Notes under the pieces: generated by a model
What the model was told of the DNA's origin: nothing
Seen by the model: only the letters and a program-made list of their open reading frames with translations
Database searches by the model: none
DNA from: Marmoricola endophyticus
Lineage (GTDB): Bacteria; Actinomycetota; Actinomycetes; Propionibacteriales; Nocardioidaceae
Direction of reading: 5' to 3'
Assembly: GCF_014644415.1 (NCBI RefSeq)
Contig: NZ_BMKQ01000001.1
Coordinates: 400,569 to 464,568, forward strand
Length of the DNA stretch: 64,000 nt
Part shown: piece after piece, positions 1-64,000 of the stretch
Numbering within the stretch: position 1 is the first letter of the stretch
Layout: each line of letters begins with the position of its first letter
Made by a program: the position numbers and the translations under genes

Positions 1-164
1 AGCGCCAGCGAGGGAGGACGTCGAGACCTCCGTCAGGCGGCCCGTGCGCACGTCGCCGGGTCTCGACGCGCTCGCTGACGCTCGCTGCTCGACCAGCCGG
101 GTACGAGGTGGTCGAGCCCGACCGAGCGCCAGCGAGGGAGGACGTCGAGACCTCCGCAGGCGAG
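1..164. repeat. Interspersed repeat family A, inverted copies
   Basis: This gene-free stretch holds an incomplete reverse copy at the window edge (1-32), a forward copy (57-98, core GGGTCTCGAC then GCTCGCTGCTCGACC) and a second reverse copy (111-158). Forward and reverse copies face each other, so the segment can fold on itself. The same core recurs near 11.16-11.44, 16.45-16.58, 20.78 and 24.03-24.17 kb. It looks like a small non-coding interspersed element; open frames across it are by-products of its composition. Confidence 0.8.
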
Positions 165-181
165 CGCCGTACGGTGCCGTG

Positions 182-655
182 GTGACCGACCCTGCGGACC
201 CCGACGCCGTCGAGGCGTTCTGGCGGCGCGCCCGGGCGGCCTGCGGCCTCGCCACGACCAGTGCGCCCGAGGCCTGGGCGTTCGGATCCGGTGCGGCACA
301 GGCCGACGCACTGCTGGCCCTCGTGCTGAACGGGACCAAGACGGCGACGGCCGGAGCGCTGTGGGACTACGAGGCCGAGGGTGAGGCGGTCCCACGCCCG
401 GGCGACCTCTCGATCGCGCTCGACGGAGCCGGCCGCCCGCGGGCGCTGCTCAGGGTGACCGCCGTCGAGGTGCTGCCCTTCGACGAGGTCGACGAGGAGC
501 ACGCCCGTCTCGAGGGGGAGGGGGACCGCTCGCTCGCGTACTGGCGCGAGGTCCACCAGCGCTTCTTCACCGACGTCGCGTGCCACGACCGGGGCTTCTC
601 GCGGCAGATGCCCGTGGTCGTCGAGCGCTTCGAGGTGCTGCACACCGAGCCGTGA
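182..655 (+). CDS. ASCH domain protein
   Basis: Predicted 157-residue soluble protein of the ASCH superfamily, RNA-binding-like beta-barrel proteins of mostly unknown role, possibly binding modified nucleosides or RNA. The family signature is visible around residues 45-60 (NGTKTATAGALWDYE), followed by the beta-rich PRPGDLSIAL segment and an aromatic C-terminal part (YWREVHQRFF). I chose the GTG at 182 because a TACGGT hexamer at 170-175 lies 6 nt before it, as for many leaderless genes here; the frame runs farther upstream only through repeat DNA. The next gene starts about 40 nt downstream from its own -10-like site. Confidence 0.8.
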   Translation: MTDPADPDAVEAFWRRARAACGLATTSAPEAWAFGSGAAQADALLALVLNGTKTATAGALWDYEAEGEAVPRPGDLSIALDGAGRPRALLRVTAVEVLPFDEVDEEHARLEGEGDRSLAYWREVHQRFFTDVACHDRGFSRQMPVVVERFEVLHTEP

Positions 656-693
656 TGCGCTCCGCGCGGAGCCTCGGACACTAGGGTCGCCCC

Positions 694-1269
694 ATGAGCG
701 ACCAGTCGCACCCGGGTGAGCGGACGACGTACCTCCTCGTCGACGGGGAGAACATCGACGCGACGCTGGGGACCACGATCCTCCGTCGCCGGCCGCAGCC
801 CGAGGACCGTCCGCGCTGGGAGCGCCCGATCGCACACCTGAAGGAGCGCTGGGGCCAGGACGTCGTCGGGCTGTTCTTCCTGGCGGTCAACGGCGAGATG
901 CCGATGTCCTTCGTGCAGGCGCTGATGGCCACCGGCTACCGCCCGGTGCCGCTGAGCGGTCCGCCGGACGTGAAGATCGTCGACGTCGCGATCCAGCAGA
1001 CGCTGGAGGCCCTGCTGGACAGGGACGCCGACGTGGTGCTGGCCAGCCACGACGGCGACTTCGCCCCGCAGATGGACGCTCTCGCCGAGGACGACGCCGG
1101 CCGACGGCTCGGGCTGCTCGCGTTCCCGGAGCTGGTCAGCGGCGCGCTGCGCAGGGTCCCCGACCTGGAGATCATCGACCTCGAGCACGAGGTCGGCGCC
1201 TTCAACCAGCCGTTGCCGCGGCTGCGGGTGGTGCCGATCGAGGAGTTCGACCCGCTGGTCTACCTCTAG
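694..1269 (+). CDS. NYN (PIN-like) domain ribonuclease
   Basis: A 191-residue protein of the NYN/LabA-like family, PIN-fold metal-dependent ribonucleases. The acidic active-site motifs are present: LLVDGENID near residue 12 and VVLASHDGDF near residue 115, with the intervening VKIVDVAIQQTLEAL helix. No signal peptide or membrane span. TAGGGT at 682-687 lies 6 nt before ATG 694, suggesting a leaderless message. Only 3 nt separate its stop from the acVLRF1 gene, so the two are probably co-transcribed, which makes an RNA or translation-quality role plausible (inference). Confidence 0.85.
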   Translation: MSDQSHPGERTTYLLVDGENIDATLGTTILRRRPQPEDRPRWERPIAHLKERWGQDVVGLFFLAVNGEMPMSFVQALMATGYRPVPLSGPPDVKIVDVAIQQTLEALLDRDADVVLASHDGDFAPQMDALAEDDAGRRLGLLAFPELVSGALRRVPDLEIIDLEHEVGAFNQPLPRLRVVPIEEFDPLVYL

Positions 1270-1272
1270 CCC

Positions 1273-1890
1273 GTGGCCGACCTCCTCGTGCCACCGGTGC
1301 GCCTGCCGCGCTGGGCGGAGAACTTCGAGTCCCGCCACGGTCCGACCTCGCTGAGGGTCGCGGACGGCGCGCTGCAGGGGACGGCCGAGGACGGGGCGTC
1401 GTACGCCTGGCGGCTGCCGTTCGGCCGGGGCTACGACGGTCCGCCCGACCGCGACGGCTTCCTCTCCGGCGTGCTCCCGCCCGACCACTGGGGCGTCCTG
1501 CTGGTTCGACGTGGTGGCTTCGCGGTCGCCCGGCTGCGCGGTGCGGAGGTCACCGACTCGAAGGTGGGCCGGCGCCACGTGCAGGGGCGGACGAAGGCCG
1601 GTGGCCAGAGCCAGCAGCGGTTCGCGCGTCGGCGGGCCAACCAGGCGCGCGAGGCCTTCGAGGCGGCCGCGGGGCACGCGGCACGCGTGCTGGGGGACCG
1701 GCCGCTCACCGCGCTGGTGACCGGAGGGGACCGGGAGGCGGTCGACGCCGTGCTGGTGTCGCTGCCCGCCCACGTCGTCGTACCCCCGTGGCTGGCGGTG
1801 CCCGACCCGCGTCGCGACGTGCTGGAGCGGTCGGTACGTGACGCGTGTGCCGTCCGGGTCGTCGTCGACAACGCCGAGGTGGCGTCGTGA
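1273..1890 (+). CDS. acVLRF1-type peptidyl-tRNA hydrolase
   Basis: 205 residues with the hallmark of the actinobacterial VLRF1 family: a central KVGRRHVQGRTKAGGQSQQR segment near residues 97-116 carrying the Gln-containing loop that replaces the release-factor GGQ. Family members are release-factor-like hydrolases (relatives of Vms1/ANKZF1 and eRF1) that free nascent chains from tRNA on stalled large ribosomal subunits. It starts at GTG 1273 just after the NYN gene and its stop overlaps the next start (GTGA). The operon context with a PIN-like nuclease fits ribosome rescue, but the physiological trigger is not visible. Confidence 0.85.
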   Translation: MADLLVPPVRLPRWAENFESRHGPTSLRVADGALQGTAEDGASYAWRLPFGRGYDGPPDRDGFLSGVLPPDHWGVLLVRRGGFAVARLRGAEVTDSKVGRRHVQGRTKAGGQSQQRFARRRANQAREAFEAAAGHAARVLGDRPLTALVTGGDREAVDAVLVSLPAHVVVPPWLAVPDPRRDVLERSVRDACAVRVVVDNAEVAS

Positions 1891-2768
1891 GCTGGGACGC
1901 CGACGCGGGGTGGGAGCGGCTCGCCGGCGGACGGAGCGGGTCGGAGGTGTTCGCCGACGGCACCGACGCCGTCGTGAAGCGTCTGGTCGCCCCGGTGTCC
2001 GGCGACCCGGCCGAGCGGTCCCGACCGGCGCACGTGGCGTGGTGGCGGCGCGAGGCGGACGTACTCCTCGACGGCGAGTTCGCCGACACCCCCGGCGTGC
2101 GCTCGGCACGGCTGCTCGACGCCTCCGAGGATGACCGGGGCGTCGTGCTGCGGACCGAGGCGGTGCCGGCCGTCCCGGGCACCGGCCCGTCGCTGGCGAG
2201 GGCCCTCGGCCGGCTCGCGGCCGCACCGGTACGCCCCCGACCGTGGTGGGCACGGACGGTGCTGGCCGACCGGCTGGACGCGGTAGCCGAGCGCGACGGC
2301 TGGCCGACCCTGGCGCGGACCCCGCTGGCCGACGTGGCCGACCGGCTGTGGGCGCGACGTCGCCACCACCTCGACCTGCTCTCCGGGCTTCCGCAGGTGC
2401 CCGGGCACGGCGACCCCACGCCGGCGAACCTGCGCGGACGCTCCGGCGACGACGTCATCGCCGTGGACTGGGCCTGTGCGGGGTCGGCCGCCGTCGGCGC
2501 CGACCTCGGGTACCTCGCTCTGTCCTGCCGGGAGGACCTGGACACGCTGCTGCAGGCGTACGTCGCCCCCGCCGGCCTGGACGCAGCCCAGGCGCGCACC
2601 GGTGCCGTGGTGACCGCCTGCTACACCGCGATCACCCGGACCGAGCAGGTGCTCGCCTCCGCCGCCCGCGGGCCCGGCGCCCTGGCCGGCAAGTTCCGGC
2701 ACCCGTCCGTCGCCCCGTCGATCCGCGGCCTGCAGCGGCTGTACCCGTACCTCGAGACCCTCCTCTGA
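1887..2768 (+). CDS. Aminoglycoside-phosphotransferase-like kinase
   Basis: 293 residues with an APH/choline-kinase-type fold. The catalytic loop is visible as GHGDPTPANL around residue 173, followed by the metal-binding VDWACAG motif about 20 residues later. An N-terminal nucleotide-binding lobe contains AVVKRLVAP. The GTG start overlaps the stop of the acVLRF1 gene (GTGA), so translation is probably coupled. The substrate cannot be read from sequence: members phosphorylate drugs, sugars or metabolites, and linkage to a ribosome-rescue gene does not prove antibiotic resistance. Confidence 0.75.
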   Translation: MSWDADAGWERLAGGRSGSEVFADGTDAVVKRLVAPVSGDPAERSRPAHVAWWRREADVLLDGEFADTPGVRSARLLDASEDDRGVVLRTEAVPAVPGTGPSLARALGRLAAAPVRPRPWWARTVLADRLDAVAERDGWPTLARTPLADVADRLWARRRHHLDLLSGLPQVPGHGDPTPANLRGRSGDDVIAVDWACAGSAAVGADLGYLALSCREDLDTLLQAYVAPAGLDAAQARTGAVVTACYTAITRTEQVLASAARGPGALAGKFRHPSVAPSIRGLQRLYPYLETLL

Positions 2769-2812
2769 CCCGGCGCGTGCGGGCGCGCTGAGGGCGCTGA
2801 CGCCCCGACGAG

Positions 2813-3418
2813 TCAGTCGTCGACACCACGGGCGGCAAGTGCGTCACCGAGGCGGTCGGCGTGGCGCAGCGTGCGTACGAGGAGCGGCACGGCGAAGGCG
2901 CGCGGCGAGCTGCCCAGCCCCCGCGCGAGCTGGGCCTCCCGGACCTCGCCGGCCAGTCCCACGACCACCGGGACGGAGCGGATGCCCAGGCCGAGCAGCA
3001 GGCCCACCCGCTCGGGGTCGACGCCGATGCGTCGCAGCGGCCGGGCGACGCGGACGACGACGTCGACGAGCTCGGTGGTCCGCGTCGTGAGCGTGACGAG
3101 GGCAGCCAGCAGCACGAGGACGAGGATCACGCCGACGACCACGACGGCCCGCTGCCACCCGGAGACCAGGAGGTGGAAGGCCGCGAGCACGACCAGCAGC
3201 CACAGCAGCGGACGTACCTGTCGCCAGAGCACGAGCGGTCCGAGACCGGCGGCGGCGTAGAGGGCGAGCGTGACGACGAGTGCCCCTCCCACCGACCACG
3301 GCGTGCGCAGGAAGATCGAGACGACGCCGGCGACGACCAGGGTCGCGAGCTTCGCGCCGGCCGGCAGCCGGTGGAGCACCGACGTGCCAGGACGGTAGAG
3401 CCCGAGAGTGGTCCTCAC
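2813..3418 (-). CDS. bioN: BioN-like ECF transporter transmembrane protein (EcfT)
   Basis: 201-residue membrane protein, the T-component that couples ATPase and substrate-binding subunits of an energy-coupling-factor transporter. Several hydrophobic spans are evident (for example LVVAGVVSIFL and LWLLVVLAAFHLL). Both Ala-Arg-Gly coupling motifs typical of EcfT occur near the C-terminus (QLARGLG and AARGVDD). GTG 3418 overlaps the stop of the upstream ATPase gene. With bioY in the same strand group it most likely serves biotin uptake; the open frame extends upstream only across the ATPase gene. Confidence 0.88.
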   Translation of the reverse strand: MRTTLGLYRPGTSVLHRLPAGAKLATLVVAGVVSIFLRTPWSVGGALVVTLALYAAAGLGPLVLWRQVRPLLWLLVVLAAFHLLVSGWQRAVVVVGVILVLVLLAALVTLTTRTTELVDVVVRVARPLRRIGVDPERVGLLLGLGIRSVPVVVGLAGEVREAQLARGLGSSPRAFAVPLLVRTLRHADRLGDALAARGVDD

Positions 3419-4101
3419 CGGCCCTCCATCAGCTGTCGGTACGTCGACACGGCCTCCGCGGGTGCCGCGTCGGCGACGACGTGCCCGCGGTCGACGACGA
3501 GCACCCGGTCGAAGGGTGCGAGCAGGTCCAGCTGGTGGGTCACGAGGACCACCTGCTGCGGGAGCCCGGCGACCCGCTCGGCGACCCGACGCGCGTTGGC
3601 CAGGTCGAGGAGAGTGGTCGGCTCGTCCATCACGACGATCTCGGGTCGGGTGATCAGCACGGCGGCGAGCGCGAGCAGCTGCTTCTGCCCTCCGGAGAGC
3701 AGGTGCGCCGGGTGGTCGCGGTGCGCGGCGAGGCCGGCGAACCCGAGCCACTCCTCGACGCGCTCGGCGGTCTCCTCGCGGGAGAGCCGGTGACGGCGCA
3801 GACCGAAGGCGAGGTCCTCGGCGACGGTCGGCATCACGATCTGCGCGTCGGGGTCCGTGAAGCAGAACCCGACCAGTCGGCGGACCTCCCGCCCCTGCGT
3901 CACGGGATCGAGCCCGTCGACGCGGACCGACCCCGAGGACGGGTGCACGAGACCGTTGAGCAGCCTGGCCAGCGTCGACTTGCCGGAACCGTTGGCGCCG
4001 ACGACGCCGATGCGGTGCTCGGTCAGCGTCACGCTGACGTCGTCGAGCACGCGACGGTTGTCGTAGGCGTGGGAGACCCCGTCCAGCTCGATCGTCGGCA
4101 C
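3415..4101 (-). CDS. bioM: BioM-like ECF transporter ATPase (EcfA)
   Basis: 228-residue ABC ATPase of the ECF type. Walker A is GANGSGKST near residue 34, signature LLSGGQKQ near 130, Walker B VVMDEPT near 153 and the switch histidine in VTHQ near 185. It powers vitamin uptake with BioN and BioY. The GTG start at 4101 is preceded 6 nt upstream by TACGCT (4108-4113 on this strand), so bioMN may have its own leaderless promoter in addition to read-through from the thiolase gene. It overlaps bioN by 4 nt. Confidence 0.9.
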   Translation of the reverse strand: MPTIELDGVSHAYDNRRVLDDVSVTLTEHRIGVVGANGSGKSTLARLLNGLVHPSSGSVRVDGLDPVTQGREVRRLVGFCFTDPDAQIVMPTVAEDLAFGLRRHRLSREETAERVEEWLGFAGLAAHRDHPAHLLSGGQKQLLALAAVLITRPEIVVMDEPTTLLDLANARRVAERVAGLPQQVVLVTHQLDLLAPFDRVLVVDRGHVVADAAPAEAVSTYRQLMEGR

Positions 4102-4107
4102 CGACCG

Positions 4108-4113
4108 AGCGTA
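4108..4113 (-). promoter_or_regulatory. -10-like hexamer before bioM
   Basis: TACGCT on the minus strand, 6 nt before the bioM GTG, matching the leaderless pattern seen across the window. It separates bioMN from the upstream thiolase gene, with repeat family B lying between. Confidence 0.45.
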
Positions 4114-4147
4114 GTCAGCGCCGCGTGCGGTCGTACGCCGCCCACCT

Positions 4148-4260
4148 GCAGGGCCGAGTGGCGCGCTCTACAGGATCGAGTGGTGCCTCACGCGGGCGTT
4201 CTGCCTGCAGAAGGCACCACTCGTACCTGTGCGAGGCACCACTCAACGGGAAGGTGCCGC
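4148..4260. repeat. Repeat family B cluster (GAGTGGTGC / GCACCACTC)
   Basis: The 170-bp gap between the thiolase-like gene and bioM contains one forward GAGTGGTGC (4178-4186) and two reverse GCACCACTC copies (4214-4222, 4236-4244), with CTGCAGAAG and CGTACC flanks identical or nearly so to the clusters at 46.18-46.34 and 58.68-58.85 kb. Opposed copies can form a long hairpin. No coding potential is seen. Confidence 0.8.
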
Positions 4261-4271
4261 CCGCCAGCAGG

Positions 4272-5363
4272 TCACGGGAGCGCCTCGACCACCATGGCGA
4301 CGCCCTGGCCGCCGCCGACGGCGATGCCGGCGAGCCCGTAGCGACCGGGGCCTCGCAGCAGCTGGTGCCAGAGTCGTACGACGAGGACCGCACCGCTGGC
4401 CCCCCACGGGTGGCCCAGCGCCAGCGCTCCGCCTTCCGGGCACACGCGGACGGGGTCCAGCCCGAGGACCGAGCAGCAGGCGAGCACCTGCCCGGCGAAG
4501 GCCTCGTTGAGCTCGACCACGTCGATGTCGTCGAGGGTCAGGCCGGCGAGGGAGAGGGCCTCCTGCACCGCAGGCACCAGGCCGATCCCGGGGCGGGCGG
4601 GGTCGACCCCGGAGGTCGCGGTGGCCAGGACGCGGAGCCCGGGACCAGCACCGGCGTCGGGGACCAGGGCGACCGCGGCGGCGCCGTCGTTGATCCCGCA
4701 GGAGCTGCCTGCCGTGACGGTGCCGCCCGTGCGGAAGGCCGGGCGCAGGCGAGCGAGCCGGTCTGCGGTCATCCCGCCCCGGGGTCGCTCGTCACGCACG
4801 AGCCCGCCGATGGGTACGACCTCGTCGTCGAAGGCCCCGTTCGCCCAGGCCTCGACGGCGCGGGCGTGCGAGCGGGCGGCGTACTCGTCCTGCGCCTGCC
4901 TGTCGATCCGCTGCTCCTCGGCGAGCAGATCCGCGGCGAGGCCCATGTCGGGGTCGTCGTACGGCGCCGGCGCGAACGGCGCGCGGTCGTACGCCCTCCC
5001 GTCCGCGCCGGTCCTCGTCGGTGCGGTCGACGCCGACTCGACCCCTCCCGCGAGCACCGGGCGACCGGACCGGGCGACCAGGGCGCAGCCGACGTCGATC
5101 GCCGCGAGGCCGCTGCCGCACTGGCGGTCGACGGTGAGCGCAGGGGTGCCGACGCCGAGACCGGCCGCCAGCGACGCCACCCGCGCGACGTCGCCGCCCG
5201 GACCGGTGCAGTTGCCGAGCACCACCTCGCCCGGGGGGCCGGTGACGTCCGCGAGTCGCGCGAGGACCGGGGCGGCGAGCGCGGCGGCGTCCACGTCCGC
5301 GAGCCCGTGGCCCGCGGTCCCGATCGGGGTACGCAGCGCGGCGACGATGCGGACCCCGGTCAT
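4272..5363 (-). CDS. Thiolase-family protein lacking the second catalytic Cys (YhfS-like)
   Basis: 363-residue thiolase-fold protein. The nucleophile Cys is present in DRQCGSGLAAI (about residue 82), as are the Asn of NEAFAGQ (about 286) and the His of LGHPWGASGA (about 318). The usual C-terminal CxGGG proton-shuttle cysteine is Ala (GIAVGGGQG, about 348), so ordinary thiolysis or Claisen condensation is doubtful. I chose ATG 5363; a TTG four codons upstream is possible. It follows the ligase-like gene by 12 nt and belongs to the bioY group, resembling Bacillus YhfS of the BirA-controlled yhfUTS operon. Exact reaction unknown. Confidence 0.75.
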   Translation of the reverse strand: MTGVRIVAALRTPIGTAGHGLADVDAAALAAPVLARLADVTGPPGEVVLGNCTGPGGDVARVASLAAGLGVGTPALTVDRQCGSGLAAIDVGCALVARSGRPVLAGGVESASTAPTRTGADGRAYDRAPFAPAPYDDPDMGLAADLLAEEQRIDRQAQDEYAARSHARAVEAWANGAFDDEVVPIGGLVRDERPRGGMTADRLARLRPAFRTGGTVTAGSSCGINDGAAAVALVPDAGAGPGLRVLATATSGVDPARPGIGLVPAVQEALSLAGLTLDDIDVVELNEAFAGQVLACCSVLGLDPVRVCPEGGALALGHPWGASGAVLVVRLWHQLLRGPGRYGLAGIAVGGGQGVAMVVEALP

Positions 5364-5375
5364 GGGCGGAGCCAA

Positions 5376-6287
5376 CTACACCCGCCCCGTCGCACCGTGC
5401 CCGGGGTGCGCTGCCTGCCAGCGCCTGGTGAGCGCCGCGCGGTCGATCTTGCCGGCCACGGTCAGCGGCGGCTCGTCGACGCACAGCCACAGCCGCGGTC
5501 GCCAGGCCGGCGGGAGGGCGCCGGCCGACGCGCGGACCGCTGCGTCGTCCTCGGGTGGCACCGCGGCGCCGAGGATCGCGCCCAGTCCGTCCCAGGGCAC
5601 GGCGAAGCAGGTCGCACGGCCGGCCAGCGCCGCCTCGACCTCGGAGAGCACGACGGTCGCGCCCGCAGTGGTGATCGCCTCGGGGCGACCGGTCACCGAC
5701 AGCGTCGTGCCGTCGTACGTTCCGAGGTCGCCGACGCTCGCCCAGTCGTCGCGTCGTCGCAGGGCCGGCCCGGAGCGGGCGACGTACGCCGACCGCACCC
5801 ACACCACCCCGTCCACCACCGCGACCTCGGCCCCGGGGAACGCCCGCAGGGAGGCGGCGTCGCGCCCGCAGGCGACGAAGGACAGCTCGGCGGCACCGTA
5901 GTAGTGCGCGGTCTCGACACCGACCGCCGCCGCGCGGGCCGACAGCGCGGGGGAGAGCGCGTCACCGGCGACGACGACGCGGGTGCCGGGCCGCAGCTCG
6001 TCGAGGTGCCGCTCGAGCAGCGCGGGCGTGAGCACCGCACGGGAGGCCGGAGCGTCGCAGAGACGAGCTCCGGTCGCCCGGGCGTGCACCGCCGCGAAGA
6101 GGTTCATCGTCGAGGCGAGCGGGCCAGGCACCCAGACCCGGTCGCCGGGGCGGACGCCGCTGAGGTCGGCGTACGCCGCGAACGAGGACCACCACGACGC
6201 CGTCGTACGGACGACCTCGCCGGCCGCCCCGGTCGTGCCGGAGGTCGGCAGCGCCACGTCCTGACCGTCCTGGTGGGCCGCGAGCAC
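5376..6287 (-). CDS. Short acyl-CoA ligase-like (AMP-binding) protein, YhfT/MenE-like
   Basis: 303 residues of the adenylate-forming enzyme family. The phosphate-binding loop PTSGTTGAAGE begins near residue 14, far earlier than in full-length ligases, so the usual N-terminal region of about 150 residues is absent. Downstream motifs remain: YYGAAELSF, TGRPEAITTAG, LSEVE and the C-terminal catalytic-lysine region TVAGKIDR. The loop lacks the usual Pro-Lys after TSGTTG. The frame is open upstream but offers no good start before bioY ends. Position between bioY and a thiolase-like gene matches Bacillus yhfT; an acyl or dicarboxylate substrate linked to biotin is a guess. Confidence 0.72.
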   Translation of the reverse strand: MLAAHQDGQDVALPTSGTTGAAGEVVRTTASWWSSFAAYADLSGVRPGDRVWVPGPLASTMNLFAAVHARATGARLCDAPASRAVLTPALLERHLDELRPGTRVVVAGDALSPALSARAAAVGVETAHYYGAAELSFVACGRDAASLRAFPGAEVAVVDGVVWVRSAYVARSGPALRRRDDWASVGDLGTYDGTTLSVTGRPEAITTAGATVVLSEVEAALAGRATCFAVPWDGLGAILGAAVPPEDDAAVRASAGALPPAWRPRLWLCVDEPPLTVAGKIDRAALTRRWQAAHPGHGATGRV

Positions 6288-6327
6288 GGCGGCGACGGGG
6301 TCCGGCGCCTCCAGCGGGCGGACCGGC

Positions 6328-6915
6328 TCAGGCGCGGACAGGGGTCTCGTCCGGTACGGTGCGCCGCCGCAGGAGCCCGGGGTAGGCCTGGTGGACGCCG
6401 CGCGCGACCACGGCGGCGATGACCACCTTCACGACGTCACCGAGCAGGAACAGCGCCGACCCGACAGCAGCCGCGGTGAGCGAGAGGTCGGCGCGCCACG
6501 CGGTGCCGAGGATCCCGAGCGCGTAGAGCACCACGATGCCGCCCACGACGTTGGCACCGAGTCCCCAGGCCAGCCGGTACGGCGCTCCGCCCCGCTCGGT
6601 GAGCCAGCCGATGACGTACGCCGCCACGGGCCAACCGACCAGGTAGCCGACGCTCGGCCCGGCGAAGACGCCGAGACCACCTCGACCACCGGCCAGCAGC
6701 GGCAGCCCCAGCGCGACGAGCGCGAGCATCAGCAGCACCGCACCCGCGCCGCGGCGGGCGCCGAGGATCGAGCCGCACAGCATGATCCCCAGCGACTGGG
6801 CCGTGATCGGTACGGCGCCGCCGAACGGGTAGACCGCGGGGATCACCCCGAGCGCGGCCACGACGGCGGCGAAGGTGGCGATCAGCGCCAGGTCACGGGA
6901 GGTCGAGCGTTGCAC
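6328..6915 (-). CDS. bioY: BioY biotin transporter substrate-binding subunit
   Basis: 195-residue integral membrane protein of the BioY family, the S-component that binds biotin. Typical features are the N-terminal PFGGAVPITAQSLGIML segment, the GSILGARRGAGAVLLML helix and the FAGPSVGYLVGWPVAA motif. It starts at GTG 6915, only 6 nt after the metallopeptidase stop, and leads the ligase-thiolase-bioM-bioN group. Because the gap upstream is so short, no dedicated biotin operator is visible; transcription probably enters from the peptidase gene or from inside it. Confidence 0.92.
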   Translation of the reverse strand: MQRSTSRDLALIATFAAVVAALGVIPAVYPFGGAVPITAQSLGIMLCGSILGARRGAGAVLLMLALVALGLPLLAGGRGGLGVFAGPSVGYLVGWPVAAYVIGWLTERGGAPYRLAWGLGANVVGGIVVLYALGILGTAWRADLSLTAAAVGSALFLLGDVVKVVIAAVVARGVHQAYPGLLRRRTVPDETPVRA

Positions 6916-6921
6916 GGCGCC

Positions 6922-7860
6922 TCAGGCTTCGGGGTAGTTGCGGTTGCCGGCACGGAAGAAGTTGCAGGCCTCGATGGTGCCGCGGTTCAGGCCGACGTCG
7001 AAGGCGGCGATCCGCTGCCGCGACGAGCCGTGGGTCCAGCCCTCGGGGTTGATCCGTCCCTGGGTGCGCTCCTGGATGGAGTCGTCGCCGACGACCTTGG
7101 CCGCGTCGATGCCCTCGTCGATGTCGTCGCGGGTCAGGTCGGAGATGAAGGTGTTGCCGTCGGCGTCCTTCACGGTGGCAGCGCTCCGCGTCCAGACGCC
7201 GGCCAGGCAGTCGGCCATCGTCTCCAGCTTCACCGAGTCGGAGTTCGGGCCGCTGCGGCTGCGCACCCGGCCGAGGACGCCCATCAGGTTCTCGATGTGG
7301 TGGCCGTACTCGTGCGCGACGACGTACGCCTCGGTGAAGGCGGTGTCGTTGCCGCCGAGCTGGCGCAGCACCGTGTCGAAGAACGTGAGGTCGAGGTAGA
7401 CCCGCTGGTCGCGCGGGCAGTAGAAGGGGCCGGTGTCGGACGTCGCCTGCCCGCAGCCGCCCGTGGTGACCGCCTGGGAGAACGGCACCGTGCGGATCTC
7501 CTGGTAGCGGTTGCCGGTCTGCTGGGGGTACGCGTCGGCCCAGTACGCCTGGACCGCGTTGGTGATCGCGACCAGCCGGCACTCGCGGGTGGAGTTCGCG
7601 AGGTCGGCGTCGCGCTCGCAGGCGGCGAAGTCGCCGCTGCCCTGCGTCTGGCTCTGACCCTGCGAGGAGTCGGAGCTGGTCGTACCGGAGCCGTCGAGCA
7701 GGTCGGGGGCGAAGATCGCGAGGGCGATCACCAGGACCAGCCCGCCTATGCCTCCGCCGGCCTTGATCGGGAGCGACGTGCCCCCGCGCGAGCCGCCGCC
7801 ACCGCCGGTGCGGTCCTCGATCTGCGAGGAGTCGAGGCGGGCCTTCGGGTTGAAGCGCAC
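6922..7860 (-). CDS. Neutral zinc metallopeptidase (YpfJ family), membrane-anchored
   Basis: 312 residues. The N-terminus has the family's MRFNPKARLDSSQIEDR segment and a glycine-rich stretch, then one hydrophobic span (GLVLVIALAIFA, about residue 36), a Ser/Gln-rich linker and a periplasm-side domain. The zinc-binding motif is HEYGHHIE in VVAHEYGHHIENL near residue 188. The family is common in bacteria but physiologically obscure. It starts at GTG 7860 behind a GAGGAG ribosome-binding site. bioY follows after 6 nt; whether that is functional linkage or simple adjacency is unclear. Confidence 0.88.
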   Translation of the reverse strand: MRFNPKARLDSSQIEDRTGGGGGSRGGTSLPIKAGGGIGGLVLVIALAIFAPDLLDGSGTTSSDSSQGQSQTQGSGDFAACERDADLANSTRECRLVAITNAVQAYWADAYPQQTGNRYQEIRTVPFSQAVTTGGCGQATSDTGPFYCPRDQRVYLDLTFFDTVLRQLGGNDTAFTEAYVVAHEYGHHIENLMGVLGRVRSRSGPNSDSVKLETMADCLAGVWTRSAATVKDADGNTFISDLTRDDIDEGIDAAKVVGDDSIQERTQGRINPEGWTHGSSRQRIAAFDVGLNRGTIEACNFFRAGNRNYPEA

Positions 7861-7946
7861 GGTGTCTCCTCGCCGGCGGGCAGCAGGTCAGTGATCCACC
7901 GGTACAGTAGTGGAGTCGTCGCGCGCAGGTGCCTGCGACGCCTGTC

Positions 7947-7971
7947 ACGGTCAGCCCTCGAGGCTGACCGT
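7947..7971 (+). promoter_or_regulatory. Leader hairpin before the ABC-F gene
   Basis: A perfect 10-bp stem (ACGGTCAGCC pairing with GGCTGACCGT) closes a CTCGA loop, 58 nt before the ABC-F start codon. It has no T-run, so it is not a classical terminator, but it lies in the 5' leader of an antibiotic-resistance-type ABC-F gene where attenuation is common. Function inferred only. Confidence 0.5.
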
Positions 7972-8029
7972 TCGTGCGTCCGGGTCGGACCCTGTGCGCC
8001 ACGTCTCACCATCGCCAGGAGGCCCGCTC

Positions 8030-9600
<1,571 letters not shown>

Positions 9601-9628
<28 letters not shown>

Positions 9629-10095
9629 GGCTGGGCTGTCGGTGGCGCGGAGACGAGCACCGCGCCGTCGCCGGTCGTCACCTCGCTGAACCCGGAACGA
9701 GCCGCCGCCCCGCCGGGAAGTGCCTCGCGGCTCCACGGCTCGAGGATGGCGGCGCAGCCCTGGGCATGAACGAAGCGGACGGACTCGCGCAACAGGAACC
9801 GCGCGATGTTGCCGGCGGCCGCGCCCGGTCGGACGAACAGACGACCGACCACGAGACAGCGGTCCTCTCCCGTTCGAGAAGGTACGACGCCGCTCGCCGC
9901 CTCGAGGCGGTCGGCGCGACACACCTGGACGTGCCCGATGACGTTGCGGGTCGGTGCGACGGTCACCGGTGCCTGGTCGAAGACCCACGAGCGCTCCGCC
10001 GGGCCGACCAGCCAGTCCACGGTCCGGGTCTCGTCGATCGCCTCGAGCACCTGGACCAGGAGCGGGACGTCCCGCTCGAGCCGCTCGCGAATCAC
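9601..10095 (-). CDS. GNAT-family N-acetyltransferase
   Basis: 164 residues with a weak GNAT pattern: a central beta-strand GEDRCLVVGRLFVRPGAAAGNIARFLL, containing an acetyl-CoA-binding-like R-P-G-A-A-A-G-N turn, then VRFVHAQGCAAILEPW. The acceptor substrate is unknown. It begins at GTG 10095 and its 3' end overlaps the ABC-F gene tail-to-tail by 28 nt. Being next to a probable resistance ABC-F is suggestive of an accessory region, not evidence of drug acetylation. Confidence 0.65.
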
Positions 10096-10105
10096 CGGCC
10101 CACCC

Positions 10106-10366
10106 TCACTGGCCGTAGTGGTAACGACAAGCGGCTATGCGTACGGCGTCGTCGGTGAGCTTGTGGACCAGCCGGTGCTCGTCCGTGATCCGTCGCGACC
10201 AGTAGCCGGCGACGTCGTGCTCGGGCGGTTCGGGTTTGCCGATGCCGCCGTTCCCGTGGCGAACGACGTCCTGCACCAAGAGGTTGATGCGCTTGAGCAC
10301 CTTGCGGTCCTGGGTCTGCCACCAGACCTAGTCCTCCCACGCGTGCGGGTCCCAGACCAGCAGCAC
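10106..10366 (-). pseudogene. yoeB: yoeB (Txe family) toxin with in-frame amber stop
   Basis: Reading from GTG 10366, the frame gives a YoeB-type start (LLVWDPHAWED), then TAG at 10328-10330 where relatives have Tyr, then WWQTQDRKVLKRIN and an intact remainder. The catalytic C-terminal part is preserved: GIGKPEP, GYWSRRITDEHRLVHK and a terminal CRYHYGQ. YoeB toxins are ribosome-dependent mRNA endonucleases. A single nonsense change at codon 13 therefore inactivates an otherwise well-kept toxin; re-initiation at an internal GTG would yield 64 residues without the N-terminal strand. It follows the antitoxin remnant by 4 nt, as in active operons. Confidence 0.85.
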
Positions 10367-10370
10367 GGCC

Positions 10371-10565
10371 CTACTCGCCGTCGCCGCGTTGCAGACGCTC
10401 CATCGCATCGAGAAGGCGGCGGGCGTTGGCGGGGTAGCGCATCAGGTAGGCCGTCTCACGCAGCGACTCGACGTCGTCGAGCGTGACGATGACGACCGGG
10501 TCGTGGCCGGCGCGGGTGATGACGACCTCCTCGCGGTCGTCGAGATCCGGGCTTCCGGACGGGGT
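10371..10565 (-). pseudogene. yefM: yefM antitoxin remnant, N-terminally truncated
   Basis: The frame ending in TAG at 10371-10373 encodes DREEVVITRAGHDPVVIVT, then ESLRETAYLMRYPANARRLL, the C-terminal two-thirds of a Phd/YefM antitoxin including the toxin-binding tail. Upstream the frame runs directly into the TGA that ends the GIY-YIG gene (10566-10568), and the N-terminal DNA-binding segment (about 20 residues) and start codon are missing. The junction suggests that an insertion or deletion joined the GIY-YIG gene to the antitoxin body. Together with the toxin's amber codon this is a dead toxin-antitoxin locus. Confidence 0.8.
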
Positions 10566-11141
10566 TCAGTCGCCAGCCCGCCACGATCGCGCCGCATCGG
10601 CCATGCGTCGCCGCGCCGCGCGAAGCCGGGTCCTCGACTCCTTGACCTTGCCGAGGTTGAGCGGAGGGCGCAGTCGGCCGAGCACCTGGGTCTCGATGTG
10701 GTCCAGAACGACCCCCTCGGGCTTGGTCCAGGTCGAGAGTGAGAGCCGCTGATCCATCCACGCGCTCAAGCGCTCGTCGCTGCCCTTGTCCAAGGCGAAG
10801 TTGGCGCTCCTGTCCGGGCTGGACAGGTTTCGAGGCACAGCAGCCAGCTGAAGAGGAGTTTCGAGCAGAGCAGCGAGGCTGCGTCGCAGAGTTGATGAGC
10901 CGGTGCGGCCAGTGCCGAAGTGAGTCATCACGTCGCGGCTCTGCAGGCTCCGCTCGGCCTTGCCGACGTACAGAGGCTGTCCGTCGAACACAGGACGAAG
11001 ATCGAGGATCGACCACGCCTCCTCGTCACCGTGGAACGCGTAGAGGCCAGGAGCTCGCGGCACCAGCTCGACTGCGGACTCCCTCGAGCGCCGGACGCCG
11101 GCCAGGGAGGCGAGTGCATCGGCGACGACGTCATCGACCAT
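10566..11141 (-). CDS. GIY-YIG nuclease-superfamily protein
   Basis: 191 residues. An N-terminal domain shows a variant of the GIY-YIG signature: PGLYAFHGD (about residue 29) and PLYVGKAERSLQSRD (about 57), followed by a conserved-looking Asn/Ser-rich strand and a C-terminal Arg-rich helix. Family members cut DNA (homing enzymes, UvrC, repair or restriction proteins). I chose ATG 11141; the open frame continues upstream only through repeat DNA. Its stop abuts the truncated antitoxin, and a tandem repeat block lies just upstream, so it may have arrived by insertion. Cellular role unknown. Confidence 0.7.
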   Translation of the reverse strand: MVDDVVADALASLAGVRRSRESAVELVPRAPGLYAFHGDEEAWSILDLRPVFDGQPLYVGKAERSLQSRDVMTHFGTGRTGSSTLRRSLAALLETPLQLAAVPRNLSSPDRSANFALDKGSDERLSAWMDQRLSLSTWTKPEGVVLDHIETQVLGRLRPPLNLGKVKESRTRLRAARRRMADAARSWRAGD

Positions 11142-11157
11142 GGTTGTGATCGTCTCA

Positions 11158-11445
11158 TTGGGTCTCGACAAGCTCGACCACCGTGGTGGCGGGATGGCGG
11201 CAGGCTCACCGGGTCTCGACGGGCACTCCCTCGCTGGCGCTCGGTCGTTGCTCGACCACCGTGGTGACGGTCGCCGCTGACCTCTGCGGGTCTCGACGAG
11301 CTCGACCATTGTGGTGGCGGGATGGCGGCAGGCTCACCGGGTCTCGACGGGCACTCCCTCGCTGGCGCTCGGTCGTTGCTCGACCACCGTGGTGCTGACC
11401 AGCGGTCGTCTCACCGGGTCTCGACGCGCTCGCTGCTCGGCCTCC
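11158..11445. repeat. Dense repeat family A block with 128-bp direct duplication
   Basis: The 308-bp gap between the GIY-YIG gene and the serine hydrolase is built almost entirely of family A cores. A segment starting GGGTCTCGAC at 11160 recurs at 11288 with the same order of motifs (GCGGGATGGCGGCAGGCTC, CTCCCTCGCTGGCGCTCGG), i.e. a 128-bp period with about 105 bp well conserved. A further core (GGGTCTCGACGCGCTCGCTG) lies at 11418-11437. No gene is credible here. Confidence 0.85.
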
Positions 11446-11449
11446 CCAG

Positions 11450-13231
11450 CTAGTCGCGGGCGCGGGTCCAGCCGTCGCCGACGAGCCGGCCGGGGGAGTG
11501 CTCGCCGTCGAGCACCAGTCGCCGCCCCGAGCGGACCTGCACGCGGTCGACGTACACCCCTCGGCCGTGCTGCAGCGTGTCGGTCGTCGAGACCCAGCGC
11601 AGCCGTACCGGGCCGGACAGTGAGGACAGGTCGGCGCTGGCGCGCAGCCACTGACGGCCTTCGTACCCGGACACCGTGCCCTTCGTGTCGACGTGCACAC
11701 CGCGCCCGTCGAGACGGAACGGGACCGGCGTCCAGGTCGCGCCGCCGTCGGTGGAGGCCTGCAGCGAGAACGTGTCGGCGTCCGGCTCGGTGTCGTACCA
11801 GCTCGCCCAGGTGAGCGACGCCGGCCGACCGGCCGGCAGGTCGACGGTGGTCGACAGCGTCGCGGTGGTGGCGTCGGCGAAGCCGGCGAACCACGCGTCC
11901 TTGCCCGCCACGGGGCGTACGGCGACGGCTCGCGCCATGTCGCCGGTGACGGCCCGGCGGGCGGGGTTGGTCGAGGCGCCGTCGCGGTTCGGGTGCACGC
12001 GGTTGGTCAGCAGGATCGCGAAGCTGTCGGTCGTCGGGTCGACGACGAACGAGGTGCCGGTGTAGCCGGTGTGCCCTGCCGTGAACGGCGTGGCCATCGC
12101 GCCCATGTAGAAGTACTGGTGGAGCTCGAAGCCGAGCCCGTGGCTGTCGCCGGGGAACTCCGAGTTCTCGTTCGTCATCAGCGCCTCGACCCACCGCTGC
12201 TGCAGGATCCGGGTACGGCCGTACTGCCCGCCGTTGAGCATCGTCTGCGCCAGGATCGCGAGGTCGTGCGCGGTGGAGAACACCCCGGCGTGGCCGGAGA
12301 CGCCGCCGAGCGCCCACGCGTTCTCGTCGTGCACCTGCCCCCACACCAGCCCGCGGTCCGGGCCGGGGGTCTCGCCGCTGTCGTACGACCCGTCCTCGAA
12401 CTCCGTCGCCGCGATCCGGCGCTTCTCGCTCGCGGGCGGGTTGTAGCCGGTGTCGCGCATCCCGAGCGGTCCGGTGATCCCGTCGTGGACCAGCGTCTCC
12501 AGCGGAGTGCCGGTCACCTTCTCGAGCAGCAGCTGCAGGCTCATCATGTTGAGGTCGGAGTAGGTGTAGGTCGACCCCGGCGCCGCGGCAGGCGTCTCGG
12601 TGAGGATCGCCGCGCGACGCTGCGCCATCGTGTCGTACGTCCACAGCCCGGGCTCCGGGTCCGGCCGCAGGCCGGAGGTGTGCGTGAGCAGCTGGCGGAC
12701 GGTGATCGTGTCCTTGCCGTGGTTGCCGAACGCCGGGAGGTACGACGCGACGGTGCGGTCCAGCTGGAGACGCCCGGCCTGCAGCTGCTGGACGGCGACC
12801 ACCGAGGTGAACAGCTTCGAGAGCGACGCGAGGTCGTAGATCGTGCTCTCGGTGGCGGGGATCTGCTGGTCCTGCGGCAGCTCCGTGCCGTCGCGGTCGG
12901 CGTACTCCAGCGCCATGCCGGCCGCGCCCTGCTCGGCCACGACGCCGTGCCGCCCGGTGATCACGGACTCGCTGGGGTAGAGCCCCTGGTCCACGCCGGC
13001 CGCGGCGTCGGTGACGACGCGGTCGGCGTACGACGCCAGCAGCCCGGCCTGGTGCGGGGTGCCCTCGCGCAGCGTCCGCCCGGGGTGGGCGCCGAGCATC
13101 TGGTGCAGGCTGCGCCCGCCGGCGTCGGTGGTGGTGACGGACGGGGGAGCCGTGGCCGCGTCGGCGGTGGGGACGGCGACGAGCGCGGACGCGGCGACGG
13201 CCAGGGCGAGCGGTGCGGCGAGACGGGGCAC
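11450..13231 (-). CDS. Secreted serine hydrolase (beta-lactamase/PBP-like) with C-terminal beta domain
   Basis: 593 residues. A signal peptide is clear (about residues 1-26, LALAVAASALVAVPTADA). The beta-lactamase-type domain carries SLSK (Ser about 136, Lys 139) as the nucleophile motif and YSDLN as the second motif, with GHTGYTG later. Residues from about 440 form a separate beta-rich module with Trp-containing strands and VYVDRVQVR, similar to carbohydrate- or protease-associated adhesion domains. It resembles esterase/D-aminopeptidase-like class C proteins rather than true beta-lactamases. GTG 13231 follows a GGAAGG ribosome-binding site; the longer open frame upstream is not used. Confidence 0.85.
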   Translation of the reverse strand: MPRLAAPLALAVAASALVAVPTADAATAPPSVTTTDAGGRSLHQMLGAHPGRTLREGTPHQAGLLASYADRVVTDAAAGVDQGLYPSESVITGRHGVVAEQGAAGMALEYADRDGTELPQDQQIPATESTIYDLASLSKLFTSVVAVQQLQAGRLQLDRTVASYLPAFGNHGKDTITVRQLLTHTSGLRPDPEPGLWTYDTMAQRRAAILTETPAAAPGSTYTYSDLNMMSLQLLLEKVTGTPLETLVHDGITGPLGMRDTGYNPPASEKRRIAATEFEDGSYDSGETPGPDRGLVWGQVHDENAWALGGVSGHAGVFSTAHDLAILAQTMLNGGQYGRTRILQQRWVEALMTNENSEFPGDSHGLGFELHQYFYMGAMATPFTAGHTGYTGTSFVVDPTTDSFAILLTNRVHPNRDGASTNPARRAVTGDMARAVAVRPVAGKDAWFAGFADATTATLSTTVDLPAGRPASLTWASWYDTEPDADTFSLQASTDGGATWTPVPFRLDGRGVHVDTKGTVSGYEGRQWLRASADLSSLSGPVRLRWVSTTDTLQHGRGVYVDRVQVRSGRRLVLDGEHSPGRLVGDGWTRARD

Positions 13232-13433
13232 GGAGGTCCTTCCCGAGCAGGAATGGTCAGTCTGTCTTACCTCTTGACGGTCGTCCTCGGCAAGGGCAGC
13301 ACCCGACCCGCCCGACCCGGGCAGGCACGCCCCGCGTCGGCGTGCTCGAGCAACGTCAGCCGCGGCGGCTCGTGGGCCACCACGGTGCCGACGTCGTCCG
13401 GGGCGGCGGGATGGACCGGAGAGCGACTGCTCA

Positions 13434-13469
13434 TTGACCGATTGTTTCGCCAATGCGAAACTATCTGTC
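13434..13469 (+). promoter_or_regulatory. Promoter with palindromic operator for the AbiE-like pair
   Basis: TTGACC (13434-13439), 17-nt spacer, GAAACT (13457-13462), then 7 nt to GTG 13470, so the transcript is probably leaderless. Across the spacer and -10 lies a perfect palindrome, GTTTCGC-CAAT-GCGAAAC (13444-13461), a likely operator for autoregulation by the HTH protein encoded immediately downstream. Confidence 0.65.
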
Positions 13470-14135
13470 GTGTCCGCGGACTTCTGCACCACCGACGAGG
13501 CGGCCCGCCGGCTCGGCATGACCCGGCGCCGGGTCCAGCAGCTGCTCGACACCGGCGACCTCACCCGGGTCGCGCGCGGTCTCGTGGACGCCACATCACT
13601 CGACCGCCACCTCGCCGCGCACCCCACCGGTCGCACCCGCGCGTGGGCCGAGAGCACGGCGTGGGCCGCGGTCGCGCTGCTCTCCGGCGCGCGCGTCGAC
13701 TGGCTCGGCGCCAGCCAGACGTCACGGCTGCGGGCGGCGCTGCGCGACACCGCCGACCCGGCCGAGCTGGTGGCCCGCACCCGCGGCCGTGCCGTCGTAC
13801 GCACGTTCACGGGGCACTCCTCGGCCGTACGACGCCTCGCCGACCGTCTCGTCGTGGCCGACCGGGCGACGCTGGGCCTGACGGCAGGCGACGTCGACTG
13901 GGTCGACGGCTACCTCGACGCCGCGGCGCTCGACGCCACGGCCGCCTCCTTCGGGCTGCGCGAGGACCCCGTCGGAGCGATCACGCTGCGCGCGACCGCC
14001 TTCGACCTCGACGCGGTGGCGCGGCTGGCCGACGGGCCGGTGCTCGCCGCGCTCGACGCCGCGACCTCGCTGGACCCGCGCGAGCGCGGGGTGGGGGAGC
14101 GGGTCTTGACCGGTGTGCTCGAGGGCGCACGGTGA
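13470..14135 (+). CDS. HTH protein, putative antitoxin of an AbiE-like pair
   Basis: 221 residues. The N-terminal 60 residues form an excisionase/MerR-like helix-turn-helix (TTDEAARRLGMTRRRVQQLL), followed by a longer alpha/beta domain with no recognised active site. GTG 13470 is selected because a -35/-10 pair with an intervening palindrome ends 7 nt before it; a TTG at 13434 would put the promoter inside the gene. The stop overlaps the start of a nucleotidyltransferase gene (GTGA). This order, a DNA-binding protein then an AbiEii-like enzyme, matches type IV toxin-antitoxin/abortive-infection systems; antitoxin activity is inferred. Confidence 0.65.
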   Translation: MSADFCTTDEAARRLGMTRRRVQQLLDTGDLTRVARGLVDATSLDRHLAAHPTGRTRAWAESTAWAAVALLSGARVDWLGASQTSRLRAALRDTADPAELVARTRGRAVVRTFTGHSSAVRRLADRLVVADRATLGLTAGDVDWVDGYLDAAALDATAASFGLREDPVGAITLRATAFDLDAVARLADGPVLAALDAATSLDPRERGVGERVLTGVLEGAR

Positions 14136-14920
14136 GCTCGCGACCGACGATCGACGTCGCGCCGGCGGCGGGCGGCTGGCCGGCGCCGTGGCCCGGGGTC
14201 GCGGAGATCGCCTCGGTGCTGCCGTCGGACCGGTGGACCCTCGTCGGTGGGCTGATGACCCAGCTGCACTCGATCCACCGTGGGCTCGGCGTCGTACGCG
14301 CCACCAACGACGTCGACATCGTGCTGCACATCGAGACCAGCCGCGGCGTCCCGGCGCAGACGGCAGCAGCGCTGGAAGGCATCGGCTACCGGCTGCTGGA
14401 CTCGTTCGACCCGCGGGACAGCACCGCCCACCGGTTCGTCCGCGGGGACAGCGCGGTCGACCTGGTCGCCGGCGCGACCGAGCCCGAGGTGGTCGACGTG
14501 CTCGTCGCCGAGCACGCCCCACCGAGGGTGGTGGAGACGCTCCGCGGGCGCGTCATGGTGCGCGTGGAGGGCGGCACCCAGGCCCTGCGACGCACGTGCA
14601 ACGCCCGGCTCGAGATCGTGCCCGGTGCGGTCACGACGGTCTCGGTGCCGCAGCCCCTCGGCGCCCTGATCCTGAAGTCCGCGGCGTTCACCACCGACTC
14701 CCGAGACCGGGACCGGCACCTGTACGACGCCGTGGCGCTGCTCGCCTGCGTCGAGGACCCGTTCGCCGAGCGGGACGCCTTCGCCGGGTCCGACCGTCGG
14801 CGCCTGGCGTCGCTGGTCGAGGCGCTGCCCCCGCAGCACCCGGCCTGGCGGGCCCTGCCCGGTCCCGCGCGGTCCGACGCCGAGGCCGCGCTCCGGGTCC
14901 TCACGGCACCGGTCGGCTGA
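14132..14920 (+). CDS. AbiEii-like nucleotidyltransferase, putative toxin
   Basis: 262 residues of the nucleotidyltransferase superfamily. The active-site pattern is visible: LVGGLMTQLHS (about residue 36), then ATNDVDIVLHIE with the paired aspartates (about 59), and a third acidic strand in SAVDLVAG. A C-terminal KSAAFTTDSRDRDRHLYDAVAL segment resembles the Lys/Arg-Asp region of AbiEii enzymes. AbiEii and MenT toxins transfer nucleotides to tRNA or other targets and stop growth when the antitoxin is lost. It is translationally coupled to the HTH gene and ends shortly before a convergent gene. Confidence 0.7.
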   Translation: MSSRPTIDVAPAAGGWPAPWPGVAEIASVLPSDRWTLVGGLMTQLHSIHRGLGVVRATNDVDIVLHIETSRGVPAQTAAALEGIGYRLLDSFDPRDSTAHRFVRGDSAVDLVAGATEPEVVDVLVAEHAPPRVVETLRGRVMVRVEGGTQALRRTCNARLEIVPGAVTTVSVPQPLGALILKSAAFTTDSRDRDRHLYDAVALLACVEDPFAERDAFAGSDRRRLASLVEALPPQHPAWRALPGPARSDAEAALRVLTAPVG

Positions 14921-14938
14921 CCCGCCGACCTGCTCCGC

Positions 14939-16303
14939 TCAGTGCGGGCTCTCGACCGCCGTGACCGTCCAGCCGCGCGCGGCATCGTCGTCGAGGCGCA
15001 GCGTGAAGACGAACGGCACGTCGCGGTCCTTGCGGGGGTCGCCGACGAGCACCTCCTCGGTCCTGCGGTCGACCTCGTAGTAGATGCCGTGCGCGGCGAC
15101 GGCCACGCGGAACGTGATCGGGTCGCGGGAGACCAGCTCGCGCACCTCGACGGCGCTGACCGTGGCGGTGCGCATGACGGTGCGGTTCGGCGTGCGGACG
15201 GCGGTGAAGTCGAGGCTGCCGTCGTTCATCGCCCACTCCTCGAGGAAGGCGGTGACCGCCACCTCGAGCACGGACTTGTCGAAGCGGGCGTCGACCAGGC
15301 TCAGGTCGCCGGCGGCCTGGTCGGCGGCGTCGGCCCAGGAGACGTTGGTCAGCGACAGCACGTCGGTCCCGGCCGGGACGACGGAGGTGCGCTCGGCGAC
15401 GTCGAGCGTTGCGTCGCGGGCGACGGCCTTCTGGTTCCACGCGTCGGTCTCGACCGCATCGGTGAGGTGGTGGTGCCCGTCCTCGGCCTGCTCGATCCCC
15501 GCCACGGTCCAGCCGCGCGGCCCGCCCTTGCGGAGCGTCCAGTACTCGACGGGACGCGTCGAACGGTCCTTGCGCGTCATCACCTGGCCGGTGCGCCGGC
15601 TGGTCACGTAGTCGTGGAGCGTCGCGGTGATGCGGAAGGTGACGGTGTCGTTCTCCTCGCCGGCGCGGTTGGCCACGTTGACCAGGCGCAGGTGGGGCCC
15701 GTCGACGATCTCGACGACGTTGGTCTCGCCGCGGCCGACGTAGTAGGCCAGCTGCTCGGTCCACTTGCGGTAGACCACGGGGGACAGGATCGTGTCGAGC
15801 GTCGCCTGGTCGCCTGCCGTCCACGCGCGCTGCGCGGTGACGTACAGGTCGGTGGCGCGCAGCTTGAGCGCCTCGAGGTCGAACGTGCCGTCCGTGTCGG
15901 CGAGCGCGGCGACCTGAGCCTCGACGGAGCGCGCACGGTCCTCGGCCTGCCGGTCGGCGCGGTGCGCCTTGCGATCACTCGTGGTGTTCATCGTCGTCCT
16001 CGCCTGGCGGTTGGACGCCCAGGCGCGCAGCAGCAGGAAGGCCACGACCAGCACGATGATGATGATGAGACCGACGCCGCCACCGCCTCCTCCACCGCTG
16101 CCGAAGAAGACGAAGCCCCCGCCTCCGCGACCGAACCCGCCTCCGCCACCCCGGAAGCCGCCGCCACCACCGAAGCCGCCACCACCGCCACCACCACGGG
16201 CCGATGCCGCCGTCGCCGAGAACAGCACGGTCACGGCACTCAGCGCCAGCGCGAGTACGGCGGGCACGACCAGCCGGTTGCGGGGCTTGCGGGGTGTGCT
16301 CAT
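14939..16303 (-). CDS. Glycine-rich membrane protein with Tim44-like domain
   Basis: 454 residues. A signal-type hydrophobic N-terminus (about 12-34) is followed by an extreme Gly/Phe-rich stretch (about 36-75) and a transmembrane helix (VGLIIIIVLVVAFLLL, about 77-92). The remaining roughly 330 residues hold two Tim44/NTF2-like units, with repeated VEYWTLRKGG and FTLRLDDD-type strands. The first unit begins with a DLEALKLRATDLYVTAQRAW helix. The protein resembles actinobacterial TIM44-like domain proteins of unknown role. No partner gene is adjacent; a repeat-filled gap lies upstream. Confidence 0.8.
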   Translation of the reverse strand: MSTPRKPRNRLVVPAVLALALSAVTVLFSATAASARGGGGGGGFGGGGGFRGGGGGFGRGGGGFVFFGSGGGGGGGVGLIIIIVLVVAFLLLRAWASNRQARTTMNTTSDRKAHRADRQAEDRARSVEAQVAALADTDGTFDLEALKLRATDLYVTAQRAWTAGDQATLDTILSPVVYRKWTEQLAYYVGRGETNVVEIVDGPHLRLVNVANRAGEENDTVTFRITATLHDYVTSRRTGQVMTRKDRSTRPVEYWTLRKGGPRGWTVAGIEQAEDGHHHLTDAVETDAWNQKAVARDATLDVAERTSVVPAGTDVLSLTNVSWADAADQAAGDLSLVDARFDKSVLEVAVTAFLEEWAMNDGSLDFTAVRTPNRTVMRTATVSAVEVRELVSRDPITFRVAVAAHGIYYEVDRRTEEVLVGDPRKDRDVPFVFTLRLDDDAARGWTVTAVESPH

Positions 16304-16432
16304 GGGCGGGACCTTCCGAGCGTCGGTGGCGCCTCAGGAGCCGAGGCGCTCTCGCACCTGGTGTCCAGGTCCGAGCACCATCATGGCGCGATCGACCAAC
16401 CAAGCGCACCCTCGTGGAGGGTGTCGCGCGAG

Positions 16433-16583
16433 CACCACCTCCGGAGGTCGAGCCCGACGCGAGCGCAGCCAGCGAAGACATCGAGACCCCCGCGGCCGAG
16501 CGGCCACCGCGGCCGGCGTCGCTGTACGACGCATGTCACCGGGTCTCGACGCGCTCGCTGGCGCTCGCTGCTCGACCACCGCC
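16433..16583. repeat. Repeat family A, inverted pair
   Basis: A reverse copy (about 16447-16492) and a forward copy (16539-16583, GGGTCTCGACGCGCTCGCTG then CTCGCTGCTCGACCACC) face each other in the 286-bp gap between the Tim44-like and amidotransferase genes. Nothing else is visible in that gap. Confidence 0.8.
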
Positions 16584-16589
16584 GAACGC

Positions 16590-17540
16590 TCAGACGTCGA
16601 GCCTCCTGACCGTCCGGGTGATGGTGTCGCCGTCGCGGGCGAGGAAGACGATGTGGCCGTACTCCAGCTCAGTCCAGTCCTCGCACTCCTCGGTGAGCGG
16701 CTCGGAGGCGAAGACGACGGAGGTCGCCTCCTCGACGGGTGTGACGTCCACGTCGTACGACGACTCGTAGTCCTCGAAGTTGCGGCCCGACAGCATGTAC
16801 ATCGGCTCCAGCAGCATCGACAGCGAGAAGTCGTCGGTGCCGGGGCCGGACTTCCGCAGCTGCTGCCAGTCGCCCTCGGGCCACGTCTCGCCGTGGTGGC
16901 CGGCCCCGACGTTGACGCCGACGATCCGGCCCGGCGCGACCAGCGCCATCTTGAGCTTGACCAGCGCGACGAGGTCGAGCTTCTCCATCGCCTCGACGAC
17001 GAGCGCGAGCATCCGCTCGAAGGCGCGCTGCACGTCCTCGTCGCCGTCACCCTCCAGCAGCGAGAGGAGCAGGACGTAGAGGAGCTCGGTGTCGGTGTTG
17101 CCGCGCATCTGGGAGAGGTACTCGTCCGTGCAGTGCGCCAGCAGCTCGCGCTGCAACAGCTTCCAGCTCGGCAGGTCGCCGTTCTGGGCGACGATCCACG
17201 GGGTGCCCCGGTAGGAGAACGGGTGGCAGTTCTCGTCCACCAGCACCGTGCTCGCGTCGTACGCCGCCGCCCGGACGTGGGCGAGCAGCGTGCTGGCCTG
17301 CAGGCTCGGGATCAGGCTGTCGGCGTTGTCGTCGTAGAACGCCGCCATCGGCCGGCGGTAGATCAGCGGCTCGTCGGGCTTGAGCAGGTGCTCGCCCCAC
17401 GCGCCGAACCCCCAGCCGGCCAGCTGGAGCAGCGGGTGCCGCTCGGGGTCGAGGGTCTGGTTGACCAGGCTGTTGTCCGGCTTCAGCAGCAGGCTCTCCA
17501 GCGGGATCTCGGGCCCGATGTAGGCAAGGACGCGGCACAT
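16590..17540 (-). CDS. Class II glutamine amidotransferase (YafJ/EgtC-like)
   Basis: 316 residues with an N-terminal nucleophile Cys immediately after Met (MCRVLAYIG), the mark of class II glutamine amidotransferases. The Gln-binding region appears as LLAHVRAA, HPFSYRGTPWIVAQNGDL and GNTDTELLY. Members hydrolyse glutamine or related gamma-glutamyl bonds; EgtC does so in ergothioneine synthesis, but no egt genes are nearby, so the substrate is open. ATG 17540 is preceded by a GAGGGG ribosome-binding site 7 nt upstream. It follows treZ with a 114-bp gap in which no other element is seen. Confidence 0.82.
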   Translation of the reverse strand: MCRVLAYIGPEIPLESLLLKPDNSLVNQTLDPERHPLLQLAGWGFGAWGEHLLKPDEPLIYRRPMAAFYDDNADSLIPSLQASTLLAHVRAAAYDASTVLVDENCHPFSYRGTPWIVAQNGDLPSWKLLQRELLAHCTDEYLSQMRGNTDTELLYVLLLSLLEGDGDEDVQRAFERMLALVVEAMEKLDLVALVKLKMALVAPGRIVGVNVGAGHHGETWPEGDWQQLRKSGPGTDDFSLSMLLEPMYMLSGRNFEDYESSYDVDVTPVEEATSVVFASEPLTEECEDWTELEYGHIVFLARDGDTITRTVRRLDV

Positions 17541-17654
17541 GCGGTTCCCCTCACTGACGGACCCACGGTCCGCAGGGTGGTAGTGGTGGCACAGGGGCTC
17601 GTGTGGTCCTGCGCGGAGCCTGGGCCGGCAGCGGCGGCGCCGGCCGTCGTCACC

Positions 17655-19427
17655 CTAGGGCCTGGCGGGCGTCGCCAGCACCACGCCGACGTGCGGCGGC
17701 AGGTCGACCGAGCCGGTGAGCGTCGTACCGCTCAGCGCGTCGCCGGCGTACGTCGCCACCAGCACCTCACCGTGCGCGGCGACGCTCGCGGGGGCGTCGC
17801 TCAGGTTGACCACCAGCTCGACGTCACGGCGCCTCATCCGGAACAGCCGCGCGGTCTCGTCGACCTCGCAGGAGACCGAGGTGAAGGCCGGGTCGGTCAG
17901 GGCGGGCAGGCGGCGCCGCAGCGCGGCGAGCTCGCGGTAGAGCGCCAGCAGCCGCGCGTGCCGACCCGACGCACACTCGTCCCAGTCCAGCCGGGAGCAC
18001 TCGTACGTCGCCGGGTCCTGCGGGTCGAGCACCTCGGCGGGGTCCCAGCCCATCCGGGCGAACTCGCGGACCCTGCCCTCCGCGGTGGCCTTGGCGAGCT
18101 CGGGCTCGGGGTGGCTGGAGAAGAACGCGAACGGCGTCGACGCGCCCCACTCCTCGCCCTGGAAGAGCATCGGCGTGAACGGTCCGCACAGGGTCAGCAT
18201 CGCGGCGACGCCCTGCTGGTCCTCGTCGAGCGCCGGGCGGTCACCGCGGGCGCGGTTGCCGACCTGGTCGTGGTTCTGGCTGCACACCACGAGCCGCCAC
18301 GTCGGCATCGCCGCGGTGTCCACCGGACGCCCGTGCCGTCGCCCGCGGAAGGACGACCACGTGCCGTCGTGGAAGAACCCCCGCTCGCAGACCTTCGCCA
18401 GGGCGGTGAGCGGTGCGAAGTCGGCGTAGTAGCCGCTGATCTCGCCGGTCAGCGCCACGTGGACGGCGTGGTGGAAGTCGTCGCTCCACTGCGCGTCGAC
18501 GCCCTGGCCACCGGCCTCCCGAGGGGTCACCAGACGGGTGTCGTTCATGTCCGACTCCGCGATCAGCGTGAGCGGGCGCCCCAGGTGCGCCGAGCGGGCG
18601 GCGGTCTCGACCGCCATCTCCTCGAGGAGGTGCACCGGGGAGGTGTCCTCGAGCGCGTGCACGGCGTCGAGCCGGAGCGCGTCGACGTGCATGTCCTCGA
18701 ACCACGTCGCGAGGTTGTCCAGCACGTAGCGCCGCACCTCCGGCGACCCCTCGCCGTCGAGGTTGACCGACGAGCCCCACGGGTTGGAGCCCTCGGCCTT
18801 GAGGTACGGTCCGAAGACCGGCAGGTAGTTCCCCGAGGGACCCAGGTGGTTGTAGACCACGTCCTGCACGACGCCGATCCCGGCCGCGTGCGCGGCGTCG
18901 ACGAAGCGCTGGTACGCCGCGGGTCCGCCGTACGCCTCGTGCACGGCGAACCACGCGACGCCGTCGTACCCCCAGCCCCAGGTGCCGTTGAACGCGTTCA
19001 CCGGCATCACCTCGACCAGGTCCACACCGATCGAGCGCAGGTGCGGCAGCCGCTCGATCGCCGCGTCGAGCGTGCCCTCCGGCGTGAAGGTGCCGACGTG
19101 CATCTCGTAGACCACCGAGCCGGCGAGCTGACGCCCGGTCCAGGTGCCGTCGGTCCAGGAGAACGCGCCGGGGTCCCAGGTGCGGGAGAGGCCGTGCACG
19201 CCGTCGGGCTGCCGCCGCGAGCGCGGGTCCGGCTTGGGCGTCGGGTCGTCGTCGACGAGGTAGCCGTACGACACCTCGCCCTCGGGCAGCGGCCCGTCCG
19301 GCACCCACCAGCCGTCGTCCGTCCGCGTCATGTCGAGAACGGCGTCGTCGAGCTGCAGCCGCACCCGCGACGGCGTCGGTGCCCACACCGCGAACCTGTG
19401 TCCTGAGCCTGTCGAAGGGGGAGCCAT
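17655..19427 (-). CDS. treZ: Malto-oligosyltrehalose trehalohydrolase (TreZ)
   Basis: 590 residues, the usual size. Glycoside hydrolase family 13 motifs are present: [11 protein letters not shown], the nucleophile region [10 protein letters not shown], and [12 protein letters not shown] carrying the acid/base Glu. It releases trehalose from maltooligosyl-trehalose made by TreY. I prefer ATG 19427, which overlaps the treY stop as TGATG with a GGGAG 5 nt ahead; GTG 19430 is an alternative. The family's conserved start (RFAVWAP) is preceded by about 8 residues encoded by a common 18-bp interspersed repeat (19399-19416). Confidence 0.93.
19399..19416 (-). repeat. TTCGACAGGCTCAGGACA repeat inside the treZ start region
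   Basis: This 18-bp motif is a frequent interspersed element in GC-rich actinobacteria. Here it is within the first ten treZ codons and encodes Ser-Thr-Gly-Ser-Gly-His residues just before the conserved domain begins. Confidence 0.6.
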
Positions 19428-21775
19428 CACGACTCCCGCACCAGCAGGGCGACGGGCGAGTCGCCGAGCACGTCCGTGACGCGGGCCGAGCCGGAGACGA
19501 CAGCCCCGCCGAGCGCGTCGCGCCAGGTCCCGTCCGGCAGGTCGACCGCCGTGTCACCCCAGCCGCCCACCGCGGCCAGCCCGAGTGGCAGCCGGGTCAC
19601 CAGAGTGATCAGCCCGCCGCGGTCGAAGCCGACGAGGTGGTCAGCGGCCGCACCGGTGGCGGCGACGGGGGAGTAGCCGCTGAGCAGGTCCGGTCGGTCG
19701 CGCCGCAGGCGGAGCGCGGCTGCCGCGACCCGCTGCTTGGTGTTCTCGCCGGCCGCGAGGGCGGTGGCCGCCGCGGCGAAGTCGACCGGGCGCCGGTTGT
19801 CCGGGTCGACCAGCGAGAGGTCGCCGAGCTCGGAGCCCTGGTAGACGTCCGGCACGCCGGGCAGGGTCAGGCACAGCAGCTTGGCGGCCAGCGCGTTGCT
19901 CTCACCGGCAGGGCCGAGGCGCCTCAGGAGGTCGTCGAGCACCGCAGTGACCTCGGGGACGTCGTACGCCGCGTCGACCGCGGCGTGGACGGTGTCCTCG
20001 TACTCCTCGTCGACGTCGGTCCAGGTCGTCACCTCGGCGGCCTCGCGCATCGCCTTCTCCGCGTAGGCGTGCAGGCGCTCGCGCGACAGCGGCCACGCGC
20101 CGTACGCCGCCTGCCAGAGCAGGTTGCCGAATCCCGGGCCCGGCAGGGGTGCGAGCTCCAGCAACCGGGTCAGCGCAGACTCCCAGGTCTCGGGTGTCTC
20201 GGCGAGCACCGCGATCCGGGCGCGGACGTCCTCGCTGCGCTTGGTGTCGTGGGTGGACAGCGCCGTCATCGCGTCCGGCCACTCGGCCTGACGCCGGGCC
20301 ATCTGCGCGTGGAGGCCCGCGGGCGTCAGCGAGAGCTGCGAGGGGTCACCGCCCACCTCGGTCAGCGAGGTGAGCGCGGACCAGCGGTAGAACGCGCTGT
20401 CCTCGACGCCCTTCGCCATCACCATCCCGCTGGTCTGCTGGAACCGCAGCGCGGCGGGCTGCGCCGGGTCGGCGAGCACCGCAGCGAGAGCGGCGAGGGT
20501 CTCGGCGAGCTCGGGACGAGCCTGCTCTGCCAGCGCGAGTGCGGTGTCGAGGTGCGCGCGGCCGGCGGGGAGGTACGAGCGGTACACCGGGAAGCTGGTC
20601 AGCACCTCGGCGACGGCGTCGGTGAGGACGTCGTGGTCCGCGAGCCCGTCCGGCAGCTCCCGCACGATCCTCCGGGTCTCGGCCAGGAGCGCGGTGTCGG
20701 CGACGTGCCGCTTGCGGGCGTGGACCAGGTCGCTCCAGCGAGCGGTCGCGCCGAGGCGGTCACGGTCGGCGGTCGGCTCACCGGGTCTCGACGTCCTCCC
20801 TCGCCGGGGCTCGGTCGGGCTCGACCGCCCGCTGGTCACCGCACTCGACCTCGCACGCAGCGAGGCGTCGAGACGCTCGAGCGCGGGGACACCGGCCGGG
20901 TCGGTCAGGACGCGGTCGATCAGGCCGAGGACGTCGTACCCGGTGGTGCCGTCGGTCGCCCAGCCGCGCTCGAGCTCCTCACCGGGCTCGAGGATCTTCT
21001 CCACGAGCGTGTACGAGGACCCCGTGAGTTCGGCGAGCCGGTCCAGGTATCCCGCGGGGTCGCGCAGGCCGTCGGGGTGGTCGATCCGCAGCCCGTCGAC
21101 GAGACCCTCGTCGAACCAGCGACGCACCTCGGCGTGCGTGGCGTCGAAGACCACCGGGTCCTCGACCCGCAGTCCCGCCAGCGTCGTGACGGTGAAGAAG
21201 CGCCGGTAGTTCAGCTCGGCGTCGCCGCGGCGCCAGTCCACCAGCGCGTAGTGCTGCGCGGCGAGCGTCGACGTCCCGGGGGCCAGCGGGAACCGGTGCT
21301 CGTGGTAGGTCACCCCGGTCGGCCCGACCTCGATCGAGCCCTCGTCGCCCTCGCCGACGACCGGCACGAGGACCTTGCCCCCGCCGGCCCCCCAGTCCAC
21401 GTCGAACCAGTCGGCGTACGCCGAGGCCGGCCCGTGCTCGAGCAGGTCCCACCACGCCGCGTTCACGTCCGGCGAGGCGACGCCCATGTGGTTCGGGACG
21501 AGGTCGACCAGCACCCCCATGCCGAGCCGGTGCGCCTCGGCAGAGAGTCGTTCGAGTCCATCCGCACCGCCGCGCGACGGGTCCACGAGAGCGTGGTCGA
21601 CGACGTCGTACCCGTGGTCGCTTCCCGGCTCGGCGCGCAGCAGGGGGGAGAGGTAGACCCACCCGACGCCGAGGTCGTGCAGGTAGGGCAGGACGTCGGT
21701 CGCGGCGTCGAGGTCGAACGACGCCGTGATCTGCAGCCGGTAGGTGCTGGTCGGGGCTCGGCCGGGCGACGTCAC
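19427..21775 (-). CDS. treY: Malto-oligosyltrehalose synthase (TreY) with in-frame repeat insertion
   Basis: 782 residues of GH13 subfamily TreY. It converts the reducing-end linkage of maltodextrins to a trehalose linkage. Visible motifs are [33 protein letters not shown] (nucleophile region), [13 protein letters not shown] and [16 protein letters not shown]. Residues about 317-333 are encoded by a repeat family A copy (20777-20827), giving a Ser/Pro/Arg-rich stretch between the [11 protein letters not shown] and [12 protein letters not shown] segments that I expect to be adjacent in relatives. The frame is unbroken, so the enzyme may tolerate it as a surface loop. GTG 21775 lies 3 nt after the treX stop. 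Confidence 0.93.
20777..20827 (-). repeat. Repeat family A copy inside treY
   Basis: A 51-bp stretch with the family core (CTCACCGGGTCTCGAC ... CTCCCTCGC ... GGGCTCGACC on the plus strand) that matches the intergenic copies around 11.21-11.25 kb. Its length is a multiple of three and it contains no stop in the treY frame. Confidence 0.75.
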
Positions 21776-21778
21776 GCG

Positions 21779-23959
21779 TCAGCCCTCCCCGCGGCGCTCG
21801 GCGGCCTCCGCCAACGAGGCCTCGACCGAGTGGTCGGCGACCACGACAGGTCCGGAGTGCTCGCGCAGGACCAGCATGGAGAACGCCGCGATCGTGGCGG
21901 CGGTCCCGGCCTGCAGCGGCTCCGTGCCCGGCGACCCGCCGGTGTGCAGGACGACGTCCCACGCGGCGGCGTACTCCTCCGGCGGCAGCGTGAGCGTCGC
22001 GTCCTCCGCCGCGGCGTTGAAGTACAGCAGGAAGTGGTCGTCGACCACCGGCTGACCGCGCTCGTCGGGACCGACGATGCCCTGGCCGTTGAGCCACATC
22101 CCGATCGCCTTCTCCTCCGGGTCGTCCCAGTCCTCGTCGGCCATCCGGGTGCCGTCCAGGTGCAGCCAGACGATGTCGTCGAGGCGCTCGCCGTCCTCGG
22201 TCAGGGCGGTGGTGCCGGTGAAGAAGCGCCGTCGCCGGAAGGTCGGGTGCTCGTGCCGGAGCGCGGCCACCGCGCGCGTGAACTCGATCAGCGGCTTGTC
22301 CGCCTCGTCCCAGTGCACCCAGGTCAGCTCGCTGTCCTGTGCGTAGCCGTTGTTGTTGCCCAGCTGGGTCCGCCCCAGTTCGTCACCGTGCGCGAGCATC
22401 GGCACGCCCTGGCTCAGCAGCAGCGTCGCCAGCACGTTGCGCTGCGCCCGGGCCCGGGCCTCGAGCACGCCCGCGTCGTCGGTCGGCCCCTCGACGCCCC
22501 GGTTCCAGGAGCGGTTGTGCGACTCGCCGTCGTTGTTGTCCTCGCCGTTGGCCTCGTTGTGCTTGTCGTTGTACGAGACCAGGTCGCGCAGGGTGAAGCC
22601 GTCGTGCGCGGTGACGAAGTTGATGCTGGCCACCGGCCGCCGCCCGGAGCGCTCGTACAGGTCCGAGGAGCCGGCCAGCCGGCTGGCGAAGTCGCCGAGG
22701 CTGGGCTCGCCGCGCCAGAAGTCGCGGACGGTGTCGCGGTACTTGCCGTTCCACTCGGTCCACTGCGGCGGGAAGTTGCCGACCTGGTAGCCGCCCGGCC
22801 CGACGTCCCACGGCTCGGCGATCAGCTTCACCTGGCTGACGACCGGGTCCTGCTGGACGAGGTCGAAGAAGGTGGCCAGCCGGTCGACGTCGTAGAACTC
22901 GCGCGCCAGCGTCGAGGCGAGGTCGAAGCGGAACCCGTCGACGTGCATCTCGGTGACCCAGTAGCGCAGCGAGTCCATGATCAGCTGCAGCGAGTGCGGG
23001 TGCCGCACGTTGAGGGAGTTCCCGGTGCCGGTGTAGTCGGTGTAGTAGCGCCGGTCGTCCTCCTCCAGCCGGTAGTACGCCGGGTTGTCGATGCCCTTGA
23101 AGCTCAGCGTCGGGCCGAGGTGGTTGCCCTCGGCAGTGTGGTTGTAGACCACGTCGAGGATCACCTCGATCCCCGCCTGGTGCAGGGTCTTCACCATCGA
23201 CTTGAACTCCTGGACCTGCTGCCCGGTCTCGCCGGTGGCGGCGTAGTCGGCGTGCGGGGCCAGGAAGGCCAGCGAGTTGTAGCCCCAGTAGTTCCGCAGC
23301 CCCTTCTGCAGCAGCGTGTCGTCCTGCACGAACTGGTGGACCGGCATCAGCTCGATCGCGGTCACGCCGAGCGAGGTGAGGTGCTCGGTGACGGCGGGGT
23401 GCGCGAGTCCGGCGTACGTCCCGCGCAGCTCCTCGGGCACGTCGGGGTGCAGCATCGTCAGGCCCTTGACGTGCGCCTCGTAGATCACCGACTCGTTGAA
23501 GGGGACGGCGAGGCGTCGGTCGCCCTCCCAGTCGAAGTACGGGTTGGTGACGACGCCACGCACCATGTGCGGCCCCGAGTCGTCGTCGTTGGGCTGCTCG
23601 GGGTCGTCGAAGTCGTAGCCGAACAGCGACGGGTCCCAGGTGATCTGACCGCTGGTCGCCTTGGCGTACGGGTCGAGCAGCAGCTTGGCGGGGTTGCAGC
23701 GCAGCCCGCTGGCGGGGTCGTCGGGCCCGTGCACGCGGAAGCCGTAGCGCTGTCCCGGCTGCACCTGCGGCAGGTAGCAGTGCCAGACGAAGGCGTCGAT
23801 CTCCTGGACCTCGACCCGGGTCTCGGTGCCGTCCTGGTCGAGCAGGCACAGCTCCACCCGCTCGGCGACCTCGCTGAACAGCGCGAAGTTCGTCCCTCCG
23901 CCGTCGTACGTCGCCCCCAGCGGGTACGCGGATCCCGGCCACACCTCGATCTCAGACAT
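21779..23959 (-). CDS. glgX: Glycogen debranching enzyme (GlgX/TreX)
   Basis: 726 residues, normal for GlgX/TreX. An N-terminal CBM48 domain (SEIEVWPGSAYPLGATYDGGGTNF-type start) precedes the GH13 barrel, with VILDVVYNHTAEGN, GFRFDLASTLA, LIAEPWDVGPGGYQVG and NFVTAHDGFTLRDLV motifs. It trims alpha-1,6 branches so TreY and TreZ can act on linear maltodextrin. ATG 23959 is supported by TTGGAT 7 nt upstream (23967-23972, minus strand) and by the domain start; the longer open frame runs into repeats. It is the first gene of the treX-treY-treZ operon, whose genes overlap or nearly touch. Confidence 0.93.
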   Translation of the reverse strand: MSEIEVWPGSAYPLGATYDGGGTNFALFSEVAERVELCLLDQDGTETRVEVQEIDAFVWHCYLPQVQPGQRYGFRVHGPDDPASGLRCNPAKLLLDPYAKATSGQITWDPSLFGYDFDDPEQPNDDDSGPHMVRGVVTNPYFDWEGDRRLAVPFNESVIYEAHVKGLTMLHPDVPEELRGTYAGLAHPAVTEHLTSLGVTAIELMPVHQFVQDDTLLQKGLRNYWGYNSLAFLAPHADYAATGETGQQVQEFKSMVKTLHQAGIEVILDVVYNHTAEGNHLGPTLSFKGIDNPAYYRLEEDDRRYYTDYTGTGNSLNVRHPHSLQLIMDSLRYWVTEMHVDGFRFDLASTLAREFYDVDRLATFFDLVQQDPVVSQVKLIAEPWDVGPGGYQVGNFPPQWTEWNGKYRDTVRDFWRGEPSLGDFASRLAGSSDLYERSGRRPVASINFVTAHDGFTLRDLVSYNDKHNEANGEDNNDGESHNRSWNRGVEGPTDDAGVLEARARAQRNVLATLLLSQGVPMLAHGDELGRTQLGNNNGYAQDSELTWVHWDEADKPLIEFTRAVAALRHEHPTFRRRRFFTGTTALTEDGERLDDIVWLHLDGTRMADEDWDDPEEKAIGMWLNGQGIVGPDERGQPVVDDHFLLYFNAAAEDATLTLPPEEYAAAWDVVLHTGGSPGTEPLQAGTAATIAAFSMLVLREHSGPVVVADHSVEASLAEAAERRGEG

Positions 23960-24027
23960 TGGAAGGATCCAAGCACACGGGTGCGCCCAGGCCGGCCACC
24001 CGCAACGACGGGCGCTCCGACAGGGCG

Positions 24028-24170
24028 AGGTCTCGACGCGCTCGCTGACGCTCGCTGCTCGACGACCCAGGGGATGCCAGCCCACCGCGGCCCCGACCAC
24101 GTGTGCGGAGCCAGGCGCGGGTGGTCGAGCCCGAACCGAGCGCAGCGAGGGAGGACGTCGAGACCACCTG
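24028..24170. repeat. Repeat family A, inverted pair
   Basis: A forward copy (24029-24065) and a reverse copy (24119-24165) occupy the 269-bp gap between divergent treX and the enoyl-CoA hydratase gene. The intervening 50 bp show no recognisable element. Confidence 0.8.
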
Positions 24171-24228
24171 CACCCGTCCGGCAGCCGCCACCGACGACCT
24201 GGCGGGCCCCGGTGGCACAGTTTGCCCC

Positions 24229-25041
24229 ATGGCGCAGACCCTGCACGAGCTGATGTCCGACACCGAGAAGCTGGCCGCCGCGGGGCTGCGTCTCGACCTC
24301 GCGGGGCCCGTGCTCACGGTCACGCTCGACCGGCCCGAGCGGCGCAACGCGATGACGCCCGCGATGTGGTTCGCCCTCGCCGACGTCGGGGCGTCGCTCC
24401 CCGAGGACGTCCGCGTCGTGATCCTCCGGGGGGAGGGAGCCGGATTCTCGGCGGGGCTGGACCGCGCCATGCTCACGCCGGAGGGCCCGGCCGGCGAGGA
24501 GGGCTTCGGTGCGCTGCTGGCGCGCGACGACCAAGGCGTCGCCGACGAGGTCGCGCGCTACCAGGAGGGGTTCGTCTGGCTGGCCGATCCCGGCATCATC
24601 TCGATCGCCCAGATCCACGGCCACGCGATCGGAGGCGGCTTCCAGCTCGCGCTCGCCTGCGACGTGCGGGTGGCCTCGACCGACGCGCTGTTCTGCATGA
24701 AGGAGCCCGCGCTCGGCCTGGTGCCGGACCTCGCGGGAACAAGACCGCTGGTCACGGCGGTTGGGCTGGCACGAGCCCTGGAGATCTGTGCGACGGCACG
24801 AAGCGTCGGCGCGGCAGAGGCCGAGCGGCTGGGCCTGGTCCAGCAGGTGGTCGAACCCGACGACCTGGGCCGGGCGGTCGCCGCGCTGGCGGCGGCGCTC
24901 AGTGCGCACCCGGCGGACGCCGTACGCCGCACGAAGTCGCTGCTCCAAGGAGCCGCAGGACGAACGCTCGACGAGCAACGGCTCGCCGAGCGCGAGGCGC
25001 AGGTGCCGCTGCTGCGGGCGCTGGCCGGAGGCACGACCTAG
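24229..25041 (+). CDS. Enoyl-CoA hydratase/isomerase family protein
   Basis: 270 residues of the crotonase family. Recognisable parts are VTLDRPERRNAM, the oxyanion-hole region GFSAGLDRAML, and IHGHAIGGGFQLALACDVRVA with the second oxyanion glycine. The catalytic Glu positions sit near FCMKEPALGLVPDLAG. The substrate acyl-CoA is not predictable. The ATG at 24229 is chosen because the upstream frame is repeat-derived and the family usually begins shortly before the LTVTLDRP strand. The ABC exporter gene follows 25 nt later on the same strand. Confidence 0.85.
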   Translation: MAQTLHELMSDTEKLAAAGLRLDLAGPVLTVTLDRPERRNAMTPAMWFALADVGASLPEDVRVVILRGEGAGFSAGLDRAMLTPEGPAGEEGFGALLARDDQGVADEVARYQEGFVWLADPGIISIAQIHGHAIGGGFQLALACDVRVASTDALFCMKEPALGLVPDLAGTRPLVTAVGLARALEICATARSVGAAEAERLGLVQQVVEPDDLGRAVAALAAALSAHPADAVRRTKSLLQGAAGRTLDEQRLAEREAQVPLLRALAGGTT

Positions 25042-25066
25042 ACGACACGCGAGGAGGTGGTCCGAG

Positions 25067-26977
25067 ATGAGCGGGACCAGACCGGCCGGCATGGGCGGCC
25101 CGATGGGCCGCGGCTACCGCATCGACCGCTCGGCGGTCGACGCGAAGGTCAGCCGGAAGACCCTTCGTCGCGTCGCCGGCATCGCCGTACCGCACCGCGG
25201 GCTGATCGGCGTCTTCTTGTTCTTCACCGTCCTGGACGCGGCGATCACCGTGGTCAACCCGCTGCTCGTCGTCCACATCATCAACGACGGCATCCGGGAG
25301 CGGGACGGCTCGACGATCGCGTGGCTGGCGGGCGCCATGGTCCTCACCGCGCTGGTCGACGCCTCGTTCACGGTCATCAACGGCTGGCTCTCCTCACGGA
25401 TCGGGGAGGGGCTGATCTACGACCTCCGTACCCAGGTCTTCGCCCACGTCCAGCGGATGTCGCTCGCCTTCTTCACCCGCACCCAGACCGGTGCGCTGGT
25501 CTCCCGCCTCAACAACGACGTGATGGGCGCGCAACGCGCCTTCACCTCGGTGCTCTCCAGCGTGGTGTCCAACTCGATCAGCGTGGTCGTCGTCGGCATC
25601 GCCATGCTGGCGCTGAGCTGGCAGGTCACGCTGGTGTGCCTGGCCACCTTCCCGCTGCTGTTCCTCGCCTCCCGCTGGGTGGGCAACCGGCTCGCGGGCC
25701 TGACCCGTGAGCAGATGGACGGCAATGCCGCCCTCGGCAACGTGATGACCGAGCGGTTCAACGTCGGTGGCGCCCTGCTGCTGACGCTGTTCGGCCGGCA
25801 CGCCGACGAGGACCGCACGTACGCCGAGCGGGCCGACCGGGTGCGCGACCTCGGGGTGCGCATCACGCTCGTCGGGCGGGTCTTCACCGCCGCCCTGCTC
25901 CTCGTGCCGGCGCTGGCCACGGCGCTGGTCTACGGCATCGGGGGAGGCCTGGTCGTCTCCGGCGCCCTCTCGCTGGGCGCGCTGGTCGGCCTCGCCACGC
26001 TCCTGCTGCGCCTGCTCGGCCCGCTGCAGGGCCTGTCCAACGTGCGCGTCGACGTGATGACCGCGCTGGTCTCCTTCGACCGGGTCTTCGAGGTGACCGA
26101 CCTGCCGTCGATGGTCCAGGACCGGCCCGGTGCCACCGACCTGCCCGCCGGTGCAGCGGCTGTCGAGTTCGACGACGTGTGGTTCCGCTACCCCCTCGCC
26201 GAGGAGGTCTCGCTCGCCAGCCTGGAGACCCTCGCCCGTCCCGAGGGATCAGCGAACCCGGACGTCCTCCGCGGCCTGTCCTTCCGCGCCGAGCCCGGCC
26301 AGATGGTGGCGCTGGTCGGCCCGTCCGGCGCCGGCAAGACGACGCTCACCCACCTCGTCGCGCGTCTCTACGACGTCACCGGCGGAGCGGTGCGTATCGG
26401 GACCGGTGGCGAGGACATGTCCGACGTACGCGACGTCACGCTCGACTCGCTGCACCGGACCGTCGGCTACGTCACCCAGGACGCGCACATGTTCCACGAC
26501 ACGATCGCGGCCAACCTGCGCTACGCGCGACCCGACGCGACCGACGACGACCTGTGGAGCGCCCTGGAGGCCGCCCAGATCGCACCGATGGTCGCAGGGC
26601 TCAGCGACGGCCTCGACACCGTCGTGGGCGACCGCGGGTACCGCCTCTCCGGGGGCGAGCGCCAACGGCTGGCCATCGCCCGCCTGCTGCTCAAGGCGCC
26701 GCCGGTCGTCGTGCTCGACGAGGCCACGGCGCACCTGGACTCCGAGTCCGAGCACGCCGTCCAGGAAGCGCTCTCCCGTGCCCTGGAGGGCCGGACCTCC
26801 CTGGTGATCGCGCACCGGCTCTCCACGATCCGCGACGCCGACCAGATCCTCGTCGTCGACGGCGGCAGGGTCGCCCAGTCCGGCACCCACGAGGAGCTGC
26901 TGGCCGCCGGCGGGCTGTACGCCGACCTCTACCGCACGCAGTTCCTCGACGACGTCAGCCCCGGGGTCAGCCCCTAG
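25067..26977 (+). CDS. ABC exporter, fused membrane and ATPase domains
   Basis: 636 residues. Six predicted membrane helices occupy roughly residues 45-330 (for example LIGVFLFFTVLDAAITVV and LVPALATALVYGIGGGLVV). The ATPase domain has Walker A GPSGAGKTT (about 421), signature RLSGGERQR (about 525), Walker B VVVLDEATAHLD and the IAHRLSTI switch. It would act as a dimer exporting lipids, peptides or drugs; the cargo is unknown. ATG 25067 has GAGGAGGT 9 nt upstream. An unusual Ala/Glu-rich insertion (SLASLETLARPEGSAN) precedes Walker A. Its stop overlaps the convergent SURF1 stop by 4 nt. Confidence 0.9.
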   Translation: MSGTRPAGMGGPMGRGYRIDRSAVDAKVSRKTLRRVAGIAVPHRGLIGVFLFFTVLDAAITVVNPLLVVHIINDGIRERDGSTIAWLAGAMVLTALVDASFTVINGWLSSRIGEGLIYDLRTQVFAHVQRMSLAFFTRTQTGALVSRLNNDVMGAQRAFTSVLSSVVSNSISVVVVGIAMLALSWQVTLVCLATFPLLFLASRWVGNRLAGLTREQMDGNAALGNVMTERFNVGGALLLTLFGRHADEDRTYAERADRVRDLGVRITLVGRVFTAALLLVPALATALVYGIGGGLVVSGALSLGALVGLATLLLRLLGPLQGLSNVRVDVMTALVSFDRVFEVTDLPSMVQDRPGATDLPAGAAAVEFDDVWFRYPLAEEVSLASLETLARPEGSANPDVLRGLSFRAEPGQMVALVGPSGAGKTTLTHLVARLYDVTGGAVRIGTGGEDMSDVRDVTLDSLHRTVGYVTQDAHMFHDTIAANLRYARPDATDDDLWSALEAAQIAPMVAGLSDGLDTVVGDRGYRLSGGERQRLAIARLLLKAPPVVVLDEATAHLDSESEHAVQEALSRALEGRTSLVIAHRLSTIRDADQILVVDGGRVAQSGTHEELLAAGGLYADLYRTQFLDDVSPGVSP

Positions 26978-27756
26978 CGCTGCGGCTCCGGGTCGAGCAG
27001 CTCGTCGTCCTCGTCGCGGGCGCCGGCCTCGCGCTCGTCGCGGCGCCGGCGCACCTCGTCGACGACGAGGTAGCCGAACCCGGCGATGGCCAGCGCCCCG
27101 AAGAACCACCACTGGATGCCGTAGAAGAAGTGCGGGCCGTCGTCGAGCTCGGGGAGCTCGGGTCCGCCGAGCGCCTTGTCCGGGCGCGGGACCTGGCTGT
27201 CGGCGAGGACGAAACCGCCGTACGCGGGGTAGGGGAGGCGCTTGCCGATGACCGTGCTGGAGATGGCCCGGGTGGAGTCGTCCTCGACCGCGGTCGACCC
27301 GCCGGTGGCGTCGACCCTGACGTAGCCGGTCACCGTGACCAGACCCTTCTCGGCCGGGGGGAGTTCGGTGGGACGGGCGCCGGAGTTCTCGGTCGCCAGC
27401 CATCCACGGTCCACGACCACCGCGGCCCCGCCCTGGGTGCGCAGCGGGGTGACGACCTCGACGCCGGGCTGGCTGTCCCGCGTGCGGTAGCGGACCACGA
27501 GCGTGCGGGCGTCGTCGTACTCGCCGGTGACCGTGACGCGGCGCCACTCCCGGGAGGAGGGGAGCGGCTGCCCGACACGCATCACCTGGTCGACCGGGCT
27601 GGGCAGCTCGGCCACGTTGCGCTCGGTGACCGCGTTGTCGGCGCGACGCTCGTCGAGCCGGTGGAACTGCCAGTCGCCCAGACGGACGGCGAGGTAGGCC
27701 AGCGCGACCACGACCACGAAGAAGCCGATCCACTTGCGCGACAGCAGGAACCCCAC
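26974..27756 (-). CDS. SURF1-family cytochrome oxidase assembly protein
   Basis: 260 residues. A membrane helix near the N-terminus (WIGFFVVVVALAYLAVRLGDWQ) and one near the C-terminus (WWFFGALAIAGFGYLVV) flank a periplasmic domain with the SURF1 signatures VTVTGEYDDARTLVV, VEVVTPLRTQGGAAVVVDRGW and HFFYGIQWWFFG. SURF1 helps insert haem into cytochrome oxidase. I choose GTG 27756 because TAGCGT (27764-27769) overlaps the GTG at 27765 and lies 7 nt before 27756; the difference is three residues. The tail is acidic (RDEDDELLDPEP). Confidence 0.85.
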   Translation of the reverse strand: MGFLLSRKWIGFFVVVVALAYLAVRLGDWQFHRLDERRADNAVTERNVAELPSPVDQVMRVGQPLPSSREWRRVTVTGEYDDARTLVVRYRTRDSQPGVEVVTPLRTQGGAAVVVDRGWLATENSGARPTELPPAEKGLVTVTGYVRVDATGGSTAVEDDSTRAISSTVIGKRLPYPAYGGFVLADSQVPRPDKALGGPELPELDDGPHFFYGIQWWFFGALAIAGFGYLVVDEVRRRRDEREAGARDEDDELLDPEPQR

Positions 27757-27763
27757 GCCGCTC

Positions 27764-27769
27764 ACGCTA
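27764..27769 (-). promoter_or_regulatory. -10-like hexamer deciding the SURF1 start
   Basis: TAGCGT on the minus strand overlaps the first possible GTG (27763-27765) and leaves 7 nt to GTG 27756, so a leaderless message starting there is favoured. Confidence 0.45.
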
Positions 27770-27817
27770 GCCCGCCGCGCCCCGCCGCCCGTACGCCGCG
27801 GGCGCCCAACCGCGACC

Positions 27818-27823
27818 TAGACT
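27818..27823 (+). promoter_or_regulatory. -10-like hexamer of moaA
   Basis: TAGACT ends 7 nt before ATG 27831 and only 1 nt before the alternative GTG 27825, favouring the ATG and a leaderless transcript. Confidence 0.5.
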
Positions 27824-27830
27824 TGTGAGC

Positions 27831-28826
27831 ATGGGCACAGAGCTTCTCGACTCCCACGGCCGGGTCGCCCGTGACCTGAGGGTCTCATTGACCGACCGGT
27901 GCAACCTGCGGTGCAGCTACTGCATGCCCGCCGAGGGGCTCGACTGGTTGCCGACCGACGACGTCCTCACCGACGAGGAGGTCGTCCGCCTGGTCCGCAT
28001 CGGCGTCGAGCGGCTCGGTGTGCGCGAGGTGCGGTTCACCGGCGGCGAGCCGCTGCTGCGCCGGTCGCTGCCCGAGATCGTCGCCGCCTGTGCGGCCCTG
28101 CAGCCCCGGCCCGAGCTGTCGATCACGACCAACGCGCTCGGCCTCAAGCGCAACGCGCAGACCCTCGCCGACGCCGGCCTCGACCGGGTCAACGTCAGCC
28201 TCGACACCGTGCGCGCCGACACCTTCGCCACCATCACGCGCCGCGAGCGCCTCCACGACGTGATCGACGGGCTGGCCGCCGCGAAGGCCGCGGGGCTCAC
28301 CCCGGTGAAGGTCAACGCGGTCCTGCTGCGCGGGATCAACGACGACCAGGCGCCGGAGCTGCTCCGGTGGTGCCTGGACCAGGGCTACGAGCTGCGGATC
28401 ATCGAGCAGATGCCGCTCGACGCCCAGCACGACTGGAGCCGTGCGCAGATGGTGACCGCGGAGGAGATCCTGGCGTCGCTGCAGTCGGCGTTCGTCCTCG
28501 AGCCCGCGGTCGAGCCGCGCGGCAGCGCCCCGGCCGAGCTGTGGACCGTCGACGGCGGCCCAGGGACCGTCGGGGTCATCGCCTCGGTGTCCCGCCCGTT
28601 CTGCGGCGACTGCGACCGGGTGCGGCTGACCGCCGACGGCCAGGTCCGCAACTGCCTCTTCGCGCGCGAGGAGTCCGACCTGCGCGCCGCGATGCGCTCG
28701 GGCGTCTCCGACGACGACCTCGTGGAGCGCTGGCAGCGCGCCATGTGGACCAAGCGGCCCGGTCACGGCATCGACGACCTGACCTTCCTGCAGCCCAGCC
28801 GGCCGATGTCCGCGATCGGCGGCTGA
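27831..28826 (+). CDS. moaA: GTP 3',8-cyclase MoaA
   Basis: 331 residues. The radical-SAM cluster is CNLRCSYC near residue 24, and the C-terminal second iron-sulphur cluster cysteines lie in CGDCDRVRLTADG and RNCLF. The protein ends in Gly-Gly (SAIGG), the tail needed for activity in this family. It converts GTP to the 3',8-cyclo intermediate, the first step of molybdenum cofactor synthesis. The ATG start follows a TAGACT hexamer by 7 nt. No other moa genes are in the window. Confidence 0.96.
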   Translation: MGTELLDSHGRVARDLRVSLTDRCNLRCSYCMPAEGLDWLPTDDVLTDEEVVRLVRIGVERLGVREVRFTGGEPLLRRSLPEIVAACAALQPRPELSITTNALGLKRNAQTLADAGLDRVNVSLDTVRADTFATITRRERLHDVIDGLAAAKAAGLTPVKVNAVLLRGINDDQAPELLRWCLDQGYELRIIEQMPLDAQHDWSRAQMVTAEEILASLQSAFVLEPAVEPRGSAPAELWTVDGGPGTVGVIASVSRPFCGDCDRVRLTADGQVRNCLFAREESDLRAAMRSGVSDDDLVERWQRAMWTKRPGHGIDDLTFLQPSRPMSAIGG

Positions 28827-28842
28827 CCCGCCGACCGCGTCC

Positions 28843-29046
28843 TCAGGACCCGACGGGCACGACGTCGCGCAGGAAACCCCGCGCGCCGAGGAAGTCGCTC
28901 AGGCTCTCCCGGTGCTCCGCGCACGCCAGCCACACCTTGCGCCGCTCCGGCGTGTGCAGCCGCGGGTTGTTCCAGCGGAGCTCGAAGGCCGCGTCGGCGC
29001 GACAGCCCTTCGCCGAGCAGGTCAACGCCTCCCTCTGGTCACCCAT
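28843..29046 (-). CDS. Small Cys/His protein (actinobacterial 'acetone carboxylase' family)
   Basis: 67 residues with possible zinc-binding residues: CSAKGC near residue 9 and CAEHRE near 41, between which is the conserved RWNNPRLHTPERRK. Such small proteins are common in actinobacteria and often labelled acetone carboxylase by name transfer, although they contain no such enzyme domain. ATG 29046 is supported by GAGAAT 6 nt upstream; the longer frame crosses the hairpin. It converges on moaA with a 16-bp gap. Function unknown. Confidence 0.75.
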   Translation of the reverse strand: MGDQREALTCSAKGCRADAAFELRWNNPRLHTPERRKVWLACAEHRESLSDFLGARGFLRDVVPVGS

Positions 29047-29104
29047 GGCGGCATTCTCGCGTGCCCGGCCGGGGACGCAGTCACCAGGGCCGACGGAAGC
29101 CAGT

Positions 29105-29142
29105 GAGTGCCGGGCGGCTACGGGGGGAGCCACCCGGCACTC
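29105..29142. terminator. Hairpin between DUF3099 gene and small Cys/His gene
   Basis: A 15-bp stem with one mismatch (GAGTGCCGGGCGGCT against AGCCACCCGGCACTC) around an 8-nt loop lies downstream of the DUF3099 gene. It lacks a T-tract, so termination is likely but not certain. A wider imperfect pairing (GTGAGTG with CACTCAC near 29170) may extend it. Confidence 0.55.
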
Positions 29143-29252
29143 GTCGTGCCCGGACGGGGGAGACCGGACACTCACTCACGATCATGTCATGTGTGACGTT
29201 GCGCGGCACGTCTTCGACCGCACGAGGAGCCGACTTCGTCCCTAGAGGTGAG

Positions 29253-29546
29253 TCACGAGCCGCCGGTGAGGTGACGGCGCTCGACACCCGGAGACTCCAC
29301 CGCACCGGCCGGCGCGGGAGCGGTGACCGCGTTGGCCGCCACCACGGCGATGTACGGGAGCACCAGTGCGGCGCCGATGAGGACGTACAGCAGCCAGCCG
29401 TGGCCCACGAGGATGGCGCCGAGGAAGCAGACCACACGCAGCGACATCGACAAGAGGTACTTGCGCTGGCGACCGGCCAGCTCCTCGGCACGGCTCTGGG
29501 GCGCCGAGGTGACGTTGACGACCTCGTCGGTGCGCGCGCGTGCCAT
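29253..29546 (-). CDS. DUF3099 family membrane protein
   Basis: 97 residues with two membrane helices (MSLRVVCFLGAILVGHGWLL and LLYVLIGAALVLPYIAVVAAN) and a basic N-terminal segment containing QSRAEELAGRQRKYL. This matches small DUF3099 proteins widespread in actinobacteria. ATG 29546 lies 7 nt after TACGCT (29554-29559, minus), supporting a leaderless start. It diverges from dodecin. No function is established. Confidence 0.8.
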   Translation of the reverse strand: MARARTDEVVNVTSAPQSRAEELAGRQRKYLLSMSLRVVCFLGAILVGHGWLLYVLIGAALVLPYIAVVAANAVTAPAPAGAVESPGVERRHLTGGS

Positions 29547-29666
29547 GGTCTCGAGCGTACGTCGGCCGCAGCTCCCCGCCACCACCCGGGACGGTAGGTC
29601 CACCGGGAGGCACCGACAGGTGGCATCCTGCGGAGTCCGCCGTACCCCTCAGCACAGGAGACCCGC

Positions 29667-29879
29667 ATGTCCGACCGCACCTACCGCCTCTCCGAGATCG
29701 TCGGAACCTCCCAGGAGGGCATCGACGAGGCGATCCGCAACGGCATCTCCCGGGCGTCGAAGACCCTGCGCCACCTCGACTGGTTCGAGGTCGAGGGCGT
29801 CCGCGGCCAGGTCAAGGACGGCGAGGTCGAGCACTTCCAGGTGACCATGAAGATCGGGTTCCGCCTCGAGGACGAGTGA
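29667..29879 (+). CDS. Dodecin flavin-binding protein
   Basis: 70 residues, full length for dodecins, which form hollow 12-mers that store or buffer flavins. The typical order is YRLSEIVGTSQEGIDEAIRN, ASKTLRHLDWFEV with the flavin-stacking Trp, then GQVKDGEVEHFQVTMKIGFRLE. ATG 29667 has AGGAG 7 nt upstream. The fabG gene follows 42 nt later from its own promoter. Confidence 0.93.
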   Translation: MSDRTYRLSEIVGTSQEGIDEAIRNGISRASKTLRHLDWFEVEGVRGQVKDGEVEHFQVTMKIGFRLEDE

Positions 29880-30632
<753 letters not shown>

Positions 30633-30648
30633 GGAAGAGGAGTACGAC

Positions 30649-31419
30649 ATGGGCATTCTCGACGGCAAGCGGATCCTGGTCGCGGGGGTCACGATGGACT
30701 CCTCCATCGGCTTCGCGACGGCCAAGGTCGCCCAGGAGCAGGGGGCCCAGGTCGTGGTCTCCAACTTCGGCCGCGCACTCGGCATCACCCGGCGCATCGT
30801 CAACCGGCTCCCGGAGCCCGTGCCCGTGGTCGAGCTCGACGTGACCGACGAGGACCACCTCGCCCGGCTCCCCGAGGCCCTCGGCGAGCACCTGGACGGG
30901 CTGGACGGCGTGGTGCACTCGATCGCGTACGGCAACCCGGAGACCCTGCTGGGCGGCAAGTTCGTCGGCGGACCGTGGCCCGACGTGGCGCAGGCGGTGC
31001 AGGTCTCGGCGTACTCCCTGATGTCGCTGACGCAGGCCTGCGCCCCGCTGATGAGCCAGGGCGGCTCGGTCGTCGGCCTGACCTTCGACGCGACCGTGGC
31101 CTGGCCGGCGTACGACTGGATGGGCGTGGCCAAGGCCGGGCTGGAGTCCTGCTCGCGCTACCTGGCGCGCGACTACGGGCCCCAGGGGATCCGGGTCAAC
31201 CTGGTGTCCGCCGGTCCGCTGAAGACCCTCGCCGCGAAGGCGATCCCGGGCTTCGAGGACCTCGAGACGATGTGGGACGGGCGCTCGCCCCTCGGCTGGG
31301 ACAACACGGACCAGACCCCGACGGCCAAGGCGGTCGTCGCGCTGCTCTCGGACTTCTTCCACGCGACGACCGGCGAGATCGTGCACGTCGACGGCGGCTA
31401 CCACGCCATGGGGGCGTGA
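30649..31419 (+). CDS. fabI: Enoyl-ACP reductase (InhA/FabI)
   Basis: 256 residues with the enoyl-ACP reductase variant of the short-chain fold: an N-terminal ILVAGVTMDSSIGFATAK nucleotide loop and the YDWMGVAK active-site Tyr/Lys spaced by six residues. It performs the last reduction in each elongation cycle. An AAGAGGAG ribosome-binding site precedes ATG 30649. Operon with fabG. Sequence layout is closer to mycobacterial InhA than to enterobacterial FabI. Confidence 0.94.
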   Translation: MGILDGKRILVAGVTMDSSIGFATAKVAQEQGAQVVVSNFGRALGITRRIVNRLPEPVPVVELDVTDEDHLARLPEALGEHLDGLDGVVHSIAYGNPETLLGGKFVGGPWPDVAQAVQVSAYSLMSLTQACAPLMSQGGSVVGLTFDATVAWPAYDWMGVAKAGLESCSRYLARDYGPQGIRVNLVSAGPLKTLAAKAIPGFEDLETMWDGRSPLGWDNTDQTPTAKAVVALLSDFFHATTGEIVHVDGGYHAMGA

Positions 31420-31480
31420 GCCTCGTCTCGACCGGCTCGTTCCGCACGCGGAGCGGTCGTCGGCCTGGGAGGCTCCTCGC

Positions 31481-31987
31481 ATGACCGCCCGCACGCTCCT
31501 GCTGATGCGGCACGCCCGGGCCGAGGGCTTCGCCGACGACGACCACTCCCGCCGGCTGACCGAGAGCGGCGCCCGTGACGCGGTTGCGACGGGCCGGTGG
31601 CTGGCTGCCCACGCGCCGGCGGTCGACCTGGCCCTGGTCTCCTCCGCGGTGCGCGCCCGGGAGACGTTCGCCGGCGTGGGCGACGGAGCGTCCCTGGACC
31701 TCGAGCCCCACGTCGAGGACGCGATGTACGCCGCAGCCGAGGACTCGGCCCTCGAGGTGCTGCGCGCCGTTCCGGACGCGACCGGCACCGTGCTCTGGGT
31801 CGGCCACAACCCGACCGTCGCGATGCTCGCGCAGGCGCTCTCCGACGAGGACTCCGACCCCGACGCGCTGGTGTCGCTCACCCGGGGCTACCCGACCGCC
31901 GCGGTCGCCGTGCTCTCGCTCAGCGGGCCGTGGTCGAGCCTCGCGGCGGGGACGGCGCGACTGACGGCACTCCACGCACCGGACTGA
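31481..31987 (+). CDS. SixA-type histidine phosphatase
   Basis: 168 residues. It has the short RHG-like motif LLMRHARAEG at the N-terminus (His nucleophile), DLALVSSAVRARETF in the middle and VLWVGHNPTVAML with the second His. This size and pattern fits SixA-like phosphohistidine phosphatases. The target is unknown. ATG 31481 follows a GGGAGG box by 8 nt. The 61-bp gap after inhA includes a GTCTCGACCGGCTCG stretch similar to repeat family A. Confidence 0.83.
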   Translation: MTARTLLLMRHARAEGFADDDHSRRLTESGARDAVATGRWLAAHAPAVDLALVSSAVRARETFAGVGDGASLDLEPHVEDAMYAAAEDSALEVLRAVPDATGTVLWVGHNPTVAMLAQALSDEDSDPDALVSLTRGYPTAAVAVLSLSGPWSSLAAGTARLTALHAPD

Positions 31988-31997
31988 GCGGTCCCGC

Positions 31998-33233
31998 TCA
32001 GACCGGTGGCGCCGGCGTCGTGATCCCTGCCTGTGCGTCGGCCCACTCGACCTCTTCGCGACTGATCCCGAGGAGGTAGACGATCGTGTCGAGGTACGGC
32101 ACGTTGATCGCCGTCCGTGCCGCCTCGCGCACCCGGGGCTTGGCGTTGAACGCGATGCCGAGCCCGGCCGCCGCGAGCATGTCGAGGTCGTTCGCCCCGT
32201 CGCCGACGGCGACGGTGGCCTGCTCGGAGATGCCGGCCGCGCGCGCGAAGCGTCGCAGCGCGTCCGCCTTGCCGGCCCGGTCGACGACCTGACCCACGAC
32301 GCGTCCGGTCAGCCTCCCGTCGACGACCTCGAGCTCGTTGGCCGCGGAGAAGTCGATGCCCAGGTCGACCGCGATCCGGTCGGTGATCTGGGTGAACCCG
32401 CCGGAGACCATCGCGAAGCGGTACCCCAGGCGCTTGAGGGTGCGCACCATCGTCCGGGCGCCCGGCGTGAGCACGAGGTCGAGGTACACCTGCTCCAGGA
32501 CGGCCTCGTCGACCCCGGCCAGGAGGGAGACCCGCCGGCGCAGGCTCTCCTCGAAGTCCAGCTCGCCGCGCATCGCCTGCTCGGTGACCTCGGCGACCTC
32601 CGCCTCGCACCCCGCGTGGGCCGCGATCATCTCGATCACCTCGCCCTGGACCAGGGTCGAGTCGACGTCCATCACGACCAGCCGCGCACCTCGGGTGACC
32701 AGGCTCGCGGGCTGCACGGCCACGTCGACGTGCTGGGCGGCGGCCTCGGCCGCCAGCGCCACGCGCAGGTCGTCGGGGTCGGCCCCCGAGACGTGCAGCT
32801 CGATCGCCGTGACCGGGTAGCGCGCCATCCGCTCGATCCGGTCGATGTTCGCGCCGAGGGAGGCGACCCGCCCCGCCATCGCCGCGACCGCCTGGGAGGC
32901 GAGGGGGCTGCCGAGCACCGTGACCCGGGAGCGACCCTGCGGGCGGCGCGGGTTGTCCCCGGCGCCCTTCTCGACCTCGACCTGCATGTCGAGCTCGGCG
33001 GCGGCACGGCGTACGCGGTCCTCGAGGGCGCGCCACTCCCCGGGCGCGGCGACCAGCACGCCGAGCACCAGTCGACCGCGCAGCACGATCTGCTCGATGT
33101 CGAGGACGTCCACACCGTCGGTCGCGAGGCTGGCGAACAGCGAGGACGTGACACCAGGACGGTCCTTGCCGGTCAGCGTGATCAGCAGGGTGCGCGGGTC
33201 GCCACCGCTCGAGGCCGCAGGAGTCGTCGTCAT
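31998..33233 (-). CDS. serB: Phosphoserine phosphatase SerB with ACT domains
   Basis: 411 residues. The N-terminal 170 residues contain two ACT-like regulatory units (LLITLTGKDRPGVTSSLFA at the start). The HAD phosphatase follows: VMDVDSTLVQGEV with catalytic aspartates, MVSGGFTQI, and VGDGANDLDMLAAAGLG. It makes serine from phosphoserine, probably with feedback sensing by the ACT units. ATG 33233 is chosen because the family begins here; TACCGT lies 9 nt upstream. Confidence 0.95.
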   Translation of the reverse strand: MTTTPAASSGGDPRTLLITLTGKDRPGVTSSLFASLATDGVDVLDIEQIVLRGRLVLGVLVAAPGEWRALEDRVRRAAAELDMQVEVEKGAGDNPRRPQGRSRVTVLGSPLASQAVAAMAGRVASLGANIDRIERMARYPVTAIELHVSGADPDDLRVALAAEAAAQHVDVAVQPASLVTRGARLVVMDVDSTLVQGEVIEMIAAHAGCEAEVAEVTEQAMRGELDFEESLRRRVSLLAGVDEAVLEQVYLDLVLTPGARTMVRTLKRLGYRFAMVSGGFTQITDRIAVDLGIDFSAANELEVVDGRLTGRVVGQVVDRAGKADALRRFARAAGISEQATVAVGDGANDLDMLAAAGLGIAFNAKPRVREAARTAINVPYLDTIVYLLGISREEVEWADAQAGITTPAPPV

Positions 33234-33374
33234 CGCGGAGTCACGGTAGGGCATGACGGCGGCCGTACGAGAGACTCCGCCGGGCCGAGACCTGGCAGCG
33301 TCGCGTCACCGGCCGGCCCGGACTGTTATCTTCCGCACGTCTGTTTGCCCCTCCACCACCCCAGGGAGGTCGCC

Positions 33375-34817
33375 GTGCGGCGACTGCTCAGCTCCGGACT
33401 CGCAGCCGGTCTCATCCTCGCGTTCGCTCCTCTCGCGCAGGCGTCCTCGGCCCCTCACGTCACCACCGCCGCGAAGGCACCGTCGGCCGGCACCGCGGAG
33501 GGCAGCTACGCGGCTGTGGCTCCCGCGCGTCTCTACGACAGCCGTACCGCGATCGGTCGCCCGCTGCGCTCCGGTGAGGTCGTGACCGTGCCGGTCGCCG
33601 GCCGCTCGGGCGTCCCCTCGGCGAGCAACGTCGAGGCGGTCGTGGTCAACCTGACCGTCACCGGTCCGACGAAGCGCGGCGACCTCGCCGCCTTCCCGTC
33701 GAGCTCGACCGGAGCCGGCGTGTCCAGCCTCAACTTCGCCGCCGGAGACACCCGCGCCGCGCTCGCCACCGTGCCGGTCGGGGCGGACGGCGCGATCAAG
33801 GTGCGCCCGACGCTCCTCACCGGGGGCACCACCAGCGTGGTCGTCGACGTCCAGGGCTACTACGCCTCGGCCTCGGCGACGCCCGCGACGTCCACCGACG
33901 ACTACTTCGGCATCCCGCCGACCCGTGTCGTCGACACCCGCGAGCCCGACTCGAACGGCGAGGTCTTCGGCCCGCTGCAGCCCTACGACGTCGTGGTGGT
34001 CGACATCGGCCTCGCCGAGGACGACACCACCGACCCCGACGACGTCGACGCGCTCGCCGTCAACCTGACCGCCGTCGGCCCGACCGCACCCGGCTACCTC
34101 GTCGCCTACGACGGGGCCGCCGACACCCCGCCCGACACCTCGAACGTCAACTTCAAGCGGGGCGAGACAACGCCGAACAACGTCGTCGTCCCCGTCCAGA
34201 ACCTCCAGGACGACCAGGGCAAGTTCGTCCGCTTCGGCGTCGGCAACGGCAGCCAGGGCACGGTGAACGTCGTCGCCGACGTCGTCGGCGTCTACGCTCA
34301 CGACTCCACCGGCGGGCTGCGCTTCGAGCCCCTGGACGCACCCGTCCGCATCACCGACAGCCGGATCAAGCAGGGTCTGGCGGCGCCGCTCGGTCCGCGC
34401 CAGACCGGCACCGTCACGGCGCCGAGCACCGTGGCCACCCCCGGTGGCGACGACACCGTCGGTGCGACGCGGTCACTCGTGGGGACGGTCACCGCGGTGA
34501 AGGCCACCGCCGCCACGTTCCTCACCGCGTGGGCGGCCGACGAGACCCAGCCCGAGGTCAGCAACCTCAACCCGGCCGCGGGCCAGACGGTCGCCAACCA
34601 CGCCGTGATCGGGCTCTCCGACACCGGCGCCTTCAACCTCTACAACCAGAACGGACGTACGGACGTGCTCGTCGACGTCACCGGTCGTTTCACCGTGCCG
34701 ACGGCGGACGCCAGCCGGAGCGACGGGGTGGCGGCACAGAGGCGCAGCGTCCATCGTGACGACTTCCGTCCCGGCGCCTCGACGCTGAGCCAGGGCAAGG
34801 GCACCTGGCGTCCCTGA
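33375..34817 (+). CDS. Secreted protein of three tandem beta repeats
   Basis: 480 residues. A signal peptide (LLSSGLAAGLILAFAPLAQASS) precedes three repeats of about 140 residues. Each opens with an R-(L/V/I)-x-D-(S/T)-R motif (ARLYDSRTAIG, TRVVDTREPDS, VRITDSRIKQG), then AVVVNLTVTGP-, AVNLTAVGP- or VKATAATF-type strands, a S-N-(L/V)-N-F/P segment, and V-V-x-D-V-x-G-x-(Y/F). The third repeat diverges. Many actinobacterial surface or cell-wall enzymes carry such units as C-terminal repeats; here they stand alone. GTG 33375 has GGAGGT 4 nt upstream. A binding or structural role is inferred; no catalytic residues are seen. Confidence 0.75.
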   Translation: MRRLLSSGLAAGLILAFAPLAQASSAPHVTTAAKAPSAGTAEGSYAAVAPARLYDSRTAIGRPLRSGEVVTVPVAGRSGVPSASNVEAVVVNLTVTGPTKRGDLAAFPSSSTGAGVSSLNFAAGDTRAALATVPVGADGAIKVRPTLLTGGTTSVVVDVQGYYASASATPATSTDDYFGIPPTRVVDTREPDSNGEVFGPLQPYDVVVVDIGLAEDDTTDPDDVDALAVNLTAVGPTAPGYLVAYDGAADTPPDTSNVNFKRGETTPNNVVVPVQNLQDDQGKFVRFGVGNGSQGTVNVVADVVGVYAHDSTGGLRFEPLDAPVRITDSRIKQGLAAPLGPRQTGTVTAPSTVATPGGDDTVGATRSLVGTVTAVKATAATFLTAWAADETQPEVSNLNPAAGQTVANHAVIGLSDTGAFNLYNQNGRTDVLVDVTGRFTVPTADASRSDGVAAQRRSVHRDDFRPGASTLSQGKGTWRP

Positions 34818-34831
34818 GTCCGCCCGTCTCG

Positions 34832-34870
34832 CCGGCCGGCCCTGTCGCGCGACCGACAGCGGCCGGCCGG
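34832..34870. terminator. Bidirectional hairpin terminator
   Basis: CCGGCCGGCCCTGTCG pairs with CGACAG-C-GGCCGGCCGG around a 6-nt loop, with one bulged C. It fills the gap between convergent genes ending at 34817 and 34879, so it probably terminates both. Confidence 0.7.
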
Positions 34871-34878
34871 GTCGAGGC

Positions 34879-35607
34879 TCAACCGGAGCAGGCGGCCACC
34901 AGCGCGTGACGTGCTGAGCGCTCGAGCGGGTCGAGCGCCGATCGGCGGCGCTCGATCTCGGCCGCGCTGACCGCGGCGGACTCCGACTCACGAGCCAGGT
35001 CGACGATCGCCAGGCAGGTCACCGCGCGCTCCACGGCCGCGCGTCGGCGGGCGTCGTACGAGGGCGGGAGCGGCAGCGCGGTGCCGTCGCGCAGCGCCAT
35101 CAGCGCATCGGCCACCTCGGGGCTCCAGCGGGCGACGTCGAGATCGACCAGCTGCGCGGTCGTGCGGTGCAGGTCCAGGCGGAGGGCCTGGCCCGCCTCG
35201 CCCGGGTCGAGCGGCCGCGGCGTCGCTGCCGGGCGGGCCAGCCACGTGACCGCCTCCTCGGCCTCCTCCGGTACGAGCGCGACGGCAACGTCCCCGGTGC
35301 GGACCAGCACGGCCTGACCGGCGTCGAGGGCGGCCGCGTTGACGTCCGCCGGGCCGGCGAGGCCCACCGGGTCCCCCGGGACCGGCAGGGCCAGACCGAC
35401 CCAGCGGGCACCGCGGGCCCGGAGCTCGGCCACCGTCATGACCAGGGTGAGCGGGTCCGGGGCCAGGCCGGTCACCCGGTGGAGGACCTCGTCGGTGCCC
35501 AGGGCGTCGAGCATCTCCTCGGGGTGCGCCCCGCCGGACAGGCACGCGCCGAGCCAGCCGGCGAGCAGCGCGGAGACGGGCAGAGCGTGGTCGCGCGGCG
35601 TGCTCAC
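34879..35607 (-). CDS. Hypothetical actinobacterial protein
   Basis: 242 residues, not recognised. It is soluble, Ala/Leu-rich and acidic, with a helix-beta pattern (WLGACLSGGAHPEEMLDALG; WVGLALPVPGDPVGLAGPADVN) and a basic helical C-terminus. GTG 35607 is supported by TAGCCT (35615-35620, minus) 7 nt upstream. It diverges from an ABC ATPase gene across 55 bp. Similar proteins appear next to this ATPase in related genomes to my recollection, but I cannot assign a role. Confidence 0.6.
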   Translation of the reverse strand: MSTPRDHALPVSALLAGWLGACLSGGAHPEEMLDALGTDEVLHRVTGLAPDPLTLVMTVAELRARGARWVGLALPVPGDPVGLAGPADVNAAALDAGQAVLVRTGDVAVALVPEEAEEAVTWLARPAATPRPLDPGEAGQALRLDLHRTTAQLVDLDVARWSPEVADALMALRDGTALPLPPSYDARRRAAVERAVTCLAIVDLARESESAAVSAAEIERRRSALDPLERSARHALVAACSG

Positions 35608-35662
35608 GCCGGGAAGGCTATCCGGGGGCAGAACGGGACCAGCCGGGCGATAGGTTGGCGCC

Positions 35663-36481
35663 ATGGACGTCGTCGACCTGCGCGCGGTCAGCATCCGCCG
35701 TGGCGAGACGACGCTGCTCGACCGGGTCAGCTGGACCGTGGCCGAGGACGAGCGCTGGGTCGTCCTCGGGCCGAACGGCGCCGGCAAGACCACGCTCATG
35801 CAGCTGTGCGCCGCACAGCTGCACCCGTCGGAGGGCGTTGCCGCGGTCCTCGGGGAGACGCTGGGCTCGGTCGACGTCTTCGAGCTGCGCCCCAGGATCG
35901 GGCTGACCAGCGCCGCGGTCGCCGACCGGGTGCCGCGCGGCGAGGAGGTGCGCGACGTCGTCGTCTCCGCGGGCTACGCGGTGATCGGCCGGTGGCGCGA
36001 GGAGTACGACTCCCTCGACCACGACCGCGCGGCGGAGCTGCTGGCCCAGGTGGGTGCCGAGAGCCTGGCCAGACGGACCTTCGGCACGCTCAGCGAGGGC
36101 GAGCGCAAGCGGGTGCTCATCGCGCGCGCACTGATGACCGACCCCGAGCTGCTGATCCTCGACGAGCCCGCGGCCGGGCTGGACCTCGGCGGACGCGAGC
36201 GACTGGTGACCACGCTCGGCGACCTGGCCGCGGACCCGGCGTCGCCGGCGACCGTGCTGGTCTCGCACCACGTGGAGGAGATCCCGCCCGGGTTCACCCA
36301 CGGCCTGCTGCTGCGCGACGGCGCCGTGGTGGCCCAGGGGCCGCTCGACGAGGTGCTCACCGAGGAGCTGCTCTCGACGACGTACGAGATGTCGCTGCGG
36401 CTCGAGCGACACCTCGACGGACGCTGGGCGGCCCGGCGGCGTCCGACGTACTCGCCCGGACGACACGCGGCCGGTCGGTAG
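35663..36481 (+). CDS. Stand-alone ABC ATPase
   Basis: 272 residues. Walker A is GPNGAGKTT (about residue 38), signature TLSEGERKR (about 142), Walker B LLILDEPAAGLD (about 164) and switch VSHHVEEI. No permease gene is adjacent, and the E in LSEGE is as in ModF/YlmA-type molybdate or uncharacterised ATPases. Transport or a soluble role remains open. TAGGTT (35651-35656) lies 6 nt before ATG 35663. NfeD follows after 9 nt, with the ATPase stop forming part of the NfeD -10-like hexamer. Confidence 0.85.
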   Translation: MDVVDLRAVSIRRGETTLLDRVSWTVAEDERWVVLGPNGAGKTTLMQLCAAQLHPSEGVAAVLGETLGSVDVFELRPRIGLTSAAVADRVPRGEEVRDVVVSAGYAVIGRWREEYDSLDHDRAAELLAQVGAESLARRTFGTLSEGERKRVLIARALMTDPELLILDEPAAGLDLGGRERLVTTLGDLAADPASPATVLVSHHVEEIPPGFTHGLLLRDGAVVAQGPLDEVLTEELLSTTYEMSLRLERHLDGRWAARRRPTYSPGRHAAGR

Positions 36482-36490
36482 AGTCTGTCC

Positions 36491-36937
36491 ATGGACTGGT
36501 TCCGCGACCACGTGTGGGAGACCTGGCTGATCGCCGGTGCGGCCCTCGCGGTCGTCGAGATGCTGACGCTGGACCTCATCTTCGGGATGCTCGCGGTCGG
36601 TGCGGGCGTCGGCCTGGTCGCCGCGGTGCTCGGAGCACCGGTCGTGCTGCAGTTCGTCCTGGCCCTGGCCTCCGCGGTCGGCCTGCTCGCCTTCATGCGA
36701 CCCAGCCTGCTGCGGCGGCTGCACGGCGGACCCGACCTGATCACCGGACCCGCCAAGCTGATCGGCGCCCCGGTGCACGTCCTGACCGCCATGGGGCCGG
36801 GCCGGACGGGACGGGTCAAGCTCGACGGCGAGGAGTGGACGGCCGCGCCGTACGACGAGCTCGACGAGCTCGACGCCGGCGAGCGTGCCGAGGTGGTCGA
36901 GATCCGCGGCGCCACCGCGTACATCAGACGCGCCTGA
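36491..36937 (+). CDS. NfeD-like membrane protein
   Basis: 148 residues: two or three membrane helices (LIAGAALAVVEMLTLDLIFGMLAVGAGVG; LQFVLALASAVGLLAFM) then a small C-terminal OB-fold (LIGAPVHVLTAMGPGRTGRVKLDGEEWTA). This is the short NfeD type that teams with SPFH/stomatin proteins in membrane microdomains. The SPFH gene is 141 bp downstream. TAGAGT at 36479-36484, overlapping the previous stop, lies 6 nt before ATG. Confidence 0.87.
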   Translation: MDWFRDHVWETWLIAGAALAVVEMLTLDLIFGMLAVGAGVGLVAAVLGAPVVLQFVLALASAVGLLAFMRPSLLRRLHGGPDLITGPAKLIGAPVHVLTAMGPGRTGRVKLDGEEWTAAPYDELDELDAGERAEVVEIRGATAYIRRA

Positions 36938-37078
36938 CCTCGCTGCGCGCGTCGGCACCGGGAACTGGTCGGCGCGACGTCGTAGGCTCACCGCACGCCG
37001 CCGGGTTTGGCACCATCCATCCCGTCACGTACCTGGGTCGTCGCCCGACGACACCACCCCGAGCCGAGGAGCCCTGCC

Positions 37079-38212
37079 ATGGCAGCACTCATCGTCATCC
37101 TCGTCCTGCTGGTCCTCGTGGCCTTCGTCCTGGGACAGACGATCAAGATCATCCCGCAGGCCAGGGCGGGGATCGTGGAGCGCTTCGGCAAGTACCGCAC
37201 CACCCTGAACCCCGGGCTGAACCTCGTCACCCCGTTCGTGGACCGGGTGCGCTACAAGATCGACCTGCGCGAGCAGGTCGTCTCCTTCCCGCCGCAGCCG
37301 GTGATCACCGAGGACAACCTGGTCGTCTCGATCGACACGGTCATCTACTTCCAGGTCACCGACCCGGTCGCGGCGACCTACGAGATCGCCAACTACATCT
37401 CCGCGGTGGAGCAGCTCACGATGACCACGCTGCGCAACATCGTCGGCGGGATGGACCTGGAGAGCACGCTGACCTCGCGCGAGGAGATCAACGGCGGGCT
37501 GTCGGGCGTGCTCGACGAGGCCACCGGCCGGTGGGGCATCCGGGTCGGCCGGGTCGAGATCAAGGGGATCGACCCGCCCCCCTCGATCAAGGACTCGATG
37601 GAGAAGCAGATGCGCGCCGACCGCGACAAGCGGGCCGCGATCCTCACCGCCGAGGGCCAGCGGCAGTCCGCGATCCTCACCGCGGAGGGCAACAAGCAGT
37701 CCGCGATCCTCAACGCCGAGGGTGACCGGGAGTCGACCATCCTGCGTGCGCAGGCGGAGCGGGAGTCCGCGATCCTCAAGGCCCAGGGTGAGGGGCAGGC
37801 GATCACCACGGTGTTCCAGGCGATCCACGACGGCCAGCCGGACCAGTCGCTGCTGGCCTACCAGTACCTCCAGATGATGCCCAAGATCGCCGAGGGCGAC
37901 GCCAACAAGCTGTGGGTCGTGCCCTCCGAGATCACCAAGGCCCTCGAGGGCCTCGGGTCCGCCGTGCACCAGGTGGCCGGGATCCCGCAGAGCACCGGTG
38001 GGGTCAAGCACCGCATCGACATGGGGGCCGAGGAGCCGGAGACGCCCGACACCGACGCCGCGCGAGCGCAGGCCAACGAGGCCGTCCGCGAGGCGATTGC
38101 CGCGGCCGAGCAGTCCGAGCAGGGCGCCGGCGGACGCAGGAGCGCCCCGTCGACACCGGCACCGACCGACGTACCGGCGACGCCCTCACCCGAGGAGCCG
38201 GACGCCACGTGA
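37079..38212 (+). CDS. SPFH/Band 7 protein (stomatin-like)
   Basis: 377 residues. An N-terminal membrane anchor (ALIVILVLLVLVAFVLG) is followed by the SPFH domain (IIPQARAGIVERFGKYRTTL through about residue 180) and a repetitive helix of three near-identical SAILTAEG-type 11-residue units (about 195-235) that should drive oligomerisation. The tail is Glu/Ala/Pro-rich and disordered. It probably scaffolds membrane domains with NfeD. A GAGCCGAGGAG box precedes ATG 37079. The 141-bp leader holds no other recognisable element. Confidence 0.9.
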   Translation: MAALIVILVLLVLVAFVLGQTIKIIPQARAGIVERFGKYRTTLNPGLNLVTPFVDRVRYKIDLREQVVSFPPQPVITEDNLVVSIDTVIYFQVTDPVAATYEIANYISAVEQLTMTTLRNIVGGMDLESTLTSREEINGGLSGVLDEATGRWGIRVGRVEIKGIDPPPSIKDSMEKQMRADRDKRAAILTAEGQRQSAILTAEGNKQSAILNAEGDRESTILRAQAERESAILKAQGEGQAITTVFQAIHDGQPDQSLLAYQYLQMMPKIAEGDANKLWVVPSEITKALEGLGSAVHQVAGIPQSTGGVKHRIDMGAEEPETPDTDAARAQANEAVREAIAAAEQSEQGAGGRRSAPSTPAPTDVPATPSPEEPDAT

Positions 38213-38237
38213 GTGAGCCCCGCCGGGGCGGAGGCGC

Positions 38238-39011
38238 ATGATCTCCTCCGCCCTGGAGGCGGTGGCCGTCCTGCTCGCCGGTGTGGCAGCCGGCACGATC
38301 AACGCGGTGGTCGGCTCGGGCACGCTGGTCACGTTCCCGGTGCTGCTCGCGGCCGGCCTTCCACCGGTCACGGCGAACGTCTCCAACAACCTCGGGCTCG
38401 TGCCCGGCAGCCTCTCCGCGGTCCTCGGGCACCGCCGTGAGCTCGTCGGTCAGGGACGGCGCGTCCTGCGCTACGGCATCGCCTCGCTGCTGGGGAGCGT
38501 GCTCGGTGCGCTCCTGCTGCTGCGCCTGCCCGCGGGTGCGTTCGACGCGGTCGTCCCGGTGCTCGTGGGCGTCGGTGTGCTGCTGGTGATCCTCGGACCA
38601 CCGCTCCAGCGACGGGTCGCCCGTCGCAAGGCCGAGCGCGGCGGCACGGGTCACGAGAACCCGTGGTGGCTGTGGCCCGCCGTCCTCGGGACCGGCGTGT
38701 ACGGCGGCTACTTCGGCGCTGCGCAGGGCGTCATCCTGCTCGCCATGCTCGGCATCGGGATCGCCGACACCGTGCAGCGGCTCAACGGCGTCAAGAACGC
38801 CCTCGCCCTGGTCGCGAACGCGGTCGCTGCGGTCGTCTTCCTCGTCGTCGCCGAGGAGATCGACTGGTGGGCAGTCCTGGTGATCGCCGTCGGCTCGGCG
38901 ATCGGCGCCCAGCTGGGCTCCGTCGTGGCCCGACGGCTGCCGCCCGTCGTCTTCAGGGCGGTCATCGTCGCCGTGGGCGTGGTGGCGATCGTCGTCCTGC
39001 TGGTGACGTGA
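38238..39011 (+). CDS. TSUP (TauE/SafE) family permease
   Basis: 257-residue membrane protein with about eight hydrophobic spans. The family's first-half motif is visible as AGTINAVVGSGTLVTFPVLLAAG, and the repeat as YGGYFGAAQGVILLAMLGI. These permeases export or import sulphur oxyanions or organosulphonates, but the substrate is not predictable here. ATG 38238 follows GGAGG. It ends 2 bp before a convergent gene. Confidence 0.87.
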   Translation: MISSALEAVAVLLAGVAAGTINAVVGSGTLVTFPVLLAAGLPPVTANVSNNLGLVPGSLSAVLGHRRELVGQGRRVLRYGIASLLGSVLGALLLLRLPAGAFDAVVPVLVGVGVLLVILGPPLQRRVARRKAERGGTGHENPWWLWPAVLGTGVYGGYFGAAQGVILLAMLGIGIADTVQRLNGVKNALALVANAVAAVVFLVVAEEIDWWAVLVIAVGSAIGAQLGSVVARRLPPVVFRAVIVAVGVVAIVVLLVT

Positions 39012-39013
39012 GC

Positions 39014-39403
39014 TCAGTCGCCGACCGGCACCCGCGCGCCGCGGCGGAACGTCCCCGCCAGGGCGAGAGCACCGGTCACGGCCGCTGCGCCCGCGACTCC
39101 CGCGGCGAGTGCGCTGGTCGAGCGGGGGAGGGAGCCGTCGTTGCCGCCGGCGACCCCCGCCGCCACGTCGGCGCCGTCGACGGCGACTCCGACCGCCAGG
39201 AGGGCCCGACGCGCGGTGCCCCGCGAGGCCAGGGTGAGGACGCCGAGTGCGACCTCGCGAGAGCCGAACATGCGCGTCATGTACCCGAGCTGCGGGTTGC
39301 TCGCAGCGTCGAGCCCGAAGGCCTTCGCTGCCAGGTCGGGTCGGGCGAGGGAGACGGCGCCCAGGCCGACACGGCCCAGGCTGAGGACGACCACGGGATT
39401 CAT
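39014..39403 (-). CDS. Small hydrophobic hypothetical protein
   Basis: 129 residues with three or four weak membrane segments (VVVLSLGRVGLGAVSLA; VALGVLTLAS; LAAGVAGAAAVTGALALAG) and LLAVGVAVDGADVAAG. It resembles actinobacterial DUF4267-like proteins. ATG 39403 is supported by TAGGTT (39411-39416, minus) 7 nt upstream; the frame open beyond it crosses the hydrolase gene in another frame. Function unknown. Confidence 0.68.
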   Translation of the reverse strand: MNPVVVLSLGRVGLGAVSLARPDLAAKAFGLDAASNPQLGYMTRMFGSREVALGVLTLASRGTARRALLAVGVAVDGADVAAGVAGGNDGSLPRSTSALAAGVAGAAAVTGALALAGTFRRGARVPVGD

Positions 39404-39450
39404 GGCGCAGAACCTAGCCTGGGCCCGGCCGTGGACCGCGGCACGGGCGG

Positions 39451-40401
39451 TCAGCGGTCGACGTACGCCCCGACCCACCGGTCCAGCTCGGCGTAGACGT
39501 GGTCGCGTCCCGGGGCGCGGGAGAGATAGACGTCGTGCATCGCCCCCGGCACCTGCGCCAGGGTCACGTGGCGCCCCAGGGCAGGCGTCCACCGCCGGAT
39601 CTGCTCGACGTCGAGCACGACGTCGGTCTCGAACACCTCGGGGCCCATCACCACGTCTGAGCCCGTACGGTCCGAGCCGAGCACCAGCACCGGCGCCGCG
39701 AGGTCCAGCCCACGGTGCAGCTCGGCGTGGGCGCGCCGGATCGCGCGCAGCCAGCCGAAGCGGGTCGGGAAGCTGTCCAGCGGCTTCCAGGTCAGGTCGA
39801 AGTCCCACTCCCCGTCGTGGTCGCGGTGCAGGCTGCGGGCGTAGTTGCCCGACACCTCGCGCTCGAGCACCCGCCTCGGGTCGACCCGTCCGACGACGTC
39901 GATCAGACGGGTGCCGACCGTGCGCTGCCACGACGGACCACGCAGCTCCAGCCACGGCGAGTTCAGTACGCAGCCGATGACGGGCAGCGCCGGTCGGCGC
40001 CGCCACCACAGCGGGACGACCAGCCCGCCGGTCGAGTGGCCGCTGAGCACGAGTGGGCGGTCGTCGCCGATCACCGCCACTGCGGCGTCGAGGTCCTCGT
40101 CGTACGTCCGCAGGTCTGCGACGTACGTCGGCGTCTGGTGCGGCAGCCAGGACCGCCCGTACGCGCGCAGGTCGACCGCGTAGAAGTCCCAGCCCCGGTC
40201 GACCCACCACTGCGCCAGTCCGGTCTGGAAGAAGTAGTCCGCGAAGCCGTGCACGTGCAGCACGGCCCCGCGCGCCTCACCGCCCGGGACCAGCCGGCGG
40301 ACGAGGGTCGCCACGGCCGGACCCTCGCTGTCGGGGGTGAGCGGCAGGGTGCGCGACTCGTACGGCGCCCCCAGGACGTCGGGCCGCCAGTCCTCGCTCA
40401 C
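39451..40401 (-). CDS. Alpha/beta hydrolase (monoglyceride-lipase-like)
   Basis: 316 residues. The nucleophile elbow is LVLSGHSTGGLV (about residue 120), preceded by an oxyanion-type HVHGFADYFFQTG segment, and later Asp and His candidates in VLGSDRTGSD and PGAMHDVYLS. This matches Serine aminopeptidase S33 lysophospholipases. No signal peptide. GTG 40401 is supported by CAGGAT (40409-40414, minus) 7 nt upstream. Confidence 0.85.
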   Translation of the reverse strand: MSEDWRPDVLGAPYESRTLPLTPDSEGPAVATLVRRLVPGGEARGAVLHVHGFADYFFQTGLAQWWVDRGWDFYAVDLRAYGRSWLPHQTPTYVADLRTYDEDLDAAVAVIGDDRPLVLSGHSTGGLVVPLWWRRRPALPVIGCVLNSPWLELRGPSWQRTVGTRLIDVVGRVDPRRVLEREVSGNYARSLHRDHDGEWDFDLTWKPLDSFPTRFGWLRAIRRAHAELHRGLDLAAPVLVLGSDRTGSDVVMGPEVFETDVVLDVEQIRRWTPALGRHVTLAQVPGAMHDVYLSRAPGRDHVYAELDRWVGAYVDR

Positions 40402-40422
40402 GCCGGCGATCCTGACACGCGC

Positions 40423-40458
40423 GAGGGGCGCCCCGACCGGCCGGTCGGGGCGCCCCTC
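40423..40458. terminator. Strong hairpin terminator after katA
   Basis: A perfect 16-bp GC-rich stem (GAGGGGCGCCCCGACC and its complement) with a GGCC loop lies 17 bp beyond the catalase stop, before the divergently placed hydrolase start. No T-tract, as is common in actinobacteria. Confidence 0.75.
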
Positions 40459-40474
40459 GTCGAGACGAGCGCGC

Positions 40475-41986
40475 TCAGATGACGCCCTCGGGCTCGGTGG
40501 GGTGCGGAGCCGGCGGGTCCGCCTTGCCCGCGGTGACCGTCTCCTCGATCTTCTTGCCGGTCTCCGGGTCGACGTTCTTCCAGTACTCGAACACCAGCGG
40601 CAGGAGCCGGTCGCTCACACCGCCGAGGATGTGACCGGAGACGTTCTGCACGAACCGCTCGCGCTGCTCGTCGTTCCACACCTCGCGGACGAGCGCGCCG
40701 GGCTGGCTGAAGTCGTCGTCCTCGGGGCGCAGGGAGTACGCCTCGCGCACCATCTCGCCGTCCGCCTCCCAGCCGTCCTCGACGCCGCCGGTGAGGTCGG
40801 AGTAGCCCCGGCCGTAGGTGTTCGGCGCGTAGACGGGCTGGTCGCCGGAGTGGTCGTAGGCCATCGGGCCGTCGAAGGTGTACGTGTTCTGACCCTCGGT
40901 GTGCTTGGCCCGGTTGACCGGCAGCTGGTGGTAGTTCGGCCCGATCCGGTAGCGGTGCGTGTCGGCGTACGCGAACACGCGGCCCAGCAGCATCTTGTCG
41001 GGGGAGAACCCGATCCCCGGGACGACGGCGCTCGGCTCGAAGGCCGCCTGCTCGATCTCGGCGAAGTAGTTCTCCGGGTTGCGGTCCAGGGTCATCGTGC
41101 CGACCTTGATCAGCGGGTAGTCCTTGTGCGACCAGGTCTTGGTGAGGTCGAACGGGTTGACCCGGTAGGTCTTCGCGTCCTCGTACGGCATCACCTGCAC
41201 GTGCAGCTGCCAGGTGGGGAAGTCGCCACGGTCGATGGCGTCGGAGAGGTCGCGGCGGTGGAAGTCGGAGTCCTCGCCGGCGATCTGGTCCGCCGAGGCC
41301 TGGGTGAGACCCTTGACGCCCTGGTCGGAGATGAAGTGGTACTTGATCCAGGACTTCTCACCGGCCTCGTTGACCCACATGAAGGTGTGGCTGCCGTAGC
41401 CGTTCATGTGCCGCCAGGAGCGCGGGACACCACGGTCACCCATCAGGTACGTCACCTGGTGCGCCGACTCGGGGGTCTGTGTCCAGAAGTCCCACTGCAT
41501 GTCGTTGTCGCGCAGCCCGGTGCCGCCACGGCGCTTCTGCGAGCGGATGAAGTGGGGGAACTTCATCGTGTCGCGCACGAAGAAGACCGGGGTGTTGTTG
41601 CCGACCAGGTCGTAGTTGCCCTCGGTCGTGTAGAACTTCAGCGAGAAGCCACGCGGGTCGCGCCACGTGTCGGGCGAGCCCTGCTCGCCGGCGACGGTGG
41701 AGAACCGCGCCAGCATCTCGGTCTTCACACCGGGCTGGAACAGCGCCGCCTTGGTGTACGCCGAGACGTCCTCGGTGGTCTCGAACGTGCCGAAGGCACC
41801 CCCGCCCTTGGCGTGCACGTTGCGCTCCGGCACGCGCTCGCGGTTGAAGTGCGCCATCTGGTCGAGGAAGTGGTGGTCGTGGAGCAGGATCGGCCCGGTG
41901 TCACCGAGCGTCAGGGAGTTGCGGTCGCTCGGCGCCGGGGCGCCGGTGACGGTGGTCGAGCCCTGCAGGTTCGCCGTCTCGGTCAT
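40475..41986 (-). CDS. katA: Monofunctional haem catalase
   Basis: 503 residues, the small-subunit size. Recognised motifs: [20 protein letters not shown] with the distal His, the catalase region [30 protein letters not shown], and the proximal haem-ligand segment [14 protein letters not shown] (Tyr). It disproportionates hydrogen peroxide. ATG 41986 overlaps the stop of the upstream fur gene (ATGA), so synthesis is coupled to the regulator. A strong hairpin ends the operon. Confidence 0.96.
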
Positions 41987-42507
41987 GGGCGTGCTCCTTC
42001 TTCGGTGGGGTCGGTCGAACTCGTGCCGGCGGTACCGGCGGTCTGGTGGGAATGCTCGCGCTGGCAGTCGGGGCACAGGCCCCAGTAGATGACCTCGGCC
42101 TCGTCGATCACGAAGCCCTCGAAGCCGCTCGTGTGGGGTGCGGGATCGGCGTCGAGGCACGGGGCCGAGCCGGTCGCGCACTCGACGTCGTGCATCGCCC
42201 CGCAGGAGCGGCACACGGCGTGGTGGTGGTTGTCGCCGGTGGCGAGCTCGTAGCGCGCCACGGCACCGGCCGGCTGGATCCGTCGTACGACGCCGCGGGC
42301 GGTGAGGGTGTTCAGCACGTCGTACACGGCCTGGACGGAGACGGCGCGACCACCGGTCGCCACGTCTGCGCGGTCACGGACCAGGTCGATGACCGCTTCG
42401 GCCCGCGAGTGGGGCTCCGAGCGCAGGACCTCGATCACCGCGGAGCGCTGTCGCGTGACGCGCAGCCCGTGCTCACGCAGCAGGTCGGACGGATCGAGGT
42501 GGCTCAC
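41983..42507 (-). CDS. Fur-family regulator of catalase (FurA/PerR-like)
   Basis: 174 residues. A winged helix ([39 protein letters not shown]) is followed by the metal-binding dimerisation domain with [20 protein letters not shown] and [10 protein letters not shown]. Paired with catalase, it most likely senses peroxide or iron and represses its own operon. I chose GTG 42507, 7 nt after TTGTGT, which is spaced 17 nt from TTGACC (42538-42543); this mirrors leaderless furA-katG of mycobacteria. Confidence 0.88.
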
Positions 42508-42514
42508 ACCCACG

Positions 42515-42543
42515 ACACAAGCACGCGATCTGGAACGGGTCAA
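42515..42543 (-). promoter_or_regulatory. fur-katA promoter
   Basis: On the minus strand TTGACC, a 17-nt spacer and TTGTGT end 7 nt before GTG 42507. The AT-rich stretch just upstream (AGAAAACCC on the plus strand side) is where Fur-type proteins bind in mycobacterial furA promoters. Confidence 0.6.
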
Positions 42544-42609
42544 GAAAACCCGCCCGCGCCGTCGCCCCACCCCACGATTTCCTCCCGAGGGGTGGGCCGA
42601 CGGCCGACC

Positions 42610-43137
42610 TCAGTGCTGGTACGTACCGGCGACGATCGCGCGTCCGGCGGTCTTGAACGCCAGGTTGAACGACACGACGGCCGGCGAGGTGTCGGCGTCG
42701 ACACCCAGGCTCTCCTCCGTCACCGCGTGGACCACGAAGTAGTAGCGGTGCACCTGGTCGCCGGGCGGGGGAGCCGCGCCGGCGAAGGCGTGCGCGCCGG
42801 TGTCGGCACGGCACATGAAGGCGTTGCCCGGCAGGTCGGCGCCCTCGGCCCCGGCGCCGGCCTCGAGCGAGGTGGTGTCGGCGGGCAGGTCGACCAGCAC
42901 CCAGTGCCAGAAGCCCGACGGGGTGGGCGCGTCGGGGTCGAAGCAGGTGACGGTGAACGACTTGGTGCCCTCCGGCACGTTGCTCCAGGTCAGCTGCGGC
43001 GAGGAGTTGCCGCCGTCCGCCACCTGGTCGTCCTTGAGCGGCTGCCCCGAGGTGACGTCGTCGCTGCTGACGTCGAACGACGGCACGGCTGGGAGCAGCT
43101 CGTACGGGTCGGGGGTGACGGGACGGTCGAGACTCAT
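42610..43137 (-). CDS. PEBP-family protein (YbhB/YbcL)
   Basis: 175 residues of the phosphatidylethanolamine-binding/Raf-kinase-inhibitor-like family. Key segments are [35 protein letters not shown] and the C-terminal [10 protein letters not shown]. Cytosolic, with no signal peptide. Ligand and partner are unknown in bacteria. ATG 43137 has a GGAG 9 nt upstream. It diverges from cysG across 65 bp. Confidence 0.87.
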
Positions 43138-43202
43138 CGTCGTACTCCTTCGGTGGACGGACAGGGGCCTGGCTCCAACGTAGGGGACGTGACAATGGGG
43201 GA

Positions 43203-44465
43203 GTGAGTGCTCCCGCTGACCATGACTTCGTCACCTACCCCGCCGGGCTCCGGCTGGCCGGCCGGCGGGTCGTCGTCGTCGGCGGCGGGCACGTGGCGGC
43301 ACGCCGCGTCCCGGCGCTGCTGGCCACCGGCGCGCTGGTCAGCGTGGTCTCCCCGGTGGTCACCCCGGCGATCGAGGGGCTCGGCGACGAGATCGACCTC
43401 GCGCTGAGGGAGTACGTCGACGGCGACCTCGCCGGCGCCTGGTACGCGATCGCCGCCACCGACGACCCCGAGGTCAACGCCCGCGTCTGCGCCGAGGCCG
43501 AGGCGGCCCGGATCTTCTGCGTGCGCGCGGACGACGCCGCCGGCGGCAGCGCCTTCACACCCGCGGTCGGCAGGCACGAGGAGGTGACCGTCGCCGTGCT
43601 CGGCAGCCACCTCGACGAGCGCGACCCGCGCCGCAGCGCCGCGGTGCGCGACGAGCTGCTCACCGCCCTGCGCGACGGCGTGGTCGCCTCGCCGCAGTCC
43701 CACGGCGTGCCGGGGGTGACCCTCATCGGCGGCGGCCCCGGCGACCCGGACCTGATCACCGTGGCCGGCCGCAAGGCGCTGATGCAGGCCGACGTCGTGG
43801 TCGCCGACCGGCTGGCGCCGCGCGAGCTGCTCGGCGAGCTCGCACCCGACGTCGAGCTGATCGACGTCACCAAGCTCCCGCGCGGCCGCTCGGCGAGCCA
43901 GGAGGAGATCAACCGGGTCATCGTCGAGCACGCGCTGGCCGGGCGCCGCGTCGCCCGGTTCAAGGGCGGCGACAACTTCGTGTACGGCCGCGGCTTCGAG
44001 GAGCTGCTCGCCTGCCGGGAGGCGGGCATCCCCGTGACCGTCGTCCCCGGGCTGACCAGCTCGGTCGCGGTGCCGGGGGTCGCCGGCGTCCCGGTCACCC
44101 ACCGCGGCGTCACCCACGAGTTCACCGTTGTCTCGGGGCACCTGCCGCCGGGGCACCCGGACTCGCTGGTCAACTGGCCGGCGCTGGGGTCGATGCACGG
44201 CACGGTCGTGCTGATGATGGCGGTGCAGAACGCGCCCGCGATCGCCGAGGCACTGGTGTCCGGCGGTCGTCGGGCCCAGACCCCGGTCGCGGTCGTCTGC
44301 GACGGCACGATGGCCGGCGAGCGGACCGTGTTCAGCACCCTCGAGAAGCTCGGGCGCGACCTCGAGGTGCACGACGTGCGCCCGCCGGCGATCATCGTGA
44401 TCGGCGAGGTCGTGGCGCTGGCGCGTGACGTCGACCGAGACACCCGCGAGGGTGCCGTCACCTGA
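43203..44465 (+). CDS. cysG: Siroheme synthase CysG (bifunctional)
   Basis: 420 residues. The N-terminal part is a precorrin-2 dehydrogenase/ferrochelatase-like domain ([31 protein letters not shown]), and residues from about 175 form a uroporphyrinogen-III C-methyltransferase with [43 protein letters not shown] and [11 protein letters not shown]. Together they make sirohaem for sulphite or nitrite reductase. GTG 43203 follows GACAAT by 6 nt. No cys genes adjoin it. Confidence 0.93.
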
Positions 44466-44483
44466 GGTGGCACCCTCGGTGGC

Positions 44484-45338
44484 ATGCGTACCGCAGTCAT
44501 CGGCACCGGGATCATGGGCGCGGGCATGGCCCGCTCGCTGGCGAGGGAGGGCCACGACGTCGTCGTCTGGAACCGCACCGCCGAGAAGGCTGAGGCGCTC
44601 GTCGGTGACGGCATCTCGGCGGCAGCCTCGGTCGCCGAGGCGGTCAGCGGCGTCGACGTGGTCCTCACCATGCTCTTCGACACCGACGCCGTGCTGGCCG
44701 TGACCGAGGACGTCGCCCGCGCGTCGGGCGACGCGGTCTGGGTGCAGACCGCCACCGTCGGTCCGGACGGCGCGCGGCGGATCGCCGAGGCGGCCGGTGA
44801 CGCCGCCGACCGGATGCTCGACGCTCCGGTGCTCGGCACGCGGAAGCCGGCCGAGGACGGCGCCCTGGTCGTGCTGGCGTCCGGACCGGCGGCACTGGTC
44901 GAGCGGGCGCAGCCGGTGCTCGACGCGATCGGCTCCCGCACGGTCCGCGCCGGGGAGCGCCTGGGCGACGCCAGCGCCCTCAAGCTGGCCTGCAACTCGT
45001 GGGTCGGGCTGATCACCGCGGGCACCGCGCAGGCGCTGGCTTTGGCCCAGGCCCAGGGCGTCGACCCGCAGCTGTTCCTCGACGCCATCGACGGTGGCGC
45101 GGTCGACACCCCGTACGCCCACGTCAAGGGTGCGCCGATGATCAGCGGCGACTACTCGGCGGTCTCCTTCGCCCTGGACGGCGTGCGCAAGGACCTCGGG
45201 CTGATGGTCTCCGCGGCGGAGGCCGGCGGCATGTCCGCCGACCTGCTGCGTACCGTCCTCGGGCTCTACGACCGTGCGTCGGAGTCCGGGCACGGTGACG
45301 AGGACATGGCCGCCGTGCGTACCGCCTTCGACGGCTGA
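44484..45338 (+). CDS. NAD(P)-dependent beta-hydroxyacid dehydrogenase
   Basis: 284 residues of the 3-hydroxyisobutyrate/tartronate-semialdehyde reductase family. The Rossmann start is AVIGTGIMGAGMARSLAREG, followed by VVWNRTAEKAE and the substrate region LDAPVLGTRKPAEDGALVV; a conserved Lys lies in ASALKLACNSWVG. The precise acid substrate is unknown. It follows cysG by 18 nt; no ribosome-binding site is obvious. Confidence 0.88.
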   Translation: MRTAVIGTGIMGAGMARSLAREGHDVVVWNRTAEKAEALVGDGISAAASVAEAVSGVDVVLTMLFDTDAVLAVTEDVARASGDAVWVQTATVGPDGARRIAEAAGDAADRMLDAPVLGTRKPAEDGALVVLASGPAALVERAQPVLDAIGSRTVRAGERLGDASALKLACNSWVGLITAGTAQALALAQAQGVDPQLFLDAIDGGAVDTPYAHVKGAPMISGDYSAVSFALDGVRKDLGLMVSAAEAGGMSADLLRTVLGLYDRASESGHGDEDMAAVRTAFDG

Positions 45339-45349
45339 GCCGAGGCTCC

Positions 45350-46168
45350 GTGGCCGAGCTGATCGAGATCGACGGCCCGTCCGCGGCCGACGACCCGCGG
45401 CTGGCCGACTACCGCGACCTGCGCGACGTCACGCTGCGCCGGAGCCTGGAGAGCGAGCAGGGCCTGTTCCTCGCCGAGGGTGAGAAGGTCGTACGACGTG
45501 CCGTCGAGGCCGGCTACCGTCCCCGCTCGTTCTTGATGGCTCCGCGCTGGCTCGACGGGCTCGCGGACGTCCTCGACGCCTGCGAGGCGCCCTGCTACGT
45601 CGTGGACGAGGCGGTGGCCGAGCAGGTCACCGGCTTCCACGTGCACCGGGGCGCGCTCGCCTCGCTGCACCGGCGAGCCCTGCCGCCGCTCGAGGAGGTG
45701 CTCGACGGGGCGCGGACCGTGGTCGTGCTCGAGGACCTCGTCGACCACACGAACGTCGGCGCTGCCATCCGCAACGCCGCCGCGCTCGGCGCCGACGCCG
45801 TACTGCTCTCCCCGCGGTGCGCCGACCCGCTGTACCGCCGGGCGGTGAAGGTGGCGATGGGCACGGTGTTCTCGCTGCCCTGGACGCGCCTCACCGACTG
45901 GGCGGACGCGCTGCTCGACCTGGACCGGCGGGGCTTCCGCACGGTCGCGCTCACCCTGGCCGACGACACGGTGCCGCTCGAGGACGCGGTGGCCGGAGCC
46001 GACCGGCTGGCGCTCGTCCTCGGCGCGGAGGGGCACGGGCTCTCCCCGCGCTGGACGGCGACAGCGACGGTCCGTGCCGGGATCCCCATGGACCGAGGCG
46101 TCGACTCCCTCAACGTCGCCGCGACCGCCGCCATCGCCTGCCACGTCGCCCGCTCTCGCCGCGCGTGA
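45350..46168 (+). CDS. SpoU/TrmH-family RNA 2'-O-methyltransferase
   Basis: 272 residues. An N-terminal RNA-binding segment (SEQGLFLAEGEKVVRRA) precedes the knotted SPOUT domain with motifs NVGAAIRNAAALGADAVLLSP, LALVLGAEGHGLSP and SLNVAATAAIACHV. It methylates ribose in tRNA or rRNA; the specific site cannot be inferred. GTG 45350 lies 11 nt after the previous stop. A repeat family B cluster follows immediately. Confidence 0.9.
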   Translation: MAELIEIDGPSAADDPRLADYRDLRDVTLRRSLESEQGLFLAEGEKVVRRAVEAGYRPRSFLMAPRWLDGLADVLDACEAPCYVVDEAVAEQVTGFHVHRGALASLHRRALPPLEEVLDGARTVVVLEDLVDHTNVGAAIRNAAALGADAVLLSPRCADPLYRRAVKVAMGTVFSLPWTRLTDWADALLDLDRRGFRTVALTLADDTVPLEDAVAGADRLALVLGAEGHGLSPRWTATATVRAGIPMDRGVDSLNVAATAAIACHVARSRRA

Positions 46169-46175
46169 CCTGCTT

Positions 46176-46345
46176 CGTCGAGTGGTGCCCTCTGCTGGCT
46201 TCAGTGGTGCCCGCCACCGGGTCGAGTGGTGTGTGGCGCTGGGTCGAGTGGCCGGTTCTCCCGGCCGTCGGGCGGGGCGACGGCAGAGCGCACCACTCGA
46301 ACCGGTACCGAGCACCACTCGGACCGGTAGGGGGCACCACTCAAC
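46176..46345. repeat. Repeat family B cluster between convergent genes
   Basis: Forward units (GAGTGGTGC and variants near 46179, 46211 and 46233) are followed by reverse GCACCACTC units (near 46280, 46303 and 46333), with related CGAACCGGTA and GGACCGGTA links. The inverted halves fill the 172-bp gap between the SpoU gene and def and could form a bidirectional terminator. Three such clusters exist in the window. Confidence 0.8.
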
Positions 46346-46964
46346 TCGTGGTGGGCCAGCCCTCGGGGTAGTCCTCGGCCGCCGACTCCATCTGCTTGCG
46401 CAGCTTCTTTCGGTTGCGGGCGCTGACCCGGTCGCCGAAGACCGTGCCCGCGGTGTGGTCGGTCTCGTGCTGGAGGCACCGCGCCAGCAGACCGGTGCCG
46501 GTGTACTCGACGTCGGCGCCGCCGGCGTCCTGGCCGCGCACGGTCGCGGTGTCCGGGCGGGCGCACTCGACGAAGGCGCCCGGGTACGACAGGCAGCCCT
46601 CGTCGCCGTCGTCCAGGCGACGGTCCTTGCCCTCAGGCAGCTCCAGCACGGGGTTGCAGACCACGCCCCGCGTCACGACGCCGTCCTCGTCGGGGCAGTC
46701 GAAGACGAACACCGCCAGGTCCACTCCGACCTGGCAGGCCGCCAGGCCCACCCCGTCGGCGGCGTACATGGTCGCGACCATGTCGGCGACCAGCGACGCC
46801 AGCTCGTCGTCGTACGAGGTGACCGGCGCCTGCGCCTCGTGCATCACGGGCGTGCCCCATCGCGTCATCGGGCGTACGACGCCGCCGGTCGGCAGGTCGA
46901 CGGAGGCGGGGGAGACGGGCAGGACGGCGCGGGAACCCTCGGCGGGACGTTCACTCTCGGACAC
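46341..46964 (-). CDS. def: Peptide deformylase
   Basis: 207 residues. The three deformylase motifs are present: GVGLAACQVG, EGCLSYPG and QHETDHTAG (HExxH-type metal ligands). It removes formyl groups from nascent proteins. A short N-terminal extension (GSRAVLPVSPASVDLPTGG) precedes the domain. GTG 46964 is supported by GACACT (46971-46976, minus) 6 nt upstream. Confidence 0.95.
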   Translation of the reverse strand: MSESERPAEGSRAVLPVSPASVDLPTGGVVRPMTRWGTPVMHEAQAPVTSYDDELASLVADMVATMYAADGVGLAACQVGVDLAVFVFDCPDEDGVVTRGVVCNPVLELPEGKDRRLDDGDEGCLSYPGAFVECARPDTATVRGQDAGGADVEYTGTGLLARCLQHETDHTAGTVFGDRVSARNRKKLRKQMESAAEDYPEGWPTTS

Positions 46965-47055
46965 CGGCCGAGTGTCCCAGAACGCGTCGACCCCGCCCTG
47001 CGGCCCCCGTGACGAGGGTTACCCGCACTCGGTAGCGCCGAACTGTGGCGCAGTG

Positions 47056-47074
47056 TGTAACTCCGAGTTACATT
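47056..47074 (+). promoter_or_regulatory. Palindromic operator over the -10 of acyl-CoA dehydrogenase genes
   Basis: TGTAACTC-C-GAGTTACA (47056-47072) is a perfect 8-bp inverted repeat with one central base. It overlaps TACATT (47069-47074), which ends 6 nt before ATG 47081, so binding would block the promoter. Size and symmetry suit a TetR-family repressor of fatty-acid degradation; the protein is not in the window. Confidence 0.65.
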
Positions 47075-47080
47075 ACCAGC

Positions 47081-48469
47081 ATGTCCCTCCTCGACACCGC
47101 CAGGAACGCCCTCAACGCGGGCGGCAGGAACGGCCTCGCGTCCACCGAGCGCCGCGACCCGATCGGCCTCGCCGTCGCCGGGCTGAACCGGCTCGCCGGC
47201 ACCGACCTGCTGGACCGCTTCGGCATCCGCAAGCAGACCGAGGAGACCGTCTACCGGGTCACCAGCGCCGGGTTCAAGACCCTCGGGGCGACCAGCCGAG
47301 TGTTCGCCCGGGCGGGCAAGGCGACGAAGGGCGCCCGCCCGGCGACCGCCGCGACGTCCACCGGCGTGTTCGACCTGACGCCGAGCGAGGACGACCAGAT
47401 GCTCGTCGACGTCGTGACCGAGCTGGCCGACGAGGTCGTACGCCCCGCCGCTGCCGACGCCGACACTGCCTGCGAGGCGCAGGCAGAGGTGCTCGAGGCC
47501 ACCGTCGAGCTCGGTCTGCCGATCCTCGGCCTGCCCGAGAAGGTCGGCGGCATCTCCGAGGAGCGCACCGCGATGGCGGGCACGCTGGTCCACGAGGCGC
47601 TCGCCAAGGGCGACATGGGGCTGGCCGTCGCCGCCCTCGCGCCGGGCGCCGTCGCGACCGCGATCGGGCTCTTCGGCACCGACGAGCAGCAGCAGACGTA
47701 CCTCCCCGCCTTCACCGAGCCCGCCGGAGACACCGGGGTCCCGGCCGCGGCCCTGGCGCTGACTGAGCCACGGGTGCTCTTCGACCCGCGCACGCCGCAG
47801 ACGACGGCGAGGCGGGAGGGCGACGGCTTCGTGCTCGACGGCGTGAAGTCGATGGTGCCGCGCGGCGCCGACGCCGAGCTGTTCGTCGTGGGAGCGATGC
47901 TGGACGGCACGCCCGCGCTGTTCCTCGTCGAGTCCGGGACCGAGGGCATCACCATCGAGTCCGAGCCCTCCATGGGCGTCCGTGCCGCGTCGCTCTCCCG
48001 GCTGCACCTCGACGGGGTCCGGGTGGGTGCGATCGCGCTGCTCGGCGACCCGGACGGTACGTCGTACGCCGAGACCCTCCGGCTCTCCCGGCTGGCCTGG
48101 TGCGCGCTGAGCGTCGGCACGGCGCAGGCGGTGCTCGACTACGTGACGCCGTACGTCAAGGAGCGCGAGGCCTTCGGCGAGCCGATCGCCCACCGGCAGT
48201 CGGTCGCGTTCATGGTGGCGAACATCGCGATCGAGCTCCAGGCGATGCGCCTGGTCACCTACAAGGCCGCGGGACGCGTGGCGGCGGGCAAGGACGCGAC
48301 CCGTGAGATCGGCCTCGCCCACCGGATCTGCACCGAGAAGGGCATGCAGATCGGCCTGGACGGCGTGCAGCTGCTCGGCGGGCACGGGTTCGTCAAGGAG
48401 CACCCCGTCGAGCGGTGGTACCGCGACCTGCGCGCCATCGGCGTCATGGAGGGAGGGGTCCTGGTCTAG
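47081..48469 (+). CDS. Acyl-CoA dehydrogenase family protein (1)
   Basis: 462 residues. A 110-residue N-terminal extension rich in small residues precedes the dehydrogenase fold, with VLGLPEKVGGISEERT, ALTEPRVLFDPR in place of the more usual TEP-x-x-GSD and, C-terminally, HRICTEKGMQIGLDGVQLLGGHGFVKEHPVERWYRDLR. The protein ends at VMEGGVLV, shorter than most, so the usual YEGT-x-x-I flavin-binding tail is lost. It may be a partner subunit to the neighbouring dehydrogenase in a heteromeric enzyme (inference). Confidence 0.85.
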   Translation: MSLLDTARNALNAGGRNGLASTERRDPIGLAVAGLNRLAGTDLLDRFGIRKQTEETVYRVTSAGFKTLGATSRVFARAGKATKGARPATAATSTGVFDLTPSEDDQMLVDVVTELADEVVRPAAADADTACEAQAEVLEATVELGLPILGLPEKVGGISEERTAMAGTLVHEALAKGDMGLAVAALAPGAVATAIGLFGTDEQQQTYLPAFTEPAGDTGVPAAALALTEPRVLFDPRTPQTTARREGDGFVLDGVKSMVPRGADAELFVVGAMLDGTPALFLVESGTEGITIESEPSMGVRAASLSRLHLDGVRVGAIALLGDPDGTSYAETLRLSRLAWCALSVGTAQAVLDYVTPYVKEREAFGEPIAHRQSVAFMVANIAIELQAMRLVTYKAAGRVAAGKDATREIGLAHRICTEKGMQIGLDGVQLLGGHGFVKEHPVERWYRDLRAIGVMEGGVLV

Positions 48470-48515
48470 GGCCGGTACGCACCCGCGAGTCCACCCCACG
48501 AACCAGGAGACAGTC

Positions 48516-49760
48516 ATGATCAACCTCGAAGCCCCGAAGAAGTTCCAGCCGCTGGTCGGCCAGGCCCACCAGGTCGCGATGAACATGCTGCGACCGATCT
48601 CACGCCGCTACGACGAGGGCGAGCACGAGTACCCCAAGGAGCTCGACATGCTCGCCGCCATGATTGATGGCCTGTCGGACTCCGGTCAGGCGCAGGGCGC
48701 CGGCGCCTCCGGCGTCGGCGAGAAGACCGAGGCGGAGAAGCGCAAGGACGCCGAAGCTGAGAAGTCAGGCAAGGGCGGCACCCGCAACGGCTCCAACCTC
48801 GCCTCCGTGCTCTCGATCATGGAGATGTGCTGGGGCGACGTCGGGCTCCTGCTCTCCATGCCGCGCCAGGGCCTGGGCAACTCCGCCATCTCCTCGGTCG
48901 CGAACGCCGAGCAGCTCGAGCGGTTCGACGGCGTGTGGGCCGGGATGGCGATCACCGAGCCCGAGGTCGGCTCGGACTCCGCCCGGATCCGTACGACGGC
49001 CACCAAGGACGGCGACGAGTACGTCATCAACGGCGAGAAGATCTACGTCACCTCCGGAGACCGCGCCGACCACATCGTGGTCTGGGCGACCCTGGACAAG
49101 GAGCAGGGCCGCGCGGCCATCAAGTCCTTCGTGGTGCCCAAGGGCACGCCTGGCATGGAGGTCGAGCGGCTCGAGCACAAGCTGGGCATCCGCGCCTCCG
49201 ACACGGCGGCGATCCGCTTCACCGACTGCCGGGTGCCTGCCGAGAACCTCCTGGGCTCGCCCGACATCGACACCAAGCAGGGCTTCGCGGGCGCCATGGC
49301 GACCTTCGACAACACCCGGCCGCTGGTGGCGTCGATGGCCGTCGGCTGCGCCCGGGCCGCGCTGGACCTGACCCGCGAGCTGCTGACCGACGCCGGCGTC
49401 GACATCGACTACGACGCCCCGACGTACTCGCTCTCGGCGGCGGCCGCCCGCTTCATCGCGATGGAGGCCGACTGGGAGGGCGCGTACCTGCTCACCCTGC
49501 AGTCGGCGTGGATGGCCGACAACAAGCAGCCGAACTCGATGCAGGCGTCCATGGCCAAGGCCAAGGCCGGCCGGGTCGGCTCCGACATCACGCTGGGCTG
49601 TGTGGAGCTGTGCGGCTCGGTCGGCTACTCCGAGCACGACCTGCTGGAGAAGTGGGCACGCGACTCCAAGATCCTCGACATCTTCGAAGGCACCCAGCAG
49701 ATCCAGCAGCTGATCGTCGCCCGCCGGGTGCTGGGCCTGACCAGCGCCGAGCTGAAGTAG
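48516..49760 (+). CDS. Acyl-CoA dehydrogenase family protein (2)
   Basis: 414 residues with the standard features: AITEPEVGSDSARIRT, FAGAMATFDNTRPLVASMAVG, and ILDIFEGTQQIQQLIVARRVLG carrying the flavin tail. A central Glu/Lys-rich insertion (EKTEAEKRKDAEAEKS, about residue 70) is unusual. ATG 48516 has an AGGAGA 8 nt upstream. It lies 46 nt after gene (1) and is probably co-transcribed under the same palindromic operator. Substrate length is unknown. Confidence 0.9.
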   Translation: MINLEAPKKFQPLVGQAHQVAMNMLRPISRRYDEGEHEYPKELDMLAAMIDGLSDSGQAQGAGASGVGEKTEAEKRKDAEAEKSGKGGTRNGSNLASVLSIMEMCWGDVGLLLSMPRQGLGNSAISSVANAEQLERFDGVWAGMAITEPEVGSDSARIRTTATKDGDEYVINGEKIYVTSGDRADHIVVWATLDKEQGRAAIKSFVVPKGTPGMEVERLEHKLGIRASDTAAIRFTDCRVPAENLLGSPDIDTKQGFAGAMATFDNTRPLVASMAVGCARAALDLTRELLTDAGVDIDYDAPTYSLSAAAARFIAMEADWEGAYLLTLQSAWMADNKQPNSMQASMAKAKAGRVGSDITLGCVELCGSVGYSEHDLLEKWARDSKILDIFEGTQQIQQLIVARRVLGLTSAELK

Positions 49761-49770
49761 GCGGCCCGGG

Positions 49771-52463
<2,693 letters not shown>

Positions 52464-52504
52464 GCCTGCGGGAGCGGTGCGGCGCCCCCACCTATCGTGA
52501 CGAG

Positions 52505-53314
52505 GTGCCCGACTCCCGCCGGTCCGTCGACGACGACGCGCCCACCGCTCCCATCCGCGCGGGCGCGGTGCGCGACGAGCGCGCCGACGCGACCCGACGC
52601 GAGGACCGCGACGACCGGGGCGAGACACAGGAGCCTTCACGGGACCAGGCCCCACCTGCCGCGCGTTGGTTCGCCCGCGGCCTGGTGGGCCTGCTGGCCG
52701 TGGTCGGGCTGGTCGTCCTGGTGCTGTTCCTGGTCGCCCGCGTGGCCCACCTGCCCGACCTGAACCCGTTCGACTCGAAGACCACCGACCGCAGCCAGCC
52801 GGCCCTGCTGAAGTCGGTGCGCGATCTCTCGCGCTTCGTCGCCGCCGAAGGCGACTTCCAGGTCGTCGTCGACCTCCAGAACAACCGGGACAACGTGCCC
52901 GAGTTCCTGCTCAACGAGCGCACGCTGTTCGTCGCCGCCGGAAGCGTCGAGTCGTACGTCGACTTCGCGGCCCTCGACAAGGGCGCCGTGAAGGTCGTCG
53001 ACGACGACACCGTCGAGGTGACCCTGCCCGCGCCGGAGCTGGGCCGGCCGAGCCTGGACGTCGACAAGTCGTACGCGTACTCCGAGCAGCGCGGCCTGCT
53101 GAACCGGCTCGGCGACCTGGTCGGCTCCGGGGCCGGGGACGACCAGCAGCAGCTCTACGAGCTGGCCGATCAGAAGATCGCCGCCGCCGCGACGCGGGCC
53201 GGCCTCACCGACCGCGCCGAGGCCAACACCGAGAAGACGCTCGACGGCCTGTTCGGCTCGCTGGGGTACGACGACGTGCGCGTCACGTTCACCGGCGGCG
53301 CCGACGACCGCTGA
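52505..53314 (+). CDS. DUF4230 membrane-anchored protein
   Basis: 269 residues. A 58-residue acidic/Arg-rich cytosolic tail is followed by one membrane helix (LVGLLAVVGLVVLVLFLVARV) and an outside DUF4230-type domain with DLSRFVAAEGDFQVVVDLQ and VTLPAPELGRPSLDVDKSYAYSEQRGLLNRLGDLV. Function unknown. GTG 52505 has TATCGT (52493-52498) 6 nt upstream. Precedes tRNA-Leu by 100 bp with no recognised terminator. Confidence 0.78.
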   Translation: MPDSRRSVDDDAPTAPIRAGAVRDERADATRREDRDDRGETQEPSRDQAPPAARWFARGLVGLLAVVGLVVLVLFLVARVAHLPDLNPFDSKTTDRSQPALLKSVRDLSRFVAAEGDFQVVVDLQNNRDNVPEFLLNERTLFVAAGSVESYVDFAALDKGAVKVVDDDTVEVTLPAPELGRPSLDVDKSYAYSEQRGLLNRLGDLVGSGAGDDQQQLYELADQKIAAAATRAGLTDRAEANTEKTLDGLFGSLGYDDVRVTFTGGADDR

Positions 53315-53414
53315 CCACGGCCGCGGCGGCGGTGCCCGATTCCAGCTCTCGGGCCGATCGTTGCTATGGTTGCGCCCGCGCCGGAGAGGTCATCGAGCCG
53401 CTCGCGCACCACTC

Positions 53415-53500
53415 GTCCGGGTGGCGGAATAGGCAGACGCGCTAGCTTGAGGTGCTAGTCCCCGTATTAGGGGGTGGGGGTTCAAGTCCCCCCTCGGACA
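53415..53500 (+). tRNA. tRNA-Leu(GAG)
   Basis: An 86-nt class II tRNA. The acceptor stem pairs GTCCGGG with CTCGGAC (one G-U), the D-arm contains GGCGGAATAGGCAGACGC, the anticodon stem CTAGC/GCTAG frames loop TTGAGGT with anticodon GAG, the long variable arm is CCCCGTATTAGGGGG, and the T-arm is GGGGGTTCAAGTCCCCC. CCA is not encoded. It reads CUC/CUU leucine codons. Confidence 0.96.
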
Positions 53501-53505
53501 CAGCA

Positions 53506-53541
53506 GATCCCCGGGTCCTCCTCGTCGAGGACCCGGGGATC
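53506..53541 (+). terminator. Terminator after tRNA-Leu
   Basis: A perfect 15-bp stem (GATCCCCGGGTCCTC and its complement) with a CTCGTC loop, followed by AGTTCTGTG. It ends the tRNA transcript and also lies just beyond the convergent oxidoreductase gene. Confidence 0.85.
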
Positions 53542-53550
53542 AGTTCTGTG

Positions 53551-55137
53551 TCAGGCGAGGCGTACCGCGCGCAGGAGCACGTCGGAGACGTGGTGCGAGC
53601 TCGCCGCACCGGGCGGACGGTCGCGGGTCTCGTACGTCTCGACGCGCCAGTCGGCCGACTCAGCGATCGCCTGGTGGATCCGGTCGACGCCGACGAACGC
53701 GCCGTGGTCGAACATCCGGGTCTCGGTCGCCGCGTCGACCGGCGCCTGGAGCGGCGTGAGGTCGTGGGCCACCACGAGCAGGGTGCCGCCGGGGGCGACG
53801 CCGGCCAGCAGGTTGCCCAGGCCACGCTCGTCGGGGGTGCGCTGGAACGACCCGTACTGCAGCGACACCAGGTCGAAGCCTTCTGCACCGAAGGGGGCCA
53901 GGTCGTTGGCGTCACCGCGGACGCGCTCGACACGCAGGCCGCGCCGGTCCGCCTCGGCGCCGACGCGCACGAGCGCCGACGCCGAGATGTCGAAGGCCGT
54001 GACCGCCCAGCCGCGCTCGGCCAGCCAGAGCGCATCGGCGCCCTCGCCCGCGCCGACGTCGAGGGCCCGACCGACTGGGAGGTCGGAGGCCTCGGCGACC
54101 AGGGTCCCGTTGGGGTTGGCGCTCCAGACGTGGTCGTCGCCGCCGTACCTCGCCTCCCAGTCCGCGCGGGCGCCGCCCGCACCACTCTCGGCGGCCAGGT
54201 CCTCCTCGGCCAGGCTGAAGGCCACTCCTGCTCCGACGCGGCTGCCGTGCGCCGCGGCCGGCAGCACCTGCATCGACGGGTCGGTGAGGTTGCCGGCGGC
54301 GTACACCCCGGCCACCGAGGTGAGGCCCACCGGGTCCACCTCGACCACCGAGCCCAGCCCGCTGGCGTGCGGCACGGCCGTCACGCCGATCCCCTCCAGC
54401 ACGTCGGTCCGGGCCCGGAACCGGGGACCGACCAGGACCGCGTCGGCGGTCAGGGTCCGGCCCCCTCCGAGCTCCAGGCTCACTCCACCGGCCGGAGCAG
54501 CCTCGGTCACCCGCGTGACGGAGTCGGCGACGACCTCGACCCCGCCCGCACGCAAGGCGTCGAGGGCCTGATCGTCGACCCCCGCAGCGTCGTGCAGCAC
54601 CAGCGTGAGCCGGTCGGTGAGGTGGCGGAGCAGGGGAGTGGGGTGCAGCCCCATCGGGTGGGTGAGCACCTGCACCACCGCCTGGTCGCGCACCTCGTAG
54701 CCGTGGCAGAACGGGCAGTGGATCACCTCGCGCCCCCAGTGCTCCGCCAGGCCGGGGATGTCGGGGAGCTCGTCCTGGATGCCGGTCGCGGCGAGGATCC
54801 GCCGCGCGACCAGCGTGTGGCCGCCGCTCAGGGCCAGCCGGAACGCGCCCTTCTCGCCGGAGACGTCGAGCACGCGGCCGGTGAGGACCTCGCCGCCGTA
54901 CGAGCGCACTTCCTCGGCGCCGACCGCGCGCAGCTCGGCGGGCTCGGCGCCCTCGCGACCGAGGTAGCCGTGCATGTGCGCGGCGGGGGCGTTTCGGGCG
55001 GTGCCGTCGTCGACGACGACGACCGTACGACGCTGCCGCGCCAGCTGGAGGGCGCCGGCCAGCCCGGCGGCCGAGCCGCCGATGACGGCGACGTCGCAGT
55101 GTCGTTCGATGGTCCGGTGCTCAGGGTGATCGGTCAT
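53551..55137 (-). CDS. Fused FAD-dependent oxidoreductase and SAM methyltransferase
   Basis: 528 residues. The first 320 are thioredoxin-reductase-like: VIGGSAAGLAGAL FAD loop, the redox CPFC motif in HCPFCHGYE, and AGVYAAGNLTDPS. From about 330 a class I methyltransferase begins: VGRALDVGAGEGADALWLAERG, TAFDISASALVRV and a PGGTLLVVAHD strand. Such fusions occur in actinobacteria without a known reaction. ATG 55137 follows TAGGGT (55144-55149, minus) by 6 nt and diverges from an XRE regulator, its probable controller. Confidence 0.88.
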   Translation of the reverse strand: MTDHPEHRTIERHCDVAVIGGSAAGLAGALQLARQRRTVVVVDDGTARNAPAAHMHGYLGREGAEPAELRAVGAEEVRSYGGEVLTGRVLDVSGEKGAFRLALSGGHTLVARRILAATGIQDELPDIPGLAEHWGREVIHCPFCHGYEVRDQAVVQVLTHPMGLHPTPLLRHLTDRLTLVLHDAAGVDDQALDALRAGGVEVVADSVTRVTEAAPAGGVSLELGGGRTLTADAVLVGPRFRARTDVLEGIGVTAVPHASGLGSVVEVDPVGLTSVAGVYAAGNLTDPSMQVLPAAAHGSRVGAGVAFSLAEEDLAAESGAGGARADWEARYGGDDHVWSANPNGTLVAEASDLPVGRALDVGAGEGADALWLAERGWAVTAFDISASALVRVGAEADRRGLRVERVRGDANDLAPFGAEGFDLVSLQYGSFQRTPDERGLGNLLAGVAPGGTLLVVAHDLTPLQAPVDAATETRMFDHGAFVGVDRIHQAIAESADWRVETYETRDRPPGAASSHHVSDVLLRAVRLA

Positions 55138-55178
55138 GCCGCGACCCTAGACAGGTAGCCCGGTTTCAGAAAAGGCTC

Positions 55179-55206
55179 TTGCAGCATTCGCAACTCCTGC
55201 CAGACT
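55179..55206 (+). promoter_or_regulatory. Promoter of the XRE regulator gene
   Basis: TTGCAG (55179-55184), 16-nt spacer and CAGACT (55201-55206) end 6 nt before ATG. TTGC-N7-GCAA (55179-55193) is a possible operator lying between the divergent promoters. Confidence 0.5.
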
Positions 55207-55212
55207 GCTGCC

Positions 55213-55770
55213 ATGAGCGAGTCCGCCGACGTCGAGTCCCTGGCCCGGAGCCGGCTGCGCACGCTGCGCGCCACCATGGGCTACTCGCTGGACGACCTGG
55301 CCGCGCGTACGCACCTCAGCGCGTCCACCATCAGCCGTATCGAGACCGGCAAGCGCACGCTCGGGCTGGACGTGCTCGTCCCCCTCGCCCGCGCCCTCGA
55401 GGTGAGCCTGGACATGCTGTTCGAGGTCCCGGGGGACGAGGACGTCGTGATCCGTCCCGAGGGGCACAGCGTCGACGGTCGTACGACCTGGTCGCTCAGC
55501 CGCTCCGACGGCAGGACGAGCGCCCTGAAGATGCGCCTGGAGCCCACCGTGACGCCTCCCGAGCAGCGCGTCCATCCTGGTCACGACTGGTTCGTCGTCC
55601 TCGAGGGCCGGGTGACGCTGTGGCTCGGCGACCGGGAGATCGTCGTGGAGAGCGGCGAGGCGGCGGAGTTCAGCACGATGACGCCGCACTCGTTCGGCGC
55701 GCTGGACGGCCCGGCGGAGCTGATCGCGATCTTCGACCGCGACGGCCAGCGGGCCCACGTGCACCGCTGA
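55213..55770 (+). CDS. XRE-family regulator with cupin domain
   Basis: 185 residues: an N-terminal XRE helix-turn-helix (LRTLRATMGYSLDDLAARTHLSASTISRIETGKR, about 12-46) and a C-terminal cupin (HPGHDWFVVLEGRVTLWLGDREIVVESGEAAEF). These regulators sense a small ligand in the cupin. The gene diverges from the reductase-methyltransferase fusion over 75 bp and is the obvious candidate to control it. ATG 55213 is 6 nt after CAGACT. Confidence 0.9.
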   Translation: MSESADVESLARSRLRTLRATMGYSLDDLAARTHLSASTISRIETGKRTLGLDVLVPLARALEVSLDMLFEVPGDEDVVIRPEGHSVDGRTTWSLSRSDGRTSALKMRLEPTVTPPEQRVHPGHDWFVVLEGRVTLWLGDREIVVESGEAAEFSTMTPHSFGALDGPAELIAIFDRDGQRAHVHR

Positions 55771-55777
55771 GACAGGC

Positions 55778-56644
55778 TCACGAGTCCACCGAGCGCACGG
55801 CGTCGGCGACGCAGGCCAGCGCGAGCAGTCGTACGACGTCGACGCTCGCGCTCACCTGCCCGGTGGCCACCGCGACCAGGGCGTCTCCGTCGACGCGCGT
55901 GTGCGGGGGAATGAGCGCACGGGCCAGACCGTCGTGGCCGCCCTGGGCCACGACTCGGCACTCGGTCTTGTCCAGCGCGGCGTTCGTGACGACGACCCCG
56001 ATGGTCGTGTGCCGACCGTGGTCGGCTCCCGTGTCGATGCCGGGTGGGCCGTCCAGCACCGCCAAGGAGTCGAACGAGACCTCACCCCCGTGGTCGACGT
56101 CACCGAAGGCGTTCACCGCGACCAGCGCGGCGACCACGACCTCGCCGTGCCGGTGGGTCGCGTACCCGAGCCCGCCCCGCTTCCTGCCCTCCCCGCGCCA
56201 CTGGCCGACCATCGCACCGGTGCCGGCACCGACCGGACCGTGCAGGACCTGCTCACCGGTGGTCGCGCGCGCGGCGACGAGTCCCTCGGCCGGCCCCGGG
56301 CGGACGTCGGCGCGACCCACCGCGAGGTCGAACAGGCTCAGGCCGACCACGATCGGCACCCGGCCGCCGGGCGTGGGGACGCCGCGGCCCAACGACTCGT
56401 AGTGGCTCATGACCCCGTCGGCGGCCGCCAGCCCGAACGCCGAGCCGCCGCTGAGCACCACCGCGTCCGGGCCTCGTACCGACTTCAGCGGGTCGAGCAG
56501 CTCCAGCTCGCGGGACGCCGGAGCGCCGCCGCGTGCCTCGTACGACGCCACCGCGTCCGGCGGCAGCTCGACCACCGTGACGCCCGTGCGCGCCGCCTCG
56601 TCGGTCCAGTGCCCGACCCTGACCCCGTCCACGGCAACGTCCAT
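55778..56644 (-). CDS. P1 family (DmpA-like, S58) peptidase
   Basis: 288 residues. Family features include VRVGHWTDEAARTGVTVV at the start, VVLSGGSAFGLAAADGVM in the middle and TTIGVVVTNAALDKTECRVVA, which holds the self-processing nucleophile region. Members are N-terminal-nucleophile aminopeptidases cleaving small amides. No signal peptide. Starts 28 bp from the divergent gene at 56673. Confidence 0.86.
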   Translation of the reverse strand: MDVAVDGVRVGHWTDEAARTGVTVVELPPDAVASYEARGGAPASRELELLDPLKSVRGPDAVVLSGGSAFGLAAADGVMSHYESLGRGVPTPGGRVPIVVGLSLFDLAVGRADVRPGPAEGLVAARATTGEQVLHGPVGAGTGAMVGQWRGEGRKRGGLGYATHRHGEVVVAALVAVNAFGDVDHGGEVSFDSLAVLDGPPGIDTGADHGRHTTIGVVVTNAALDKTECRVVAQGGHDGLARALIPPHTRVDGDALVAVATGQVSASVDVVRLLALACVADAVRSVDS

Positions 56645-56672
56645 GGGCCCATGGTGCCGCTACCGTCGGGCC

Positions 56673-57311
56673 ATGGACACGTTCCGGGTGGGCTTCGTGC
56701 CCGGCGTCGAGCCGGACCGGTTCGTACGCCGCTGGCGCGAGCGTGAGCGGCGGCCGCTGGAGCTGGTGCTGCTCGAGGAGCACGCCGTCCGTGACGCGCT
56801 GGACGACGACCAGGTGCACATGGTGCTGGCCCGGCTCCCCGTGGACGCCGACGGTCTGCACCTGATCCCGCTCTGGGAGGAGCTTCCCGTCGCGGTGCTG
56901 GGCACGGACCACGTCCTCACGCTGCTCGACGACCTCGGCGAGGACGACCTCGCGGACGAGATCCGCAACGACGGGCCCGCGGCGCAGGCGATCGAGACCG
57001 CGGCCGCAGGCACGGGCGTCGCGCTGGTGCCGATGTCGCTCGCGCGGCTGCACCACCGCAAGGACGCCGTGATCCGGGTACGACGCGACGCTGCGCCCAC
57101 CCGGATCGGGCTCGCCTGGCGCCAGGGCCTCGACGACCCGGGCGCCGAGACCTTCATCGGCGTGGTCCGCGGCCGCCGGGCGGGGAGCACCCGCGGCGAC
57201 CAGGAGCGGGCGCGGAGCACGTCACCGTCACCCGACAAGCCACGGAGGCCGGCGAAGCAGCCCGACCGCAAGCGCAGCGCGGCACGCTCGCGCCCGGGTC
57301 GGCGCCGCTGA
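56673..57311 (+). CDS. LysR substrate-binding-domain protein without HTH
   Basis: 212 residues. The fold resembles the effector domain of LysR regulators (FRVGFVPGVEPDRFVRRW; GLHLIPLWEELPVAVLG; AAAGTGVALVPMSLARLH) but no DNA-binding helix-turn-helix precedes it. The last 45 residues are strongly basic and Ser/Pro-rich. ATG 56673 lies 6 nt after TACCGT (56661-56666). Possibly a ligand sensor or partner protein; function unknown. Confidence 0.75.
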   Translation: MDTFRVGFVPGVEPDRFVRRWRERERRPLELVLLEEHAVRDALDDDQVHMVLARLPVDADGLHLIPLWEELPVAVLGTDHVLTLLDDLGEDDLADEIRNDGPAAQAIETAAAGTGVALVPMSLARLHHRKDAVIRVRRDAAPTRIGLAWRQGLDDPGAETFIGVVRGRRAGSTRGDQERARSTSPSPDKPRRPAKQPDRKRSAARSRPGRRR

Positions 57312-57333
57312 GGTCGCGAGGCAGGATGGGGCC

Positions 57334-58659
57334 ATGAGCGACCCGAGCACCGGACCGTCGTACGACCCGAGCGCGGAGGTCGTCGACATCTGCCGCGACC
57401 TGATCCGCATCGACACCACGAACTACGGCGGCAACGAGGGCCCGGGGGAGCGCAAGGCCGCCGAGCACGTCGCGACGCTGCTCGACGAGGTCGGGATCGA
57501 GGCCGAGGTCTGGGAGGGGTACGCCGGCCGCGCGAACGTGATCGCGCACTGGGGCGGTGACGGGTCCGGGCGCCAGGACCCGCTGCTGCTGCACGGCCAC
57601 CTCGACGTGGTCCCGGCCGACGCCGCCGACTGGGCCGTCGACCCGTTCGCGGGCGAGATCCGCGACGGCATGGTCTGGGGCCGCGGAGCGGTCGACATGA
57701 AGGACTTCGACGCGATGCTGCTGTCCTCGCTGCGCGCGCGGGCCCGGGCCGGCGCGGTTCCCTCGCGCCCGCTCACGATCGTGTTCACCGCCGACGAGGA
57801 GGCCGGCGGCCACTACGGCGCCGGCCCGCTGGTCGAGCAGCGCCCCGAGGTCTTCGAGGGCGTGCGCGAGGCCGTCGGCGAGGTCGGTGGGTTCAGCGTC
57901 ACCGTGCGTGATCGTCGCGTGTACCTCATCCAGGCCGCCGAGAAGGGGATGGCCTGGATGCGGCTGACCGCACGCGGCAACGCCGGCCACGGCTCGATGC
58001 GGCACCCGGACAACGCCGTCGCCGCCCTGGCCGGCGCGGTCGCCCGGATCGGCCAGCACCAGTGGCCGGTCACCCTGACCCCCACGATGCAGGTGCTGCT
58101 GGCCTCCATCGGCGAGCTGGCCGGGGTCGAGGCGACGCCCGAGAACGCGCCCGCGCTGATCGAGGAGTTCGGGCCGGCCGCACGGATGCTCGGGGCGGTC
58201 ATCTCGCACACGGTCAACCCGACGATGCTCCAGGCCGGCTACAAGGTGAACGTCGTCCCGGGCGTCGCCACCGCGGGCATGGACGGCCGCTTCCTGCCCG
58301 GCCACGAGCAGGACTTCCTCGACACGCTCGCCGAGCTCGCCGGACCGCAGGTGGAGATCGAGTTCGAGACGAAGATGAGCGGCCTGGAGACGCCGTACGA
58401 CGGTGCCCTGACCGACGCGATCACGGCGTCGGTGCTGGCCGCCGACCCGGAGGCCGTCGTGGCGCCGTACCTCATGAGCGGCGGCACCGACGCCAAGCAC
58501 TGGGACCGTCTCGGCATCCGCAGCTTCGGCTTCGCGCCGCTGCGCCTGCCGGCCGACCTCGACTTCACCGGCCTGTTCCACGGTGTCGACGAGCGCGTCC
58601 CGACCGACGCCCTGGAGTTCGGTGCCCGCGTCTTCGACGACTTCCTGGACCGGGTGTAG
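57334..58659 (+). CDS. M20/M25/M40 family metallo-hydrolase
   Basis: 441 residues. Metal-binding and catalytic motifs are LLHGHLDVVPAD, WGRGAVDMKDFDAM, FTADEEAGGHYGAG and the C-terminal MSGGTDAKHWDRLGI. A lid domain lies between (about 200-320). Dipeptidase, deacetylase or carboxypeptidase activity is possible. ATG 57334 is 6 nt after CAGGAT. A repeat B cluster follows. Confidence 0.9.
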   Translation: MSDPSTGPSYDPSAEVVDICRDLIRIDTTNYGGNEGPGERKAAEHVATLLDEVGIEAEVWEGYAGRANVIAHWGGDGSGRQDPLLLHGHLDVVPADAADWAVDPFAGEIRDGMVWGRGAVDMKDFDAMLLSSLRARARAGAVPSRPLTIVFTADEEAGGHYGAGPLVEQRPEVFEGVREAVGEVGGFSVTVRDRRVYLIQAAEKGMAWMRLTARGNAGHGSMRHPDNAVAALAGAVARIGQHQWPVTLTPTMQVLLASIGELAGVEATPENAPALIEEFGPAARMLGAVISHTVNPTMLQAGYKVNVVPGVATAGMDGRFLPGHEQDFLDTLAELAGPQVEIEFETKMSGLETPYDGALTDAITASVLAADPEAVVAPYLMSGGTDAKHWDRLGIRSFGFAPLRLPADLDFTGLFHGVDERVPTDALEFGARVFDDFLDRV

Positions 58660-58676
58660 CCGCGGCACCTACCCCG

Positions 58677-58848
58677 TCGAGTGGTGCGTTCTGCCGGGTC
58701 GAGTACGCAGTTCCACAGGCGTGATCGCCCGTCGACCTGCAGAACGCACCACTCGTACCGGCGCAAGGCACCACTCGAGCCTGCAGAACGCACCACTCGT
58801 ACCGGCGCAAGGCACCACTCGAGCCTGCAGAAGGCACCACTCAACGGT
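58677..58848. repeat. Repeat family B cluster with 44-bp tandem units
   Basis: A forward GAGTGGTGC (58679-58687) faces five reverse GCACCACTC units. The right side is two and a half tandem units of 44 bp starting at 58736, 58780 and 58824, each reading CCTGCAGAA-, CGTACCGGCGCAAGG and GCACCACTCGA. It fills the 213-bp gap between the M20 and DUF5703 genes, which converge. No spacers differ, so it is not CRISPR. Confidence 0.85.
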
Positions 58849-58872
58849 GCAGGTGCCGCGCAGAGCGAATGG

Positions 58873-59133
58873 TCAGACGTAGATCAGCTGGGGGCTGCGC
58901 TGGCGGATGATCTTGCGGCGGAGCACGACGCGGCGGGTGCCGTCGTGGGCCACGCGGACCCGGTCGAGCTCCCAGCCGCCCTCCTCGGCCTTCTGCACCA
59001 GCAGCCGCGTCACGAGGGAGCGCGAGACCTCCCGCGAGATCAGCAGCTTGTCGAACTCGTACTCCACCCCGGGCCGAGGCGCACGACGGCCGAACTTCAC
59101 GGCCTGCTTCGGGTGGTCGGGGGAGCGGGTCAT
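58873..59133 (-). CDS. DUF5703 family protein
   Basis: 86 residues, basic, with VEYEFDKLLISREVSRSLVTRLLVQKAEEGGWELDRVRV and RKIIRQRSPQLIYV matching small actinobacterial DUF5703 proteins. ATG 59133 is behind a GGAGG. Upstream of it is the aldo/keto reductase. Function unknown. Confidence 0.82.
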   Translation of the reverse strand: MTRSPDHPKQAVKFGRRAPRPGVEYEFDKLLISREVSRSLVTRLLVQKAEEGGWELDRVRVAHDGTRRVVLRRKIIRQRSPQLIYV

Positions 59134-59168
59134 CGAGCCTCCGGTGTCGGCGGGTGGGACGGTGCTGC

Positions 59169-60116
59169 TCAGGCGGCGCTCACGTCGTCGAGCGCCGCGA
59201 TCAGCTCGGCGGGCAGGGAACGCTCCTCGACGGCGAGGGATTCCTGGAGCTGCGTGGTGGTCCGGGCGCCGACGATGGGCGCGACCACCCCGGGGCGGTC
59301 GCGCACCCAGGCCAGTGCCACCTCGACCATCGACCAGCCCAGCCCGTCGGCGGCGCGGGAGAGCGCCTGCACGATCGTGCTGCTGCGCTCGGTGAGCAGC
59401 GGGTCGACGAAGCCGGAGAGCTGTGGATCGGCGCCGCGGGAGTTCGACGGCGTCCCCGTGCGGTACTTCCCCGACAGCACGCCGCGCCCGAGCGGGGACC
59501 ACGGCAGCACGCCGAGGCCGAGGGCTCGCGCGGCGGGCAGCACCTCGTCCTCGATGCCACGGTTGAGCAGGGAGTACTCCATCTGCGTCGACGCCAGCGG
59601 GGCACGTCCCGGCACTGCCCGCTGCCAGGTCGCCGCCTGCGCGGTCTGCCAGCCGGTGTAGTTGCTGATCCCGACGTACGACGCCCTCCCCGACGTCACC
59701 GCGTGGTCCAGGGCGCCCAGCGTCTCCTCGAGCGGCACGGCGTCGCTCCACACGTGCGCCTGGAACAGGTCGACGTGATCCACGCCGAGACGTGTCAGCG
59801 ACGTGTCCAGGCAGTCCAGCAGGGTGCGGCGCGAGGTCTCGAAGAACCGCTGCCCGCGTCGCACGCCGACCCCGGCCTTCGTGGCGAGCACGACGTCCTC
59901 ACGCGGGACGACGGAGCCGAGCAGCCGGCCGAGGATCGTCTCGCTGGCGCCGTCGGCGTAGGCGTACGCCGTGTCGACCAGCGTGCCGCCGGCCTCGCAG
60001 AACGCGCTGAGCTGGTCGCGGGCCTCGTGCTCGTCGGTGGTGCGTCCCCACCCCATCGTGCCCAGGCCCAGCCGCGACACGCTCAACCCGGTGCCGCCGA
60101 GGAGTCGCTGCTGCAT
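59169..60116 (-). CDS. Aldo/keto reductase
   Basis: 315 residues. The family's catalytic tetrad segment is visible as LVDTAYAYADGASE (Asp/Tyr), VLATKAGVG (Lys) and VDLFQAHVWSD (His); NADPH-binding ALAWVRDRPGVVAPIVGART occurs near the end. Substrate unknown. ATG 60116 is supported by TAGGTT (60124-60129, minus) 7 nt upstream. Confidence 0.9.
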   Translation of the reverse strand: MQQRLLGGTGLSVSRLGLGTMGWGRTTDEHEARDQLSAFCEAGGTLVDTAYAYADGASETILGRLLGSVVPREDVVLATKAGVGVRRGQRFFETSRRTLLDCLDTSLTRLGVDHVDLFQAHVWSDAVPLEETLGALDHAVTSGRASYVGISNYTGWQTAQAATWQRAVPGRAPLASTQMEYSLLNRGIEDEVLPAARALGLGVLPWSPLGRGVLSGKYRTGTPSNSRGADPQLSGFVDPLLTERSSTIVQALSRAADGLGWSMVEVALAWVRDRPGVVAPIVGARTTTQLQESLAVEERSLPAELIAALDDVSAA

Positions 60117-60205
60117 GGGACCGAACCTAGCCCGCGGCGGAGCCCGCGACGCACCCGGCACGCCCAGCGACACCGCAGCGCTCCTCACCCGTAGGGTGCG
60201 CAGGC

Positions 60206-61030
60206 GTGGCGGACTTCTTCCAGGCGGTCGTGCTCGGTCTCATCCAGGGGCTCACCGAGTTCCTCCCGATCTCCAGCAGCGCCCACCTGCGGATCTACCC
60301 CGACCTGTTCGGCTGGGGCGACCCCGGGGCGGCGTTCACCGCCGTCATCCAGATCGGCACCGAGCTCGCGGTGCTGCTCTACTTCTGGAAGGACATCTGG
60401 CGGATCGCGGTCGCGTGGCTCCGCTCACTGGTCCAGCCGGAGTTCCGCGGGCACCGCGACGCGCTGATGGGCTGGTACATCATCGTCGGGTCGGTGCCGA
60501 TCGTGGTGCTCGGGATCGCGCTCAAGGACGTCATCGAGAAGGACTTCCGCAGCCTGTGGATCATCGGCACCACGCTGATCGTCCTGGGTGTCGTCCTCGG
60601 CCTCGCCGACCGGTTCGGCCGCAACGAGAAGGAGATCGGCAGGATCGGCCTGCGCGACGCGCTGCTGATGGGCCTCGCCCAGGCGCTGGCGCTGATCCCC
60701 GGTGTCTCGCGGTCGGGCGCGACGCTGTCGATGGGCCGCTTCCTGGGGTACGAGCGCGAGGCGGCGACCCGGTTCGCGTTCCTGCTGGCGATCCCCGCCG
60801 TGATCGGGGCCGGTGTCTTCGAGCTCAAGGACATCCCGGGGGAGACCAACCCGTACGGCTGGGGCCCGACGATCGTGGCGACCGTCGTCTCCTTCGTCGT
60901 CGGGTACGCCGTCATCGCCTGGCTGCTGCGCTGGGTCACCACCCGCTCGTACGCGCCGTTCGTCGCCTACCGCGTGGTGCTCGGCGTCGTGGTGCTGGTG
61001 CTCGTCGGCACCGGCGTGCTCGCCTCCTGA
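60206..61030 (+). CDS. uppP: Undecaprenyl-diphosphatase UppP (BacA)
   Basis: 274-residue membrane protein. Both signature segments are present: QGLTEFLPISSSAHLRI and LIPGVSRSGATLSMG. It recycles undecaprenyl pyrophosphate for cell-wall synthesis and confers bacitracin tolerance. GTG 60206 is 8 nt after TAGGGT (60192-60197). Confidence 0.96.
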   Translation: MADFFQAVVLGLIQGLTEFLPISSSAHLRIYPDLFGWGDPGAAFTAVIQIGTELAVLLYFWKDIWRIAVAWLRSLVQPEFRGHRDALMGWYIIVGSVPIVVLGIALKDVIEKDFRSLWIIGTTLIVLGVVLGLADRFGRNEKEIGRIGLRDALLMGLAQALALIPGVSRSGATLSMGRFLGYEREAATRFAFLLAIPAVIGAGVFELKDIPGETNPYGWGPTIVATVVSFVVGYAVIAWLLRWVTTRSYAPFVAYRVVLGVVVLVLVGTGVLAS

Positions 61031-61043
61031 CCCCTCGCCAGCG

Positions 61044-62024
61044 CTACAGCCAGCCCGCGCGCTTGCTGACGACGTACACCGCGAACGAGCTGAGCAGCAT
61101 CAGCAGCAGCACGAACGGCAGCGCGTAGGTCCAGTCCAGGGTCGGGAAGTGGGTCATGTTCATCCCGTAGATCCCGGCGACCAGCGTCGGCGCGGCGACC
61201 AGGCCGACGGCCGCGGAGATCCTGCGCATGTCGTCGTTCTGCTGGATCGAGATCTGCGCGATGTGGGCGTCGAACGCGGTGGACAGCAGGTTGTCGAGGC
61301 TGTCGATCACCTCCGCGACCCGGCTGAGGTGGTCCTCGACGTCGCGGAAGTACGGCCCCGTCTCCGGGTGCACCCCCTGCACGGCGGCGCGGGTGAAGCG
61401 GCTCATCGGCTCGCGCAGCGGGAACACCGCGCGCCGCATCTCGGCCAGCTCGCGCTTGAGGAGGTAGATCCGGCGCGAGTCGTTGGTGCGCTGCTCGGAG
61501 AACACCGACTGCTCGACCTCGTCGACGTCCTCCTGCAGGTCCGCGGCGACCTCCTCGTAGCGGTCGACGATGCTGTCGCACAGCGTGTGCAGCACCGCCG
61601 AGGGACCGTGCTGGAGGAGGTCGCCCATGCCCTCGAGCCGCTTGCGGGCGTCGGCGAGCTTCATGCCCTCGCCGTGCCGGACCGTGATCACGAAGTCGCG
61701 CCCGAGGAAGACGCTGATCTCGCCGGTCTCGACCTGGTCGGTCTCGTCGACGTACCAGAGCGTCTTGAGCACCACGAAGAGGTGCTCGTCGTACCGCTCG
61801 ACCTTCGGACGCTGGTGGGCGCCCAGCGCGTCCTCGATGGCCAGCGGGTGCAGCCCGTACACCTCCCCGACCTGGTTGAGCTCGGTCCAGCCGGGCTTGT
61901 GCAGGCCGACCCAGACGAAGTCCCCGTCCTGGGTGGCCGCCTCGCGCACTCCCCGGAGGTTCTGCGTGGTCAGCCCGAGGTCCACCCGGCAGCCGTCGCG
62001 GTAGAGCGCGTTGTCGACGATCAC
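61044..62024 (-). CDS. corA: CorA-type Mg2+/Co2+ transporter
   Basis: 326 residues. A large cytosolic domain precedes two C-terminal helices with the YGMNMTHFP signature between them and LPFVLLLMLLSSFAVYVV at the end. It conducts magnesium. GTG 62024 follows TAGCCT (62031-62036, minus) by 6 nt and diverges from the phosphatase gene over 42 bp. Confidence 0.94.
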   Translation of the reverse strand: MIVDNALYRDGCRVDLGLTTQNLRGVREAATQDGDFVWVGLHKPGWTELNQVGEVYGLHPLAIEDALGAHQRPKVERYDEHLFVVLKTLWYVDETDQVETGEISVFLGRDFVITVRHGEGMKLADARKRLEGMGDLLQHGPSAVLHTLCDSIVDRYEEVAADLQEDVDEVEQSVFSEQRTNDSRRIYLLKRELAEMRRAVFPLREPMSRFTRAAVQGVHPETGPYFRDVEDHLSRVAEVIDSLDNLLSTAFDAHIAQISIQQNDDMRRISAAVGLVAAPTLVAGIYGMNMTHFPTLDWTYALPFVLLLMLLSSFAVYVVSKRAGWL

Positions 62025-62066
62025 GCGGTCAGGCTAGGCCAGGAGGCGGGCGTACGCTCGGGTCCC

Positions 62067-62765
62067 GTGCCCACGCTGATCCTCGCCCGCCACGGCCGTA
62101 CGCACGCCAACGTCTCGGGCGTCCTGGCCGGTCGTACCCCCGGGGTGACGCTCGACGAGCTGGGCGAGGAGCAGGCCACCGCCGCGGCGGCGCGCCTCGA
62201 GGGCCTGCCGCTCGCCGCGGTCGTGAGCAGCCCGATGGAGCGCTGCCGGCAGACCGCCGCGATCCTCGCGCCCGGCGCCGAGGCGAGCGTCGAGCCGGGG
62301 CTCGACGAGTGCGACTACGGCTCGTGGGCCGGCCGGCCGATCAAGGAGCTGGTCAAGGAGAAGCTCTGGCGCACCGTCCAGGCGCACCCCTCGGGCGTCG
62401 TGTTCCCCGACGGAGAGGCGATGGCCCAGATGAGCCGCCGGGGCGTCGCAGCCGTGCGCGAGTGGGACGCCCGCGTCGCCGAGGAGCACGGCCCGGACGC
62501 GGTCTGGCTCGCGGTCTCGCACGGCGACGTCATCAAGGCGATCCTCGCGGACGCGCTCGGCATGCACCTCGACTCCTTCCAGCGGATCTCGGTCGACCCG
62601 GCGAGCCTGTCGGTCGTCCGCTACACCGAGCACCGGCCGTTCGTGCTGACCAGCAACTCGACCTCCGGCGCCCTGGCGCACCTCAAGCCGGCCAAGCGGC
62701 GGCGGGGCACCCGGAAGAAGGCCACCTCCGACGCGGTGGTCGGCGGCGGCGCCGGCCCGGCATAG
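62067..62765 (+). CDS. MSMEG_4193-like histidine phosphatase
   Basis: 232 residues. RHG motif LILARHGRTHAN opens the protein; VSSPMERCRQTA, ECDYGSWAGRP and AVSHGDVIKAIL complete the phosphoglycerate-mutase-like active site. The tail is basic (KPAKRRRGTRKK). This gene begins a conserved actinobacterial run with DUF3090 and SCO1664, often near the mycothiol gene mshC. GTG 62067 is 8 nt after TACGCT (62053-62058). Confidence 0.9.
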   Translation: MPTLILARHGRTHANVSGVLAGRTPGVTLDELGEEQATAAAARLEGLPLAAVVSSPMERCRQTAAILAPGAEASVEPGLDECDYGSWAGRPIKELVKEKLWRTVQAHPSGVVFPDGEAMAQMSRRGVAAVREWDARVAEEHGPDAVWLAVSHGDVIKAILADALGMHLDSFQRISVDPASLSVVRYTEHRPFVLTSNSTSGALAHLKPAKRRRGTRKKATSDAVVGGGAGPA

Positions 62766-62775
62766 GGTCGAGACC

Positions 62776-63357
62776 ATGCCTCCCGTCGTCCACAGCTTCG
62801 ACCCGCCGGACCGCTTCGTGGCCGGCACCGTCGGCGAGCCCGGTGCGCGGACGTTCTTCGTGCAGGCCCGCTCGGGGGAGCGGCTGGTCAGCGTCGCGCT
62901 GGAGAAGCAGCAGGTCGCCATCCTCGCCGAGCAGACCGGCGAGCTCCTCGACAAGCTCGTCCAGGCCGGGGACACCCGTACCCTCGTCCCGGCGCTCGCA
63001 CCCGCCGACCTCGTCGACAACGGCCCCCTCGACAACCCGATCGAGGAGGAGTTCCGGGCGGGGACGATCACCCTGTCCTGGGACCCCGACGCCGAGCGCG
63101 TGGTGATCGAGGTCTTCGCCATCACCGCGGTCGAGGCGGACCCCGGCGAGCTGGACCCGACCGGCGAGGCGGCCGAGCCGGAGCCCGAGGAGATGCTGGT
63201 CGTACGACTCACGCCGGGCCAGGCGCGCGCGTTCTGCGCCCGCTCGGAGACGGTCGTCGACGCCGGGCGCGAGCAGTGCCCGTTCTGCGGCGGTCCCATG
63301 GACCCCGGCGGCCACCTGTGTCCCCGCGCGAACGGCTTCAAGCGCACCGCACCGTGA
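62776..63357 (+). CDS. DUF3090 family protein
   Basis: 193 residues: HSFDPPDRFVAGTVGEPGARTFFVQA at the start and a C-terminal zinc-like CPFCGGPMDPGGHLCPRANG. TAGGGT (62763-62768), made in part by the previous stop codon, lies 7 nt before ATG. Its stop overlaps the next gene's start (GTGA). Function unknown but conserved in order. Confidence 0.9.
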   Translation: MPPVVHSFDPPDRFVAGTVGEPGARTFFVQARSGERLVSVALEKQQVAILAEQTGELLDKLVQAGDTRTLVPALAPADLVDNGPLDNPIEEEFRAGTITLSWDPDAERVVIEVFAITAVEADPGELDPTGEAAEPEPEEMLVVRLTPGQARAFCARSETVVDAGREQCPFCGGPMDPGGHLCPRANGFKRTAP

Positions 63358-64000
63358 GCGACGCACCCCCGCCCGGCACCGGGCTCGGCGCCGACGCCGA
63401 GCGGCTGCTCGGCTCCGGCGAGGTCGTCGTCACCGGCCGGGTGATGCCGGCCTCCAACCACACCTTCCTCGCCGACCTCGTGGGCGAGGAGCCTGGCGAG
63501 CGGCGGCAGGTCGTCTACAAGCCGACGTCGGGGGAGCGTCCGCTGTGGGACTTCACCGACGGCACGCTGGCCGACCGGGAGTACGCCGCGTACCTCGTCT
63601 CCCAGGCGCTGGACTGGGGCGTCGTCCCCCCGACGGTGCTGCGCGAAGGACCCGTCGGGCGCGGCATGGTGCAGCTGTGGTGCGAGCCGGACGACGCCCG
63701 CGAGGCGGTCGACCTCGTGCCCGAGGGACCGGTGCCCGACGGATACCGGCACGTGCTGGAGGCCATCGGCGCCGACGACCGGCCCGTCCAGCTGGTCCAC
63801 GACGACTCCGCCGCGCTGCGCCGGATGGCGGTCTTCGACGTCGTCACGAACAACACCGACCGCAAGGGTGGGCACGTGCTCGCGATGGCGGACGGGCACC
63901 GCTACGGCGTCGACCACGGGATCTGCTTCCACGTCGACGACAAGCTCCGCACGGTGCTGTGGGGCTTCGCCGGCGAGCCGCTGACCGAGGAGGAGGTCGA
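63354..64000 (+). CDS. SCO1664 family protein (partial, cut by window end)
   Basis: At least 215 residues; the 3' end is beyond the window. It begins VSDAPPPGTGLGADAERLL and shows kinase-like pieces: RQVVYKPTSGERPLWDF (possible Lys), FDVVTNNTDRKGGHVL and YGVDHGICFHVDDKL, matching PI3/4-kinase-like SCO1664 proteins. Translation is coupled to DUF3090 by GTGA overlap. Confidence 0.88.
   Translation, partial: MSDAPPPGTGLGADAERLLGSGEVVVTGRVMPASNHTFLADLVGEEPGERRQVVYKPTSGERPLWDFTDGTLADREYAAYLVSQALDWGVVPPTVLREGPVGRGMVQLWCEPDDAREAVDLVPEGPVPDGYRHVLEAIGADDRPVQLVHDDSAALRRMAVFDVVTNNTDRKGGHVLAMADGHRYGVDHGICFHVDDKLRTVLWGFAGEPLTEEEV

Follow-up and report, generated by a model that had tools for sequence, protein, structure and literature searches.

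Five genes lie in a row on the minus strand of the window, a stretch of 64,000 nucleotides of Marmoricola endophyticus DNA, in the order bioY, ligase, thiolase fold, bioM, bioN. The first encodes the S component of an ECF biotin transporter (6328..6915; PF02632, E 1.3e-33) and is the sole BioY match in the genome; the only solved structure that its product matches is 4dve, Biotin transporter BioY (E 6.6e-20). There follow the genes for a short, YhfT-like ANL ligase (5376..6287; PF00501, 32.1 bits against a cut-off of 29.9) and a YhfS-like thiolase-fold protein (4272..5375; PF00108 and PF02803), then bioM for the transporter ATPase (3415..4101; PF00005, with TIGR04520 the top NCBIfam model at a score under its cut-off) and bioN for the T component (2813..~3418; PF02361, E 2e-13), which starts with GTG and overlaps the bioM stop. 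Compared with the ECF transporter BioMNY, the row holds all three components, plus two enzyme genes between bioY and bioM. These Pfam matches bear out the genes, order, strand and coordinates given by an earlier sequence-only reading. The gap between the thiolase gene and bioM contains an inverted extragenic repeat (4156..4244) with three copies of GAGTGGTGCCTC/T, which is probably unrelated to the two enzymes. Rfam, applied at gathering thresholds over the window, returned tRNA only. Upstream of bioY, on the same strand and 6 nt away, is a gene for a ypfJ-type Zn metallopeptidase (6922..7860; PF04228, and NF050010 above its cut-off). It may be co-transcribed with bioY, and we do not count it as part of the system.

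Depending on which start is chosen (GTG 6287, CTG 6314 or CTG 6341), the ligase has 303–321 residues. A complete N-terminal domain can be ruled out, since the frame is closed by a stop at 6431 and bioY ends too close for one to fit. The protein keeps the catalytic Lys and the YYGAAE motif, and ANL motifs A3, A5, A7, A8 and A10 are all present. Across the family the Lys is found in 101 of 101 ligases with a letter at the site (that of G033 has none, its C-terminus being divergent, probably through a frame shift), while the Tyr, Gly and Glu of A5, the A7 Asp and the A8 Arg are each found in 102 of 102. The AlphaFold2 model (pLDDT 92.7) has structural matches at Z ∼24, several of which begin near residue 140 of full-length ligases; the family's ligase is itself full-length in Azospirillum (483 aa) and present over most of its length in Bacillota loci. 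The score with the model for MenE, the o-succinylbenzoate-CoA ligase, of the short actinobacterial type stays below its cut-off (NF005877, 50.3 bits against 345). The top NCBIfam model is NF005797/PRK07638 (487 positions), at 54.6 bits against a cut-off of 518; for the thiolase-fold protein the general TIGR01930 is best and NF005212/PRK06690 (363 positions) second, at 313.8 bits against 498. We take NF005797 and NF005212 to represent Bacillus yhfT and yhfS. Judged by these scores, the window's two enzymes are relatives of the NF005797 and NF005212 equivalogs and not the equivalogs themselves.

The thiolase-fold protein starts at ATG 5363 or TTG 5375, and its AlphaFold2 model (pLDDT 94.8) matches biosynthetic thiolases at Z ∼56. 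It retains the DRQC nucleophile, the NEAF Asn and the GHP His, and shares with the Z. ramigera-type enzymes the fold, the nucleophilic Cys, Asn316 and His348, but Ala replaces the second catalytic Cys (378, Z. ramigera numbering). The description ‘thiolase-like’ in the sequence-only reading thus holds for the fold, the nucleophilic Cys and the His, but not for the second Cys, and the loss is a property of the family. Both the nucleophilic Cys and the His are found in 95 of 95 family sequences, whereas the second Cys is absent from all 94 with a letter at that site (Gly in 77, Ala in 16 and Ser in 1; the G046 thiolase, which has a split frame, was excluded from this count). As a control, all six other thiolases of the window genome retain it. 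In four out of six additional actinobacterial thiolases, the residue just ahead of the lost one is a Cys. With the second Cys missing, ordinary thiolase chemistry is unlikely. When a profile of the family was aligned with one KAS, the nucleophile alone was aligned.

The earlier inference that an acyl-CoA step accompanies biotin uptake in distant phyla is supported as regards linkage of both enzymes to bioY, which was found well outside the genus. Within the window's family, the order bioY-ligase-thiolase recurs in 16 of 16 orthologous ligase loci, 15 of which also have bioM-bioN, the exception being a 3.8 kb contig (G059). A wider scan confirmed at least 581 ligase loci, of which the best 80 form an uneven sample, whereas the family and Actinomycetota samples are even. 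In 66 of these best 80 of at least 581 loci, bioY lies within 3 kb of the ligase on the same strand, the hosts of linked loci in this ligase-based scan being Alpha- and Gammaproteobacteria, Bacillota, Cyanobacteria and Streptomyces. BioY genes number one to four per genome of 2.9–8.7 Mb, so that by simple arithmetic chance adjacency would be ∼1% or less; the linkage to bioY is in excess of chance. The remark that the Bacillus row has no attached ECF module extends to 36 Bacillota loci with bioY but not to the set as a whole, since 26 of the best 80 of at least 581 loci, many of them alphaproteobacterial, have bioMN attached. In an evenly drawn sample of 298 Actinomycetota genomes (seven candidates scored per genome) the ligase was found in eight, with the thiolase adjoining in seven and bioY in view in six. 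Fourteen of the best 80 of at least 581 loci, mostly from Rhizobium, have ligase and thiolase with no bioY in view, so another role exists or has evolved.

Four of the best 80 of at least 581 loci have the ligase with no thiolase in view, three beside bioMNY and one beside bioY, and at one of 101 module loci examined, L036 of genome G018, which is among the 16 loci of the window's family, BioY and ligase form a single open frame of 557 aa. Both arrangements would fit a scheme in which biotin itself is activated on entry, for trapping or storage as a thioester, and the thiolase-fold protein only transfers the biotinyl group; so would a retained nucleophile and a lost second Cys. We regard this as improbable, for it leaves unexplained why other hosts add genes for a ketoreductase, a dehydratase and an enoyl-reductase-like protein (see below).

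The parallel that the sequence-only reading drew with B. subtilis is supported, and S. aureus offers another. The same protein families make up yhfU(bioY)-yhfT-yhfS of B. subtilis, in the same order as in the window according to that reading, and yhfS-yhfT in the BirA regulon of S. aureus; there too the ligase and thiolase-fold pair is uncharacterised, and is under biotin control, but the window row differs in having bioMN attached and a ligase without an N-terminal domain. BirA controls bioY and yhfT/yhfS in these two species according to passages of PMC11089781, PMC6391492 and PMC7235819, in which the yhf pair belongs to the biotin regulon with no assigned role, and biotin represses the genes through BirA. 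BirA-operator-like palindromes precede bioY at the 36 Bacillota loci, with a mean of 13.5 of 18 matches to the operator consensus, against 11.4 after shuffling. Repression by BirA in B. subtilis and S. aureus, together with the likeness of the partner genes to fatty-acid synthesis, would fit a biotin-sparing lipid response, in which the enzymes recycle or lengthen fatty acids while scarce biotin limits acetyl-CoA carboxylase and proximity to bioY reflects co-regulation only. We consider this unlikely. The linkage extends to alphaproteobacteria and actinobacteria, where regulators other than BirA are described, namely BioR and, in a brief mention for actinobacteria, a TetR-type protein; the ligase adjoins bioY even in the four loci, among the best 80 of at least 581, that have no thiolase in view, and once shares an open frame with it. 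Furthermore, an enzyme that lacks the second Cys could not get round the carboxylase by way of acetyl-CoA, and condensation with a malonyl thioester is no help when malonyl-CoA is scarce. Repression of import genes is not universal, as bioYB of Paracoccus denitrificans is reported to be raised by biotin, and the bioYMN operon of C. glutamicum is termed biotin-inducible in a title.

The module-linked BioY proteins look like ordinary BioYs. GDxxK is present in 87 of 87 module-linked BioYs (Asp155 and Lys158 in the window), whereas the Lys is kept in only one of 14 second BioYs of Bacillota. A specialised module-linked BioY was rejected on this count, and an initial, stricter comparison across all groups gave no signal of one. 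Since the linked copies are canonical and it is the second copies that mostly lack the Lys, the linked sequences say nothing about vitamer specificity.

The window genome has no match to bioD, and none to bioA or bioB above model cut-offs. We examined 43 named hosts, taken from 44 of the best 80 loci with L131 omitted; they include four with no bioY and two with no thiolase in view, and several of the genomes are drafts or MAGs whose completeness is not given. Co-occurrence with biotin synthesis genes, suggested as a check by the sequence-only reading, is incomplete in these hosts: bioB, bioD or both are missing in 27 of the 43 (17 lack both, eight have bioB only and two bioD only, leaving 16 with both), and when only the 39 whose ligase adjoins bioY are counted, these three groups number 14, eight and two. 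The 100-bit line drawn for a real BioD is our own. In the window's family, bioB is found in one of 17 ligase-bearing genomes but in 19 of the other 44 (p 0.006 by Fisher's test, or 0.034 on 45 better genomes, neither value being corrected for phylogeny). The family search for bioA and bioD covered 13 of the 17. Absence of bioA is the weaker evidence, because aminotransferases match the bioA model at E ≤1e-60, nearly all under its cut-off, in 34 of 35 genomes. On gene content, many module hosts look like biotin auxotrophs.

In the BioZ pathway, a KAS III-like enzyme carries out a condensation towards pimeloyl-ACP. The module would resemble it in recruiting a condensing enzyme to biotin metabolism, but that enzyme is of another family, and module hosts often lack the later bio genes. 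A BioZ-like role in providing biotin synthesis with pimelate, or with some other dicarboxylate, would fit the chemistry and the 16 hosts that have bioB as well as bioD, and PMC11089781 describes the source of free pimelate in B. subtilis as unknown. However, with bio genes missing in the window genome and in 27 of 43 hosts, pimelate cannot feed biotin synthesis there. We therefore reject the general role with precursors (pimelate, desthiobiotin) that had been envisaged, and hold dicarboxylate supply to be very unlikely.

Further candidate enzymes accompany the module in other hosts. At the 36 bioY-bearing Bacillota loci, which lie within the best 80 of at least 581, genes downstream on the same strand encode a MaoC-type protein, DH-B, in 15 (all 15 with the D.N..H active site), a FAS1_DH-type protein, DH-A, in 11 (none with the active-site motif) and a KR-type SDR in nine; ligase, thiolase, DH-A, DH-B and KR occur together in five. 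A Rhizobiaceae MAG (L107) has thioesterase-bioM-bioN-bioY-ligase-thiolase-SDR and then an MDR on the opposite strand, and an Erwinia locus (L136) has SDR, bioMNY, MDR, thioesterase, ligase, thiolase and crotonase, with MDR and crotonase on the opposite strand. The nearest named PDB enzymes to the MDRs are mitochondrial 2-enoyl thioester reductases (E ∼1e-32), the top PDB match being a structural-genomics ‘putative NADPH:quinone reductase’ and the nearest NCBIfam model the quinone-oxidoreductase family PIG3, at a score below its cut-off. Generic SDR models score best for the SDRs of L107 and L136, and that of L075 matches FabG models below cut-off only. The two-part dehydratase, ketoreductase, enoyl-reductase-like MDR and thioesterase could make up the remainder of a two-carbon elongation cycle at some loci. 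In the window's family, where the scan of the operon flanks was aimed at ypfJ and the five genes of the row, no KR, DH, ER or TE partner was noticed.

MaoC and SDR proteins are found in variants of beta-oxidation too, and ligase, MaoC-type hydratase, SDR and thiolase co-occur in some beta-oxidation operons, which would fit a module that breaks biotin down through its side chain. Such breakdown is most unlikely. No acyl-CoA dehydrogenase family was among those matched by at least two of the 105 flanking proteins tallied with Pfam (of 153 flanking genes; the other 48, mostly short or antisense-looking, were excluded), and the Cys for thiolysis is gone. Enoyl-reductase-like and thioesterase partners, and the dependence of many hosts on biotin, also argue against breakdown, as does the repression by biotin described for B. 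subtilis and S. aureus.

Linkage to an importer, the uniform loss of the second Cys, hosts that seem unable to make biotin, partners for an elongation cycle and the BirA-operator-like palindromes of Bacillota together suggest that the set may rebuild trimmed biotin. It is a real possibility, though short of an even chance, that the cluster combines an importer with enzymes for the opening half of a two-carbon acyl-elongation module that re-extends biotin with a shortened side chain. BioMNY, or BioY alone, would import biotin and its look-alikes, and the ligase would activate the carboxyl of biotin whose valerate side chain had been trimmed by beta-oxidation, bisnorbiotin being the likeliest substrate. 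The thiolase-fold protein would then hold the acyl group on Cys82 (Cys89, Z. ramigera numbering). In thiolases, the second Cys enolises acetyl-CoA; without it, the protein would condense the acyl group with a malonyl thioester in the manner of a ketosynthase. Ketoreductase, dehydratase and enoyl reductase would finish the C2 unit and a thioesterase release biotin; in the window host, the reductase, dehydratase and thioesterase partners would have to be encoded at other sites of the genome. That the module elongates and does not break down its substrate, that it uses malonyl units, and what the substrate is are all things that we infer. Several observations count against this reading: the ordinary look of the linked BioYs, the flanks of the window's family with no partner noticed, the 16 hosts with both synthesis genes, the loci with no bioY or no thiolase in view, the quinone-reductase and generic SDR matches of the partners, the neighbouring Cys of some actinobacterial thiolases, and import genes that biotin raises. 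More tentatively, scavenger bacteria in general might import shortened biotin and rebuild its side chain by a dedicated elongation cycle in which condensation falls to a thiolase turned decarboxylative, and ketosynthase-like, by loss of the second Cys.

The view that the reaction of the two enzymes is undescribed seems correct for the literature searched. Papers on biotin catabolism and vitamer salvage, mostly open-licence and so not proof of absence from print, did not describe the module's function; none was found, again mostly under open licence, that connects vraA/vraB with biotin, and no title on bisnorbiotin pointed to bacterial use. Active-site loss, cycle-completing partners and hosts that lack biotin-synthesis genes give a ligase and thiolase with no assigned role a testable salvage hypothesis. 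If true, the usable biotin pool in soil and host fluids would exceed what is assumed, genome-based predictions of biotin auxotrophy would need revision, and the conversion of a thiolase to a ketosynthase through one lost residue would become open to study.

Auxotrophs that keep an orphan bioB are described in PMC9561691 as converting an imported vitamer, desthiobiotin, to biotin; that salvage inserts the ring sulphur, whereas the one proposed here would extend the side chain. Six of the eight hosts with bioB only have a second bioY beside bioB, which may be a parallel salvage arrangement, and in another bioB-only host, G381, bioB adjoins the module's own bioY.

All five genes of the sequence-only reading were found in the window where it had placed them, on a single (minus) strand: bioY (6328-6915), a short adenylate-forming (ANL) ligase (5376-6287), a thiolase-fold protein (4272-5375), and bioM (3415-4101) and bioN (2813 to ∼3418), which overlap. 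A ypfJ-type Zn metallopeptidase gene (6922-7860, same strand) ends 6 nt ahead of the bioY start. The ligase has 303 codons counted from GTG 6287, with alternative starts upstream at CTG 6314 and CTG 6341 and an in-frame stop at 6431. Its closest NCBIfam model is NF005797 (487 positions), and the thiolase-fold protein is closest, after the general TIGR01930, to NF005212 (363 positions), each scoring under the curated cut-off; in our identification they correspond to YhfT and YhfS of Bacillus. No ketoreductase, dehydratase or enoyl reductase gene lies within the operon.

The reading's expectation that the linkage extends to distant phyla was borne out. A ligase motif scan of 84,980 species genomes gave at least 594 stretches, of which 581 were confirmed and the best 80 analysed; by record titles, the scan reached Pseudomonadota (alpha and gamma), Bacillota, Cyanobacteria and Actinomycetota. 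Among these best 80 of 581 loci, bioY adjoins the ligase in 66, bioY and the thiolase both do so in 62, and bioMN is also present in 26, of which 23 have the thiolase as well; 14 hold ligase and thiolase with no bioY in view. Four of the 66 show bioY and ligase with no thiolase in view (L065, L068, L069 and L076), and because of these the ligase may work without the thiolase or with a distant partner. These four are one cyanobacterial and three alphaproteobacterial loci, three of which carry bioMN. In the Nocardioidaceae sample, the ligase was matched strongly (E ≤ 2.7e-34) in 17 of 61 genomes; M. endophyticus is one of these, and its five congeners are not. The order bioY-ligase-thiolase is kept in all 16 other ligase-bearing genomes of the family, with bioM-bioN behind in 15. 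Sampling Actinomycetota evenly (298 genomes, seven candidates scored in each) gave eight with a ligase match; the thiolase adjoins in seven of these and bioY lies inside the fetched stretch in six. The ligase of G264 sits at the edge of its stretch, and the G352 match looks like an unrelated ligase. BioY itself was found in 202 of the 298, which means that few BioY-bearing genomes of this phylum have the module. The neighbourhood also occurs on plasmids: Azospirillum, Paracoccus and Sinorhizobium records show it, a Nonomuraea record has it as frames that lack annotation, and on one from Rhizobium etli the ligase and thiolase stand together with bioY missing.

In L036 (G018; 7517-9187, minus strand), BioY and ligase form one uninterrupted 557-aa frame with an internal Met at the junction, and may be made as one protein. 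The ligase between bioY and thiolase in Sinorhizobium meliloti Ak57 pSymB (L056, about 5531-7015) looks broken, since it shifts frame and is absent from the PLSDB gene table. Frames also appear shifted inside the L033 (G046) thiolase and the L046 (G033) ligase, by sequencing error or decay.

Thiolases use a pair of catalytic cysteines (PMC12329534). The nucleophile Cys (DRQC) and the GHP His are present in 95/95 module thiolases and the NEAF Asn in 92/95, and the second Cys in none of the 94 with a letter there (Gly 77, Ala 16, Ser 1). As a control, it is present in all six other full thiolases of the M. endophyticus genome, from which the 95 separate in a tree with support 0.87; the bioY-free Rhizobium thiolases nest among the 95. 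Inspection by eye of another six actinobacterial members showed no Cys at that position either, and in four of them a Cys stands one residue before it. The predicted fold is that of a thiolase: the model of the window protein (pLDDT 94.8) matches biosynthetic thiolases with Z about 56 and 1.6 Å across about 359 residues. Keeping the nucleophile while losing the enolising Cys fits either acyl transfer only or a ketosynthase-type condensation in which decarboxylation supplies the carbanion. The KAS-like protein of L095 has Gly in the matching loop (NSFGFGG, read by eye), and a profile alignment of the thiolase family with one KAS aligned the nucleophile alone. L095 itself, a 7.6 kb contig of a gammaproteobacterial MAG, carries ligase and thiolase alongside a FabF-like gene and, by eye, a putative accB (biotin carboxyl carrier protein).

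The catalytic Lys is present in 101/101 module ligases with a letter at the site. The model of the window ligase (pLDDT 92.7) superposes at Z about 24 on full-length ligases, with McbA, chlorobenzoyl-CoA ligase and MenE tied. Since the match begins at residue 147 of chlorobenzoyl-CoA ligase and residue 138 of MenE, the predicted fold corresponds to an ANL enzyme that lacks the N-terminal domain.

Elsewhere, the module has candidate elongation genes beside it. In a Pfam tally of 105 flanking proteins, taken from 153 called, the leaders were MDR, SDR/KR, 4HBT thioesterase and FAS1_DH/MaoC dehydratase; the acyl-CoA dehydrogenase family was not among the families matched by at least two of the 105. 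On the same strand downstream of the thiolase, the 36 bioY-bearing Bacillota loci hold MaoC-type (15), FAS1_DH-type (11) and SDR (9) genes, all three together in five. The D.N..H active site is present in 15/15 MaoC-type proteins versus 0/11 of the FAS1_DH type, a split like that of the HadA/HadB pair. An MDR lies downstream in four Ensifer/Sinorhizobium loci, and Rhizobium loci without bioY have a divergent MDR (eight loci) and/or a thioesterase (six loci) ahead of ligase and thiolase. The fullest sets are those of L107 (thioesterase, bioM, bioN, bioY, ligase, thiolase and SDR, followed by an opposite-strand MDR) and L136 from Erwinia persicina (SDR, bioM, bioN, bioY, MDR, thioesterase, ligase, thiolase, crotonase, with MDR and crotonase on the other strand). 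Against the PDB, two MDRs matched a structural-genomics 'putative NADPH:quinone reductase' first, the nearest named enzymes being mitochondrial 2-enoyl thioester reductases; their nearest NCBIfam model is PIG3 (quinone-oxidoreductase family), under cut-off, so that they are no more than putative enoyl reductases. The L075 SDR is closest to FabG models, under cut-off, whereas the L107 and L136 SDRs come nearest to generic SDR models. Pooled over hosts, ligase, condensing enzyme, ketoreductase, dehydratase, enoyl reductase and thioesterase would make up one reductive two-carbon elongation cycle.

Biotin-synthesis genes are few in the hosts. No bioB over cut-off was found in the M. endophyticus genome (3.66 Mb, 99.99% complete, 22 contigs). 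It was found in 20/61 family genomes, G051 being the only one of the 17 with the ligase (Fisher p 0.006; restricted to the 45 better genomes, 0.034; no correction for kinship). Of another seven Actinomycetota in which the ligase was matched, five lack bioB. The co-occurrence check covered bioB, bioA and bioD: bioB is present in 24/43 named hosts, bioA over cut-off in 2/35 examined (with many weaker aminotransferase matches besides) and bioD in 4/35, a BioD-like match above 100 bits occurring in 15 of 23 bioB-bearing hosts. The 43 divide into bioB + bioD 16, bioB only 8, bioD only 2 and neither 17; for the 39 with bioY in view the figures are 15, 8, 2 and 14. Subject to the caveat that completeness is not stated for the named hosts, several of them drafts or MAGs, de novo synthesis cannot be what the module generally serves. 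The suggested role with a biotin precursor is very unlikely as a general one (27/43 lack bioB and/or bioD); the 16 hosts with both genes speak for it.

Beta-oxidation turns biotin into bisnorbiotin, which would need exactly one C2 unit to restore biotin. We tentatively propose that the module rebuilds the valerate chain of biotin shortened in this way: shortened biotin would be imported, its carboxyl activated by the ligase, and the product condensed by the thiolase-fold protein, then reduced and released, with M. endophyticus borrowing the three reductive-cycle enzymes from fatty-acid metabolism. Of the readings considered, this one accounts most simply for finding an importer together with genes to activate a carboxyl group, condense, reduce and release, in hosts often living on scavenged biotin. 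Its main competitors would be a biotin-sparing lipid response, which we think unlikely, and a ligase that simply activates incoming biotin, which we consider still less likely. PMC11089781, PMC6391492 and PMC7235819 already describe the yhfT and yhfS genes and their biotin control: in B. subtilis and S. aureus, biotin represses yhfT/yhfS as well as bioY. This repression, together with BirA-operator-like palindromes in the 36 Bacillota loci, fits acquisition and not breakdown, although in certain other bacteria the import genes are induced by biotin. We found no assignment of the yhfT/yhfS reaction in the open-licence papers searched. Apparently new, to us, are the cross-phylum linkage, whether bioMN is attached or not, the second Cys missing throughout the module thiolases, the elongation genes linked to the module and the paucity of biotin-synthesis genes in its hosts.

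Two or more BioYs are present in 23 of 30 hosts examined, and a second bioY adjoins bioB in six of the eight bioB-only hosts. Such pairs resemble the desthiobiotin use of bioB-only auxotrophs described in PMC9561691. In L104 (G381, bioB-only Neobacillus fumarioli; 5920-6831, minus strand, and 7067 onwards, plus strand), the module's bioY faces an orphan bioB head to head, possibly joining two salvage routes within one locus. Many Bacillaceae (L175-L191) have a second bioY, often beside an orphan bioB; the GDxxK Lys is kept in 1/14 second BioYs, which may prefer another vitamer such as desthiobiotin. Finally, a 12-mer, GAGTGGTGCCTC/T, clusters at window positions 4156-4244 and 58765-58842 (seven window matches with one mismatch allowed, against 0.78 expected), and is perhaps a dispersed extragenic repeat of the M. 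endophyticus genome.
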